DNA of 64,000 nt, taken from Arthonia radiata. Taxonomy: Eukaryota; Ascomycota; Arthoniomycetes; Arthoniales; Arthoniaceae. Shown here one piece after another: positions 1 to 64,000 of the stretch; within the stretch, counting starts at the first letter, position 1; every line of letters begins with the position of its first letter. Where the stretch lies: NCBI GenBank assembly GCA_002989075.1, contig PSQN01000015.1:2108001-2172000 (forward strand), in the 5' to 3' direction. The notes under the pieces are model-generated. The model was not told the origin of the DNA, searched no databases, and saw nothing but the letters and a program-made list of their open reading frames with translations. The translations under genes were made by a program, and so were the position numbers.

Positions 1-1079
1 GGATCACACGCGAAGACGCTTGCTGCTCACGTTCGATGAAGAGATCATAGCCTAGCCCGGTGTTGTCCTACTCGAGGTCTGGACGGGTGCATGCTTTGTA
101 AAGACGACGTCGTTGCTTCGACAAAGTACTCGATCCGACTACAAGCTCCGTTGTGGCTGACTCATCGGTGCGCATCATGGAACAAAGATGTACCGTTCGG
201 CCTGCTGCACACAAGGTGCATCAAGGGACATTTTCGAGAGCAATTTGAGTAGACGCCACGAGGCATGAAGCCGCCACAAAAAGCAATGAGTCTGTTTAAA
301 GCCCGCAGACCGCTTCATGCATCGGAAGGCGAAAGCTGGGGCCGCCTGCTGTGCAAGTCAGCTACCAAAAGCAATGAGCCCTCCTGTAAACGAGCGACGT
401 GTCCGCACGCCATGAATTTGCTCGCCTCGGGTAGGGAGCTTACTTTCACCTCAACGTCTCCAAGGAGTGTGTAGCGCTATTCGTGCTTCGGCCATCTACA
501 CGTTGTCGTCGAAGTGCACGTACTGGGGACCTCGCGTTCACGGACCAACTGTCTCGAGCGGGATCTCCTCATGCTAAGTGGCAAACATAATCATCCAACG
601 TTCTGTGCAAAGTACACTGAGATGTTGCTTCGGCCTGACGCACTGGCGTAGGCCTAACAGCTTCCGTACGGTATGCTCATCGAGATCAGGTTGGGCCACA
701 AACCTCTACTTGGATGTGAACAGCAGCTTCAAGTCTTCACTCGGCTTTGAACGTTCCAAGAAGCCTACGGCATCGGCGCACCGTGCCGCATCTGCGAATT
801 CGACCCCTGTGGAGGCTGCAGCGCTGGAGCTCTCCGCGACGCGATCAAGGATTAAAATACGAACATCAACAGCCAGTACTCGCAGCCCATCGCTGTACGA
901 ACAATGCGGAGGAAGACAACGCCTCTGAACGCGACCTCCGTCAGTCTTGCCGAGGATGTCGTATTGCCTTCCCGTCGTTGTGCGTCTTCGTGCATAAACG
1001 ACCAAAGCTTACCGTAAGTTAGATGCAGAGTAGGTCAGTGCGGGCGTTTCGTTCAAGATGGAGGATTGGTCGTCAGCTG

Positions 1080-1640
1080 AGGATGAGACGAGGGCTGCTG
1101 TGCAACGTCCTTGGACCGTAGTGCCGTAATGGCCGCCTACAGGGCCTTGATGTGATGTTACTGTGACTCGACAAAGACGCGAGCAGGCGACGCGGGTGCT
1201 CTGGCTCAGATCATGGGTCCTTGACTAGCTGAGGAAGGCCGTGAGGCTGCTGTGCAAGGCCGGAGGGGAGATGGTGGCGTGAAGAGCCATAATGCGATGT
1301 TCATGAGATTCAGACAAACGTGAAAGAGACGATGAGGGCGCCCCGACTCGGTCGATGGTTCACGCACTCGCTGAATAGCAGGCTGAGGCCGCTGTGCGGG
1401 TCTCGGTGGCGATCGGTGGCGCAGGCGTGTGAGAAAGAGCTGCAGCGTGATGTCAATGGGGTTCAGACAAAGGACGGAGAAGGCGACGCCGGCGCTCTAG
1501 CTCAGGTAATGGGACTTTGACCAGCTGACAAAGATCGTGAAGCTGCTGTGCAAGGTCCAAGGGAAGATGGTGGCGTGACCCGTGCGTGAAGAGCCGCGAC
1601 GCGATGTTGATGAGATTGCCGGGTGTCGGAATGGAGGCGA
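1080..1640. repeat. Diverged tandem repeat array, unit about 150 bp
   Basis: Related segments recur at roughly 1149, 1290, 1447 and 1600. Shared landmarks are a GATGT-type core followed by GACAAAG or CAGACAAA, then a GGCGACGC...GCTCT..CTCA stretch (about 1185 and 1480), then a GCTGCTGTGCAAGG stretch (about 1246 and 1545) followed by GGGAGATGGTGGCGTGA or a close variant. Spacing is 141 to 157 bp. The copies have drifted with base changes and small indels. No protein repeat could be read from them in a consistent frame. Boundaries are approximate because the comparison was by eye. Confidence 0.6.
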
Positions 1641-1782
1641 CGCGCGCGTGCTGGGAGATATTCTGGCTGTAGAAACAGGCTGGACAGATGACGCTGCTGG
1701 TGCTGGTGCTGGTGTCGCCGATGGTGCAACGGGTTTTAGTAGACAAACCGTAGGAAGAACAGCATTAACACATTGCTGTCGT

Positions 1783-2200
1783 GCTTAAGGAATCCCCTTC
1801 TGTATCACGACGCCGCCGCTCTTGTGGCATTTCGAGCCTTCGCAAAACCCGAAGCGCATCATAGACGTGCTGTTCTGCGAGGGAGAAAGAGAGACAGGGT
1901 GCTGGAATGAACAGCATCTACTCAAGGCTGCCAAGCTTGAGAATCGCCTTTAATATCACGACGCCGCCCTTCTGGTGCCGACTGGAGCCTTCAAAGACCC
2001 CTGGGCGAGCCCTAAACATGCTGTTTTGAGAGAGAGAAAGAGAGACATGACGTGGAAACGAACAACACCTACCCATTGCCACTAAGCTTGAAAATCAGCT
2101 GTAGTATCCCGATGCCTCCATGCTGGTGCCGACTCGAGGCTTCGCATCCTTAGGACAACCGCACACACGCTGTTCTGTGAGGGAGAACGGCACTGAAAGC
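1783..2200. repeat. Second tandem array, three copies of about 151 bp
   Basis: Three copies start near 1783, 1936 and 2087. Each has, in the same order, a TATCACGACGCCGCC-like block (about 1803, 1953, 2105), a GAGCCTTC or GAGGCTTCGC block about 40 bp further on, and a GCTGTTCTG..GAGGGAGAA block (1869, 2010, 2171). The first two copies also share a GAGAAAGAGAGACA run. The third is the most diverged. The sequence differs from the 1080-1640 array although the period is similar. Confidence 0.7.
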
Positions 2201-2349
2201 CTCAAGCTTGGAGGCAAATGAGACTTGGGTATGGGGAAGAAAGAGACAGGCTCACAGCAGCTGCACAGGAAGACGAGGTTCTGAAATCAGATGTGATTCG
2301 CGCACACCATTAAACGAGGCCTCAGACAGGCGTTGTCGATACGATCATT

Positions 2350-2436
2350 CTCATACGCCCACGCTATGCAAACGCCTTGCGTGGCTGACTGACTCCTGCT
2401 CATACGCCTACGCTATGCAAACACTATGCGTGGCAC
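2350..2436. repeat. Short direct duplication, unit about 49 bp
   Basis: A block beginning CTCATACGCC and containing ACGCTATGCAAAC followed by TGCGTGGC occurs at 2350-2387 and again at 2399-2436, with three or four differences. It lies just downstream of the stop codon of the minus-strand gene at 2449, so it would sit in or near that gene's 3' untranslated region. Confidence 0.7.
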
Positions 2437-2448
2437 CCTGGCTGCTGC

Positions 2449-3764
2449 TCAATATTTACCCTCGAGGGCGCGGCCTGCCTTCTCGACACGCTTGGTGTAG
2501 TCAGCGTCAATCGCCTTGATCGTCTCCTCTTTCTCGTGCAGCTTCTCCTTCAATCCCGCAACCTCCGCCTTGGCTTTCTGGTAGAAGCCGATGATTTCAT
2601 CACGCTCGGAGATTGCGATGTTGCGCTGCATGCGCGCCATTTTGAGATCATGTTGCATTTGGACGAGCGCACTACCCATGGGCATTCCGGTCGGGATTGG
2701 AGGAGTATCAGCGCGCGCCGGACCTTTGGCGAAACCGGGCTGGGCGGTGGCGATGGCGATGATGTCGTCTGGAGCTGACGGGACGGCCTCGTGGGCGGAA
2801 TTTTGAGCGGCAGCCGAACCGTGGTGAGGAGCGTAGGAGCTGGACTGATCGGCGTTCAGATTGCCAGCAAATGGAGCTTCAGTGCCGGCGTTGCTCAGTT
2901 CGGGGTCCTCATCATAGGTAGGATAAGGATTATAGTAGCTGCTTGTGACTGGAGCCGGATGGCTATGCTGGACCGGTGATGAATCCCAGTAGCGCAGATT
3001 CTGTGGAGAGTTTAGCGGCAGATTCAAGCATGTTGAGGGTAAATTTGGCTCACGGATGCCTTGCAGCTCGATGGCCGACCCATGTAGCCCGCCAGCTGGG
3101 CGTTGAAGAATTCGTCTCAGAGGCAGCGTGAGCGTGGATGATTTTGTAGAGTCAGGAATAACACTTACTGATAGGGGCGGCGTTGACTGTGCGACGATGC
3201 TTGGCTACGTCTACAGCGCGAGCATACTGGCCGACATGCTCGGATTGGCTGGATGTTGGGTACCAAGCCCCGACGGAAGGATCTAGGTTACCTGGGGCGC
3301 TTGAGGGGTTGTAATTGCTCGGCTCGGAGAATGACGAGTGCTGATTAGAGTCTGACAACATGCCGTACTGTGTATAACGAAGCGGGTCGTAAGCAGGTTG
3401 GGCAGAGAACATCGTTGCCTGTGGAGCTGCCTGGGTTGAAAAGCGACTGGAGGAAGTAAGCAACAAAGGAGGATGAAGTTTGAAGACGGAATGGAGCTCA
3501 CTTCTGATTTGTTGAGACCCGTTTTGCCGGGTATTGCTGAGCAGGATCGCCGATGCCAGCTGAATTTCCCACCTCCATCTCCTCGTCCGTTGTGTCACCA
3601 CTTGGCTGCTCGTCGGGGGCTGAGAGCTGAGGAAGGAGATGCTCCATACACCCGTCCATAGCATCTTGCTGATTGTCGGAAGCCTTACTGAAGCATTCCA
3701 TCTGTTGATTCATTTTTTTTAAAGCGTCACGAATCTGTGACCTGGTACAAGCGCGGGTTGGCAT
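2449..3764 (-). CDS. Hypothetical protein with C-terminal coiled coil (three exons)
   Basis: I do not recognise the family. The best model joins exons 3764-3502, 3446-3169 and 3095-2449, with introns of 55 and 73 bp whose phases fit (GTGAGC..CCAG and GTAAGT..CCAG). The product starts with a short basic stretch and an acidic segment (residues about 45-65, including DTTDEEMEV). A long Ser/Pro/Tyr/Asn-rich middle follows that is probably disordered. The last 70 residues are highly charged and helical, with regular hydrophobic spacing (AKAEVAGLKEKLHEKEETIK), a likely coiled coil. The start is uncertain: Met at 3764 or an in-frame Met near 3713 are both possible, and further 5' exons cannot be excluded. 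The coiled coil suggests a structural or adaptor role, but that is inference only. Confidence 0.6.
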
Positions 3765-4548
3765 ACTTGCGGGCGTCGATCAATTGTGGAGAAAGGTAGA
3801 CGACGGTCGTCAAGGAGACCAAAACAGGTGCAACGATTCCAAGCCCACAAGCAAAAGTGTTCAAACCGTGAAGACAGGCACCGAATGGCAACGTCGTGCT
3901 TGGGAAAAGACTGAAGGTGCGAACAAAAGAGTGCAATTTAAGTTGAGTCAAGAAGCAAACTTGTTGCAGGTGAAGAGAGAGATGAGACTTGAGCTCCGAC
4001 GTCAATGAGGAGCTCTGATGCCCCGATCGAGCAGTCCTTGACGGCCTCGTCAACTCCATTTTCCATGCCTTTTCAATCCAACTTGTCGTCACCCGATATT
4101 CGAGGCAGCTGATTGGCAGAAGATGAGCGGGAGGGATGCAGCCTTCAAGGAGACGTCCAGATGAGGCAAAGAGATCAGCAGCGCATGACAGTAGCGTGGT
4201 TCAGTACCGGGTAAGTGTCGCGCTAGTCAACATTGCGACAAACATCAGCTGTCGCTGCCAGAGGAAGCAGAGGCGGAGTCGGTCTGCATGCGGGCGACAT
4301 TTCACCAATTCCCGGGCATGTGCTGACGGACTCTTGTGACTATTCACTCTTGTGACTGAACTTATGTTGCGCGCGCTTTCGTGTGACGTCTATAGCGTGT
4401 TGCCGCCAGATATGAGCTCTGCCATACCTTTACGTCAAGGCTTGGCGAGTCGTTGAATTATTCAAATCTTCAACGACAATCATGCCCCACTTCCTGCGAA
4501 TTGTCAGGAAAGGGGGTGATGAGGGCCAAGGGATTCGCTGCCACCTCC
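3765..4548. other. Intergenic, no supported gene
   Basis: A minus-strand open frame (3727-4092) overlaps the start of the coiled-coil gene. It could belong to its 5' untranslated region or an extra upstream exon, but its composition is not convincing. No motif, repeat or RNA gene was recognised in the remainder. Confidence 0.4.
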
Positions 4549-4875
4549 TCAGACCATGAATGTATCTGCGCGGAGATGGATTGGGAGTAACAGCAGGGTG
4601 AGCATCATTGAAAATATTGCGAGGGTGAGATAGGAAACGACTAGATTGGCGTCATCTTCCTCTTGTTGCTCCTCGACATGTCCGATGACATGCAGCGCGG
4701 ACGGTCCGACTAAAGGAACGGGTGCTTTGACATCCATGGAGCGCGGAGGAGAGTGTAGCTTTGCGCAGATGCCTTTTTGCAAGAAAGACTATATATATGA
4801 TGTTTTGAGGGGAGCTAGGCTTTCACGGCAGATTGGAGAGTTATAGTTCACTGTGAAGCCAATTGTCATCAGCAT
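4549..4875 (-). CDS. Possible small single-pass membrane protein (doubtful)
   Basis: A two-exon model, 4875-4827 and 4772-4549 with a 54-bp intron (GTGAAA..AAAAAG), would give about 90 residues. The C-terminal part has an acidic patch (EEQQEEDD) followed by a strongly hydrophobic stretch of about 20 residues (including LTLAIFSMMLTLLLL) and a short basic tail, so it looks like a tail-anchored or single-pass membrane protein. The donor is weak, no homologue is recognised, and a TATATATA stretch at about 4790-4797 could instead be a TATA box for a shorter protein starting at 4782. It lies only 0.4 kb from the edge of the AT-rich block. Treat it as a candidate, not a gene. Confidence 0.25.
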
Positions 4876-5288
4876 CGGGTCAGCCGGCGCGGTGTCAATG
4901 TGGGCGGATGCTGGCGGATTGTTTGCACTTCGTAACAAGTGGTCACGTTCGAGGGGTCCAAGAGTGTCTAGTGAATCCCCACATTCGTTGCTGAAATGGG
5001 ACGCTCTCGACACCTGGCATCATTGCGTGGACGCACAGATCCTGCGGGCGGCTCGCGGTATGGCTCGCCAACACATGAAGGCCGCCCTAGCATTTCTGCT
5101 GGCTTTTCAAAGCGTGACAAAGCGGGCGTTGAATCAATAGAAGGGAAGATAGGGCTGTGGTGGGCGAGAATGTGGGTTGAAGAAGGGATGGGAGTCGGTG
5201 AGCAGGGGATGAAGCGGACGCTAAGGTCTCGAGGCTTAGGGTTTGTACAACCCTGGAATTCGCACGGACATCGACGGCATCAATAACT

Positions 5289-5308
5289 AACCACCGTGTA
5301 GTCTCAGT
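5289..5308. repeat. Left boundary: direct repeat plus inverted repeat
   Basis: AACCACCGTGT (5289-5299) recurs exactly at 21476-21486. The identity extends three bases further left (ACT before it on both sides), giving 14 shared bases. Immediately inside, AGTCTCAGT (5300-5308) is the inverted partner of 21467-21475. After these nine bases the two ends remain loosely similar for about ten more. Confidence 0.6.
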
Positions 5309-5622
5309 AGCCTTAGCCGCGCTAAAAATTTCAAGGGTTACTAACCTATATTAGATATTTAGCTACAAATTTTCTATAAATTACTTATAAAAGGTATATA
5401 AATTCTATATAAATTCTATATAAAGATATATATATACTTAAATAGGTAACTAGCTAATCAATCAGTAGAGTATTTAAGCTTAACTTATAGTAATTTTAAT
5501 AGTTAGCTAAAAATCTATTAGTAGATTACTAATATTTATCTCTTTTAACTTTAATAAGACTAATTTTTAACTATATTATATTAAAAAACTAGTAATATTA
5601 CGTTCTAAAGCTAAAACCTATA

Positions 5623-5687
5623 ATTTAAATATACTTTTTAAAATTTTCTTATATTTAAATATACTTTTTAAAATTTTCTTATATTTA
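5623..5687. repeat. Tandem duplication, 30-bp AT-rich unit
   Basis: A 30-bp unit containing ATACTTTTTAAAATTTTCTT is present twice in perfect tandem (about 5631-5660 and 5661-5690, with AT flanks also shared). It lies in otherwise featureless AT-rich sequence. Confidence 0.7.
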
Positions 5688-6109
5688 ATACTTTTTATAA
5701 ATAAAATATTTATATAACATAAGTTTAACTAATAGTAATATACTTATTAATAGTTACTATTCTTTATATTATTTATTTAAGTAAAGTAAAAAAAAATAGA
5801 TAACGTTATATTTTTACTCTAAATCTAATAAGTTGATTAATACTTAGTTTATCTTTATTTACTATATAGCTCTTATAAAGAAAGAGTTAAGAGATATTAT
5901 ATTAATTATAAAAGATATATATATACTAAGTTTAAACTTCTATTTATTTACTTATAAGTATAAAAGTAATAAATAATTATCTTTATATAATTCTTTAACT
6001 TTTATACTTTCTAATAATACTATTAAGTATAAGTTTACTAAGTATATTACTCTTTATTACTCTAATATTATTATATTTTTATCTTAGTATATCTATCTTC
6101 TATAATATT

Positions 6110-6330
6110 ACGAACGCTAAGCCTAGAACGGCTAAGCGAACCCTCGAGCATCAATACCTACTACTCGCTAGGACGCTAACAGGCACTAGCGTACCTTTGG
6201 CCGACAAGATCTCTTTTACCGATAGCGGCCAAAGCGGGCACGTTGGGCTAGAAAGCCGCGGTTACCTATAAGAACACTAGCAGCTACAGCAACCTTAAAG
6301 GACCTCTCTTGTATCTTAGACTATATAGCT
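6110..6330. other. GC-richer island inside the AT block
   Basis: About 220 bp with near-normal base composition stand in sequence that is otherwise nearly all A and T. No open frame or RNA gene was recognised. It holds an 8-bp inverted repeat, TTTGGCCG at 6196-6203 and CGGCCAAA at 6226-6233, able to form a hairpin with a 22-base loop. A smaller island lies near 6541-6575. Such islands could be unique-copy DNA that escaped RIP, or the least damaged part of an element. Confidence 0.5.
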
Positions 6331-9300
6331 AAACTAATAGTCGACCTTAGAATAGACTTTAGTCTATTAACTTAATATCTGAATATAAGTTTCTTAACTA
6401 TATTTAAGTAACATACTTTATCTTCTATCTACTCTAGTTAAGCTTCTCTTACCCTCTATAATCTATTTTGCCTCTTCTATCTTTTAGTCTCTAGTATACA
6501 AGATACCTACTATTAAGGTTAATAAGCATATAAGATAAGTAAGCCTTAGTTCGGTTCTCCCAGCAACCGGCGTTATATATAACTTTATTAATATCTTTTA
6601 GTATCTATATTACGTCTTACTATCTTAAAATTATTATTTATTTACTTATTAATATTAATTAATTTATAGTAGTTTATAATTTCTTTAATTTTTAAATATT
6701 TTATTAACTTATAGCTTAAAAGCTTATAAAAGAAGATAGTTTATTATCTTTTTATAAAGATAAATAAGAATAAATCTTAGAATCTAATTTTTATTATTTA
6801 TACTATTTATAGAAAGAGTTTTATTATATAGTTTCTATCTCTTTTATGTTATAATAGTATTACTATTATAATTATACTACTAAACTATATTTTAAGATAG
6901 AAAGTAGAAAATAAAGATTAACTTACTAATATAGATTAGATCTATCCTTTTTAATAGTAGTAGCTTATATAATAAGAGCCTCTTTATTTAAATTTATAAT
7001 AAATACTATATGTATATTCTTATATTACTAAAGCTTACTATTGATATCTTCTATTAAATCTTAATTAATTTACTTTCTAAAGTACGTCTAGTCATACTCT
7101 TTATTAATAAGATCTATCTTATTAGCTAATAAAAAAAGAGCCTTTATCTAATATTTATTTAGCTCTAATATTTATATTAATAAATTAGCTATAGTATATC
7201 TATATTTAGGTACTTTATAATATTAAATATAAAATTATATTAATAGATTAAATAGTAGACTAACTTTTAACGCTTTAAGATTATTTAAAGCTTAATTAAT
7301 TATATAACTATTAAGCTTATTATTTACTAAATTTTAACTTAGTAGAAGAGATTATTTATAACGCTATTCTTTATAATATTTAATATTATTAATTTTTCTA
7401 TAAAGAAGCTTTATACATAGTATATCTTAAAAATACTTATATTTATTAACTTTAGATAAAAAGTATATAACTATATTAAGATACTTAATTACTAGCTTCT
7501 TAAGTAAGTATATTTAAATCTTAACTATACTTAAAAGGTTATATAAATATATTACTTTTATATACTTAATAAGAACTAAAACTCCTTAATTTAAATTATT
7601 ATTTATACTAATTTTTTAAGTCTTAAGATTAATTTTAATAAAATTAATTATATAGTATAGTATAGTCTACTATAGAAATAATCTCTATAAATTTTTATTT
7701 AATAATTTAAGTATACTATATACTATCTAGGCGTTAGAAATATAGCTATCTTTTTAGTAAAGAACTAAGTATTTAGAGAGCATACTATATATATTCTAGT
7801 ACTAGCTTAATTCTTTATAGGTTTATTAAGTTAGCTATATCTACTAGCTGCTAAAAATAGACTAGATTCTATAAATATTTATAATAAGTTTAATATAGCG
7901 TTTAACTATAAGATAGCTACTATAAGTAATAAAAAGTTATCTAAGCTTATATAGTATATAAAATTTAACTATACACTCTAGTTATTTATTAATATACAGG
8001 ATAAAAATAAATATTGTTATAAAGATATAATTTAGAAGTATTTTGATAAAAACTATAGCTATAAGGAATTCTAAAAACTATATTACTTATTTAAAATCTA
8101 TTATAATATTTATATACTAGATAATTATTTAGAGTAGTTTACTCTTATTAAGCTATTAAAGGAGCTTAAACTATATTCTCTTTTAGTTTAACTACGCTAA
8201 AATAGTAACTTATAGTATATTTTTAAATATATATATATTTAAAGAAATTAAGTTATTATAACTTAGTTTTAAAAGAGCTTTATAAGGTACTATATATTTA
8301 GCTTAATGCTTCTAAGTAATATACTACTATATATATCTTTTAATAACTTTAATCTTATTTATACTATAAAAGATCTTAAGTCTTATATATAAGTTACCTA
8401 AAAGTATTAGAAAGCTATAGTAATACCCTCTTTAAGGCTTTTTAGTATACTTATATAGTTATATTAAAGAAAGTAAAGTAGCGATAGTAAACTCTCTAAT
8501 AGTAGTAAGTTAATATAAATAAATAAAACTTATAGCTTAGTTTATAGATAAATTTTATATATTAGTAATTAGATTCTATATCTTAATTATAGTAATTAAT
8601 TTAACTTAAACTATTTACTATACTAGTCTCTTTAGTATCACTCTTATTAAAAATACTTATATTTTACTTAATTACCAATCTATCTAATATAGTATTTAGT
8701 TAAGTATTACTAATAACGCTATTAAAATAGTAAAGTAAGGTAAAGAATATTAAGTTACTAAAATAGTAGATTATATCTTATATAAGAATAATACTTAGTA
8801 AGATCTTACTAAATATTATTATAGATCTATAAAAATATAGAGATTCTCTATAGTATAGTAATAATTAAGTTTTATATAGTACTATAGAGTAGAATTGCCT
8901 CTAAATGTTATAGTAAAAAATTAAGAATACTTAGTAGGATTAATAGTATAAATATAAAAGTATTAGAAGCTTAATACTCAATATTCTATATAGCTATATA
9001 GCTCTTTACTAGTTACTCTTTTTATCTATTATTTACTTTAGTACTCTAATAAGATATAAAAGCTATTAATAATAGAAAAAAAATAGAGAGAGATAATAGT
9101 AGTAGATAATAGTAGTAGATAAAAAGTTTAAAGCGTAGGTTAATAAATAGAGACTTAAATAGATATATAGATATTCTTATTATTATTAGAAATCTATTTA
9201 TTTTAATTATAATTTAGCCTTTTATATATATTTAAGACGTAAGTTAATATTTTATAGAGATTTTATAGAATATTTATAGGAGTTTTATAGGTATTTTATA

Positions 9301-11082
9301 GAGAATTTATAGAGAATATACAGTAGGGTTCTTAGCGGTATTTAGGTCTAATTAGTATATTTATATTAATTTTTTAATATCTTACTACATTATTTATATA
9401 AGCTTCTATCTCTTACTCTTATTATTATCTATTCAATAATAGCTATTAATAAGAATAAAGTAAGAATAAAGTATAAATATAGTTTAAATTATACTATATT
9501 TATATATCTAAGCTAACTACGTCTATAATATAGCTAATTCTTATTTATCTATATATTAACGCCTATTAAAGGCTCTATAGTAGTAATATCTTTAGCTATC
9601 TATAGCTTAATTAATTATAAATATCTTTACTTACTATAATATTAGCTTATTTTAGTTTTCTAATCTATAATAAGGCTAGTACTTATGTCTAATATTATAT
9701 AAAGATATAAGCTATTTATTAAGCTAAATAAATAGAAAAAAAGAAAATTATATATTATTATAATAATGTAAGAGTATAACACTAAAGTAGTTAAAAAAAG
9801 AAGAATTTAAAATAAAGCATAACTATACTTATTAATACTAGCTACTATTTAAGTATATATTAGCGCCTTTTAGCTAGTAATATTAAAGTCTCTAGTTTAG
9901 CCTTAAAGATAGCGTTAATTGGCTTATTAATAGATAGCTAATTACTAATTAAAGGTAGGTCTTACTACTAGTAACTAATATTAGTTTAGATCTCTATATA
10001 TCTAGTCTTATTATATTTCTTTTTATACTTATTTTAAATATTAAATACTAGTCTCTATACTATAGTATACTTATATAGTTTAGTTTAAGTAATTAATAGT
10101 TGTACGTTAGAGAAGATATAATAGTATATAAAGTATATAAAATTAGTACTATACTAGAATTAGTATAAAATAGTATAGTAAGGATTATAATTATACTTCT
10201 TATAGTTAATAAACTAGTTCTTTCTTAGATAAATAACTAAAACTACTAGATTTATTTTACTATAAATAACTTACTTAATATACTATATATATATATATAT
10301 ATTAAGAACAAGCGCTAGCTACTTTATAATATAAAAAGGAAATTTCATTAGTAAAGATAGTCTATTTATAATAAAGACTCTAGTAGATAGCTATATAGAA
10401 GATATAGACAGTAAATTAGCTAAACTAGTTATTTAGCTTAAATTTAGTAATAGTAAGTAACTAAACTACTATATAATTAAAACTTATTTAAAATAAATAT
10501 ACTGCTACTATTATTATTATCTACTATCTTTATATCTTTACTCTTAGTACTTAACTCTCTCTCTTTCTTCTAAATATTTATATTTAGCTTTAAGAAGAAA
10601 AATAAATATTTTAACTAGATTTTATTTAATAGAAGAAGAGAGTAAAGTAACTAAAACTCTATTAGAGTAATAAACTTAATATACTATAGATATTATAGTA
10701 GAAGCTTAGTTTTAAAATTAAATAGAGAGAGATTATTATTATTAGAGCTCTATAGAAAAGAAATAAATATATACTACTTAGTAAGTATATAGTAGTAAGA
10801 AGATATTTATTAATAAACAATTAAATATATAAAGGCTTAGTAATAATATTAATAAGAAAGAAAAAAAGAAAGAAAGAAGAGTAGAAGTTAAGAAAATATA
10901 AAGTAATGTTTCTAAAAATAATCTAAATAAAAAGCTCTATATAGTTATTATATTAACTATACTTTATAAGTTTTTTATAAAGTCTCTATAAATTCTTTAT
11001 AAAAGAGCTATAAAGAAGGTATAAAGCTTATATTATATAGACTTATTATTAGACTTTAAACTTTTAGCTTAAGTAAATTAAG
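6331..11082. other. Saturated AT-rich sequence, no recognisable feature
   Basis: About 4.7 kb of TA-rich sequence with stop codons in all frames. Short A/T tandem patterns occur, for example near 9240-9320 where a TTTATAG-type word recurs six or so times. No protein motif of a known transposon family could be recognised. I take this as the heavily mutated body of older repeats. Confidence 0.6.
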
Positions 11083-11285
11083 TAGCGTCTTTAAGATCTA
11101 TAGTAATTAAGAAATTACTAAAATATAATCTATAGCGTCTTAAGTCTATAGTAATTAAAAAATTACTAGAATATAATTAGTAGCGTCTTAAGTCTATAGT
11201 AATAAGAAAATTACTAAAATATTATCTATAGCGTTTTTAAAACCTATAGTAACTAGAAAATTACTAGAATATTATTTATAGTTTA
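11083..11285. repeat. Tandem array, four units of 48-50 bp
   Basis: TAGCGTCT (last copy TAGCGTTT) starts each unit at 11083, 11133, 11181 and 11229, followed by CTATAGTAA and AAATTACTA..ATAT. Unit spacing is 50, 48 and 48 bp. Differences are mostly C/T and G/A transitions. Confidence 0.75.
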
Positions 11286-11650
11286 ATATCTATAGAGAAA
11301 TATTTATTTTATATCTTTTTCTTCTTCTTTTCTCTCTTCTTCTCTCTATTTACTATTAGATTTAATAGTATTAAGTATACTAATATATAGTAAAACTCTA
11401 TATAGCTATAACTCTTTTAAAAAAATATAAACTATTACTAATAATACTTTAAAGTTAGTATTAACTAAGCTTAAAAAGAAATATAAAAGAAGATACTATA
11501 ATCTTCTCTATCTTTAGTAATAATAATAAGAAATTTAAAAGTTTAATTAAGAGCCTAAACTTATTAAAGAAGCTAAATAAGTAGAATAAAAAGAATAAAA
11601 ATACTAAAATATATAGCGGCGGTAGCAATAGTAAGAAAATACTAAAGAAC

Positions 11651-12158
11651 TGTTAAAAAAGGTGCAGGAAAGAAGAAGAATACTACTATAAAGAGTAGAA
11701 AGGCGAGACTAGCTTAAGACTAATACAATACTTAGGCTTAATACAGGTACAATACTTAGTAGCAAGAAGAAGCTGTTGTTATATTGTCTGTCTTATTAGC
11801 TAGAATCCTCTAGAGAGATCCTAGCTTATATATCTAAGTTTAGCGGTCCGTACAGGACTTACTAGATATCTATTCTTTTAATAGGGGCTAGATAACCTGT
11901 AACTTACTGTATAAGACAGTAATTCTGTTTATCTAAAACTATTAGTCTTTAAGTCTATTCTATGTTGTCTTAGACTACAGGCCAGCTGTCTAGAACGGGT
12001 CGTACAATGCTTCTTTTTGTCCTAGGCCCGGGCTACTAGGCCCGATCCTTTAGATAAAAGGCTTGTTCTATTTTAGACCGAGACAGCTGGTAGGACTTGT
12101 TCGATACTCTAGGTCCCTAGGGGTTCCAGCTAACCAGCTAGTTGGTTAATTTCTAACA
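11651..12158. mobile_element. Solo LTR of a Ty1/Copia element (fossil)
   Basis: A 508-bp sequence beginning TGTTA and ending TAACA, so its termini are inverted repeats typical of an LTR. It is flanked by a 5-bp target duplication AGAAC (11646-11650 and 12159-12163). It matches the LTRs of the Copia element at 12662-18048 over its whole length. There is no internal region next to it, so it is the remnant left by LTR-LTR recombination. It carries an internal inverted repeat, CCAGCTGTCT and AGACAGCTGG. It interrupts a short tandem array (12164-12345), which confirms the insertion point. Confidence 0.85.
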
Positions 12159-12163
12159 AGAAC

Positions 12164-12345
12164 TATTTTAATAATTATAGTATTATAAGAGAGTAAGAAT
12201 TAGGATAGTAGTAAAGAAATACTAAAGAACTATCTTAATAATTATAGTATTATAAGAGAATAAGGATAAGAATAGCGATAGTAAAGAGAATACTAAAGAA
12301 CTATCTTAATAATTATAGTATTATAAGAGTAAAAGTAGTAGTAAT
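12164..12345. repeat. Tandem array interrupted by the solo LTR
   Basis: Units of about 65-75 bp containing AATTATAGTATTATAAGAG and ending AATACTAAAGAAC. One partial unit lies left of the solo LTR (about 11620-11650) and about three lie right of it. Removing the LTR and one copy of the 5-bp duplication makes the array continuous. Confidence 0.7.
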
Positions 12346-12565
12346 ACTAAATATAACTATATTTTTAACTATTTATACTATATTATTTTATATATCTATA
12401 TCTTTTTAACTATTAACTCTAGTACTAAGTATAACTATATTCTTAACTATCTATACTACGTTATACTATATATTTATATCTTTTTAGCTATTAACTCTAG
12501 TACTGAGTATAACTATACTCTTATCTATCTATACTATATTATATTATATACTTATACCTCTTTAG
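12346..12565. repeat. Tandem array, three units of about 73 bp
   Basis: Three diverged units each contain ATAACTATA followed by CTATCTATACTA or a variant, then ACTATTAACTCTAGTACT. They occupy the space between the solo-LTR array and the left LTR of the Copia element. Confidence 0.65.
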
Positions 12566-12661
12566 CTACTAACTTTAATATAAATCTCTTTACTATTACT
12601 ACTACTATTACTACTATTACTATCTTCTATCTCTATAGCTCTTATAAAGTTATTTCTATTT

Positions 12662-13155
12662 TGTTAAAAAAGGTGCAGGGAAGAAGAAGAATACTACTAT
12701 AAAGAGTAGAAAGACGAGATTAGCTTAAGACTGGTGCAATACTTAGGCTTAATACAGATACAATACTTAGTAGCAAGGAGAAGCTGTTGTTATATTGTCT
12801 GTCTTATTAGCTAGAATCCTTTAAAGGGATCCTAGCTTATATATCTAAGTCTAGCGGCCTGTATAGAACTTACTAGATATCTGTTCTTTTGATAGAGGCC
12901 AGATAACCCGTAACTTACTATATAAGACGGTAATTCTGTCTATCTAAAACTGTTAGTCTTTAAGTCTATTCTGTATTGTCTTAGACTACGGGCCAGCTGT
13001 CTAGAACGGGTCGTACAATGCTCTTTTTTGTCCTAGACCCGATCCTTTAGGTAAAAGGCTTGTTCTATTCTAGGCCGAGACAGCTGGTAGGACCTGTTCA
13101 ATACTCCGGGCCTCTGAGGGTTTCGGCTAACCAGCTAGTTGGTTAATTTTCAATA
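12662..13155 (-). repeat. 3' LTR of the Copia fossil
   Basis: 494 bp starting TGTTA, and the same length as the other LTR. By eye the two LTRs differ at about 7 percent of positions, almost all transitions, so divergence reflects RIP as well as age. The purine-rich tract expected upstream of a 3' LTR lies at about 13156-13170 when read on the minus strand. Confidence 0.85.
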
Positions 13156-16100
13156 CACCCTCTTAATCAACTAGTTGTTTTAGCCGGATTGTAAGCTAAT
13201 TTAAGTTCTAAACGTTAGTATTTTAGCCAAGTCGATCGGTTTTGTTAAACTGTCTGCTAATTGTTCCTTTATAGAAACGTATTTGAGCTCTGTTTAACCT
13301 GTCTGAACGTTTTCTCTAACATAGTAATACTGTATATCAATATGCTTAGATTTAGCTCGGAAGGTAGGGTTTTTTGTAAGTTCTTTTGTCGAATTGCTGT
13401 CGGTAAGTAACAGTTTTACCGGCAAAACTAGGGTCTCCGGTCTAATTTAACCGGCTTGCCCGGACAAATATATGCTTGCCTGGTGCGTTAGAGCCCGCTA
13501 AGTCTTTTTATCCGCAGACTTTTTAAAAGTACCCGCTAAAACGGTAGTAATCGAATTTTCTTCAAAAATCCTAGATAGTTTGGTAGCAATTAATCGGATA
13601 AATAACTGTTTCTTTATAGCTTCTTTAAGAGCTATATATTCGGCCTTACAAGAGCTTAAGACGACTATTTTTTATAGCTTTAAATTCTAGCTAAGGGCTC
13701 CGTTCCTAAGTAGAAAGATATAGCCGGTAGTCGATCTCCTAGTACCGAGGTCCCCCCCCCCAATCTACGTTACAATAGCCGGTTATACCGTCTATTAAGG
13801 GAGATTTGTAGTAAAGGCTAAGGTTAGAAGTTTTATCTAAGTAAGCCTAAAGGCTACTTAAAACTCTCTAGTGCTCCTCGCTAGGATTTAATATATATCG
13901 GGCTAGTAGGCTAGTTGTAAAGGCAATATCGGGTCTTATCTTTGTTATTAGATACAAAATCGATCCAATTTGTTGCTGATAATTAGAAATATTGGCACTA
14001 CTAGCTTAATTAGGATTCGGTGCCAATTTTAAGCCGACAGGTTGCAGTATTTTTCTGGGCATTCGGCCGTTTTTCTTCGAGTATTTAGTTAAAATTTTAG
14101 CTAAATAAGTCGACTAGTTTAGGTAAATCTTTTTCGCCGGGCGATCTCAAGTAATTTTAATTTCTAGAAACTTACTAACGTCTTCTAAGTTCTTAACTAT
14201 AAGAGTCTTATTTAGTTTCTAGTAGATTTTAGAGATTGTTTCAATAGAATCGAATACAGCTAATATATTGTCTACGTAGATGATTAAAATTGCCTACTTT
14301 CTAGTTCTTTAAATATAAACCGACTAATTGGATACTAGGGGTTTAAAACCTATGTCCCTTAGTAATTCTTAAAGATAGGCTTTCTACTATCGGCCGGCCT
14401 ATTTTAGACCGTAAAGGGCCTTCTTTATTCAATAAACTTTATTAGTTCCGTTAGATAGGTTAGTTAGTTACTCGATATAGACAATCTTATCTAACTTTGC
14501 GTTAGAATAAGCTAATTTTACGTCCCATTGCTTTATTTTCTAGTCTTTCTCTGCTGCTAAGGCTAGTATAAGCCGGTAGATAATTAAATTTACTATATTT
14601 ATAAAGGTCTCTATAAAATTGAGGTCGGGTCTTTACTGGCAGCCCTTAGCTATCCAGCGGGCTTTAAAAATTAGCTCGCTCTTCGGAGGGTACTTAATCT
14701 TTAATACCCAGCGCCCTTTTAGCGCCTTTCTACTCGGCGGCAGCTCGGTTAATATTTAAGTTTCTTAGTTAGCTAGCTCTTTGAGCTCCGACTATATTGC
14801 GTCTAGCTAAGAAGGCCAATCCTTAGATATCCTTATTTCTTTTAAGTTATTAGGCTCTTTAGTAACTGCAACTAAGGCCTGTTTGGCGTATTGTTCTAGA
14901 TTATTGTAGAACTCGTTAAACTAATTTTTGTCGGCGTTTTTGTATATAAAATCTATTTTCTGAGCACAATCGATGTCTACTCGGCCAGGGTCTTCGGTAC
15001 TTCTATAATCTAACTCGGTAGGAAGGTTAGACTTGTCTAGAGCTCTAGTTTAGTATAGTTCTTATTTAAATTCGTCTGCTAGTTGTTAAGATATAGAGAA
15101 GGTATACTATTTCTTATACAGAGAACTTTCTCCTTTATTAAAAGGTACCTCTCTATTATCTTAAGATTTAGCGGTCGAATTTAGCTTATTTTTGAACTCG
15201 ACTTTTAGTTATTTTTTAAGCTCTTTAGAAATACTTTTGGTTAATTAATTAACCGTAGATCTCTGTAGGTCCTAAACAAATTTTTCTTCTTAGACGTAGA
15301 CGTCTCTCTCTCAGTAAACCTTCCGGTTATTGAGGTCTAAGAGCTTATATTGGTTCGATCTGTAGCCTATTAGAATATAAGTAGTTGCTCTAGCGTCTAG
15401 CTTTTTTAGTTTAGATTCTTTAAGATAAGTAACTGAGCCTTAGATTTTAATAGTACTAACATTCGGTTTTTTGCCGTATTTTGCTTCGTACGGAATAATA
15501 AACCCCGGCAATTCGGTATAAGGGGTCCTGTTGTAAATATAGATAGCTGCTTTTAGCGCTTTACTCTAATATATCTAAGGTAGCTCGGCGGTATAAAGCA
15601 TTGCTCAAACTTTACTAATAATTGTTCGGTTAAAGCGTTCGGCTCGTCTATTTTACTAAGAGATATACGATACAGATGTCGTTAAAATAGCTTCTTTTTG
15701 TTCTAGAAGCTGTTTTATCCGGCCTTCCCGGTATTCTTTTGTGTTGTTTAAGTATAGTCTTTTAAAAGAATACTCGAACTACGTTTCTTTTTAAGTAATA
15801 TAGATAAATAGTGCGTCGAAAACCTAATCTTTAGACTATAGTACCTTAGTAGTCGTATACCGGGTTTTATTGTCTATAAAGCTAGTAAATAATTAACCTT
15901 TAGAAGGGGTTTACGGTACAATTAGCCCGTAAATATCTGAGTAGACTTTTTTTAAATAATTAACCGATTTGTCTAGAGTTTTTTAGCTAACTTTAGCCGT
16001 TGCCTTTGCTTCGAAGCAAATTTAGTAATTATCTTTCAATTTGTCCGAATAATCTATTTCTAGGGCAACCTTTTTAAGCTGTTTTAAGGCGTTTTCGCCT

Positions 16101-17531
16101 ATATATCCTATCCGTTGATACTAAAGGTCAGTTTTCGAAGAAATAGTGTAGAAAGATCGGACTGTATTAATAGTCTAAGCTTCTATTACTATTAAGCCGT
16201 TAATATACCGCCCCTCGGTAGTTAGTTGTTCGGTTCAATTAACTTTTGGCTTGTTTTAGTTAAGAGTTACCTTACCTTCTCTCTTTCTAAGCTTATCGAA
16301 GCTTAGAAGGTTAATTCTAAATTCCTTAACAAACAAAACTTTGTTTAGAACAATTATTTTGTTCTTAAAGAACAGTTTTGCTTTACCTGTTTAGAAGGCT
16401 TAGATTAACTTCTTCCCTCTTCAATAAATAATTCGGTTAGTTGGCCGGATATCCGTTAGAAGGTCAATATTCGAGCAAATATAGCTTATTGAGCCTATAT
16501 CGAGGATCTAAGAATTAGTAGAGTAATTAACTCTGTCTAGTAATACTGTAAAGTATTGTTTTTCTTGTAGATTGGAACTATGTACAGAAAATATTGAAAA
16601 ATCGGTGTTTTTGGAGCTTTTGTTAGAATTTAGCCGGAGATTTGGGTATTTTTTCTAACAAGTTACCGGTTTATGCCTCTTTTTGTTGTAAAAGGGGCAT
16701 TTTTCTTAGTTTTTTCTTAGAGATTTTAATTGTTCTCCGGTCTTTTGCGTCGATTTGTTGTCTATTGCAGTAAAAACCTTTTCTGCTGGAGTACTACCGT
16801 AAATTCGGCGAGACTCGTTTATAAGTTAACTAAATAAGTCCTATAGACTTATATCGCTAGTCGTTTGCCGATAGCTTTGGCTAATAATAGCTACCGTGTG
16901 CTCGTATTCGGGGGTCAGATTGTAAAGAACGTAGGCAGCTACCACCTTGTTGGGTAGTGCTAGTCCTTAGATTGCTAAATCGTCCGTTAATTGTCTTATT
17001 TTAGCAAGGTAAAGCTTAAGGTTTTTTACCTTACTAAGTATAGTGCTAAAGAGCTCCTTGCAAATTAGAAACTTGAAACTAAAAATTTTCGATTCGTATA
17101 ACCTTTCTAGGCTATTTTAAAGCTCTAGAGAGTTATAGATCCCCTTTATTTAAATAAGGGGACCGTCCTCTAAAGTTAGTTAAATAAGGGCTGCTGCTCT
17201 TATCAACTATTTCTGGCGGCTAGCTTCGGTAATATCTCTAGCTAAATAGCCAGAAAAGGGGATTATAACGTTACCGTAGCCCTTTTCAGTTAAAAGTGCC
17301 TCTATTCGAATCGACTAAATGTCCTAATTAGTCGAGCCCCTAAGTTTAGGAATCTTATAAGAGGAGTCTATAGCCAAATATATAGTCAGAGATTTCCGAA
17401 AAAAAAGAAAATTCTGTTCTAATAGTTAAATTGGGCTAAAAATTTAGAGTCGATTAGTAATAGAATCGTTCGGAGGTGCCGATAGGTATCGTAGGGGAAA
17501 TATTTTCTAAAAAGGAAATTCGAAAGGAATT

Positions 17532-17554
17532 GGTGCTAACTCGGGCTCATAACC
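17532..17554 (-). other. Primer-binding site, tRNA-half type
   Basis: The 23 bases next to the 5' LTR include GGGCTCATAACC (17543-17554). On the plus strand this reads like the anticodon arm of an initiator tRNA-Met with CAT in the loop. Known Copia-type elements can prime from an internal tRNA-Met fragment, and this site fits that arrangement better than a 3'-CCA primer. The assignment rests on pattern recognition. Confidence 0.55.
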
Positions 17555-18048
17555 TGTTAAAAAAGGTATAGAGAAGAAGAAGAATACTACTATAAAGAGT
17601 AGAAAGACGAGACTAGCTTAAGACTAGTACAATACTTAGACTTAATATAGGTACAATACTTAGTAGCAAGGAGAAGCTATTGTTATATTGTCTGTCTTAT
17701 TAGCTAGAATGCTCTAGAGGAATCTTAGCTTATATATCTAAGTTTAGCGGCCCGTACAGAACTTACTAGATATCTGTTCTTTTGATAGAGGCCAGATAAC
17801 CCGTAACTTACTATATAAGACAGTAATTTCGTCTATCTAAAACTATTAGTCTCTAAGTCTATTCTATATTGTTTTAGACTACGGGCCAGCTATCTAGAAC
17901 GGGTCGTACAATGCTCTTTTTTATCCTAGACCCGATCCTTTAGGTAAAAGGCTTGTTCTATTCTAGGCCGAGACAGCTGGTAGGACCTATCCAATACTCC
18001 GGGCCCCTAGGGGTTCCGGCTAACCAGCTAGTTGGTTAATTTCTAATA
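17555..18048 (-). repeat. 5' LTR of the Copia fossil
   Basis: 494 bp starting TGTTA. It sits next to the primer-binding site, which makes it the 5' LTR in the minus orientation. It would have carried the element's promoter. Confidence 0.85.
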
Positions 18049-18053
18049 TATTT

Positions 18054-21000
18054 ACTTATAGTTCTATCTTTATAGCTCTTATAAAGCTATCTCTATTTAC
18101 TTATAGTTCTACCTTTATAGCTCTTATAAAGCTATCTCTATCTACTTATACTTCTATATCTTAGTTATTAATTTTAAACTTAGTTAGTAATAACTTACTA
18201 ATACTATTAAAGTTCTATAGCTAATATTCTATTTATATTAAGTAATTTAATAAAGAATATCTTTAGGTCTATTTTTTAAAATTTTCTATAAATTTTCTAT
18301 AAATTCTCTATAAATCTTCTATAAGATCTTTATAAGTTCTCTATAAATATATCTATTATTTATTATATTTATTAGCTATATTAGTAAGTTAATAAGTTTT
18401 ATATCTATCTTTATAAATATCTATTTTTCTTCTTATAATATAATAATATTCCCTTCTTTTAAACTATAGCTCTTAATATTAGTAGACTAATTAAAAGTCT
18501 TTTTATGAGATAATAAAACACTCTATAGTTCTCTTCTCTTATAATAAACTTTTATATTAAGTTTCTTAATTTCTTTACCTTATTAAAAGATTTTTTCAAG
18601 CTTTATAGTAAATATATTAATTAAAGATAACTTTAACTTATAACCTATTTAGAAGATAATTAACCTAGTAGTCTTATTAACTAGTAAATAAATATTCTTT
18701 ATTATAAGAAAACTAGTATACTTATTTAATAGCTACTTACTAAATATTTCTTAAATAAGCTTATAAATCTTACTTTAAAACTTACTTATAAGAATATAAA
18801 CGTTGAATAAATATTTAAAACTAAATATTAATATTTATCTTACTTTTAACTATTTTTTTAAGCTAGCTATTTAGATACTTAAAAAAGAAATTAATCTTAT
18901 ACTAGCTATTATTCTTTTTTATTTAATTAATAAGTATATTTAATAGAATTATTCTTAATAGTTTACTTAACGCTATAAAGATGTATAAAAGTTTATATAA
19001 ACTAAGTATTGGTATATTTATACTAGCTAGAGCCTTTAAAATAAGCTATCAAAATATATATTAAGTACTTAAAAAGTTTAATATCACTATACTTAATTAT
19101 ATACTTAAGAATCTTATAGTTGCTTACTACTTAAATTATTTATTAATAATAGTAATATAGCTAATTCTTGACTATACTAGTTTACTTTTTAGTATACTAC
19201 TACTTTATCTATTTATTTAGATTACTACGCTTTAAAGCTACTTTCTTTAGCTATTTCTTCTTTTTAATTCTTTAAGTCTTCTTTTTATAAAATTACTACT
19301 TAACTTACTTAAGTATGAGAGTCTTAATATAATTATGTATCTTAATATTATTTATTAAAGTTTACTTAGAGATACTTAATAGTTTTTAAGTATAGATATC
19401 TTTATAGATCTTTTATATTAGCTTTAAAAAATATATAGTTATTATATATATAATATATTTTAAATCTTATTAATATTAAAGCTCTATACCTCTATTTTAT
19501 AGTAGAATATTACTAATATATAAATATTAAAGCTATTTAATAAAAAATATTTAGTATAATAGAACTTAGTATTATTTTAAAGTAATATTTATTACTACTT
19601 TTAAAAATTAAAGTAATACTATAGTAATAATAGCTCTTTACTTATATTTATACTACTAAATTACTTTTAAATAAAGAAAAGAGTTAATATTTAAAAATAA
19701 AAAGAAGGAATATAAAGAATAATCTACTTTTATTTATTAATTATAAGAATCTATATTATTAACCAAGTCTTTTTAAGCTAATTAAAGTTACTTAATAGTA
19801 AGTTAATCTTTATAAATAAGCTATAGTTAGCTTTAAAAGACTTTAATATTTTAAAAGTCTTATATATCTAAACTAAGCTAATTTTTATAGAATCTCTTTA
19901 TTACTTTATATACTCTATTAACTAAGCTTTTATTAATAAATATTAGCTTTAAATTATAGTAATTAGTTTTATAAGATATTAATTTATTAATAGTAAGTAT
20001 TTATAAAGTAGATAATATATTTTTATTATAAATAGTAAGTATCTTAAAGTATATATTTAAGATTATATTAAATATTTAAAAAAACTAGATATCTTTAGTA
20101 TATTAGTTTTCTCTAAAAAGAATTTACTTTATATTTTTAAATAGAAGTTAAATAATAGAATTAAGTATTAACTACTTTAATTTTCTATTTAAAATATTAC
20201 TATAAATTACCTTTTTAGTAGTTACTAAAGTAAGCTTATCTTTCTAATTTAAATAAGTCTGTAAAACATCTTTATAGTATTAAAAATTACTATATATAAT
20301 AATAAGTAATTTCTCTTTATTAAGTTAAAAAAAGAATTTTATATAACTCTTTTATTTACTTATAAAGCTAAATTATAAGTATTTAGTAACTTTTATATAG
20401 TTTTAAGCTAAATAGCGTATTAAAATATTAGTATTAAGTACTAATAAAATAGAAATAGATACTAAATAAGTATACTAATTTATTATATTACTCTTACATA
20501 AATATTCTTAATAGTACTATAACTATAAGTATTATATATAGTAGATAATAATTAAAAGTAGTAAAAGTAGTCTCTTATAGTATATTACTAGCTTACTAGA
20601 GTTAAAGTAGTTATTAAAGAAAATAATATAGAAATAGTACTCTTACTTTAAAACTAAGTTAAATTAAATATAATAATTATATAAATATAATAAAAACATT
20701 TTAGCTTACTTTACTATATAACTTACTAAAGTATAATTAGCCTTTATATAGCTCTTTTAAATACTTTAGCTCTTTATATACTTAAGATATAAGAACAGTA
20801 TTAAATATTATATTTCTATTAACTAAAGGCTCAGAATAATTAATATATATCTTATTAATAGTAGAACTTTAATTTAAAGTATATATAAAAGACTTTTAGT
20901 AGATACTTGATATTTAATATCTTTTTAAAGTCTTATTTAATAGCTCTTTAAGTAGAGTCTTAATAAACTTATATAGCAACTAAATAGTACTATTAATAAC

Positions 21001-21440
21001 TTTTAATATTAATATTAATTAACCTATATAAATAATATAAAATAGCTTCAATAATTCTTTTATATACTATTACTTTTAAATATACTTTAGTATAATTAGT
21101 ATAATAGTATATTAAAACTAGCTTATTAAGATTATAAAGCTTATTAAAAGTTTTATAAAAATCTACTAATAGTATATAATAGAGCGCTAATCTTAAGATT
21201 AAATATACTTACTAAAATACTAAAGTTTACTATAGTAGTAAAGAATAAAGATTTTTAAAGTTACTACTAAACATAAAATATATAACTACTAAAAAGCTAT
21301 AAGTTAGGCTTAAACTTTAAATATAAGATAGTAAAAATTTCTATTTTAAATATTATATAACTATAAATATCCTACGAAACCCTTATAAAACCCCTACGAA
21401 GAGGGTATAATAACCCTACGCACGCTAAATTTTACTACCC
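18054..21440. other. Saturated AT-rich sequence right of the Copia fossil
   Basis: About 3.4 kb of TA-rich sequence without open frames. A 50-bp unit (CTTATAGTTCTA..TATAGCTCTTATAAAGCTATCTCTA type) is repeated two or three times at about 18050-18170, and the same word also occurs left of the Copia insertion near 12630-12660. This shows the Copia element jumped into that repeat. Composition returns to normal over about 21370-21440. Confidence 0.6.
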
Positions 21441-21466
21441 TGCCGAGACGTTCAGGGTCTGAGTCA

Positions 21467-21486
21467 ACTGAGACTAACCACCGTGT
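21467..21486. repeat. Right boundary: inverted repeat plus direct repeat
   Basis: ACTGAGACT (21467-21475) is the reverse complement of 5300-5308 and is followed by AACCACCGTGT (21476-21486), identical to 5289-5299. A chance 14-bp match at exactly the two composition boundaries is very unlikely, so the pair probably marks an insertion. Confidence 0.6.
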
Positions 21487-22237
21487 CACGCCGAGAGAAC
21501 CTTCAGGGAGGCAGCAGGTGGTATTCCCACGCGCAGACATGTGCGAGCTGATTTGAAAAGACCATGTGACGTTATCTCGGCAAATCTGCCCAAGGGAGGC
21601 GTTCTACAAAGCAGTGAGTGCCTAGCTCAACAATTCCATGGACCCTCGTGTCAATCAAGACATTGTTCAGACGCCGGTAAGCGGCACGGGACATGAAGCA
21701 TGGAGCGAACAACATCGTCGTCGAAACATGACCAGCATGAAAATGTGTCAGGTAGAGGACGAAGAACAATCGCCGGGAAACACCATTACATTCATTCATC
21801 ATACGTATCTGCTGTCAAAGTTCATATTCGGCACCAAAGGGCATGAATGATGCTCATCAATGCTTAGCTGGCGATAGCGTGAGGGTAAAACATCATCATC
21901 GCCTTCCTGCTGCCAGTTCGGCTTTGGATATCCTGCTCATGGTCGTTCGTCATAGAGGTGTCGTAGTAGTAGAGTTGATCATGGCGAAAAAGCTGCTGAA
22001 ACATGCCGCGTAAAATTCGATCGATAGTATGCTGTTCATTTCCTCACTTTTGATCTTCCAAGACAGCCAATGTCGCGTCGCCGATGCTGATGGCTTCTCA
22101 AACGTGGATGCCGTTGGCGAGGTCCATGCTGTTGATCAATGACGGGGATGAATGAGTGTGGTGGAAAATGTCTCCAAAAGCAAGCGCCTCGAGCCAGAGG
22201 TCAGTCCAGAACGCCAAACGTTGAATGAGATTGAAGC
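21487..22237. other. Intergenic, 3' flank of the RRM gene
   Basis: Normal-composition DNA between the AT block and the stop codon of the RNA-binding protein gene. The only open frames (21572-21850) are short and overlap on both strands. Nothing else was recognised. Confidence 0.5.
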
Positions 22238-24090
22238 TCATGCACCGGGATGAGTTTCAGTATGAGCCGCCTCTTCATTGGCGGACAAGGCGGAGACCGA
22301 AGCGTGGATGGTCTTCTCATCGTCATCAGCTGAATCCTCAGCACTCTGAACCGCGTGACCATTGTATGCAGCGTGAGCATTGACATCGATCGGTGGCACG
22401 CTGGCACCGAGGTGGGATGATAGTGCTGACAGACGTCCATTGACGCCACTGGTCGTATTGTATCCGTTGGTCGGAGAAGTGCCATTGACGGAGCCGGTGA
22501 GATACTGCTCGAACTCATTGGTGCCGTTCATACGAGCAGCCATGACTTGAGGGCTGTTGGTGGTCTGTGACTCGTACTCAGCAGAGCGGTATTGACGAGC
22601 CGCGGTGGTCTGCTGCTTCAACGCCTTCTGCTCTGGGGTGTCGGCATAGCGAATCTGGATGTTGTAGGTCTCGCCATTGGCCTTGACAACGGGTCGATTG
22701 TTGAACTCCTGGATGACCTGCTCACAAGCGTCATGCGAAGCAAAGCGCGCAAAGCCGACACCACGTCCAGAGCCGTCCGCGTTGCGGAGGATTCTCTTCG
22801 AGCAGACGTCGTAGCCCTCGAAGATGGCACCGAGGTCGTGCTCGTTGAACTCGATCGGAAGATTGGAGATGTAGAGATTGGTGGCACCTTGATCCGAGAG
22901 CTTCTTGAGCTGGCTGTAGAATGACTCACGGGCAAACGAAGTTTCGTAACCGCAGAAGTGAAAGCCGCGAATGCAATCTTCGGCATCCTTGAAGTTGTAG
23001 TACTTGACGAACCCGAAGCTTTCAGACATGATTAGCACAGTGCATTGACGGATAGCAACTCGGTCGGACAAACCCTTTGCAGAGACCAGTGTTCAGGTCG
23101 ATAATAGCTTTGGAGCTCTCAATGTCACCAAAACGCTTGGCAAGCGTGTAGAGCATCTCATCGGTGGTGTTTGGTTGCAACCCACGAACGTACACATCTA
23201 CGAGGATGTCAGTCAAGGTCGAACAGATTGCGCAGGGTTCTACACTCACTGGTGATGCCGTGTGGATTCTCGAGACGGCGATCGAGAGGCTTGGTTGGTG
23301 AGAAGGGCGCGGGTACCGCCTTGGGAATCGGTGGCTCTTCTTGGCAGAGGATCTGCAGATGCAGGGGGATCTGAACAGGTGGCTGAGGCTTGTTGAAGAA
23401 GCGAGCTTGACTCGGAGACGGAGTGCTCCAAGCGTAGAGACTGTTCGGTGAGTGATCGAAGACCGGGACACCACCCCCGAACCCCGTGTACTGGGTAAAG
23501 GGCGTACCAGGAATGTCTTGATCATTAGAAGAACCGCCCGAGCTGCGACGCGGTGTGACCAGAGACGGCATCTGACTAGAGGCCATGCGTGACGACTGCC
23601 AGCTTGGTGGACTATGTTCAGTGGCAAAGTGGGCCTGGTTGTAGCTACTGTAGCCGTTGCTGCTCATCATGGAAGTGCCGTTTGGAGCGTACATGCTGGA
23701 GGAAGACTGAACACCGTTGGTACCATGCTGGGGGTAGTAAGAAGGCTGAGAGAACATGACCTGGCCATTGAAGAGGTATGGAAACTGCTGGCCGACAGTC
23801 ACTCCGCCTGGAGTAGAGGAGTGGTTGGAAAGGAGTGGGCTTGGCTGAGCCGAATGACCGAATGCTGGAGTCTGGAGACTCATGCCTTTGAAAGAGCGAA
23901 TGAGTTCATCGTTCTCCTCGGCGCCGTGTGAGGTGGGCACCATGCCGTTGTGGTTCATGTACATCTGACTCTGAGCACGCTGAGCCCCAGTCATGTTGTT
24001 TGGCTGACTTGGGCGGTTGCCGATGACGCCGGGATTGTGAGAAGGAACGTTGCTGCTACTTCCGGCACGCATTTTGCGAAGGTTGTCCAT
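22238..24090 (-). CDS. Two-RRM RNA-binding protein (MSSP/RBMS-like)
   Basis: Exons 24090-23250, 23197-23074 and 23018-22238 give 581 residues; introns are 52 and 55 bp and phases fit. Residues 1-270 are a low-complexity Ser/Asn/Gln/Pro-rich region, probably disordered. RRM1 spans about 281-355 (starts NVYVRGL; RNP1 KGFGFVKY is rebuilt exactly across the second splice). RRM2 spans about 368-445 (NLYISNLP; RNP1 GRGVGFARF). The spacing of the two RRMs and the FARESF linker resemble the MSSP/RBMS group of single-stranded nucleic-acid binders. The C-terminal 130 residues are again low in complexity and end in an acidic patch. The likely role is post-transcriptional control of mRNA; targets cannot be inferred. 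The start is the first Met of the long exon. A long 5' leader is likely. Confidence 0.9.
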
Positions 24091-26570
24091 GGGATGGATC
24101 CTGTGTGCCTGTCAGCACCGATCAAAGAGTGACAGGTGTGACAAGATCTGCGGAGATGCTGGCTGTTGCTGAGCTCTGTCGAGAGTATTGCTATCGCGGC
24201 AAGCAAGGCAGTTGGGTCGAGAGAATTTTGGCGTGGCAGGTGACAGGATGGTTGCCAGGGCGACAGAGTGGAAAGCTTACCGTGAACAAAGATTGAGGTT
24301 CAGAGGGCCGGTAGCGGTAGAGTAGGCGTGCGAAGGATTGAGGCGTGAGAACGATGATGGAGGAGTGCTGACAAGAGAATGTGCCGACGAGGAAAGCCTG
24401 CAGAAGATGAGAAACGGTCAGCACGTTGCCCTTGCCGTGATCAAGAAGGAGGCTTCTAGGCCAGCGGGCCCACCAGGCTAGCAGCTAGCTGAGAGTGGGC
24501 TGGTCTGTTGCCTGTGTGGGGCCAGTAGCCCCGTTGCCAGGGAGAGGTGGTCGAAGTGGTGGCAGGTCTTTCAACGTACCTGACAGAAGACCGTCGAAAG
24601 GTGTGTCGAGTGTCTGACACTGAAGTGGCGGGAAGGGATGAGAGAAACGCTGCAGGTGCTGGCGATGGAGCAAAGGCTACGATGAATGAGTTATGGGTGA
24701 AGTGGATGCAGCGAAAGGACAGAAGTGGGAGACGATGCAAACACTGATGGGAGAAGTGAGTGTTGGTGAAGAGAGAGTGAGAAGAGATGAAGAGGCCGAG
24801 GAGACTTTGTAGCTCACCGTGTGCTTGCTTGAAACTGAAGTCGGCGAGGTAGCCACTGCCCTAGTAATTTTATCGTCGAAGGTGGTGGCTACGAATGATA
24901 ACGCGTGAGGAAGGAGCTCTCACGCTGTCAAGCAGTCGCTTTGAACTTTCCTAGCTTCTTCGCTCTGAGCCCCATCTAAGTTCTTTCCTCCGTTCCTATC
25001 ACAAGCGACTGCGTGACGTATAAAATTGAAATGGTCGTGTTTCGTCAGGCACCGCCCACTGTGTCTCGCTAAGAGTATGTCAAGAAGAGTGCAATCTGTA
25101 GCGCGCTGTCGCGATCGACAATGTGTTGCGAATATCTGCTTTCAAAATATCAATGCACATGCAATAGGGATGGTTGGGAACGATGGTGTGGTCAAAAGGT
25201 CAAGATCAGATGGAAGAGCAATCGCAAGAGCCGAGAAGGCATGGCGGTCAAGCTCTCTTTAAAAGGCAGATACACGTCAAGCGGGTGCTCGCCTTTCTGA
25301 CTTCTCTCCTCATGCCTGTGCGACCTCGCCATGGCGCTCTGTCGACTATTGCATGCACGAGTTCTCCGCCGACAGCCAGCCGTCTGACAAGCATCGGATT
25401 ACGCACAACCGACCACGAAGGACAAGCGCCTCTCGAGTGGAGACTTGCTGGACACCAAAACAAGCGGGCATCAAACTGTTTCGAGCAGAAATTGCAAGAT
25501 GCACCTGTGACAACTGTCCCACTTTCAGCATAGGTAAGTTCTCAAATAGTGCCTTTGGCTTCCTGCGACTTGAGCAAGCGACAGCGATTGCGGCCATGCG
25601 CCTTGAAGAACAACAACTGTAGAGGCCGCTCCATAACCTCAATGCTGGCCCTGCGAGCCTCGCCAGACTTATCGCGGAAATAGTTGGCGCTTTTGACAGG
25701 ATGCCGCCGGCCGCTGATCCTGGACGTGGTGGTCGGTGTGGCTGCGGAAAGACAATCTTGCGCCGCCACGAGCAACGACTTCATCTGCAAGAGGTCTTTG
25801 TGCGATTGAGAGCCACTCGCAAGCCGGATGGGTAGGAGTGACGTTGGTAGATCAATTAGCAGACATGCCAACTCAAGATTTGATGATGCTCGTTTCTGCG
25901 ATACCAGTTGTCGTGAATGCTTGTTTGGCCTGCCGTCTGGCTCTGTGCAACACTGCCGATTTGTGCTCGGATTGATCGCCAATTACCTACGTCCCAGGCG
26001 TGCGGATCAGGCACTAGCAGGGAGTCCTAGGCAGCAGAGCGAATCATACAAGTAGACAGTCCTCGCGTCTCTGGCTGTCACCGTTTCGGTGTAGAGATCA
26101 GTGGCATGCTGAACTCGTCTATGAATCAGACTGCAAATTTGCGATTCACATTGTGCGATAGCATCTCAATGGTGTGAGTCCAGACAGATGGATTTGTACA
26201 GGTACACGTTCCGATGCATGGATTGGTAGAATTATTTCACGAAAGGTGAATCACTTCGGACGCGTCCAAGGGTGGTGCCTTGATGCCTTGGTGCCTTGGT
26301 ACCTGGGTGCCTTGGGCCCTGCAAGGCTGCAACTCGCAAAACGCGCGAAAGTGATCAGATGGAAGATACGTGGCACCGCGTTGAGGACGTGAACAGCTAT
26401 TCTGACCATCCCAGTTGGTTTTCCACCCATCTGATCGAATATGTACCTATATCCAGCTATGCACACTGTCAATCTAGAGTTCAATCCCCCAAGACGCCAC
26501 GCTCATAATCAATGCATTTCGGTGTCATCGTTGCGATAGATCTTCAGCGGTCGTCCAAGTCGGTCGCCCT
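24091..26570. other. Long gap, probable 5' leader and intergenic DNA
   Basis: About 2.5 kb without a convincing gene. The part next to the RRM gene (24100-24850) contains several small upstream open frames on the minus strand and intron-like GT..AG stretches. A long spliced 5' leader is therefore plausible for that regulator. A minus-strand frame at 25542-25982 is open for 146 codons but has no recognisable motif. A short GCCTTGGT-type direct repeat lies near 26275-26320. Confidence 0.4.
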
Positions 26571-28719
26571 TCAGGACCAGACGTCTTCTTGATAACTGTT
26601 GGAGCTTCTCATCTGCTTGACGATATCTTCGCCCTTGCTTTCTGGCACGCCGCGCTGAGAAGAGATGATCTGAGCAATAATCGTATTGACCTCGCGCGCC
26701 ATGTTTGCCGCGTCACCGCACACGTAGAAGTATGCCTTCTGCTGAAGGAGCCTGTCGATTTCTTCCGCGTACTCCTTCATTCTATGTTGGACGTAGACTT
26801 TATTGGGACCTTCACGAGAGAAGGCCGTTACGAGCTCGAATTTGTCACCGAGGCCATTTTTGAAAGTCTGTTCGTCGGTCAGCCCAAGTCCAGCACAGTG
26901 TGTGAGCTACGCCAGGGGTGCTTACCTCCCATTCTTTGGCGTAAAGGAAGTCATCATGCCGATTCCGGCACCCAAAGAACAATATCGTCTTTCCAACCTC
27001 TTCACCTTTCTTAGCTTGAGCGGCACGCTCCTGGACGAAACCTCTAAAGGGCGCAACACCAGTCCCAGGCCCGACCATGATCACCGGAGTAGCCGGGTTC
27101 GATGGTAATTTGAAGTTCGAATGACGAATGTGAACGGGCACATGCACGCCATCCCACTTGTTGCGCGGCCCATTGATCGCGTATTCCAAGCCATTTGGAT
27201 CTGGGTTTGGATCGCCATGCTGCCGTTGCTTGAGAGCCAGCAGATAATTAGTCGTCACACCTTTGACTACAAAAGGCGCCCCTTCTTTTGCAACTGATTC
27301 TACTATGGCAGTGATTGACACCTGGTCTTTTTGTACCAGGGACGAAGACGAGATGGAATAATAACGAGGTTGCAGTTTAGTCAGACCTTCGATGAGAAGG
27401 GAGAACGGGAGGGAGGTCCAGGGTTGCTCGCCGCTCATTAGTTGTAGGAATTGTGCCAGATTGAAATTTTTGTTCGACACTTGCTCCTGAAAGTATTCCT
27501 TCTCGTCACCGACCTTTGCAACCTCCTTCCTGCTGGCCTCGCTGGGCGCAAATTGCGCCAACGATGATACAAATTGACGAGATACGGGAGCGCAAATCTC
27601 CATGTGATACCGCAAGACCGCGTCGTACGTTGTGGGAGAAGGGAATGGTAATTTTGCAGTCGCATCCAGGCCTTTGACACTGATTACCATGTGCCGTTGG
27701 TCGGACTTGCCGATTATCTTGAGAAGTCGCTCTACCTCTCTACCCGCATTTGTGGGCCAAACAGCGATATGGTCGCCAGTCGTGTAGCTCAAATTGGTGC
27801 CGCCGATATCAATCTCGCAGTGCAGACAGTTTCTCGTCTTGTCGTTGAAAATCTCGCGCGATTCAGAGATGGGAGCGATGTATGGGTTTCCAGCGTTGTA
27901 CGGCCCTTTCGACCGGCCCTCCAGATGGTTTTTGTTTGGTTCTCCCAGGTATACAAGGTCGTTGTCTGCATCCATATCAGGCTTCTCGCGCACTTCGAAA
28001 ACAGGCTCATACACGGCCTCGCGCTCCTCGAGACCCATCTGCTTGGTCAAAGCCTCCCACATGGGATCTTTCCAGGCCAAGAAATCTTCTTCCATGGTGC
28101 CTGCACCATCGTCACCTTCACCGGCGACTGAGATTCGGGTGCCGCCAAGCTTGGTGAGATACTCGTCCGTCTTCCTGACCATTGAATTGTAATGTTCATA
28201 AGTGTTGTTGCCCAAGCCAAACGTGACGTACTTGAGGTTTGACAAAGGCTGCTCAGCAGCAGAGACGCCTTTACTGAAGCTAGTGTCGTCATTACTGATA
28301 AATTCGTAGAAATCGACAGCGTTGTCAGTGGGCTCCCCTTCACCATATGTGGCCATGACGAAGAATGCGATATGATCTTCAGGAAACTCGTCCAGATTCT
28401 CGAAGTCGTACTCTTCCAGGTCGGCTGTCATAGTCTTGAGGCCGAAGCGCGACGAACCCTCTTTGGCCAAGCGCGAGGCGTAATCTTCCGCAGTCCCTGT
28501 CTGGGACCCATAGAATATCACGCAGTTTTTGCCAGTTTCTTCCATCTTTTGTATGATGTTGCGTGCGCCTGGGGCCTTGGCGGCGCCATTTGCGTTTCCG
28601 TACGCATTTGCGTAGGGATCCTTCTGAACGGCCCAGTAGGTGCCTTTGGTAAAGTAGGCGACGCTGCCGATGAAAAGCGCGACGAGGACAACAAGATCGA
28701 GGGTGTCCAGTTGTGCCAT
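26571..28719 (-). CDS. cprA: NADPH-cytochrome P450 reductase
   Basis: Exons 28719-26926 and 26867-26571, with a 58-bp intron in phase 0, give 696 residues, the normal length for the family. The enzyme moves electrons from NADPH through FAD and FMN to microsomal P450s, including those of ergosterol synthesis. An N-terminal membrane anchor lies at about 8-25. The flavodoxin-like FMN domain starts at IFYGSQTGTAEDY (68-80), followed by ATYGEGEPTD. The FAD domain carries RYYSISSS. The NADPH-binding region has GPGTGVAPFRGF and, after the intron, YVCGDA. The C terminus ends EDVWS with the conserved Trp that stacks on FAD. Nothing is missing. It is divergent from the Tao3 gene. Confidence 0.97.
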
Positions 28720-29773
28720 CTTGGGGTCGGGGTGGTTGAGTAGGCGGCGTTGGCCGGGGACGAGTGTGATTGATGATGCGAGACACTCGAGGAAGTGATA
28801 TCGTCCGAAAGCACTTGCTCGAGGCTTGAAAGCCTAAAGTGATCCGCCTCTAGTCAAGATGACAGATGGTGAATAAGACGTCGTGAACGGCCAGAAATCA
28901 GAGAGGCTGATGTATGACGGCCTCACAGAACTGAGGATCGGCGACACTTTGGCCGGACGATTTCCGCTCCGCCAGAAGGCGATGTCCGCAGTTCAAGAAG
29001 GGGCGAAGCAAAGAGTGACGAGTATGGATTACAGACTGAGGGAGTTGTATGGTGCGATGTCAGGTCAAAGTAAGAATCAGCAGACTTAGCCTCAGCAAGA
29101 TTGAAAAATATAATGGGACACGGCGCACGTGAAGTGGGATCGGAAAGGCTGAAGCGGGCCGTCCGTACGGGGGCGATAGGAAGAACCGCTTCGTCTCCGT
29201 ACTTATAGTCTCATGTACGTCTCTGCAGATGTTCGCTAAGCCGGCACGGCAATCATGGAGTGGTTTCGTGCAGTCTTCGCTGGCTCGGACTGCCGAAGAG
29301 CAAGATGGGTACGTAGTACTTGGGCGATGGTCCGCTGGGTGGCTGTCCGCCCCATCGGCTCCCGAGGCATCTCGGCGGCGTGGCGGGAAATCTTGGCTAT
29401 GGGCACTAGGCTGGCCGCCCCAGAGCAGCAGCCTTGAGGCGGCCTTGGAATCCCTCCTAGGATTCTATTTGCCTACTGCACCAGCAACAGCATCGGACAG
29501 ACGCGCGCTTTCAATTGACAGCGCTTCCACTGCTCGGCTTCCTGTCACTCCCGAATGGGTGCCTGCTTGTCGAATTGACGGCAATCTGTGTTCACTTCCC
29601 CTCAGCGATACTTATGCTTCACGCATTATTTCCATCCATGGTGTGAGGCTCGAGAGGACCTCAACATGCTATGCGCTCCACACGCGCCAGTTGAAACGCC
29701 AGCCCAGATATCCTAACACGCCTCTCGCCAAAAGCTGCGGAGCAGCATTTCACATCCACCGCGACCATCGACG
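28720..29773. promoter_or_regulatory. Divergent intergenic region between cprA and TAO3
   Basis: 1054 bp separate the two start codons and must hold both promoters and leaders. A plus-strand frame runs from 29229 to 29777 but has no protein-like features, so it is probably leader or chance. No specific factor site was identified with confidence. Confidence 0.5.
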
Positions 29774-32700
29774 ATGAATGGGACAGAGGCAACTGATATC
29801 GCCGAGGCCTGGCGCGGCAGAGGCAATACCGTTGGTGCAAACGTACTTCCACAACAGCAGCTCGGGCGCATAGATACTTCCCAAGCCGCCTCGGAGATCA
29901 TGTCGTATCCGCCAGTGCAACGCTCCTTCACCGCACAAGCGAAGCTCGCGAATCACAGTCGACAACCATCGAGCGCCACCGAGAAGTCTTCTGTGCACAC
30001 TCAAGACTCTGGGGTCTCAAATGGAGCAATTGGCGCGCCAACTTTTCAATACCTCTATAGCGATTCTGTGTTATCGCCACCGGTCTTTGCTTCAGCCAGC
30101 TTGAGTCCAGCTCCCTCTCCGACAGGCCATCTTCCACCTCCGACAGCTGCTCGCAAACAGCAGTCAATCTCGCCTCAGCCCATCCCATTCGCCTCTCCTC
30201 GATCAGCTAGTCAAGGACCACATGCTAGTAAGCCTCGCAATGAGGCGAGTGCAAAAGCATTCGACGTGGGTGTTGGTGGAAACACCATGGCGGACTTCGC
30301 GCTGGAGGATTTGTTTGGGGACTTTGTACGAGAAGCGGATAAGAAGATCAGCACTGTGTCGTCCTCTGTGATGAAGAGCAGACTGTCCGACAACATTGAG
30401 GATGTTTGTGGCGCAGGAGTCGATGCAGCATTCGACAAGCTCTTGACGTCAATGGGTCGTGTCACTCGCGAGCAGCCCGCTGTCCTTGTGACGAAAATTG
30501 GCGACTGGAAGGTTTCGCATGACAAAACAGCGGGAAACACCATTGCCGGGCCAGGGGGGGCGTCAGCTCATGGTGTCTCACGCATCACAGAGATGTCGCG
30601 CATCAACTCCGAGCGGCATGGCCACCCAAGACATGAACCACCAGGGCCTTCCCTTCCAATGAGTGCACCAGACGAAGCAATGAGCGAGCGAAGGGCGTCT
30701 GCTGCCTCGTACCTTTCGTGTCGAGCTTTCATCGAGATCCTCAGTCAAACAACGCTTAAAGAATTCCGTCAGGATAACGCGTATAACCTTGGTGAATTAT
30801 TGTTCAATCTCACTGTGAATCAGATCACCCACGAAGACATCAAGCGGTCTTCGTTGAAGCATGCCAAGTGGGAGAAGTCGGCCGATGTGCTTGGGGTGCT
30901 GAGTCAACTCGACTTTGGTGGGGTATGTGGACGCTACGTCGCGGTCTTGCAGGAATACCAGCATGCCCTCAAGGACAAAGGTGCTTTCAATGCAGAAGTT
31001 GAAGGCAAGGCCCACATGATGTTGAAGGGCTTGTGTAAATTGCGCCCAAGCGGCGACCAGCAAACCCACTTCATGGTATGCTCGACCTGGATTGGCGAGC
31101 TCATCGTTTTGTTCAGAGATGCTCACGGCCAAGACATCAAACTTCGCTATTGTCGTATGTTTGACGCGCTCTTCGTTCGACTGGCGGAAACTATGCAGAA
31201 TCTCAAAGCCGGCTTCGAAGATTCCAAGTGGCGGCGAAACCTCGACTTGCTTCAGCAAAGACTCGCAAAACTCGCCGAGAAACCCAAATACCGAGATGCA
31301 ACTTTCCCTGCCCAAGTAGCAATGGCTTGCGTGTCGCCAAACGATATGTTCATGACACGCTGGCAGAGTCTGCCTGTGACTCTCAACAATCGGTTAGTAC
31401 GAGAGAGAGAGAGGGACAGAGACCGTGAACGAGATCGGCAACATCGCAGCCTTGTCCTCAAAGGCGCATGTCGTTTGGTCTGGACTTACCTGTGGCGAAA
31501 TCCTGGGTTGAATGCCACCGGCAAAGCGACACTGGACGAGATTGTCAAGACGATTTTCTTCTCACGCAAGTCCACCTTGTCGCGCGACTCGTTCATTACG
31601 GAGCCTCTGGTACAACTCGTCCGCATCATTGCGCATTTCAACCCGGAGTATGCCTTCAAGACTATCATATTCCCATTAGTTCATGTCGACCTGTTTAACG
31701 TGTCATCCTCGCGCGATCCAAGTTATCATTCACTGGATCCGGACAAAATCATCATAGGGATAAGAGCCTTTCTCGCAATCCTTGCGGACGTTGAGACGTC
31801 ACAGCAACCAAGCTTTCCCGTCGCATTCCGGGACGACTCTGAAATTGTGGAAGACGCAGTTCAAACCCCTATGTCTCCAACTGTCAATGGATTTAAATTT
31901 CAGCCTCGCAAGGGTTCTCTCGTTAGAGGCGAGCGGTTGTCTCGTCCGGTACCGACCCAGCAGCTGCCGCCTGTGGTCAGAGAAAGTTACGACAAATTTT
32001 GCGAGTTGCTGGGTCAAATTTTGAAAGTTTGCGACACCGCTTTTGGTGGACAGGCCTCTGTGGACGAGAAATTTGCATCTACGAGCACTGGGCGGAGCTT
32101 CGTCGACACATGGAGTTTCGCACGTCGGGACGACGACGAGCATCGCGCAGAAAGGACTGGCAAATATGGCTTTCTTGATCTTTTACATGTGGCAGTCCAG
32201 GCTATCCCGCGTTGCTTGTCCTCGCAATCATCACAGACTCCCATGAAAAACGTTGTCGATTTACTGTGCACCGGTACGGCGCATACTGAGAGGGACATTG
32301 CCGCATCATCAGCAATCTCCCTGAAGTCGATTGCACGCCAAGGTTTTGCTGAGGTCATTGCATCTCGCTTCGCCTTCTTCGTCTTCCGCTATGACATCAA
32401 GTACTCCACATTTGCTGACGGGGGCCTGCTTGGTCCGGCTCATATTCAGAACACTCTCAAGCTCTGGATCGAGCTTCTGAACATCTGGGAGGAGGAGCTA
32501 TTGCAGAGGACTAAAGAAAGTGCTTCTGGAGGGGCGCGTCTAAACGCGTCAAACAGCATGGCCCATGTTGACCACGTCGAGGCCCAAGGCCTCTTTCTAC
32601 TATGCTCACCTTCCACCTCCGTCCGATCATGCGCAGTCGAGGTTCTGAGCATCGTCACAAGGCTTGACAAAGCCCTTGGCGGTTCAGTTGCAAGAGTGTA

Positions 32701-35700
32701 TGGAATTTTGACTGGAGCTAGCGCCAACTTGTTTCCCTCGGGCATTGATAGTAGTGGAACCGATTATTCAAGCATCGAGAAAGCAAAGCTTGAAAAAAGC
32801 TCGAGAAAGAGCAACATTGCCAGCGCTTTCGTGCATCTGTGCAGCAGCACCTCGTCAGAAGATATTGCATTGTGGTACAAGCTATTCCCAAGCTTTGTGC
32901 AAACATCAAACCAGATATGCCCAACCTCCGTCATACAGGCAAGGGAGCAGATCTGCAACAAGCTGGCCCATATTCAATCTCAGATTGACGGGTTGGGTGA
33001 AGAGCGATTGCGTGCGCCTACCACAGGGTCGATCGATTCAAGCACAAGTCGCGCGTCCTTGCGAACCCATGTTAGTCCGCCACATCGCCTCGTTGAGCAG
33101 TATAAGCTTTATCTTGTCTTCGCTTGCGCGACCATTCAAAAGCTTGACAGCTCGGTCCAGTCACCAACTCAGGAAGCATCACATACTCGAAAAGAATCGC
33201 GGCCGACCGGCGGCGGTCAAGAGGGTTTCGGTTCGGCTCAGAGTTTGTTCAGCAAGATCGTGCCAATGGTCTACAACGAGAACCGCGACGTTCGACAGGC
33301 GGCTGTTGCTGGCATGAGTTCGATTCACCCCAATCTTTACCGGCTTCTCTTGCAGAGCTTTGACATGCAATCTCGAAGCATTCCCAGCGATAGCCGGTCT
33401 AATAACGCACATTCGAGATCTGCAAGTAGTCCCCGCAGAAATGAAACGCATCCAGTCTTTCGGCAAGAGCTTGTTCAGATCTATGACCGCACATCACATT
33501 TCTTACTTGATAACGACTTCTGGCGAGATGATTGGGTTATGAACCACCTTTCTGAGTTCACCTGGAGCTTGCACGAGTACTTGCGACAAGATGATTTCTA
33601 TTCCGAGACAAGCAGTTTGCGCCGACACTATTGTGGACTTGTCCAGACTTTCTTTAATGCTACTATTCGTTCACCTACTGCTAGCAGGTGGATGCCGTTC
33701 GCGAAACGAAAAGCGCACTTCATCAAGATCGAAGATTGGTTCATTGAGGTCACTTCGTTCGATAGTAAGGCGCAGCTGAACGGAGCTCACTCACCGCGCG
33801 GTCGACAGGGGTATTCAGCTAGAGAGCGGGTGGCGGCGCAAGAAAATGACAGGTTGAAGACTACAACTTCCAGCGCCATGGCAACCTTATGTGCTGGTCC
33901 ATTCCTCGCTACAAGACTCGAGCCTCAGGAACAGTTCAATGTTTCTCGACTTCTGGCATGGACTGATAATCTGCTCGGACTGGAGGGCGATAAGCCCCAA
34001 GTTACTGGGAAAAGAGCACTTATCAACCTGATCTCATACAACAGGCAATACCCGGTCATAACTGAGTCCATCATAGCCAAGCTGTTCACGTCGAGGAAGA
34101 GTGCCACAACGGAAACTTATATCGATGTTCTTTTAGACGTTTTCAGGCAACCGGATCCGCCGCTGATAGAAGAGTGGAGACTTATCGGCGCACTTCTCTT
34201 TACACTGGGAGATGCTGAGAGCTCCATCCGAATGAAATCCGCACGTTTACTGCGAATTTTTGAGGAAGAAAAGCAATGTGGTTCGAGTCTTCGAAGCCAC
34301 GACATTGGGATCTCTGATCGAACGCCGTCCGTCAACAGGGCAGCCCACTATGCCATCTCTGAAGAGCTGCTAAGCCATCACAGGGACTCTACTTTTGCAA
34401 GTTGCTTGTTTTCGGCGTACGCAGAGCACTTCATCAAGCTGTCTCCAGAGTTCCAGCGCATCATGGTCTTAGCACTGTTACCATGGATGAGAGTCATCGT
34501 ACTACAGAAGGATCGGCAAACAGGATACACGGTTGAGACCTACGTGGTACTACTCAACCTCATCTACATTACCATGCACTGTGGCACCGGCCTACAGAAT
34601 GAAGTACAAGCGCTGTGGCGAGCACTTTTGTGGGAACCGCTGACAGGGAATGCTCGCTGTATCCTTGATTTCGTGATCGACTTGTCTCTCGAGAAACGAG
34701 ATCAGAAGTATCTCAGGACGGCTAAGCAAATCATCGTTTTCTTGGCCGGCGAGACCCAAGAGTCCACGGCAGACGTCATCGAGTTCTTCCTAAATTTCAT
34801 CGAGCCCAAGTCCATGAACCCCACTGAACCGCAATTCACGGTACAAAAGCCGAGCGGCGCTGAAGACTATCCTTACGTGGTGGATGTGGCTCAAGTTTTT
34901 CCTGAAAGCGTCAATCCAATGCGTTTATCAATGGGTCAACTGAGCCTGATCCTGCTAGTCGACCTTGCTATCGCAGATACGTTCATCTCAGTCGACAAGT
35001 TGCCCCAACTGCTCCAAGTAATTCTGGTGCTGTGGGATCACCACTCTCAGATCGTACAGGAACAGGCTCGAGAGATGTTGGTTCATCTCGTCCATGTCCT
35101 TGTCATTTCCAAAGCCGACAAAACACAGGTCAGCGGCCGCACACCATCAATCGAAGAGCTGGTTGAACTGATTCGACGTCAAGATCCGAAAGTGGGATGG
35201 GCATACAACGACAGCGCGGACCCGTCAGGCTCTGACGAGCTCCCTGCAGCCATGCACTATGTGATCTCCGAGGCGCTAGCGCTGTTTTCTCTGACCATAC
35301 CAAGCATTCACGAGCAATGGGGTGCCATGGCTTTGACTTGGGCGCTGCAATGCCCCGTAAAACACATCGCATGTCGATCACTCCAAATATACCGGATCAT
35401 ACTCCAGCCATTAGGTCAATTTGAGCTCTCCGAGATCTTGAGCAGAGCCTCCACGAGTGTTTCAGATCAAGCGCCAGAGTATCAGGCCTTTGCTGTCGAT
35501 GTGCTGCGTACGATTCACGCGATAGTACGGTCTCAACCACCCGAGAGTGCCTTGCTTCCAAGAGCCTTTTGGGCAGTTTGCGCCGCGCTCGAATCCGTTC
35601 ATGAGTGGGAATATGCCGAGGCCTTATCAACGCTGAGCGATCTCCTTGAAAAATGCAATCTTCTCGATGCTCGAGTGGTGGGTGTCTTAATGGCCAACAA

Positions 35701-37327
35701 GCCTCAGGGCTGGGAATGCAATATTCTCACCAGCTTTGTACCATTCCTGCATCGAGGCTGCAGTTCCCGGGCGAGCCACGCTACGGCTCTGAAGTTGATA
35801 AACCGTACTATGCGGATCGGCTGTAATCCAGCTTTTCGTGATGAGCGATGTCTTCGTCTGGGCGTGTTGGCAAATCTACCTCGCTTGCTGCATTCTTACG
35901 ACAATCCAGTGGATAATGCATCATGTGTAGAAGCTGCGGCTATACTCGCAGACTGTTGTAACATGATTGGCGAAATGTCGCTATCTAAGGCATTCGATGC
36001 ATTTGCGAACGCAAAGCCCGCTCAAGACGAATTTCGATCGCAATGCTTTAGGGCTATGCAGCAGAAATTGTTCGTCCCACTCGATTACGAGAGCACAGAA
36101 TTCTTGATGAGACAGCTAATGAACCCGGAACCTTGGGTCAAGCTTGGGACGCTTCCAATGATTAAAGTGTTGCTACCTCTCTTGGATATGGATGATCCTG
36201 CAATCACAGCTCGTGGTCTCGACCTTTTCTCGCCTCTCGTGAAGCTCCTGAAGACTGAGTACTATCAAGATGCACTCAACATCATTGACAAGATCCTTCC
36301 CTTGGCAGGCGTATCGAACGACTTACATCGTTTGAGGACGGCGCACGCCATTGGTAGCTCAACGCGGCCATCTCTCAAGCCAGCACCAGACGTTGGCAGC
36401 CTTTACGGTGTACCAACCGACACCGGATGGGCGTTCCTCGATCCTACGACGCACAACAAACGACCCAGATCCCGGATCAATGCGGTCGCACACTATCAGT
36501 TCGAACACCCGGATCCATCAAGCCGCCCGACAACGCTTACACCCGAGGTCGAGTTTCAGAAAGACGAATTGTACCAAGACTCGTACTTTCCAAACATTAC
36601 GGAGACGATCGTGGAAGTACCATCATCGGCTTGGTATGAGACGAACATCTCACAGCTTACCGCGCAATTGGATGACCTCGACGAATTCTTCGAGGACAAT
36701 GCCAGTGAGACGGCGGTGGAATCTGAGCACAGCGCGTACTCCACGACGGGCATCTCACGCAAAGATCACCCGCGCCCTTTGCATCAGAGCAAACCCCCAA
36801 TCCCAGTCCCCACTACGCCACGGTCCCATCGTAAGCTGGACTCGACAGCGAGCTTCACAGGCGATTTTCCAAGCGTCAGCTTAAACGTCAGCCCAGCATT
36901 GCCAGCTCAGGCGTTCCCAAGCCATCCTCTTCCACCCATGTCTCCCAGCGCGTTTGCAAGCGCGCCGTCGTCTGACCAGCGCCCATCGACACGACCGGGT
37001 ATGGGACCGCGCGCTGCCACAATGCCAGTCTCCAATCTGCAGACCACGCCTCCAGATAAAGCCATTCCGAAAGCCTCTGTCGAGGCTGAAAACTTTTCCG
37101 ACGACGATCTTGCGGGCGGCGAATCGTACTTGGACCGCGCAGACTCGGGGGTCGCAAGCCGCGACGTCACCCCGCAGAAGCCCTTCTCGGCGTTGCGCAA
37201 CAGCATCAAGCGCCTCGCTGGTGATCGTCACCGGCGAACAAATACACGTGCCCAGCCGGGCGCGAGCCCTCAAGTGCCGCCGGTACCAAATGAGTACCTG
37301 CCGATGCCGCAGTCAAGTGAGATTTGA
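29774..37327 (+). CDS. TAO3: Cell morphogenesis scaffold Tao3/Mor2/Furry
   Basis: A single uninterrupted reading frame of 2517 codons. Furry-family proteins are giant HEAT/Armadillo scaffolds that bring NDR/LATS kinases and Mob proteins to sites of polarised growth (the RAM or MOR network); in hyphal fungi they affect tip shape and septation. Residues 1-160 are Ser/Pro-rich and disordered. The conserved N-terminal block begins near 170 (FALEDLFGDFVREADKK). Conserved helical repeats then continue through MOR2-PAG1 N, middle and C regions to about 2200. The last 300 residues are disordered and Ser/Pro/Thr-rich, a probable phosphorylation tail. A charged Arg/Glu/Asp dipeptide run (RERERDRDRERDR) near residue 545 is an unusual insertion. 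Absence of introns over 7.5 kb is notable in a neighbourhood where most genes are spliced. Confidence 0.95.
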   Translation: MNGTEATDIAEAWRGRGNTVGANVLPQQQLGRIDTSQAASEIMSYPPVQRSFTAQAKLANHSRQPSSATEKSSVHTQDSGVSNGAIGAPTFQYLYSDSVLSPPVFASASLSPAPSPTGHLPPPTAARKQQSISPQPIPFASPRSASQGPHASKPRNEASAKAFDVGVGGNTMADFALEDLFGDFVREADKKISTVSSSVMKSRLSDNIEDVCGAGVDAAFDKLLTSMGRVTREQPAVLVTKIGDWKVSHDKTAGNTIAGPGGASAHGVSRITEMSRINSERHGHPRHEPPGPSLPMSAPDEAMSERRASAASYLSCRAFIEILSQTTLKEFRQDNAYNLGELLFNLTVNQITHEDIKRSSLKHAKWEKSADVLGVLSQLDFGGVCGRYVAVLQEYQHALKDKGAFNAEVEGKAHMMLKGLCKLRPSGDQQTHFMVCSTWIGELIVLFRDAHGQDIKLRYCRMFDALFVRLAETMQNLKAGFEDSKWRRNLDLLQQRLAKLAEKPKYRDATFPAQVAMACVSPNDMFMTRWQSLPVTLNNRLVRERERDRDRERDRQHRSLVLKGACRLVWTYLWRNPGLNATGKATLDEIVKTIFFSRKSTLSRDSFITEPLVQLVRIIAHFNPEYAFKTIIFPLVHVDLFNVSSSRDPSYHSLDPDKIIIGIRAFLAILADVETSQQPSFPVAFRDDSEIVEDAVQTPMSPTVNGFKFQPRKGSLVRGERLSRPVPTQQLPPVVRESYDKFCELLGQILKVCDTAFGGQASVDEKFASTSTGRSFVDTWSFARRDDDEHRAERTGKYGFLDLLHVAVQAIPRCLSSQSSQTPMKNVVDLLCTGTAHTERDIAASSAISLKSIARQGFAEVIASRFAFFVFRYDIKYSTFADGGLLGPAHIQNTLKLWIELLNIWEEELLQRTKESASGGARLNASNSMAHVDHVEAQGLFLLCSPSTSVRSCAVEVLSIVTRLDKALGGSVARVYGILTGASANLFPSGIDSSGTDYSSIEKAKLEKSSRKSNIASAFVHLCSSTSSEDIALWYKLFPSFVQTSNQICPTSVIQAREQICNKLAHIQSQIDGLGEERLRAPTTGSIDSSTSRASLRTHVSPPHRLVEQYKLYLVFACATIQKLDSSVQSPTQEASHTRKESRPTGGGQEGFGSAQSLFSKIVPMVYNENRDVRQAAVAGMSSIHPNLYRLLLQSFDMQSRSIPSDSRSNNAHSRSASSPRRNETHPVFRQELVQIYDRTSHFLLDNDFWRDDWVMNHLSEFTWSLHEYLRQDDFYSETSSLRRHYCGLVQTFFNATIRSPTASRWMPFAKRKAHFIKIEDWFIEVTSFDSKAQLNGAHSPRGRQGYSARERVAAQENDRLKTTTSSAMATLCAGPFLATRLEPQEQFNVSRLLAWTDNLLGLEGDKPQVTGKRALINLISYNRQYPVITESIIAKLFTSRKSATTETYIDVLLDVFRQPDPPLIEEWRLIGALLFTLGDAESSIRMKSARLLRIFEEEKQCGSSLRSHDIGISDRTPSVNRAAHYAISEELLSHHRDSTFASCLFSAYAEHFIKLSPEFQRIMVLALLPWMRVIVLQKDRQTGYTVETYVVLLNLIYITMHCGTGLQNEVQALWRALLWEPLTGNARCILDFVIDLSLEKRDQKYLRTAKQIIVFLAGETQESTADVIEFFLNFIEPKSMNPTEPQFTVQKPSGAEDYPYVVDVAQVFPESVNPMRLSMGQLSLILLVDLAIADTFISVDKLPQLLQVILVLWDHHSQIVQEQAREMLVHLVHVLVISKADKTQVSGRTPSIEELVELIRRQDPKVGWAYNDSADPSGSDELPAAMHYVISEALALFSLTIPSIHEQWGAMALTWALQCPVKHIACRSLQIYRIILQPLGQFELSEILSRASTSVSDQAPEYQAFAVDVLRTIHAIVRSQPPESALLPRAFWAVCAALESVHEWEYAEALSTLSDLLEKCNLLDARVVGVLMANKPQGWECNILTSFVPFLHRGCSSRASHATALKLINRTMRIGCNPAFRDERCLRLGVLANLPRLLHSYDNPVDNASCVEAAAILADCCNMIGEMSLSKAFDAFANAKPAQDEFRSQCFRAMQQKLFVPLDYESTEFLMRQLMNPEPWVKLGTLPMIKVLLPLLDMDDPAITARGLDLFSPLVKLLKTEYYQDALNIIDKILPLAGVSNDLHRLRTAHAIGSSTRPSLKPAPDVGSLYGVPTDTGWAFLDPTTHNKRPRSRINAVAHYQFEHPDPSSRPTTLTPEVEFQKDELYQDSYFPNITETIVEVPSSAWYETNISQLTAQLDDLDEFFEDNASETAVESEHSAYSTTGISRKDHPRPLHQSKPPIPVPTTPRSHRKLDSTASFTGDFPSVSLNVSPALPAQAFPSHPLPPMSPSAFASAPSSDQRPSTRPGMGPRAATMPVSNLQTTPPDKAIPKASVEAENFSDDDLAGGESYLDRADSGVASRDVTPQKPFSALRNSIKRLAGDRHRRTNTRAQPGASPQVPPVPNEYLPMPQSSEI

Positions 37328-37783
37328 GTCATCCAGCGCTAGGTTTCCTTTGTAGCATTCAGCATTTTGCGTCGGCGTATCGGCTCAGGTGTATATTGCG
37401 AGCGCATCTTATGGAAGGTCAACGGCTGCATTAAATGATACCCCGCGATATAGACTTGCCCAGGAGCACGTCGTACGCATCATGACCACATCGAGGTGTA
37501 CGATAAGACTGTCGATGTCTGTATATTAGTCGCTCAGCGAGCGTAACAACAATGCCACATGCAATTACACTATGCGTGGTTCATTTCTTCCTTCCTTTTT
37601 CCGTCTTCTCGGCATGCCTCCGTGCTAGGTGAAGGGCTTGCGATTTACTCGAGTCCTTGTTGTACGGTAGCTGTAACAGCTCACCCACACGCCCTTTCGT
37701 CCGTCGCCCTCCCATTCTCTCCAAGTCCTCCTATCACGTTCACATGTTAGAGGCCTTTCATGCCGCCTCCCAGTAGCTCCTAG

Positions 37784-37930
37784 CTCACCCATCCGACATT
37801 CCTCAACACAAACCCCGGATTCAACACGACCTTAAGCTTCCCTCGTCACTCCCGAAACGCCTTCATCGGCACCACCTCCCGGCCACCGCTCTGCCTCGCA
37901 AAACCGCCAGAAAGTTGAACGTGTTCTGGC
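37784..37930 (-). pseudogene. Fragment of a duplicated Hikeshi gene, 3' part
   Basis: This stretch aligns closely with 39990-40142, the coding end of the intact Hikeshi gene. Both contain CTCAACACAAACCCCGGAT and AACGCCTTCATCGGCACCAC, and both end at GTTGAAC(G)TGTTCTG-like sequence. By eye about 80-85 percent of positions match, with small deletions that destroy the frame. It is a dead partial copy. Confidence 0.8.
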
Positions 37931-38225
37931 CGGCCTATTTCGTGTCTCCTAGACCTTGCTGTAATGATGTACCATTCACCACAATTGAGAAAGTATGCCG
38001 CATGAGAGTCTCCGGTCAATGCGCAGCAACGAGTGGCTTTGGAACTCTCTCCTCATCTATAGATTTCTCAAGTCAGCCATGTTGTCAGTGTGCGGCCGTT
38101 GTTGCCTACTAAGACGTTAATACAGGATAGCTAGGACCTCGACGGTCCCTGTCACAAGTATCATTACGTGAGACGGTTGACCGTCAAAGCTAGCCTAATC
38201 CCTTGATTACAGCAAGCTTCTCACG

Positions 38226-38635
38226 CAGTCTAAGGCAGAGCAACCCGGAAGGTCAACTACTGCACAAGAAGGCTCGACCCTGAAGGCGGCAGGCAATCTC
38301 TTAGACGTTCTTTCTAGAACCCCCATAAGTCTAAGGCAATAACGACCCCAAAGGCCGTCCACCGCACAAAGCAGCCTGATCCAATAATCACAGCTACCTT
38401 CATAGACAGTCTAAGGCAGAGCAACCCGGAAGGTCAACTACTGCACAAGAAGGCTCGGCCCCGAAGGCGGCAGACAATCTCTTAGACCAGATTAACTAAG
38501 CCCTTCCGTCACATACCTAAGCGCAGTTCCTTCACTAACAGCTGTCGCTCAGGCAGTCTAAGGCAGAGCAACCCAGAAGGTTAACTGCTGCGTAAGAAGG
38601 CTCGACCCTGAAGGCGGCAGACAAATCTCATAGAC
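38226..38635. repeat. Repeat array with hairpin-prone 81-bp core
   Basis: Three near-identical cores lie at 38226-38306, 38407-38487 and 38554-38635, each starting CAGTCTAAGGCAGAGCAACC and ending CTTAGAC or CATAGAC. The first seven informative bases (GTCTAAG) are the reverse complement of the last seven (CTTAGAC), so each core can close into a stem. A fourth, diverged copy lies at about 38327-38406. Differences between cores are few, so the array is young or kept homogeneous. Confidence 0.8.
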
Positions 38636-38711
38636 CGAGCTATCTAAACCCTTCTATGATACTTGCTTGAGGTGACCGCCGGTGAGAAGCGCTATTTAAT
38701 ACTTGTGGAGC

Positions 38712-39106
38712 TTACATACCGACAACTCGAAATGGTCCATAAACAAGGACACACGCTCTTTGTGTTACGCATAGAAATACCCTGTAGGCCCTGCTGCACG
38801 CAGACTTGATTATTGGAAGACTGGCGGAGTATGCGTCATCTGCTTGGCCGCTCCCAAACGGCGCGTCAAAATCGTCGAGGAATTCTTTGAAAGTCCAATG
38901 TCTATTTTGCATTGTTGACAAAAGAAAACATGCCCAGGCGACTCAGTAGGACAAAGTGCTCTGGGATATATCGTGGCACAGCTAAGCCGACTCTGGAGTA
39001 GTTTGTCCGGCGCGTTCTTCAGCTTCGAACCCTTGTCCGACGCTAAGCAATCACCTTCAGTAAAATGCGCGTACATATCATTGTACACGGTCATGGTTTC
39101 GGGCAT
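38712..39106 (-). pseudogene. Possible coding relic, family unknown
   Basis: Two adjacent minus-strand frames have protein-like composition. The upstream one (39106-38915 or so) includes HFTEGDCLASDKGSKLKNAP and a CQQC motif; the downstream one includes HWTFKEFLDDFDAPFGSG. They are in different frames with no good intron between them, so this may be a frameshifted remnant or a misjudged spliced gene. I do not recognise the family. Confidence 0.3.
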
Positions 39107-39865
39107 GGGCCCACGCTCAAATAGCTGCCCTAAAGTCGACCATTACAAGCACAAAGTATCCAACACAACTCAGGGATCTCATCATTTCTCGCCAGAACGA
39201 CACGTGCCACGAACCGCACTCCTCCAGCTCGGTTTCACAACGAATGCGAAACCATGGTCTATCAAAAAAACCGAGCACGCGTTCATGTTGCGCGATCTAG
39301 GCCCATAGCCGACCTTTCTAATACCTGCGACCGAGACATGCTACGCTATGGTAGGCGATGAATACGTGGGCGATGTCTATCTGAAGAGCATGGTTAGACC
39401 TCGTGCGCTCTGCGCGGATTGGGTACACAAGCAGCAATACCTACAAGTATGGGAAAGTCGCTAAGTTGGAAATAAGCTGTGCTTATCTACCTCAGCGAAG
39501 TCAAACACTATCCATCTGTCTTACCTCGAAAACGCATCACTTATGTTCACCTCCGGCTTGCAATTCTTGCTCATTGCCAAGCCGTATGATTAAACTTCTG
39601 TGCTCCCCTAGGACTCAACAATCTGGCAATTACACTAATATCTCAAACTACGGGCCTGCGGAGTGGCGCGCAGATAGCATGACACGCTTGATCGTTATCA
39701 AGGGTCAATCAATAATTTCAAAGGTACTCCGCACTGGGCTTTAGCTGCCGTCGTTACTGCGGTTGTATACTAGTGATGCTTCGCGAGGAGGACGCTCGGA
39801 AGCTGCCGTCGAATATTATTGCGGCTGACTTGCCACGCATACGACACGCACGCGTAACTTGTTTC

Positions 39866-39973
39866 GCCTGCCTCACCACGTCGCCGCTGGGCATTTTTGT
39901 GTCGAGTTGAGTTTGCAGCCCGGTCGTGCTCGGTGCTTGGATCTGTTGGTTTGATTTGAGGTTGGCGAGCGGG
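39866..39973 (-). pseudogene. Second fragment of the duplicated Hikeshi gene
   Basis: This matches 40161-40271, the next part of the intact Hikeshi gene. CTCACCACGTCGCCGCTGGGCAT and TTTGATTTGAGG-like sequence are shared, with base changes and small indels. Together with the fragment at 37784-37930 it makes one continuous dead copy split by about 1.9 kb. A shared pentamer TTTCG occurs at 37938-37942 and 39862-39866, at the two broken edges, which could be a target duplication. Confidence 0.7.
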
Positions 39974-39992
39974 AATGCGTCCCCACACCACC

Positions 39993-40673
39993 TCACCCAT
40001 CCCCATCCCTCAACACAAACCCCGGATCCACCGCAACTTTCTTCTCAAACTTCCCCCACCATTCCTGAAACGCCTTCATCGGCACCACCTCCCGGCCGCC
40101 GCTCTGCTCCGCAAACCCCGCCAGGAAGTTGAACGCGTTCTGCCCGATCTTCTGCGCGAGCTGCTTCACCACGTCGCCGCTGGGCATGGTGCCGTTCGCT
40201 TGACTCTGCAAGCCATTTGCTGGTAGTGATAGTTGGCTTTGCGGGCTGGATTTGAGGCTGGCAAGTTGGGAGCTAACCTGCGCGGCGGGCTCGATGCTGA
40301 TGCCCACCACGACCTCTCCTTGGACGTCCTGGGATATTGCGGGCTGCTCGGTGAGGTCGTCGAGCATGACTTCTTCTCGCACTTCGCTTTGTCCTCCACT
40401 GCCGCCTGCTGCCCCTTTACCTGCGTTCACCCGATAGACTGCGCTCATCTTTTCGCCGTCGAGTGCACCTAGAAGCTTGAACTCGGGCCATTCGGGCAGT
40501 TTGAGGTACACGGCTGCGAGCGTGCCGGGTGGCAAAGCCGTGTTTGGGTGCATGAAGAGTGCGAGGTGAGAGAATGCAGGGGTGGACGGAGCGGTGAAAG
40601 AGCATTGTGTGGATGAGAGAGTTGCAGTGGGTTGGGGGAGAAGGGGGCGTGGGGGCATAAGGAGGGAGAACAT
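39993..40673 (-). CDS. OPI10: Hikeshi-family Hsp70 nuclear import carrier
   Basis: A single exon of 226 residues. Hikeshi carries ATP-bound Hsp70 into the nucleus during heat stress by binding both Hsp70 and FG-nucleoporins; the yeast family member is Opi10. The N-terminal beta domain is clear: MFSLLMPPRPL at the start, then a conserved HLALFMHPNTALPPGTLAAVYL segment and a WPEFKLLGAL block. A Gly-rich linker follows (about 85-95). The C-terminal helical part has VVKQLAQKIGQNAFNFLAGF and ends in a WWGKFEKKV stretch. The frame is open upstream to 40760, but the Met at 40673 matches the family start. The extra residues would come from the leader. A broken duplicate of its 3' part lies downstream. 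Confidence 0.9.
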   Translation of the reverse strand: MFSLLMPPRPLLPQPTATLSSTQCSFTAPSTPAFSHLALFMHPNTALPPGTLAAVYLKLPEWPEFKLLGALDGEKMSAVYRVNAGKGAAGGSGGQSEVREEVMLDDLTEQPAISQDVQGEVVVGISIEPAAQVSSQLASLKSSPQSQLSLPANGLQSQANGTMPSGDVVKQLAQKIGQNAFNFLAGFAEQSGGREVVPMKAFQEWWGKFEKKVAVDPGFVLRDGDG

Positions 40674-41357
40674 TTGGGGTGAGATTGCCGCGGGATGAAA
40701 GAAGGGGTGTTTGATGAGGTATATGCCAGATGTCTGGATGAATGGCATCCAAATGTGCACGTTTGAGATCGAGTCTGAGAGGGGTGGTGGCCCTGCGCGT
40801 CTCGGAATGGCGTGGTCACACGCCCTTCAAGCGGCGAGGTGCTTTCTACTTCACTTGCCAGGCGAAAGATTGATCTTTTGGTCTTATAGACCTACAACAT
40901 TACTTGGAGCTAGCACTTTGCGTGTTGGAATGTCGAGTTGGGAACTCGAGTCATGGGCTTGTGTCACAAATCGTGGTGAAGGAGCGGGGCTGATGTCACT
41001 ACGACAGCACCGTACGTCGTTCTTGCTTTGTGATACCTTACGCCTTAGAGGTCGTACGACCCAACATTGTCTTCACGTGCGCAACATCGCTTTCGCCTCT
41101 CGTGGCATCAATGCATGACCCAAGGCAGATGAAAGGACTTCAGCGCAAACAGATTTACATTATCGGTTTCCCAGCGAAGTCGCTGAATGATATAAGAGTA
41201 CAAGGTCGACACGTACCGACATGTCAATACCCATGAAAAGGGCCTCTGATAGCAATTCACCGCAGCCAAAGCCATTCCACACACCCTGACTCCACCGGTG
41301 AAGATCACATGCCTTGTTGGTAACACTTTGAGCCGTCAATTCGGCACTGGGCTCACA
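40674..41357. other. Intergenic, Hikeshi promoter side
   Basis: 684 bp between the Hikeshi start and the stop of the zinc-cluster factor. The polypurine GGGGG-rich strip near 40625-40665 lies just inside the leader. No other feature was recognised. Confidence 0.4.
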
Positions 41358-43676
41358 CTACCCAAATCCTAGTTTCTCTGTCCTCTTCAGAACCTGATCC
41401 ATTTCGATACTCATATGGTCCTCTGTGTTCACAGTGAATGAAGCCCAGATGTCTGGATATTGACTGCTGAACTTATCGGGGTCCTCCTCTCGCCATTCAT
41501 TGGCTTCGAACGTCTCAAACAAGGTCTGGGTAGGCATCGGCAAAGCAGTGTCCAAGGCTTGCGCTCGCAACTGCAGGAGCCGCAGCATCCCTTTGGCGAG
41601 GAAACACCGCTTAGACAGCGTGCGTAGATATTCGCACATGTCGATGAAGGCGGACCGGCATTCACTAGACGTTTGAACATTAGCAGATATACGTAAATCA
41701 GACTAGGATACAGGCGGACTCACGCATCATCCAAGGCTTCGATTATGCCGAACAGAGCCGTGACAATCCACTGCGCCGCGCCAAACGGAGCGCGAGACTG
41801 GCCACAGCTGGCATGATACAGGCGGGCAAGACGAGCAATCTCAAGCGCGTGCTCGAGGCAGACCAGGTGGGCGTCGCTCCTGGCAACTCGTAGCCGAGAC
41901 GGAGTAGAGTTTGTCCGTGCCCACGCTTGCGATTCGAGGTGAGTTGGCGGCGTAGGGTATGCCGAATGGTGCGCCAACTGCTGGGCCGAAGGGGATTTGC
42001 TAGTGGAGAAGTCTTCCTGACTGGGCCGCAGAAATCCCGCGGCTAGTATCGCTACATGGTGAGAATCCATACTTGCGAGTGGACGTATTAGGTGGGCAGA
42101 CACAATTGGGAAGAGACACCACTTACAGCAGATTCAGCACATGTGGCGAGCTGCTGGGGTTAGCTTGTACGCACGGCGGCAGCGAACTTTGCCATCGTTC
42201 TAGATCCTCGAGAGTCTCCTTGAGTACAGCGTCTCGTTGGTAAGGATCAGCCTCATCTCTATCAGACCGATACAATACCTGAGCTGCTCGCTCTTCTATC
42301 ATTAGCAGCTCGATGCTCTGTCTGAAGAAACACGCGTAATGCAGTGGGAGTTCTGGATCGGTCATGGGGTACGGTGTCCACGTGGTCGGCTCATCGCCCT
42401 CGTGGTCAGCGAACGGCCTTGGTCGTTGGGGCGTCGGTGTCAGCAACGGCTTCTGGAGGGCCATCGCACAATGCCTGTCCGCGAAGAAACAAGATCAGTT
42501 GGAAAACCGAAGTAAGTCACAAAGATCTCTCCACATACACAAATTGACTCCATAATCCCCACAGAAAGTGATCGGTCACTCTTCTCAAGTCGGCTGCTTC
42601 TCTGGGTGGAAGCTTCTTGCAAGACGCATTCACGGAGGGCGACCATTCTCGTGAAGCCTGTGCACTCCTTGCTATCAGCCCCCATCCTACACGGTCTTTT
42701 CCGGATAGACAGAGGCAAGCTGACAGTACTGCCGCGCCCTGGAGCGATGTAAGCGACACCTTACCTGCGAGCTTGTCCAATTCGAGCTGAGCTTCTTGGA
42801 AGAAATGGGCACCAGATGTAAGCGTATCCTTGGGGTCGACTCGTGCTTCGGGATAGTCTGACAGCGGGCACGCACTGGCGCAGATGGCATTTACCAGCAA
42901 GGGCGAACAGTAGAGGCAGTCGAGTCTCTGCGCCTTCATGTCGCGTATGAAAAGTTCCTCATCGATCAGCTGCAGCACGACAGGATGCCAGGTAAACCAC
43001 AGTGAAACAAGGTGGCTAATGAAGGTCGCATCAGTCGTCACCGACGTCCAAGGAGCCACTGGCACCTGGTGGGTTGGCTGATCGCACAAGGACGAGACGA
43101 AGTGCGAGCGTTGTGGCGCTGGCTTGAGCTGGGTCGGTGAATCTGGTGAAGTGGGACCTTCATGACTACTGGAAACCGTTGGTGAGAGGGGCGAGAGCGA
43201 TGCTGCCGTCGATGTCGAGACACGGTCCTCTGCCGAGATTCTGAGCACCTCATCGAGCGAAGTGCTACGCTGAATGACAGAGACGAGGTTGGCGACATCG
43301 CTGGCAGGAGCGTGGCGAATATCCTCCACCAGTCGTTCGTACTTTTCGTTCTCTAGTTCGAGCTCGTCGACTCTCCGCTTGAGCACCTGCGAGGCCGAGT
43401 TGCCAGAGCGCCGATTGTCTTTGGTAGGGTCAAAGACGCATTGGATGCGGGTGGACACACAAGTATCACAAGGTCCCGGAGATCCAGTGCACTAGAATGG
43501 AGACCATGTCAGTCAGATGTTGCATTACCCCAGAAGTGGCGGCGAATATGGACCTTGGTGCGCTTCCTTTGACAATAGAGGCACGCTAAAGAGCTGTTCT
43601 TCTTGGAGCGACCTGCGCGTGCCAGGCTGTCTTGTTGTGATGAGGCTGCACTCGACTGCGGCGACGGAATATTCAT
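41358..43676 (-). CDS. Zn2Cys6 transcription factor (fungal-specific)
   Basis: Five exons (43676-43554, 43491-42539, 42474-42127, 42071-41724, 41664-41358) with introns of 55-64 bp give 692 residues; every phase fits. The zinc cluster is completed across the first splice: Cys at 32, 35, 42, 49, 52 and 59, the canonical C-x2-C-x6-C-x6-C-x2-C-x6-C that binds two zinc ions. A coiled-coil dimerisation segment follows (about 75-105, VLKRRVDELELENEKYERLV). Then come the fungal transcription-factor middle homology region (from about 180, FISHLVSLWFTWHPVVLQLI; DCLYCSPLLVNAICASAC) and helical C-terminal parts. Such factors bind CGG triplets and usually control metabolic or stress genes. Its targets cannot be told from the context; the neighbours do not form a cluster. 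Confidence 0.92.
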
Positions 43677-44962
43677 TACCAAGCCCCACTCAGTCTGTAC
43701 ACGCAATATTGTGCACGTTTTCGTATGTTATGTTCCAAAAAGCGGTTAAAGTGGTTAAACTGTTATGCGACGTTCCGGGAGCGCTTAAACTGTTATTTGA
43801 GCCTCGATCCTTATGCCGTTCAACAACCGCCCGCTCATCTCGCCTTCCTACCTATGATCCATTTATCACTCCAGCAAGGAATAAGAAGGCGAATATGTAC
43901 GCACGTACTCGGAACATGATAATTTCAAAATATGGGTACACCACCATGACGACACCCTCTTCTGTTCGTCAATTTGCCTGCACCGAACGCCCCCCTCCTC
44001 GTAAACAATGCCCACATTAAACGTGCCTTTCCCGTCCGAATAAGCCGTGAGTATGTCCGGCCATGGTCTGGTCTGGTTACGCTGCTTGTAGAAGTATTTC
44101 TTTAAGGGGCGCTTGCAAAGGAACTGAGTCCGTTTGCCGATGTGCTTGACTCGGGTATCTTGCCACTGGAAATGTAGATCCGCCATTGACTTGGTGGTTG
44201 TTTGGTTGGCTGCAAGTCGCTCCAAGTCGTCGACAGCGTGGTGATAAGATCGCATCGTGGGTCGGCGCCTAGTTGTTTACAGGCTCCTTGTAAATTCTGG
44301 CGGTAGGTGGTTGACATATTGTCGGTACATTGCAGCAATGCCGCAAGATGTTGCGGCGTGCAGAGGAGACGCTCCGGCGTTGTCGCGCGCAACGACTTAA
44401 TCCAGGCGAGCGTCTGCGCCAGAAGTGGTACCACTGTCGCTGTATCGGCTTTCTACAATGGCGTTTTTCTTTCTGGACCCAAGACACGGAATCGTAACTC
44501 TTGCGCTTGTTTTCTCAAATATTCTTCTGGTCCACTGCCAGTTCCGCAAAGACATGTGCAAAGATCAGCCTCTGCATGATCTCAGTGATGACCCGAGGAG
44601 AAATTGTAGGCACATACCAGGGGACCTCTACAATACATCATCAGCACATTCTCCAGCGTCAATTCGGTGAACGCTTGGTCCATGTCATTTTGACCACGCT
44701 CAGCAGTTGAAAACTAGTTGCCATAGGTACGATGGATCGATAAGAGTAGCCACCCACATGCATGCGAGTTCTCACCAAGAATTGACGCACATTTGGTGTA
44801 TGAGTGAAGGGCAATAGGCGACTGGCGACATTACTATCATTCTTGATCCATACGGATGCATCTAGTTGAAAGGTGCTGTAGAAGCGACCACGGCTCCTGC
44901 TGTCGATTTCAGCGCCGTTTCGTGCCAATGCCTCGGGCAAATCATTGCTCCAACGTCAAAAG
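43677..44962 (-). pseudogene. Decayed coding region, family unknown
   Basis: Several minus-strand stretches read like protein but do not join into one gene. 44940-44770 has GRFYSTFQLDASVWIKNDSN. 44690-44620 has AFTELTLENVLMMYCRG. 44434-44102 and 44255-43990 read in two competing frames (WSDLQPT; PWPDILTAYSDGKGTFNVG). The first stretch lacks an ATG and starts within 25 bp of the Ynd1 stop codon. A plausible intron (GTGAGA..CAACTAG) joins the first two parts, but a stop follows. I read this as an old gene in decay, or one whose exon structure I cannot solve. Confidence 0.35.
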
Positions 44963-47281
44963 CTAATCAATCGCCTCCTTATACGGTGTCATAAGCGGGC
45001 TTCGTATTCGCGAGGGACTCGCACCACGGCTTCGTCTGCCATCGCCCAGCGTCAGCGGTGCTGGTGCTAATCTCTCGCGGCTTCCCCGTGTCGAATTATT
45101 AACTCCACTCAATCCTAATCCCACACCATCGAAGAAGCCGCTTCGATTCGAGTTTATGCCAATGCTACTAGCCGTTGGGCTGTAATTACCTTTGCGTGGG
45201 CTCGCGGTGCCAGGCGTGGCGTAGCGTTTGCGGCTGGACTTGCTGGTCGTTGAATGACGTGCTGAACCCTCACCTTCGCTGCCGGCATCTGAAGAGCTCG
45301 AGCTCAAAGCTCCAAGCTCGAACTCTCCTGCTGCCGTTGCCATCTCGCCTTCTTCCATTACGCGGTCGTACTTGCCGCCTGTATCGATTCGGCTCAGCCC
45401 AAGTTTCTTTGCGAAGCCTCCGCTGGCCGGCGGACTGGGAGACCTTCGCCAAGGAAATATCTTGCGGAAGAACTTGTTCCGCCGCTCGCGACCGCAAAGA
45501 AGGATGAGTGCAATCAAGACGATCAGAAGAATGAACAGGAGGCCGGGAGTGCGCTTTGGGTGATGCATCAGCTGTTGCCGCCAATCACCGTTTTTGTTGC
45601 TTGTGCCTGAAATGTGAGGTCGGTCGGCATAAGCATGGCTGCTTGAACCTTCGAGTGATACGTCTGGCTTGCCGCCAGCGCTTTCGAAGGTGTCATCTGG
45701 TGATGAAGGGGTATTCTTGCCGAAGCCGACATCAGTAGTGGACTCCTCGGAGGGTGGAACCATTGATGAGGCATAAAGCAGCATCTTGCCAAGTGTCCAA
45801 GATACTTCTGTATTGTCAATTTTATTGACTGCCTGAAATGGAGCCAAGGCGCCATCATGCTTTGCACTGTTCATGGAGTGTTTGGTAGTGTTCAGAGCCG
45901 ATGAGTAGACTTGGCTGGTCTCCAAGCCTGCACGCGGAATGCCAAACCCTTCATGTAAAATATTCAGCAGCCACGAAGCCTTGAAACAGACTTCACCAGC
46001 GGTATGCACATCAACCTTATCACCGTACTTGTGGACGCCGACGTCCTTTTCGATTGTACTCCAGTCTTGACCGCAAAACTCTGTGACTCTTTCTTGATAC
46101 GTCTTGAAGTCGTAAGCGCGATCCTTTTGGTTCTTTTCAAAAACGTCGTGTGTCGTATGCCAGTACTCTGACACGCCAATAAAGTGATTGATGTCAAAGT
46201 CAATGGCAGGTACGTGCCTGCCATTGAAGAGACACGGCTCGTCTTTGCAAACCGCATCCTTGTCCAACAACGGAAGTGTGAGCGCCATGCACTCAGAAAA
46301 CTCGCCTGTGCCGACGAATCGTGGGGGTCGATCTGCGTGCTTGGGCAGGTCGCTGTAAATCTTCATGTCCTTGGTCATGCCGAGCGGTAAACAAGGATCT
46401 GGGACTTCTGCTTCCGGCCCTACTTCGAGATGGCTGACGAGCTCCTTGGTATACCTGCTCTTGGCCTCGTTGACTCCATAGCCGAGCCAGGTCGTTACGA
46501 ATACCTGGTACTCGCGCGACAAGCCGTCGAGAGACCGTAAGCGTACTGTGTGTAGATCGTTACCGTGCTTCTCCACTTCAGTCGAATTTGGCGCGAATGC
46601 GATCTGTGCGGACGCGCCACCCAGATCCAAAAAGCCATAAGTGTGGTGGCCAGTATTTGCATGGTCTTGCGAATATGGGTCGTTAAAGCCGCCGAGGAGG
46701 TAATTGGCAGCCAACCATCCATACAGGCCCTCAGTCTCGCCTGAAATGGCTTGAACCTGCAGATTGCAATCCGGAAGCAGAAAGCGAGTGTTCTTCTTAG
46801 TGTACGAGCAGACGTTGGATAAGAGCTCCTGTCGTTGTCGGTCGGGTAGCAGACGCACACCGGCCGTCGCAAGCAGGAATATGGGTGTGACTTCGATGTC
46901 CTCCTCAGGGATGACCTTCTGCGCGTGGTCGAAAAGCTCTTTCAAGTGCTGTCCTCCTACCACCTCGGGCTTCTCTCCGTACGTGGAGATGCCCGGCTTG
47001 ACCTTCTTCGTCCACTCTTTCTTTGTTTTGAGTTTTGGTAGTTTCGATAGGTCGTCAGGAGAGGCGCCTTCTCTGGCATTGGCGGAGTTGAGCCATCTGT
47101 AGATATGTAGCCGAGTGCCCTGGAGTGGTTGTTAGGATGCACTATCATTCGCAGAATGCACATCACTTACAGAAGATCCCGCATCTAACACTACACCATA
47201 GCGGTCTATCAAGATTCGGTCAGTGGATCCATCGTGCAAAGACGGGCTGGGTTGCCTGTTGATGAACGTACGTTTCCCCAT
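44963..47281 (-). CDS. YND1: Golgi apyrase, GDA1/CD39 nucleoside phosphatase
   Basis: Exons 47281-47171 and 47119-44963, with a 51-bp phase-0 intron, give 755 residues. The enzyme hydrolyses NDP and NTP in the Golgi lumen, turning the UDP or GDP left by glycosyltransferases into NMP so that nucleotide sugars can be exchanged. Apyrase motifs are intact: LDAGSSGTR (32-40, split by the intron), ATAGVR (about 121), GETEGLYGWLAANYL and FLDLGGASAQIAF. A single membrane span lies near 563-580 (LLFILLIVLIALILLCG). A cytoplasmic tail of about 170 residues rich in Ser, Arg and Gly follows. The single C-terminal anchor and long tail match Ynd1 rather than the N-terminally anchored Gda1. It shares a 341-bp promoter region with the amidotransferase gene. 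Confidence 0.94.
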
Positions 47282-47622
47282 GATCCCCTATTCCCACCGC
47301 TCTCACAACGCCAGCACAAGGGTCTCTATGACCAGAGTAAGGACAGATCGTGGCAAGTGATAAAAGCGAGTGACGTCTGAAAGCGGGAGCAACGAGTGAC
47401 GATGATAGGATGGGCCGTGGAGACAATGGCGAGTCGTAAAGGGCCGAGGGGAAGGAGAAGTCGAGGGAGGAGGATTGCGCGTAAAGATGGAGATTCTGCC
47501 TTCGGATTGGTCCGTTTTCCCCAGGGAATCTGTCTCCCTGTCGCCTTGTAGGGCTGAGAGCATCGTCCCACAGACAGATGTCTTGAAATGTCATTCTTCT
47601 CTTAACTTTCACAGATACAACG
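47282..47622. promoter_or_regulatory. Short divergent promoter, YND1 and amidotransferase
   Basis: Only 341 bp separate the two start codons, so the leaders and promoters of both genes must fit here, which may give partly shared control. No consensus regulatory site was identified with confidence. Confidence 0.6.
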
Positions 47623-48514
47623 ATGAAGCTGCCTTTGAGGATAGCCATTCTCGAGTGTGACACTCCTCTGCCGCAGATCCAACAAAAGTATGGAGGCTAT
47701 GGTCCCATCTTCAAGGCTCTGCTTGAGAAGGGTGCAGACGCGATCGACCATCCCAATCTTTCTTCTAAGACCGGCCTCGATATTGCATTTTTCGACGTTG
47801 TCACCAAGCAAGAATATCCAAATCTTGCGGACATAGATGCCGTCCTCTTGACCGGCTCCAGTAGGCTCTTCTTTGTGATGTGATACCAGCCATGATTGTA
47901 AGCTGAAGTACTGAGGACACAACTCTTTCGACAACGATGCGTGGATCTTGAAGCTCGTAACCTTCACGGAACGACTGCTCAGGCAACGACGGATCCGCAT
48001 CATCGGTGTCTGTTATGGACACCAGATCGTTGGGCGCGCCTCAGGGAATGCGGTGGGCCGCAGCGACAAGGGATGGGAAACGTCAGTGGCATTAGTGAAG
48101 CTCACGGAGAAAGGGCAACAGTTGTTTGGGAAAGACATCGTGGTGCGCCTACCCTCTCACCTATCCAAGAGGTCTCATAGACAGTCGTTTGGCATTGCAC
48201 ACACGTCTGACTATGATTCCTAGAGCATACATCAGATGCACCAGGACGTGGTGTACGAATATCCGCCCGACGTTGAGCATCTGGGCCATTCGCCGCGCTG
48301 CGAAGTACAAGGCATGTATGAGAAAGGTCGACTGATAACGGTGCAAGGGCATCCCGAGTTCAACGAGGAGATCATGCGGGAACTGCTCGAATCACGACAT
48401 TCTCAGGGCATCTTTGGCGACGACGTGTATAACGACGGCATGAGCCGCGTTGCAAATCATCATGACGGGGTCGCTGTATCAAGTGCTTTTCTCCGATTCC
48501 TGCTGGAAGATTGA
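47623..48514 (+). CDS. Class I glutamine amidotransferase-like protein
   Basis: Exons 47623-47860, 47916-48142 and 48224-48514 give 251 residues, with introns of 55 and 81 bp. The second donor could be three bases earlier. The fold is the triad GATase domain. The nucleophile Cys112 lies in GVCYGHQ, and His198 and Glu200 in GHPEF complete the triad. TGS..HNSFDND near 77-87 and the IHQMHQDVVYEYP segment are typical of the stand-alone fungal and plant group, in which no synthetase domain is attached (the group of yeast YLR126C and plant gamma-glutamyl peptidases). Substrate is therefore uncertain; cleavage of gamma-glutamyl or glutathione-type compounds is possible by family analogy. It probably acts in the cytosol, as no signal peptide is seen. 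Confidence 0.92.
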
Positions 48515-49838
48515 CTGGATGAGAGCTGAAAGATCTGGCTGGGAGCGGATTGATGTGCGACATGAAGAAGCAGCATCCCCGCAGACGATAGCTCAAGTGC
48601 TGATGCGAGTCGAATTATTAATAGTCAAATTCAATAGAGTCCACCCGCCCTCGGATGCGTCTGTCAATGCTGAGCCGCAGACCTTGCAAGCGCGCAAACC
48701 GATAGCCCAAGCTGGCCGGGCGGTCAAGGTACTTTGTAGCAGGCGGCTATCTTTCCGCCGTGCTAGGTCTGGGCTTGCGGATTGTGTATCGAGTTTGTGC
48801 CTCTTTCCGAGACATGCAGCGAACGATTTATTTAATCTCGCAGATTTGGCCGGACACGGACACGGAAGAGTGGTGAGAAGATTGGAGCGGGAGGAATACG
48901 CCTTACGCCAGAGGGCAGGGCGCTAGCCTGATGCGGCTTCCCACTTGCTCGGAGGAATCTGTCAACGTCTTCAATAATACCACCTCACCCTTCCACCAAG
49001 CTTCCGCCATCTGGCACGTCCGCTGTTGTGCTCTCTGCCATCCGGGGAAGCTCAGTATTGACGTGCGTGTTGGTGCATATCTGTTCTCTAAATAGCCGCA
49101 GCTGCTTGAGGCTCTGGAATCTGGATGCAGTCTTGGGCCAAAGAGGCGCGCTAGAGGTGACTGGCGAGTCGTGCGGCTGGAGCTTGTCAGGATAAGGATA
49201 GCGCATCGCCGAGTGAAATGATCTTCCGAGGACCAGACTCACGCACACGGAATACTACTGCTGAGCCATCGAGACTCAAGAGCCGTCAAATCCGAGAATC
49301 GCTTCGTGAACCACTCCGCCCGAAGCGCAACCACAATCACCTCAATGGGTCGCTCAGCCCTGGAGCAGCATCTCGACAGCCGCGCAAGGATGCCTCGCGA
49401 ACAAGCGAATCAACATCTCATTCGCCCGCGCGCCTCTCACGGAGCCGTGTACTTCTGTGACCACACGTGTCACGTTTTAGGACGCTCCCCCTGTCGTGAA
49501 ACCAACTGCCCTCCTGGCGCATCCATCTCCCTCCCCGCCTGCACGCTCACTCCACGAGCCGTCTTTCCTACAGCTCGCGCCTTTTTCCGCCCCTCCCACG
49601 CCCAATCGACGGCCGCCGGCCCATCGACCCTGGCACCGAGCACGAGGCCCGCTTACGGGCCTCATTTAATCTGAACAGAGGGCGGTGTATGAATGCCTTG
49701 AGCCCTGCTGCCAACCTGCTCTCCGTTACGCTTGATTTCTTGCTGCGCCTGCTCGAGTTTCACTTGGTTATCACTGCGTTGCATCGTGTGCTGTAGAGAG
49801 TTTGGAAGTGTCTTGAACGCTCGCACACAATTGGCAGC
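48515..49838. other. Intergenic, no supported gene
   Basis: 1.3 kb between the amidotransferase stop and the start of the cysteine-rich membrane protein. Open frames near 49218-49674 are Arg/Ser/Pro-rich and unsupported. No RNA gene or repeat was recognised. Confidence 0.45.
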
Positions 49839-50965
49839 ATGACAAGAATAAGTCGCTCGTTACTGAACACCATGGCATTACCCTTCACCTTGTTACTGGC
49901 GTTGTTGTGTGTGCTGCCTCTGGGCGCGCTGGCAGACGGAAGCTCTGGAGATCTATGCTACTCACCTAACGTATGTTTACACTGATGACTCCATGGCCGC
50001 TCATGCCACCTGGCCATTGATTGACTGACTTTACTACAGGGTGGCGGCACACGCATCACTGGCGGCGACCTCCAAATTCCCCTGCACTCCTGCCCAAAGG
50101 GCAAAGATGGCTTCGCCAACTGTTGTGCAGAGGGCGACATGTGCTCGCCCGACCGCCTCTGCTACAACCCCGGCGGCGGCAACATCTGGCGTAACTTCTG
50201 CACCGACCCGACGTGGAGGTCCCCCATGTGCTCGAACCTTTGCCGCGGCAACACCGAATGGGATGCCGGTCCAGTAAGTCATCCATCGACATATCTCGCA
50301 GCGACTAGAACGAACCACATACTAACAGCACACCTAGGTCCAAATGACCGTCTGCCCCAACGGCTCCATGTGCTGCGGCTCCAACAACACCGCCTGCTGC
50401 AGCGCCAAACAAGGCAACTACGCCTTCGACCCCGTCCTCATCGGCGCCGGCACAAACAACAACGCCGATTCCTCCAAGATCTCCGCCGGCGCCATCGCCG
50501 GCATCGCCGTCGGCGGCGTCGCTGCTCTTCTCCTCTTGGCCGTCCTCATCCTCCTATTCATGCGCTTCCGTTCCGACCGCAACAACAAGGCCGCTGGTTT
50601 CGTTGGCCCGAAGAGGAGTGACACGATGGAAGTACGGGAGCATGTCGCCAGCCCGACAGCCGCGACGCCGACTGCCACGACAATGGTGCCGAGTATCCGC
50701 AGTCAGCCAAGCACGAAGAGCAGGCATGAGATGCATCAGTATAGCATGGGTGAACAGGGCGGGTATTACCCCGCGGATAAGGAGAGGCCGTTGCCGGCGG
50801 TGCCGAAGCCCGCATATGAGTTGCAAGGGAACGAAGGGGTGAGTTGCTGATGCTTCATTGCTTTCAATGATAGATGAGCTAATGACTTGTCTGCAGACTG
50901 CTCACAGATTCGAGGTCTCTGGCCGGAGTGTATGGGGCGACGAACCAAACAACAACAAGAACTAA
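49839..50965 (+). CDS. Cysteine-rich single-pass cell-surface protein
   Basis: Exons 49839-49970, 50040-50273, 50338-50838 and 50897-50965 give 311 residues, and all junctions are in phase 0. A signal peptide is clear (hydrophobic core about 13-28, likely cleaved after GALA). The outside part of about 140 residues has 14 cysteines, including CC pairs (NCCAEGDMC; MCCGSNNTACC), so it is probably held by seven disulfides. One membrane span lies at about 173-197 (IAGIAVGGVAALLLLAVLI) followed by basic residues MRFRSDR. The cytoplasmic tail of about 110 residues is rich in Ser, Thr, Pro and Arg. The plan resembles fungal wall sensors such as Mid2 and other WSC-like proteins, but the ectodomain is not a WSC domain I recognise. 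A sensor or adhesive role is inference. Confidence 0.85.
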
Positions 50966-52337
50966 AAACCAGCGATGCCTGGGTCATGTACTTTTCACTG
51001 CATTCATTGGCATGGTGTCGGTTGGGCTATCTGTTATGAGCAACACGATAGATGCGGAAATTTGGCAATTGGATACCTCGGTCTCACACAATCAGATTAC
51101 GCCGGTAATTCTACTTGTTGATTCACATTTAGGTGCTTTGATCATGCAGCGCTGAAGGTGGGTTTCTGTGACAATAGCATGTGGTGATCGGTCCGTCTTG
51201 TGCACTCAGGACGGTATCAGCGGCTTTTGGCCTCCCCAACCACAGCTCTGACTATGACGCTCATCTCTCGCGCAATCTGGTAAGTGAAGCGCAGCCGGTG
51301 AGACAGACCACCCCTACTACCTGTTTACATCGACCTCCCTTGCTCAGCCTTCATGTAGCTCCATTGACACGTACGGCACGGTTAGTAACAATTCATGTAA
51401 GCGCCTCCGAGCCGTCGTTTGTGTCCTAGTGAGCTGTTGCTTTTCGACGTCAATACTCGCATCTACAAACAAGTGAGAGAAGTTTGCGTCAACGTCAATT
51501 TCGTCTTGTGGCCATACTGACTTGTCTTGTGCCTTGAAAGGATGATAGGGTTGATGGTTTGCAAAGCGCTTGACTCCAACGACTCGAGAGATCGAGCTGA
51601 TCCTCGAGGTTTCCAACTCGTGTTCGACACCCCCAAGAACGTGGCAGGATGTGAAGGTTTGTATGCGATCAAGCAAGCATCGTACGGAGCTTCACCAGGA
51701 TAGGGCCCACACCTCATACCGACCGCTGTCCCCAAGGATACAGCTGGTAGTATCTTACTTCGTGATCGACATGAGCACCGCTGTCAATCGCAAGATGTCG
51801 ATGACAAGACCACGCCGTAGCACACGAGCGGGGAGGACCCAAGGGTATCTTGTGAGGGGCATAAATCGTGTCGCGTTGGCTGGCTCGGTTACTTCCGGGC
51901 GTGGGCGCGTATACATCTACGGTGGAAGCCAATGACAACGGATACGAGGTGTGGCAGATGGGAGGCATTGCCGCGGAAAAGCTGACGGCTTCGACAGACT
52001 TGCACGGCATATCACAGAGCGGCTGTAACATGTATTGCGTGCTGCTGCCGGGGTGTGGGGTATCTTGAAAAAGATCGCATCCTATGCGAGCTAGCAAACA
52101 ATGGTTCGAATGAGAAGCTCCAGATGTGTTGACGTTGAACTTGATGTGATTGCTGTGTTACCCGGCCAACCATCCGCCTGCTATTCGAGTCAGGCCTTTC
52201 GCCCTGTGCTCTGCTTGTCTTTGGATTTACAATAAAACACTCTCGAGGTGGCAAACTACTTACCGGCAGTATCACTATGTAAAATGAACGAAGTCTCGAT
52301 CAAGTGAATGGTCATCATGCAGTTTCTGTGTGTATCT
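50966..52337. other. Intergenic, convergent gene ends
   Basis: 1.4 kb between two genes that end toward each other, so it should hold two 3' untranslated regions. Small open frames on both strands (51344-52275) overlap and lack any motif. Nothing else was recognised. Confidence 0.45.
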
Positions 52338-53982
52338 CTATCCCGACTGCGACATCGCGAAACGACTCCTCGCCCTTATCCTGGGCCCATACACAGCCAG
52401 CACAAACGGCACCGCACTCAGCAGCACTCCAATAGCCCCCAATATACTACTCGCCCTCCCCACGCCCACGTTCTCAAAGAACTGCTCCGCAAACAGCGGG
52501 AACGCCCCACCCAGTAAATTCCGACACAGACTCTGCCCCGCGATCGCACTGCTCGCGAACAGTAAGTAACTGTCTGCCAGGTAGTTGAACGTCGCCAGGT
52601 AGATCGAGAAGATGCCGATGCTGGCGCAGGCGATGCCCAGCGTCGGCACGATCCAGTGGATTGAGGACTGAGCGGTCCAGCCGAACCAGAATAGGCCGAT
52701 CGGCAAGAATACAGACTCAATGGCAGCCGGCCAGAGACGCGACTCGGGCTGTTTCGATGCTTGAGGGCGGTAGCGGGTGAGGAGGGTTTCTTGGTGGATT
52801 GAGAGGGCGGTCATAAGGAGGGACGTGGCCATGACTGCCGCGAAGACAGCGTTCGATTGGGAGAGGGTGAAGTCGTAGGTGGTACTGAAGACGTAGGGGA
52901 TGGTTGAGAATTGCTAGAGAAAGTCAGTCGAGATGTGGGGAGCATTGTGGGAAAGAGTTGAGACCCACGAGATACAGTATCGCCCAAGCGAACGATATCC
53001 ACAGGCTGAAGAAGAAAACGGTAGGTTCCGTGAACAGCAGCACGAACGGCCGGAACATCGATATCTTAATCATCTGCACCAGCGATGCTCTCTCCTCGTC
53101 AGCCTTCACTTTCCATCTTCTCCTCTTCGGCTGGCCCCCCTTCTCTCCATCGCCTTCACCCTCAAATACCACACCCACACTTCCCGCCGCTTCACACTCC
53201 TCATACCACATATTCAACGTCTTCGCGCGCCGACTCAACAATACACTCCCCCTACTCTCCCTGAAGAAAAACACGATTACTACCATGAACGCCCCCAACA
53301 CAATCGCGTGTACCCCGAACACCCACCGCCAACTCACATGCTCTGCAATGAACCCACCTATCATTGGTCCCAGCCCCGTCCCAAAGATCACACCACCGCT
53401 GAACAGCGCCATTGGCGTATTCCTCTCCTTGGTCGGATAGATGTCCGCAACCACGCCTCCCACCATTGTCGAAAATACACTCGATGCCAACCCGCCGATG
53501 AGCCGTGCAACCATCATCCCCGCATAGATCTGCGTGACGGCCGTGCACAACACCGCAATCACGTATATCACACCGGCGACGACAAACACTGGTCGCCGCC
53601 CCTGCAGCTCCGAGAAGGGCGCTAGCACCATCGGCGCAACCCCAAACCCGACCGTGAACAGCGTGACACCGAGCAAGATGGCGACGCGGCTGACACCGAA
53701 CTCGACTTCCATCTGATCGACGGCGGGCGCGTAGGTGCCAGCAGCATAGGCGGTGAGCGTGGTGCCGATGACGGATTGCCAGATGAGAGACTGCTTTTGT
53801 GCGAAGGACCATTGTTGCGGGTCAGAGTATTTCTGGAGATTTGGTTGTGGTGGTAGGGTGCCGGAGGCTGGCCGGATGGGCGTGGGGAGAGCGGTGGTAA
53901 ATTCGAGGTAATGATGGTCCACGGGTGGGATATAGTGGTGGTTGCTGCGGGTCTTTTCGAGCGAGAGGGAGGTGTCGCTCAT
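52338..53982 (-). CDS. MFS transporter, drug:H+ antiporter type (DHA1)
   Basis: Exons 53982-52969 and 52913-52338, with a 55-bp phase-0 intron, give 529 residues and the expected 12 membrane spans. A soluble N-terminal segment of about 80 residues precedes span 1 (SLIWQSVIGTTLTAYAAGTY). The A-like motif between spans 2 and 3 is present (ELQGRRPVFV). Span 5 carries the antiporter motif region (GGVIFGTGLGPMIGGFIAEH). A charged central loop of about 65 residues (EGEGDGEKGGQPKRRRWK) splits the halves. The family includes polyamine, caffeine, fluconazole and toxin exporters; the substrate is not predictable. The frame is open to 54156 upstream, but Met at 53982 begins a normal-looking N terminus. 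No biosynthetic genes lie nearby, so a cluster-linked exporter is unlikely. Confidence 0.92.
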
Positions 53983-54667
53983 GGTGGCGGCAGCGGCGAC
54001 GAAGGTGGCTCTACTCCGTATCCTACCAGGGGTCATTAACGTCACGACGACGAGACGAGGACAGTAGAACTTGCTCGTCATTAACGACAGTAAGGGAGAT
54101 GTAATCTGAGCAGCAATGACGAAATTTAGAGTTTGGCAATGGTTCGGTCTTGACAAGGGTGGAGGAGCTTGAACATGTTCAATTACCAGACGATGTGTCT
54201 AATGCTTATGCGCATGCTGGGCTTACCACCGCATCTTGTCGATTATTGAAGACGAGCATTTGAGATAGGGAAAGAGGACGTGGCAAAAGGTCGCGCATTG
54301 GGACGCTGATCGCGGTTCGATCGCGCCGAGAAAGGCCGAACAGTGAAACGGCGATGCAGCAGTCAAAGCGGACATCTTGACTCATGCTGTTGGCTGATCA
54401 CCACCATTGCTCAATGTTGCTAAAGACAGAGGGTATCAAGCGAAAGTGAGGAGTGAAGAGGGAGGAACGAAGAGGAGGCGGATAGTAAGATGCAAGGATG
54501 AAGCACGCCTTAACGATCCTTGCGTTAAGACGGATACATACCTGCATAATGTGCTCATTGGGCGACACTCGACAAGGGTTTGCTTGTTCATCTACGCGGT
54601 CAAAACTCTTGTTCGCCGCAAAGGGCTCATCCAAAGTCATCCAAGTACTCTCAAAGCAAGCAGGCTC
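53983..54667. other. Intergenic, MFS promoter and Kelch gene 3' end
   Basis: 685 bp with no supported feature. The open frame extending the MFS gene upstream to 54156 is probably leader. Confidence 0.45.
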
Positions 54668-57600
54668 TCATATCCCGCTCGAAGGCTGCGCGATGCCATC
54701 GCCCTCCCCACTTGCACTGCCTTGCTCTCTCATCTTCCTCCCCTCCATCAGTCCCCGCAGCCCTCTCTTCTGCAGACCCACCACACTACTCAACTCACCC
54801 GTCCATCGCTCATCACCCTTGCCTTGCGCCGTCTCACTGAGATCGGTCGTGCTGCTGCTCATACTGCCCTCGCTTTCTTCCGCGTCGCTCTCGCCCTCTG
54901 CAAGAGCGGTCTCTTCGACCGGTCGCTTGGCGCTTAGGCGATTGCGGCCGGACAGTGGCGCCAGCGCCCCCGTGAATGCGACCGCATCCCCACCGCCTGC
55001 TGCCATGGCTGCGGCGTTGAAAACCGCAGCAGTGTTGCGCGCGTCCAGGACCTCGTGCAGGCGCTCTACGACAGCTTCGAGAAGGCCGTCCACCCGGTAC
55101 GGTCGCGCAATCTGAAGAAGGGAGCACAAAATCTGAGCTGTGCACAGTGGATGGTCAGTGTCTGGCAGCGACCATGTGTATAGGTAGTGAGCCAATGCAC
55201 GGACGGTTGGGGCGGTATGTGGCAGATAGAGTACCCTCGGTCTCAGGCTGGCGGGCAGAATCTGCGCGGAGCCAAACGAGGGGTCAAGCCCGGTCGTCGC
55301 CGACTCTCTGCTTCTGACAGATGCGTTTGACGGGATGATGTTGTTGATAGCACTGTTCATGCCTGTGGCGAAAGACGTTGTGCTGCCTGCAGCTGTGGTG
55401 CCTGAGCCGATTGATCCGGGTGTGATGGTTACTGAGCTGCTTCGACTCGCTTGAGAAGCGATGGTGAGTGGGCGGCCGTTCACTCCGTTGATGCTTCCAT
55501 CGGATCCGGTACCATTAGGCGCAGAGGCGGCAGCGTTGGAGGAGCCTTCCAAAAGATGCAACAGATACGGTCCCCATCGACGCGCAATGATCTGGGAGTT
55601 GACAGCAATGCGCTCGCCGCCAATCGCCAGCAAGTCCAAGTCGCACAACTCTCGCTGATCCAACGCTGCCCGCCCCAAGGTTACGCCGGAATCCGAGTGT
55701 AACGGGCGGTCAGCTAGAGGAGAGATAGCAGGCACGCCAAACGGCGAGCTCGCAGACACGAATTTGGCGGCGGGTAAGTTCGTGACAGGGTTCGAGTAGA
55801 GACCGTACGCCTCAAGCTCTACAGACATCATGTTCGCAAAGTTGAGCCGGCGGTGATTGTAATCTTGGTCCAGCTTTCGTCGACGGTCTCCAAACACCAC
55901 GTACATATTTCGCTTCTTCCACAACAGTCCTCGATTCCAGGAGCCTGATGTCAAAATACCCGGACCAACATCGATGCGTTGCCATGTCAGCGTCTTGAGA
56001 TCCAGAGCCCAGAGAGCATACTCCTTGCGCGTTGAAGTCAAGAAAGTACCAGAGAGGATAAAGTGATCGGCGTGCACGTCGCCATTGGGAAACCGTAGGC
56101 CAGGCGGGGAGAAAGCTCCTTTCATGTTACGATCGGTGAGCGAGCCGTCGGCTGTTCGAAGACAGAATTCAAGTTTGACATCGAGAAAATTGTAGTTGGA
56201 ATAGATCAGTGTCGAGTGCGGGTCGTCTTCTTCATCCTTTTTGTCAGCGGGTGGTGATGTCGGACCGTCTGGTGCAGCAGAGCCAATTTGTGAGGGCGTG
56301 ATAGAGGTCAAAGGTATCGCAACAGATCGATATGCGCCATACTCTTTGGTGAGCGGGTCGGAGCGCTCCCATCGACGCGAGCGAAAGTTATATACGTTGA
56401 TCTCCATCACATACTTGTTTTCAGGCGTCTGACCACCAATGACGATGAGTTGCGCACCACCTTTGCCATCACTCATGCCGCTTTGGCTTGAGGTTGGTGT
56501 GTGACCTGCTCCTGATGAGGACTGGCCAGACTCTGATGTCGGCGTCGTTGTAGAAGGCAAGATAACTGCACAATGAGCATACCGACCTCTTGGAGGCTCA
56601 GGGCAACCGAGGTGCGTCCAATTTCGTGATGCGATGTCATACATGTATAGGTCGTTGAGAAGCACCATGCCTGCCTCGGTCCGCGATAAGGAAGTATCAG
56701 TCACGTCATCCCCAGAGGACATGCCGCCAAAGCATACGAGCTTGGTGTCACCGAGCGCATTCATGCTGTGGAAATATCGAGGGACGGGCTTCGGGCCAGC
56801 AGTGCGTACTTTCCGCCAATGTCTCGTCACTAGGTCGATCTCCAATAGTGTGTTCGTGAGATTTGGCTTCGATCGCGAAAGACGTCTGCCTCCGAAGACG
56901 TACATTTTGTCACCAACGATTGTGCAAGATGCGCCTACCAACGGTGGAGGCCTCTCACCACTAGTCCGGTTGACATTGCATACGAGGCTAGACAAGCCAT
57001 TTCCATTCTGACCAGCAGAAGAGCTCACGTGTTGTGCTAAGCCGGCGATGTTCGCAGATGAAGCTGGCGAGGTGACACCGTTCGCCGCCATGTCGCCGCC
57101 GTCCAAGGCTGCTCGTGCTTTGGTTGGAGATTGAAGAGACTCGGGCGTGTCTGGAAGGATACGTATTCGCTCCTTTCGGGGCGGTTTGCAAGGCCTGTGC
57201 GAGAGGAATGGTGCATGTGCGAGGTCAGAATCGGTCAAAGGTGGCGATGGTGGCAGTGGCTTGGAGGTAGGATCGGGGAATATGAAGGTCGGGAGGACAG
57301 GACGGGGTGCTCGCCCACGCGAGGGTCCCTGCTCCGAAGGCGGTTCAAGAAGCCCCTCGAAGCGGTTTCCTTGATGCTTGGGCGTAAGAGGCGGAGATGC
57401 CGGGGTCGATAGTGTCAGTATCTGAGGAGTTACAATCTCAATATGACGAGGCTTGATTTTCAGCTTCTCAGGTGAAGGTCCCTCGCTCTGCCATGAGAAG
57501 CGCTCTATCCTCGGGCAGCTTGGCTTCGCAGACCTTGAGAACTTGCTGACGATCAATGTTTTGCTGATGGGTTGAGACAATCTTGGAGCTGGCTGCTGAT

Positions 57601-57877
57601 CAGAATGCACGCGCCTCGAATCCCCAGTAGTAGTAGCTAAGCCATGCGCTCGTTTGCCGACTCGAGGCTGCTGGGTGCTTCCGACCGAGGCTTTAAGCGG
57701 CGACGTCGACAATCGCTTATCGCGATGGCGCTTCGAAAGTTTGACTTTCAAGCCTCGTGCAAGCGCGCTCTTGACGTCCGCCGTGGAAACACCTGCCCTA
57801 GATCGCCCAGCCGCCGAAGCAGCCTCGTATTTGTAGCTCAAGGAAGCCTGATGGCTTACCGGATCTAAAGTCGCCAT
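54668..57877 (-). CDS. Kelch-repeat and BTB-like protein (Ral2/Mds3 class)
   Basis: A single exon of 1069 residues. Residues 1-280 are basic, Ser/Pro-rich and probably disordered. Kelch-type blades run from about 309 to 660: VGDKMYVFGGRRL, LVCFGGMSSG, LIVIGGQTPENKYV and NMYVVFGDRRRK are the strand-turn landmarks, with several long insertions. A BTB-like part follows near 743-780 (CDLDLLAIGGERIAVNSQII) and resumes near 880 (RALAHYLYTWSLP). The two are separated by about 100 residues of low complexity, so the BTB fold appears split by an insertion. The order of parts fits fungal Ral2, an upstream activator of Ras1 in fission yeast, and also the Mds3/Pmd1 group that regulates morphogenesis and pH response. 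I cannot choose between them without a database. Confidence 0.85.
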   Translation of the reverse strand: MATLDPVSHQASLSYKYEAASAAGRSRAGVSTADVKSALARGLKVKLSKRHRDKRLSTSPLKASVGSTQQPRVGKRAHGLATTTGDSRRVHSDQQPAPRLSQPISKTLIVSKFSRSAKPSCPRIERFSWQSEGPSPEKLKIKPRHIEIVTPQILTLSTPASPPLTPKHQGNRFEGLLEPPSEQGPSRGRAPRPVLPTFIFPDPTSKPLPPSPPLTDSDLAHAPFLSHRPCKPPRKERIRILPDTPESLQSPTKARAALDGGDMAANGVTSPASSANIAGLAQHVSSSAGQNGNGLSSLVCNVNRTSGERPPPLVGASCTIVGDKMYVFGGRRLSRSKPNLTNTLLEIDLVTRHWRKVRTAGPKPVPRYFHSMNALGDTKLVCFGGMSSGDDVTDTSLSRTEAGMVLLNDLYMYDIASRNWTHLGCPEPPRGRYAHCAVILPSTTTPTSESGQSSSGAGHTPTSSQSGMSDGKGGAQLIVIGGQTPENKYVMEINVYNFRSRRWERSDPLTKEYGAYRSVAIPLTSITPSQIGSAAPDGPTSPPADKKDEEDDPHSTLIYSNYNFLDVKLEFCLRTADGSLTDRNMKGAFSPPGLRFPNGDVHADHFILSGTFLTSTRKEYALWALDLKTLTWQRIDVGPGILTSGSWNRGLLWKKRNMYVVFGDRRRKLDQDYNHRRLNFANMMSVELEAYGLYSNPVTNLPAAKFVSASSPFGVPAISPLADRPLHSDSGVTLGRAALDQRELCDLDLLAIGGERIAVNSQIIARRWGPYLLHLLEGSSNAAASAPNGTGSDGSINGVNGRPLTIASQASRSSSVTITPGSIGSGTTAAGSTTSFATGMNSAINNIIPSNASVRSRESATTGLDPSFGSAQILPASLRPRVLYLPHTAPTVRALAHYLYTWSLPDTDHPLCTAQILCSLLQIARPYRVDGLLEAVVERLHEVLDARNTAAVFNAAAMAAGGGDAVAFTGALAPLSGRNRLSAKRPVEETALAEGESDAEESEGSMSSSTTDLSETAQGKGDERWTGELSSVVGLQKRGLRGLMEGRKMREQGSASGEGDGIAQPSSGI

Positions 57878-58711
57878 AGCTTAGTACGCGGACTTGGATA
57901 TGATCTTAACCAAGCGACAAATTGAGAAAACGAAAAGAGACAAAGTCGATGAGCAGGCGTGTCGTTCTTATTTCATCTTGCTCGCATGCTCGCACGGCAC
58001 AAGGAGCATGAGGAGAAGGGGGGCATGGCTCGAGGGGCAATTATTCCTTACCTCGAAGCTCAAACCCGGCAGACTTGGTTCATGCAAACGGCCGCAATGA
58101 TCTCTGCACGGAGGAGCGTGCTCGTCAGGCCGGGGAAGCGAGGAATGATTTGGGAGACGCAGGGATGCGCAAATGGTTGGACGAGCACGATGCAAACAAA
58201 GAGCTCGGCGTTTGTCTCTCTCCCGACGGTCCAGCTCGTCCGTCGATGTCTGTCTCTGCTCTTTCTTCGCCCTTCCTGAACATTCACACAAACAAGCACA
58301 TTTTTTTCTGGACGACGAACAAAATGGGATGGCACATGCAAGGCTAGGTGGAAGGAGAGGGCGCTAGAGAGACTCGCCAGTCTGCCAACGGCTTCCCCCG
58401 ACCACCCAGCGGCCAACACGAGCTCTTTTCTTGCCATTCGACGTGACATTTCGCGCCCGCCTCGAATCAGAGAGCAGTATCTACAGACATTAGTAGGCGC
58501 CAGTCGATTCTACCAGGGAGCTGCAGAATGCGGCCTGTCAGTACAGGCAAATCAGGCAAATAAACACGCCTCGTGGCCTTCGGATATTTAATTCGGATAG
58601 CTACATGCGCCTCTCACTACCCCTGCTGTGCCCCATCTCTGCATGCTTCTCGTGGTATCATCTCATGGAGGTCTGAATTCTCATCTCAGCGAGCAAGAGT
58701 GCGCGGCCTGC
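57878..58711. other. Intergenic, Kelch gene promoter side
   Basis: 834 bp between the Kelch start codon and the peroxiredoxin stop codon. Only short frames overlapping on both strands are seen and no feature is supported. Confidence 0.45.
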
Positions 58712-59621
58712 TCACTCTACCACTTCCTTAGGCAGCTCGGTCATCCGCAAATACGGCTTGACGGCCTTGAAATTGGGAAACATTTGCTTGGCCTGCTCGT
58801 TGTTCACGGATGGTGCGACGATGACGTCTATCCAATATGTCAGCCACGTGCCTGGGAACGGTCGTGTTTGTTTCGCAACTTACCGTCGCCGGGGACCCAG
58901 TTGATCGGAGTCGTGACCTTGTGCTTGTCGCCCGTCCGCAGCGAATCGACAATGCGCAGCACTTCCGCCGTATTTCGGCCCGTTGACGCTGGGTAGCTCA
59001 GGATTGTGCGGATCTTCTTGTTCGGGTCGATAATGAAAACGGAGCGGATCGTAAAGGCAATGCCCTTGGAGTCGACGTTTGTCGCGTCTTGATAGTCCAG
59101 CCTGATCTCGTCTTAGCGCAATGGCTTACCATCACGTATGGTAAACTCGCTCACATGTCATATTGCAGTGCGATTTGACGCTGTTTATCGCCAATGATTG
59201 GAAACTTGAGGTTGGCGCCCGAGATCTCGTTGATGTCTTTGATCCATCCCTGCATTGCAAACGCTTGTCAGACGGGTTTGGTATCAATCGCACGCACTGT
59301 GAAGACTGACCGAGTGGCTGTCGATAGTGTTTGCAGATAGGCCAATGAGCTTTACATTGCGCTTTGTGAACTCGGGTTCGAGCTTTGCGAAGGCGCCCAG
59401 CTCGGTGGTGCAAACGGGTGTATAATCCTGGAGGATTTGTAAGTTTCGCGGGCGCACAGTCAGGGCGATATGCGCAAGCTTACCTCCGGGTGGGAGAAGA
59501 GAATTGCCCAGCTGTTGCCAATCCAGTCGTGAAAGTTGATCTTGCCAGCAGTCGTTTCGGCATCAAAGTTGGGCGCAAGGTAGCCCAGGCGAAGAGGCGT
59601 CGTCCGCTCTTGTGATGCCAT
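58712..59621 (-). CDS. 1-Cys peroxiredoxin (Prx6/Prx1 type)
   Basis: Five exons (59621-59484, 59427-59311, 59249-59155, 59101-58884, 58827-58712) with introns of 53-61 bp give 227 residues; all phases fit. The enzyme reduces hydrogen peroxide and organic hydroperoxides. The peroxidatic Cys52 sits in DYTPVCTTE, with the catalytic Thr and Pro just before it. The second conserved block [17 protein letters not shown] crosses a splice. The C-terminal extension typical of the Prx6 class is present ([19 protein letters not shown]), and its end includes PYLRMTELP. No resolving Cys is evident. The N terminus ([13 protein letters not shown]) lacks an obvious mitochondrial leader, so a cytosolic form is more likely. 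Four introns in 0.9 kb make it the most heavily split gene here for its size. Confidence 0.96.
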
Positions 59622-60244
59622 GTTGATGTGCCGAGTTTGTTGATGTGTAGGTAATTCGACGTATGTTCGATGATCTGTGAGAAAAAGATGGTCGCAAATT
59701 TTGAGATCGATCAACCGGGCCAAGGTAAAGATCTAAAAGAGGAAGAGCTGCCAGAAGTGGACCTGGATGGCGTGATTAAGGCCAGAACTGGAAGGCTCCA
59801 TACTCGTTCCGGCGGGAAATACGAAACAGCTCTGCAGTCCATATCCACGCTCGGCATATTGTTCAAGCTATCGAGCTCAACAGCAAACGCATATATAAGA
59901 GTTGTGCGAGATATCAGGAGGCGTAATTTACTAAACGCTGGAGGACGGGGCGGCAAAGGAGGTCACGCTAACAGATTCCTGGCATCACGCATGAGCCGGA
60001 TGCCGCATCTTCATCAAAGTGGGTGCTACAGAAGCTTGTATAGACCCTCACGGGAGCCGTCGACGTGCAGAACGCAACGGCCAGCGACGTTCATGGAGGA
60101 GTTTGATGGTAGTAAACAGTCTATCCTGATCATCTAAGCATGCCATGCAATGTCGCGGCTCTCGGGGTTGAGCATCTTGTCTCCACATTCTGTCATTCCC
60201 ATGCGCCTCGCTGAAGTATCATACAAACATCATCGTGAAAGTCA
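59622..60244. other. Intergenic, peroxiredoxin promoter region
   Basis: 623 bp between the peroxiredoxin start and the dehydrogenase stop. A plus-strand frame (59670-60137) has no recognisable motif. Nothing else is supported. Confidence 0.45.
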
Positions 60245-61418
60245 TTACCATGCCGCATGCCCTCCGTCCATGCGCAAGTCAGCGCCGGTCATGAAGCTGC
60301 TCGCGTCGCTGAGCAGGAAGACAGCCCCGCCGCGGTACTCGGCTGGAGCGCTGAGTCGTCCAAGCATGTTTTGGGAAGCCCACTCGGTCCTTCGCTGAGG
60401 ATGTGTCTCAAAAAGCCGCTCGACCATGTCGGTGACAATGTAGCCAGGTGAGATAGTGTTGACGCGAATCTTGTACCGACCCCACTCTGCGGCCAAATTG
60501 CGGGCGAGTTGGATGACACCGGCCTTGCTCGCGTTGTAGGCTGAGCAGATGAGGTCTCGGTTGGCTACGGTGCCGGACATGCTGGCAATGAAAGCGATGC
60601 TACCGGAGCATTCATATTTGATCATGTTTCTGGCGGTAGCTTGAGCAGTCATCATGGTTCCAGTGACGTTGACCGCCAGCATGTTGTTGGCATCCTCGGC
60701 CGTATAGTCGAGGGCGGGAGTCTCCTGCTGAATGCCGGCCGCAGCACAAAGACCATCGAGTCGCTGATGCTTGTCCGCGATCTCGCCAATGACACGCCCA
60801 AGGTTTCCGGAATCTCGAATGTCGATCTGGCGGTAGTGGAGCTTAGCACCTAGCGTCTCCTTTGCGCGCGCTTGGACGACTTGAAAGTACGGCGACGGAT
60901 CTGGTAAACGGTCAAGGCAGTAGACAGTTGCGCCGGCCTCGAGGAGCGCCTCAGCCTGCACAAGTCCTAAACCACGTGCGCCGCCGGAGACTAGAACAAT
61001 CTTATCTGCCAAATTGAACTCTGGCATGCGCTAATACTATGTCAATGGTCGCGCAAGGTAGACGTGAGCTCACGTGACGACTCACCTTGGTAGTTCCAAG
61101 GAAAGTCGGAGCCTCAGTGCCGTGCTCCAAGTTGATGTACTCGCGTTGTGGCGGCATTGGTGGTCCACGAGTTGCAGCAGCATAGCCCTCCACGAGCTCG
61201 GCAGAAGGATTGATCGCTTCGACATCCTGTTGTCGAGGATCTTTCGCTGGTCCAATGGTGGCTTCTTTGGGAGGACCAGGCAATTCGCGAGAGGCGAGGC
61301 TCCGGCTTTGAAGCTTGCCGGTGAAACGTGGATAAGTGCTGAACTTGCCAGGTGAGGCGCAACGTGTAAGCGTTGCGATATGGCGCGGCAACGCTCTCGT
61401 GATTCTGACTGACGCCAT
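60245..61418 (-). CDS. Short-chain dehydrogenase with N-terminal leader
   Basis: Exons 61418-61086 and 61030-60245, with a 55-bp phase-0 intron, give 372 residues. The catalytic part (from about 113) is a classical SDR of 260 residues. It has the nucleotide-binding SGGARGLG (126-133), a CAAAG block, Ser261, Tyr276 and Lys280 of the catalytic set (YNASK) and PGYIVTDM. The closest groups by general look are fungal polyol dehydrogenases (arabinitol, sorbose or xylulose type), but substrate is uncertain. The first exon adds about 111 residues. Its first 45 are rich in Arg, Ser and Thr and free of acidic residues (ITRALPRHIATLTRC), like a mitochondrial targeting sequence; the rest is Pro-rich. The catalytic part could also start alone at 61027, giving a cytosolic form. 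Confidence 0.9.
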
Positions 61419-62402
61419 TTACTCGAGTGAACTTAGGAGGTGAGGTCTGTTGTTCGCCCCAGCACGAAGGACGCCTACGCTGTGCTACGAAGTCGAAACA
61501 TTGTTCTGCAAAGCATTGAAGGATGATTGGAACTTGTGATAGTGCAATGCAGCGCGGAAGAGCGGACAGACCGGATTACTTGCCTATTTGTAGGCAAGGG
61601 GAGCAGTGTGGGCTGCAGAATGGGAGGATCATCGCCGAGACGCGAGGTCGCAGCTGGAGGGAGGTTGAGGGCTGGAAGCGAGTCGAAGACCTGCGGTTGC
61701 TACTGCTCCTATCTCAGGAGGCATGCAAGAACTAAGTGAGACGCTTGGAACGGTTACAGGATGGAGTCATAGGACGGCCACCTTGAGCCCGAGATTGTTG
61801 AGCCAGTCGTCGTAAGGCAGTATGGGAAGCAATGTGGGCAGGCTTTGGCAAGCGAAGCGAAGAGGAAGGTGTGTCGATGCAGCAGCTAATGAGACGTCGT
61901 GAGGTTGCGGACAATCTTCGAGACCCTTGCCCAAGGTAGAATACATAATGGGTCAAGTGGGCACGGCCCACTACTCAACTTAATCAGAGGCTTGGCGTAT
62001 TTCCCCGCAGGGCTGCGAACGTATTCAGCCTAGTCGTTATTGGGAGACGTCGCAGCGGTTTTCCCAAGGCGATTCTCCAGATTGACCCACCACCTGCCTG
62101 GTCTCGAACATTCGTCCTCTGCGATGAGATGCGTCGACAGTCTACAATCATATAGTTAGCATTCGCGCTACAACCGGTTTCAGGGTTCTGCTGCCAACAA
62201 TCTACTCGGTATGGCATCAATAAGTTGCAGATTCGGCGCCACCTCTGCGGTTTGACGCGCAACGTTGTGGGGTAATAACAAAGTGGTTCGCAGTAGCTTT
62301 CCCTGACCCGTTCGACGCTAGTGAAACCCCTTGAAAGAATCAAGATATTGCACGTGTTTTGACTTTGAGATCTGGATGAATATTTTGAGTTCGAGATGCA
62401 CC
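61419..62402. promoter_or_regulatory. Divergent region between dehydrogenase and amidase
   Basis: 984 bp between two start codons on opposite strands. Both promoters lie here. No specific site was recognised. Small open frames on both strands lack motifs. Confidence 0.45.
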
Positions 62403-64000
62403 ATGTCGACCACCATCACCGAGCGGGACTGGCGTGAAATCGCCCATGAAGCTCAGCAGCATCGCGACAAGACTATTGCGGAGATAGATCAGAGCTTGTT
62501 GTCGATTGATGAAAAGCTGCCGCAGGACGTGACTGCCGTTTCGGCGCAATACCTCACTTCTGAAGAGAGGGCAAGCACAGAAGCCTCCCCTGAAGACCTC
62601 CTGCATAAGCTCAGCCAAGGCCAACTGACCTGTCTGGCTGTCACGAAAGCTTTCCTGCGACGTGCTGCCATAGCTCAAAAACTCGTCAGTGACAACCTAC
62701 ATAGCCAGACTCGTTGAATACCCAATTAACGAGGTTCGATATCTGTGTAGACCAACTGCATCACTGAGCTTCTTCCTCAGCGGGCGTTGAGACGTGCCGA
62801 AGAGCTCGACAAATATTTCGCTGACCATGGCAGACCCATTGGCCCTCTTCATGGGCTACCCATCAGCGTCAAGGAACACATCAACATGAAGGGACTGAAT
62901 GTCAATGCCAGTTTCTGCATAGGCTGGGGTTTCATTGCAGATCGAGATGTCCATATGCTTAGAATCCTCTGGGATGCCGGCGCGGTGTACTACGTGCGGA
63001 CGACGCAACCACAGACTACTGTACGATCCAATTTCTCCAGGTCACGTTGGTTATGGCCCCACTAAAGAGCATCAGATGCACCTAGAGACCGCAAACAATC
63101 TCTACGGAACCACTATCAACCCTTTCAATCGCACCCTTACAGCGGGTGGCAGCTCAGGCGGCGAAGGAGCCTTGATCGGTCTCCGAGGCAGCTGCCTCGG
63201 CATCGGCTCTGACATTGGTGGCAGTAAGTCATTCGAGAACGCTTGGTTCAATGCATCACTCAGCCCCCTCAGGCATCCGCTCTCCCGCCGCCAACAACGG
63301 TCTCTTTGGCCTCAAGCCCACAGCCAACCGCATACCCTGCGGCGTAAGCATTATCATTTCCAATCTCCTAGTTATCTTTGACTTAGCATCAACAGGACAT
63401 CATCATCCCACCACTCGGCGAAGAGGCCATCCTCACTACCTACGGGCCCCTCTCCACCACCCTCGCCGGGATCAACCTCTTCATGCGCACTGTTCTTGCT
63501 CCCTCTCCCTGGCTCACCGAGCCCACCCTCATCCCCCTTCCGTGGCGCGAATCGGAGACGCATCTCCCGCCCAAGCTCAAAGTTGCAGTCATGTGGAACG
63601 ACGGCGTCGTGCGACCGCACCCGCCCATTCTGCGCGCGTTGCGTGAGACGGTGGACAAGCTGAGGGAGGCTCCAGACGTAGAGATTGTGGACTGGACGCC
63701 GTATAAGCACGACTACGCGTGGAGATTGATCGCCTCATTGTATTTCTGCGACGGCGGCGAGGCGGAGAAGCGCGAGATCGCGCGGTCGGGCGAGCCGTGG
63801 TTGGCGCTGTCACGGTGGATTCTGTCTGAGAATCCGTACGTGCGGCATCTTGACGTAGCGGAGGTGTGGAAGTTGACGGCTGAGCGGGACGAGTATCGCG
63901 CGGAGTACGCGAAGCAGTGGAATGATACGGCTACAGGCAAGGACGAGATGGGGAGACCTACAGGCATGGTGGACGTGATGTTGTGTCCTGTTGGACCGGG
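62403..64000 (+). CDS. Amidase, acetamidase-like (partial, runs off window)
   Basis: Exons 62403-62684, 62751-63020, 63076-63223, 63273-63343 and 63396 onward; introns are 49-66 bp and phases fit. About 460 residues are visible, and the C-terminal end lies beyond the window. This is the amidase-signature family, which hydrolyses carboxamides to acid and ammonia; the fungal acetamidase AmdS lets cells use acetamide as nitrogen source. The catalytic set is complete: Lys135 (ISVKEH), cis-Ser210 (GGSSGGEG) and nucleophile Ser234 (DIGGSIRSP, rebuilt across a splice). The 75- and 24-residue spacings are those of well-studied family members. The Met at 62403 is preferred over an upstream in-frame one at 62376 or so. 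Exact substrate is uncertain. Confidence 0.92.

What the first reader, a model, noticed from the sequence alone, without database searches (positions are those of the whole stretch)
5289..21486. The entire 16-kb AT-rich block looks like one bounded insertion
RIP-eroded blocks normally have ragged edges. Here the two composition boundaries carry a 14-bp exact direct repeat (ACTAACCACCGTGT, 5286-5299 and 21473-21486). Allowing the outermost nine bases inside to be an inverted repeat (AGTCTCAGT and ACTGAGACT), this resolves into an 11-bp target duplication plus a 9-bp terminal inverted repeat. Long duplications of 8-11 bp are known for Mutator-like DNA transposons, but 16 kb is large; even without the Copia fossil and solo LTR it is about 10 kb. 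It may be an unknown large element or a composite.
Basis: partly seen in the sequence, partly recalled or inferred. Interest (0 to 1): 0.75.

Follow-up and report, generated by a model that had tools for sequence, protein, structure and literature searches.

The report
Dead DNA transposon, multi-copy family
The 16-kb AT-rich block is one dead copy of a cut-and-paste DNA transposon found elsewhere in the same genome, and its remains point to a poorly known protein family (DUF6589) as the likely enzyme that moved it.

Summary
Confirmed and refined. The block at 5299-21476 is one bounded insertion whose two termini recur in the genome. All 8 copies paired by position, the window included, plus one on C2 recognised by its flanks, carry an 8-9 bp flanking duplication (6 exact, 3 with one mismatch); 0 of 72 wrong pairings do. 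The correct parse is a 9-bp duplication (ACCACCGTG) plus a 10-bp inverted repeat (TAGTCTCAGT), not 11+9. The block is a 9.8-kb core enlarged by a full LTR element, a solo LTR and a 474-bp insert; sister copies span 191 bp to 62 kb. No Starship captain was found in the paired copies and no MULE domain in the genome. The core carries an eroded DUF6589 gene whose match starts 1.37 kb from the right end, reading inward; it was seen in 2 of 3 copies spanning that place. A second family (6.39 kb) has termini of the same layout, 9-bp duplications, paralogous empty sites (10 of 10 unoccupied copies examined) and DUF6589 starting 1.36 kb inside. DUF6589 is therefore the likely transposase; its fold and chemistry are untested. 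The term DUF6589 is in no paper of the held library.

The parts
5290..5298 (.). Left target-site duplication ACCACCGTG (9 bp)
   Evidence: Identical to 21477-21485; boundary fixed by comparing 9 copies
5299..5308 (+). Left 10-bp terminal inverted repeat TAGTCTCAGT; an imperfect repeat continues to about 20 bp with a second CTCAG-like box
5299..21476 (+). Whole inserted element, family A copy on C12, 16,178 bp; orientation arbitrary
   Evidence: Termini and TSD; core shared with other copies
5346..5433 (+). Eroded subterminal array of short repeats of about 11 bp; a GC-rich form (CCTACGAA...) is seen in the 191-bp sister copy
6105..6578 (.). 474-bp nested insert with inverted-repeat-like ends; related sequence elsewhere in the genome
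   Evidence: Missing at the same place in the C9:1731075 and C2 copies; relatives in L053 and L047/L059 and in L078
6579..11650 (.). Left part of the core, no recognisable domain
   Evidence: Shared with other copies; no Pfam match above cut-off in three copies read through in six frames
11651..12158 (.). Solo LTR, TSD AGAAC
12159..12661 (.). Middle part of the core between the LTR insertions; not scanned against Pfam
   Evidence: Parts align to the C9:1731075 copy
12662..18048 (.).
   Evidence: LTR copies at 12662-13149 and 17554-18046; TSD
18864..20156 (-). Eroded DUF6589 gene region, the candidate transposase (limits approximate)
   Evidence: PF20231 match at 19737-20111, E 8.7e-9, 35 bits, cut-off 27; C9:1731075 copy 26.3 bits, just under the cut-off; weak similarity to the family D protein near 19005-19100, E 0.27
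21371..21476 (-). GC-retaining right terminus, about 105 bp, with TTCGTAGG-type repeats
21467..21476 (-). Right 10-bp terminal inverted repeat ACTGAGACTA
21477..21485 (.). Right target-site duplication ACCACCGTG (9 bp)

Best explanation
The block is a dead copy of a cut-and-paste DNA transposon of about 9.8 kb that inserted into GC-normal host DNA and duplicated 9 bp of target. Repeat-induced point mutation (RIP, inferred) then stripped its GC, and a full LTR element, a solo LTR and a 474-bp insert landed in it. It belongs to a group of at least three related families in this genome: A (this one), B (about 0.9 kb) and D (6.39 kb). They share termini of the form TAG(T/C)CTCAG with a second CTCAG box about ten bases further in, and 8-9 bp duplications. 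The enzyme is most likely the DUF6589 protein, encoded inside one end and reading inward. Shown: bounded element, TIR, TSD, copies, nested inserts, a DUF6589 relic in A, and DUF6589 in D at the matching place. Inferred: that DUF6589 is the transposase and that it works by DDE-type strand transfer with cuts staggered by 8-9 bp.
For: Termini recur. 9 of 9 pairs have 8-9 bp duplications with at most one mismatch (one of the nine, on C2, was recognised by its flanks and is not an independent test); 0 of 72 wrong pairings do. Core pieces shared by 5 of 8 other paired copies; right half colinear in C9:1731075. DUF6589 in the window copy, E 8.7e-9, and in the C9:1731075 copy, E 3.8e-6; 0 of 24 read-through frames of left-half and C6 stretches gave it. 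Family D: four elements of 6387-6395 bp with both ends; TSDs 2 exact at 9 bp, 1 with one mismatch, 1 with three; 12 wrong pairings have 5 or more mismatches. 10 of 10 unoccupied paralogous sites (12 of 40 listed copies fetched, 2 of them occupied) read through with one copy of the 9-mer. 9 of 13 DUF6589 matches, from 8 elements, lie 1.36-2.42 kb inside a D left end in the same orientation.
Against: DUF6589 was seen in 2 of 3 A copies that span its start: the C9:1005080 copy aligns to 19480-20345 and gave no match, and the C2 copy is interrupted there. The genome-wide DUF6589 search did not list the A relics at all, the window's included. A profile built from family D relics does not detect the A relic: its best single-stretch scores fell on left-half stretches (6.5 and 6.0 bits), above the window (0.5) and the C9:1731075 right half (0.4). 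Direct A-to-D protein similarity is weak (E 0.27). No usable fold (pLDDT 45), no PDB relative, no intact DUF6589 protein. 4 of 13 DUF6589 matches have no D left end within 3 kb. The empty site was shown for D, not for the window's own site.
Confidence: 0.8

Rival explanations
1. A Mutator-like (MULE) element, with a transposase too eroded to see.
For: TSDs of 8-9 bp fit; a held paper gives 4-10 bp for IS256 and MuDR (PMC10045372, passages).
Against: PF10551 had no match and no candidate in the genome search (the same search rang in 3 of 14 control genomes); no MULE domain in the core frames read, although an eroded DUF6589 and eroded captains were detectable.
Confidence: 0.07
2. A hAT-type element with 8-bp duplications, DUF6589 being a passenger.
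For: 8-bp duplications fit 5 of 9 A pairs best and the B copy. One of five hAT dimerisation matches (C6:431944) lies in an AT-rich block that starts with a B-type terminus, in the orientation that DUF6589 has in A.
Against: No hAT domain in the A or D frames read and no hAT match inside paired A or the four full D copies; 4 of 9 A pairs and 3 of 4 D copies fit 9 bp and not 8; no right end with a matching duplication was found for the C6 block within 5.7 kb (best candidate 3 mismatches), and it holds nested pieces.
Confidence: 0.08
3. A Starship (giant captain-bearing element).
For: Large AT-rich blocks (up to 62 kb); captains exist elsewhere in this genome.
Against: None of the 18 DUF3435 matches listed lies in a paired A copy (a capped list, but eroded captains with 15 or more stops were found); targets differ and 8-9 bp are duplicated at each.
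Confidence: 0.02
4. Another, unseen enzyme coded in the unrecognised 5-kb left half of the core moves the element, DUF6589 being accessory.
For: The left half (6579-11650) is shared among copies and has no known domain.
Against: Family D stretches show no DNA similarity to the window core apart from the 474-bp insert, yet have termini of the same layout and DUF6589.
Confidence: 0.1

Closest known systems
Mutator-like elements (MuDR/MULE)
   Same: TIR, duplication of 8-9 bp, small internally deleted derivatives
   Different: No MULE domain found in the genome; short TIR of 10-20 bp
hAT superfamily (for example ToxhAT, 14.3 kb with 74-bp TIRs; PMC6737239, passages)
   Same: Large fungal TIR element; hAT usually duplicates 8 bp (PMC12730594, passages)
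   Different: 9-bp duplications in several copies; no hAT domain in the A or D frames read
KDZ (Kyakuja-Dileera-Zisupton) transposons
   Same: Fungal TIR elements; Zisupton duplicates 8 bp (PMC12730594, passages)
   Different: No KDZ or other named transposase family above cut-off in the core frames read
Styx (Zymoseptoria, 7.9 kb, 36-bp TIR, transposase linked to IS3EU; PMC10853768, passages)
   Same: Multi-kb fungal DNA transposon with solo ends and rearrangements near copies
   Different: 6-bp duplications and a different transposase
Starship elements
   Same: Large AT-rich blocks bounded by short repeats (general knowledge)
   Different: No captain found in the paired copies
Pfam PF20231 (DUF6589)
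   Same: The gene relic in the window matches this family above its cut-off; so do 13 other places in the genome
   Different: Pfam names no function; the term DUF6589 is in 0 papers of the held library

Membership tests
TIR (class II) DNA transposon | Terminal inverted repeats shared by multiple copies | tested here: met
TIR (class II) DNA transposon | Target duplication of near-fixed length, differing in sequence between copies | tested here: met
   9 of 9 pairs at 8-9 bp with at most one mismatch (8 of them paired by position alone), 0 of 72 controls
TIR (class II) DNA transposon | Empty site with one target copy | tested here: inconclusive
   Met for sister family D, 10 of 10 unoccupied paralogues fetched; for the window site the joined flanks match only themselves and no related strain is held
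TIR (class II) DNA transposon | DDE/D transposase | not testable with these tools
   DUF6589 relic found, but fold and catalytic residues not established
Mutator-like element | MULE transposase (PF10551) | tested here: not met
   0 matches in the genome search
Mutator-like element | 8-11 bp duplication | tested here: met
   8-9 bp
hAT | hAT dimerisation domain (PF05699) inside the element | tested here: not met
   Five matches in the genome, none in paired A or full D copies; one in a block beside a B-type end
Starship | DUF3435 captain inside the element | tested here: not met
   18 matches listed, none in paired A copies
KDZ and other transposases held in Pfam | Transposase domain of that family | tested here: inconclusive
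   None above cut-off in the core frames read, but heavy erosion limits sensitivity and 5299-6104 and 12159-12661 were not scanned

The most novel reading that the evidence does not exclude
DUF6589 is the transposase of an unrecognised superfamily of TIR transposons, defined by TAG(T/C)CTCAG-type termini with a second CTCAG box about one helical turn inward, 8-9 bp target duplications and a gene reading inward from one end; DUF6589 genes in other fungi would then be transposon genes or domesticated descendants.
Probability: 0.45. Interest if true: 0.75.

Novelty: new variant of a known kind. Interest (0 to 1): 0.58.

Why it matters
It turns an unexplained AT-rich block into a defined mobile element with sister copies, and gives a testable function, transposase, to a protein domain that has none in Pfam and is not named in the held library. 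It also shows that a block can grow far beyond its core by nested insertion while its short, GC-retaining ends and target duplication survive heavy point mutation, so that such blocks can be delimited exactly.

Tried and rejected
Rejected: an 11-bp duplication plus a 9-bp TIR (T and A lie inside the element in 9 of 9 copies); a Starship; a MULE. Led nowhere: protein database searches with DUF6589 relics gave no relative at E 0.001 (2902 candidates, 7994 candidates; that the collection is poor in fungal proteins is my inference); viral contigs none; PDB none; NCBIfam none for two frames; the fold of the window relic had pLDDT 45 and was not used. An HMM made from family D relics did not detect the A relic and scored control stretches higher (one search printed no rows). 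Six-frame comparison of A and D without composition correction gave weak matches in many frame pairs, right and wrong ones alike. The share of substitutions in an intact CpA/TpG context between copies was low (7 of 83, 38 of 448 and 25 of 378 in three core alignments), so that count does not demonstrate RIP.

Papers: DUF6589, 0 papers; PF20231, 4 papers, none opened, unrelated by title; the 9-bp termini as text, 518 papers, ten listed, unrelated by title. Listings for giant or new-superfamily fungal transposons show 10 to 15 of 47 to 161,180 papers; titles and abstract starts showed no description of these elements. The AcademH paper is not held, so its duplication length could not be compared.

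Dropped from the pairing: of 18 left-terminus matches 9 were paired, and of 15 right-terminus matches the 9 with up to two mismatches were paired, the 6 with three were not. Reversed control patterns gave 4 and 5 chance matches in those two searches, 0. Dating by LTR divergence was not attempted because such mutation distorts it.
Full report
Observation. The 14-bp direct repeat is real and occurs only at these two places in the window, and GC drops sharply at both sides. The likeliest GC change points are 5323 and 21371, just inside the proposed ends, so the outermost 24 bp on the left and 105 bp on the right keep their GC. The source is unnamed; that it is a fungus is my inference from the DUF3435 and DUF6589 families and the RIP-like erosion.

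Sister copies. The genome holding the window can be searched (33.5 Mb, 16 contigs; the window is C12:2108001-2172000). The left and right termini recur. Eight pairs were made from position and orientation: the window; C4:1110545-1132490 (21.9 kb); C4:1559106-1600266 (41 kb, minus); C7:846006-846196 (191 bp, minus); C9:1005080-1053663 (48.6 kb, minus); C9:1731075-1764834 (33.8 kb); C10:757181-791959 (34.8 kb); C10:930400-992385 (62 kb). A ninth, with ends on C2 at 206305 and 264019, was recognised because its two flanks match, so its duplication is no independent test. 9 of the 18 left-terminus matches are thereby paired; others, for example C7:400195 and C5:18111, have no found partner.

Target duplications. 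In 9 of 9 pairs the base before AGTCTCAG is T and the base after CTGAGACT is A, so the TIR is TAGTCTCAGT (10 bp). Outside it the flanks match over 8 or 9 bp with at most one mismatch: window ACCACCGTG, C9 CTTATCGAC, C10 GCGTGAAAG and C2 GCCACGGGC (9 exact); C4 CGCTACAG and C9 GCCAGGAA (8 exact); C4 GGTCAAGG/GGTCAAAG, C7 GAACGCGC/GAACGCGT and C10 ATATAACT/ATGTAACT (7 of 8). Among 72 wrong pairings scored in the same way none had fewer than two mismatches and one had two. On C2 the two ends face in a way that suggests an inversion with one breakpoint inside the element, or an assembly error.

Core and nested inserts. The window copy carries a solo LTR (11651-12158, TSD AGAAC), a full LTR element (12662-18048, TSD TATTT) and a 474-bp insert (6105-6578). 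Without them 9809 bp remain. A 5-kb query from the core (6580-11600) finds pieces in five of the eight other paired copies and in the unpaired C7:400214 copy. Order and orientation are kept in C9:1731075, C4:1559106 and the left part of C2, and partly changed in C9:1005080 and C10:930400; no piece was listed in C4:1110545, C10:757181 or the 191-bp copy (a capped list), although their ends match over tens to hundreds of bases. The right half is colinear in C9:1731075. In three core alignments of 500 bases or more, 77-83% of substitutions are transitions; CpA and TpG are nearly absent from the core. This fits RIP, but few of the differences sit in an intact CpA/TpG context, so RIP remains an inference. 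The large sizes of sister blocks are at least in part a product of nesting; most of their interiors were not read.

What it encodes. Read through in six frames (6600-11590 and 18160-21475; 5299-6104 and 12159-12661 were not scanned), the core shows one Pfam family above its cut-off: DUF6589 (PF20231) on the minus strand at 19737-20111, E 8.7e-9, profile positions 18-135. The same family appears at the same place in the C9:1731075 copy, E 3.8e-6, 0.7 bits under the cut-off (minus strand only). It was not seen in the C9:1005080 copy, which aligns to 19480-20345, nor in the C2 copy, which is interrupted there. No DUF6589 match appeared in 24 frames of left-half stretches of three copies and of the C6 block. 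The genome-wide search with PF20231 listed 13 matches and none of the A relics, so its sensitivity for such eroded copies is limited.

A second family with the same plan. Most of those 13 matches belong to a 6.39-kb repeat, family D. Four copies were read to both ends: C14:1117554, C16:851063, C16:1517303 (minus) and C5:10003 (minus), 6387-6395 bp. The least eroded ones begin TAGCCTCAGTCCACTCAGGCC and end, read inward, TAGTCTCAGCCCGCTCAGACCC, a layout like that of family A. Their flanks fit a 9-bp duplication: TCGACCCGG and ACTGAATAA (exact), GAGGGGACC/GAGGAGACC (one mismatch), GGTCCTCTC/GATTCCCTC (three mismatches, all transitions); 12 wrong pairings have 5 to 8 mismatches. The D left end occurs 21 times with up to three mismatches against 0 for the reversed control. 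9 of the 13 DUF6589 matches, from 8 elements, lie 1.36-2.42 kb inside a D left end in the same orientation; of the other four, one (C15:1017578) has a left end 8.7 kb away and three on C2 have none listed. The domain match begins 1.36 kb from the end in D (profile positions 55-58, two copies; a third, profile position 61, at 1.37 kb) and 1.37 kb in A (profile position 18), reading inward in both.

Empty sites. Two D copies (C16:851063 and C5) sit at the same place, in opposite orientation, in a repeat with at least 40 copies. Twelve of the 40 listed copies were fetched; two are the occupied ones. The other ten read straight through the site with a single copy of the 9-mer, aligning without gaps over 389-391 bp to the joined flanks. 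This shows insertion with a 9-bp duplication for family D directly. For the window copy the joined flanks match only themselves, so no paralogous empty site was found, and no related strain is held.

Related short elements. A family B copy (C14:153314) is about 0.9 kb, with a TIR of the same type and the duplication TCCAAACC, 8 bp exact. The 191-bp C7 copy is a minimal version of family A and keeps GC-rich subterminal repeats that are eroded in the window.

Rivals. Starship captains (DUF3435) give 18 listed matches, none in the paired A copies. MULE gives none in the genome. hAT gives five, none in paired A or full D copies, but one lies in an AT-rich block beside a B-type terminus on C6, for which no right end was found; I cannot exclude that some elements with this terminus are hAT-like. 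DUF6589 could also be a passenger, but its presence at about the same place in two families with little other similarity argues against that.

Mechanism. Most likely the DUF6589 protein binds the paired CTCAG boxes and perhaps the subterminal repeats, cuts the element out at TAG...CTA and inserts it at cuts staggered by 8 or 9 bp. The boxes and repeats are seen; the binding, the cutting and the DDE chemistry are inferred. Tests of fold failed here.

Literature. DUF6589 is named in none of the held papers. I read passages, not whole texts, of PMC10045372, PMC10799480, PMC12730594, PMC10853768 and PMC6737239, plus the outline of PMC12730594. Repbase and most subscription journals were not available, so such elements may have been named elsewhere.

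Noticed in passing
L060 and L063 (C16:851063 and C5:3617), with L061-L071: Two family D elements lie at the identical position of a high-copy repeat in opposite orientations, which hints at a target hot spot.
   Followed up: partly
C2:206305 and C2:264019 (L007, L016): The two ends of one family A copy, with matching 9-bp flanks, face in a way that suggests an inversion with a breakpoint inside the element, or an assembly error.
   Followed up: no
window 9246-9315, 10962-11014, 18271-18348: Internal arrays of about 11-bp repeats like those at the element ends; they might mark older nested ends or extra binding sites.
   Followed up: no
C11:171400-172764 and C13:1790152-1791205: DUF3435 (Starship captain) matches with one or no stops, unlike most of the captain matches in this genome.
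   Followed up: no
C6:431944-432135 (L076): An eroded hAT dimerisation domain in an AT-rich block that begins with a B-type terminus at C6:434762.
   Followed up: partly
L078 (C9:1006300-1008600): A chromodomain match (E 1.2e-8) on the minus strand beside the family A piece, perhaps from a nested chromodomain retrotransposon.
   Followed up: no
window 6105-6578: 474-bp insert with inverted-repeat-like ends; related sequence also lies near DUF6589 repeats on C15 and C2 and in the C9:1005080 copy.
   Followed up: partly
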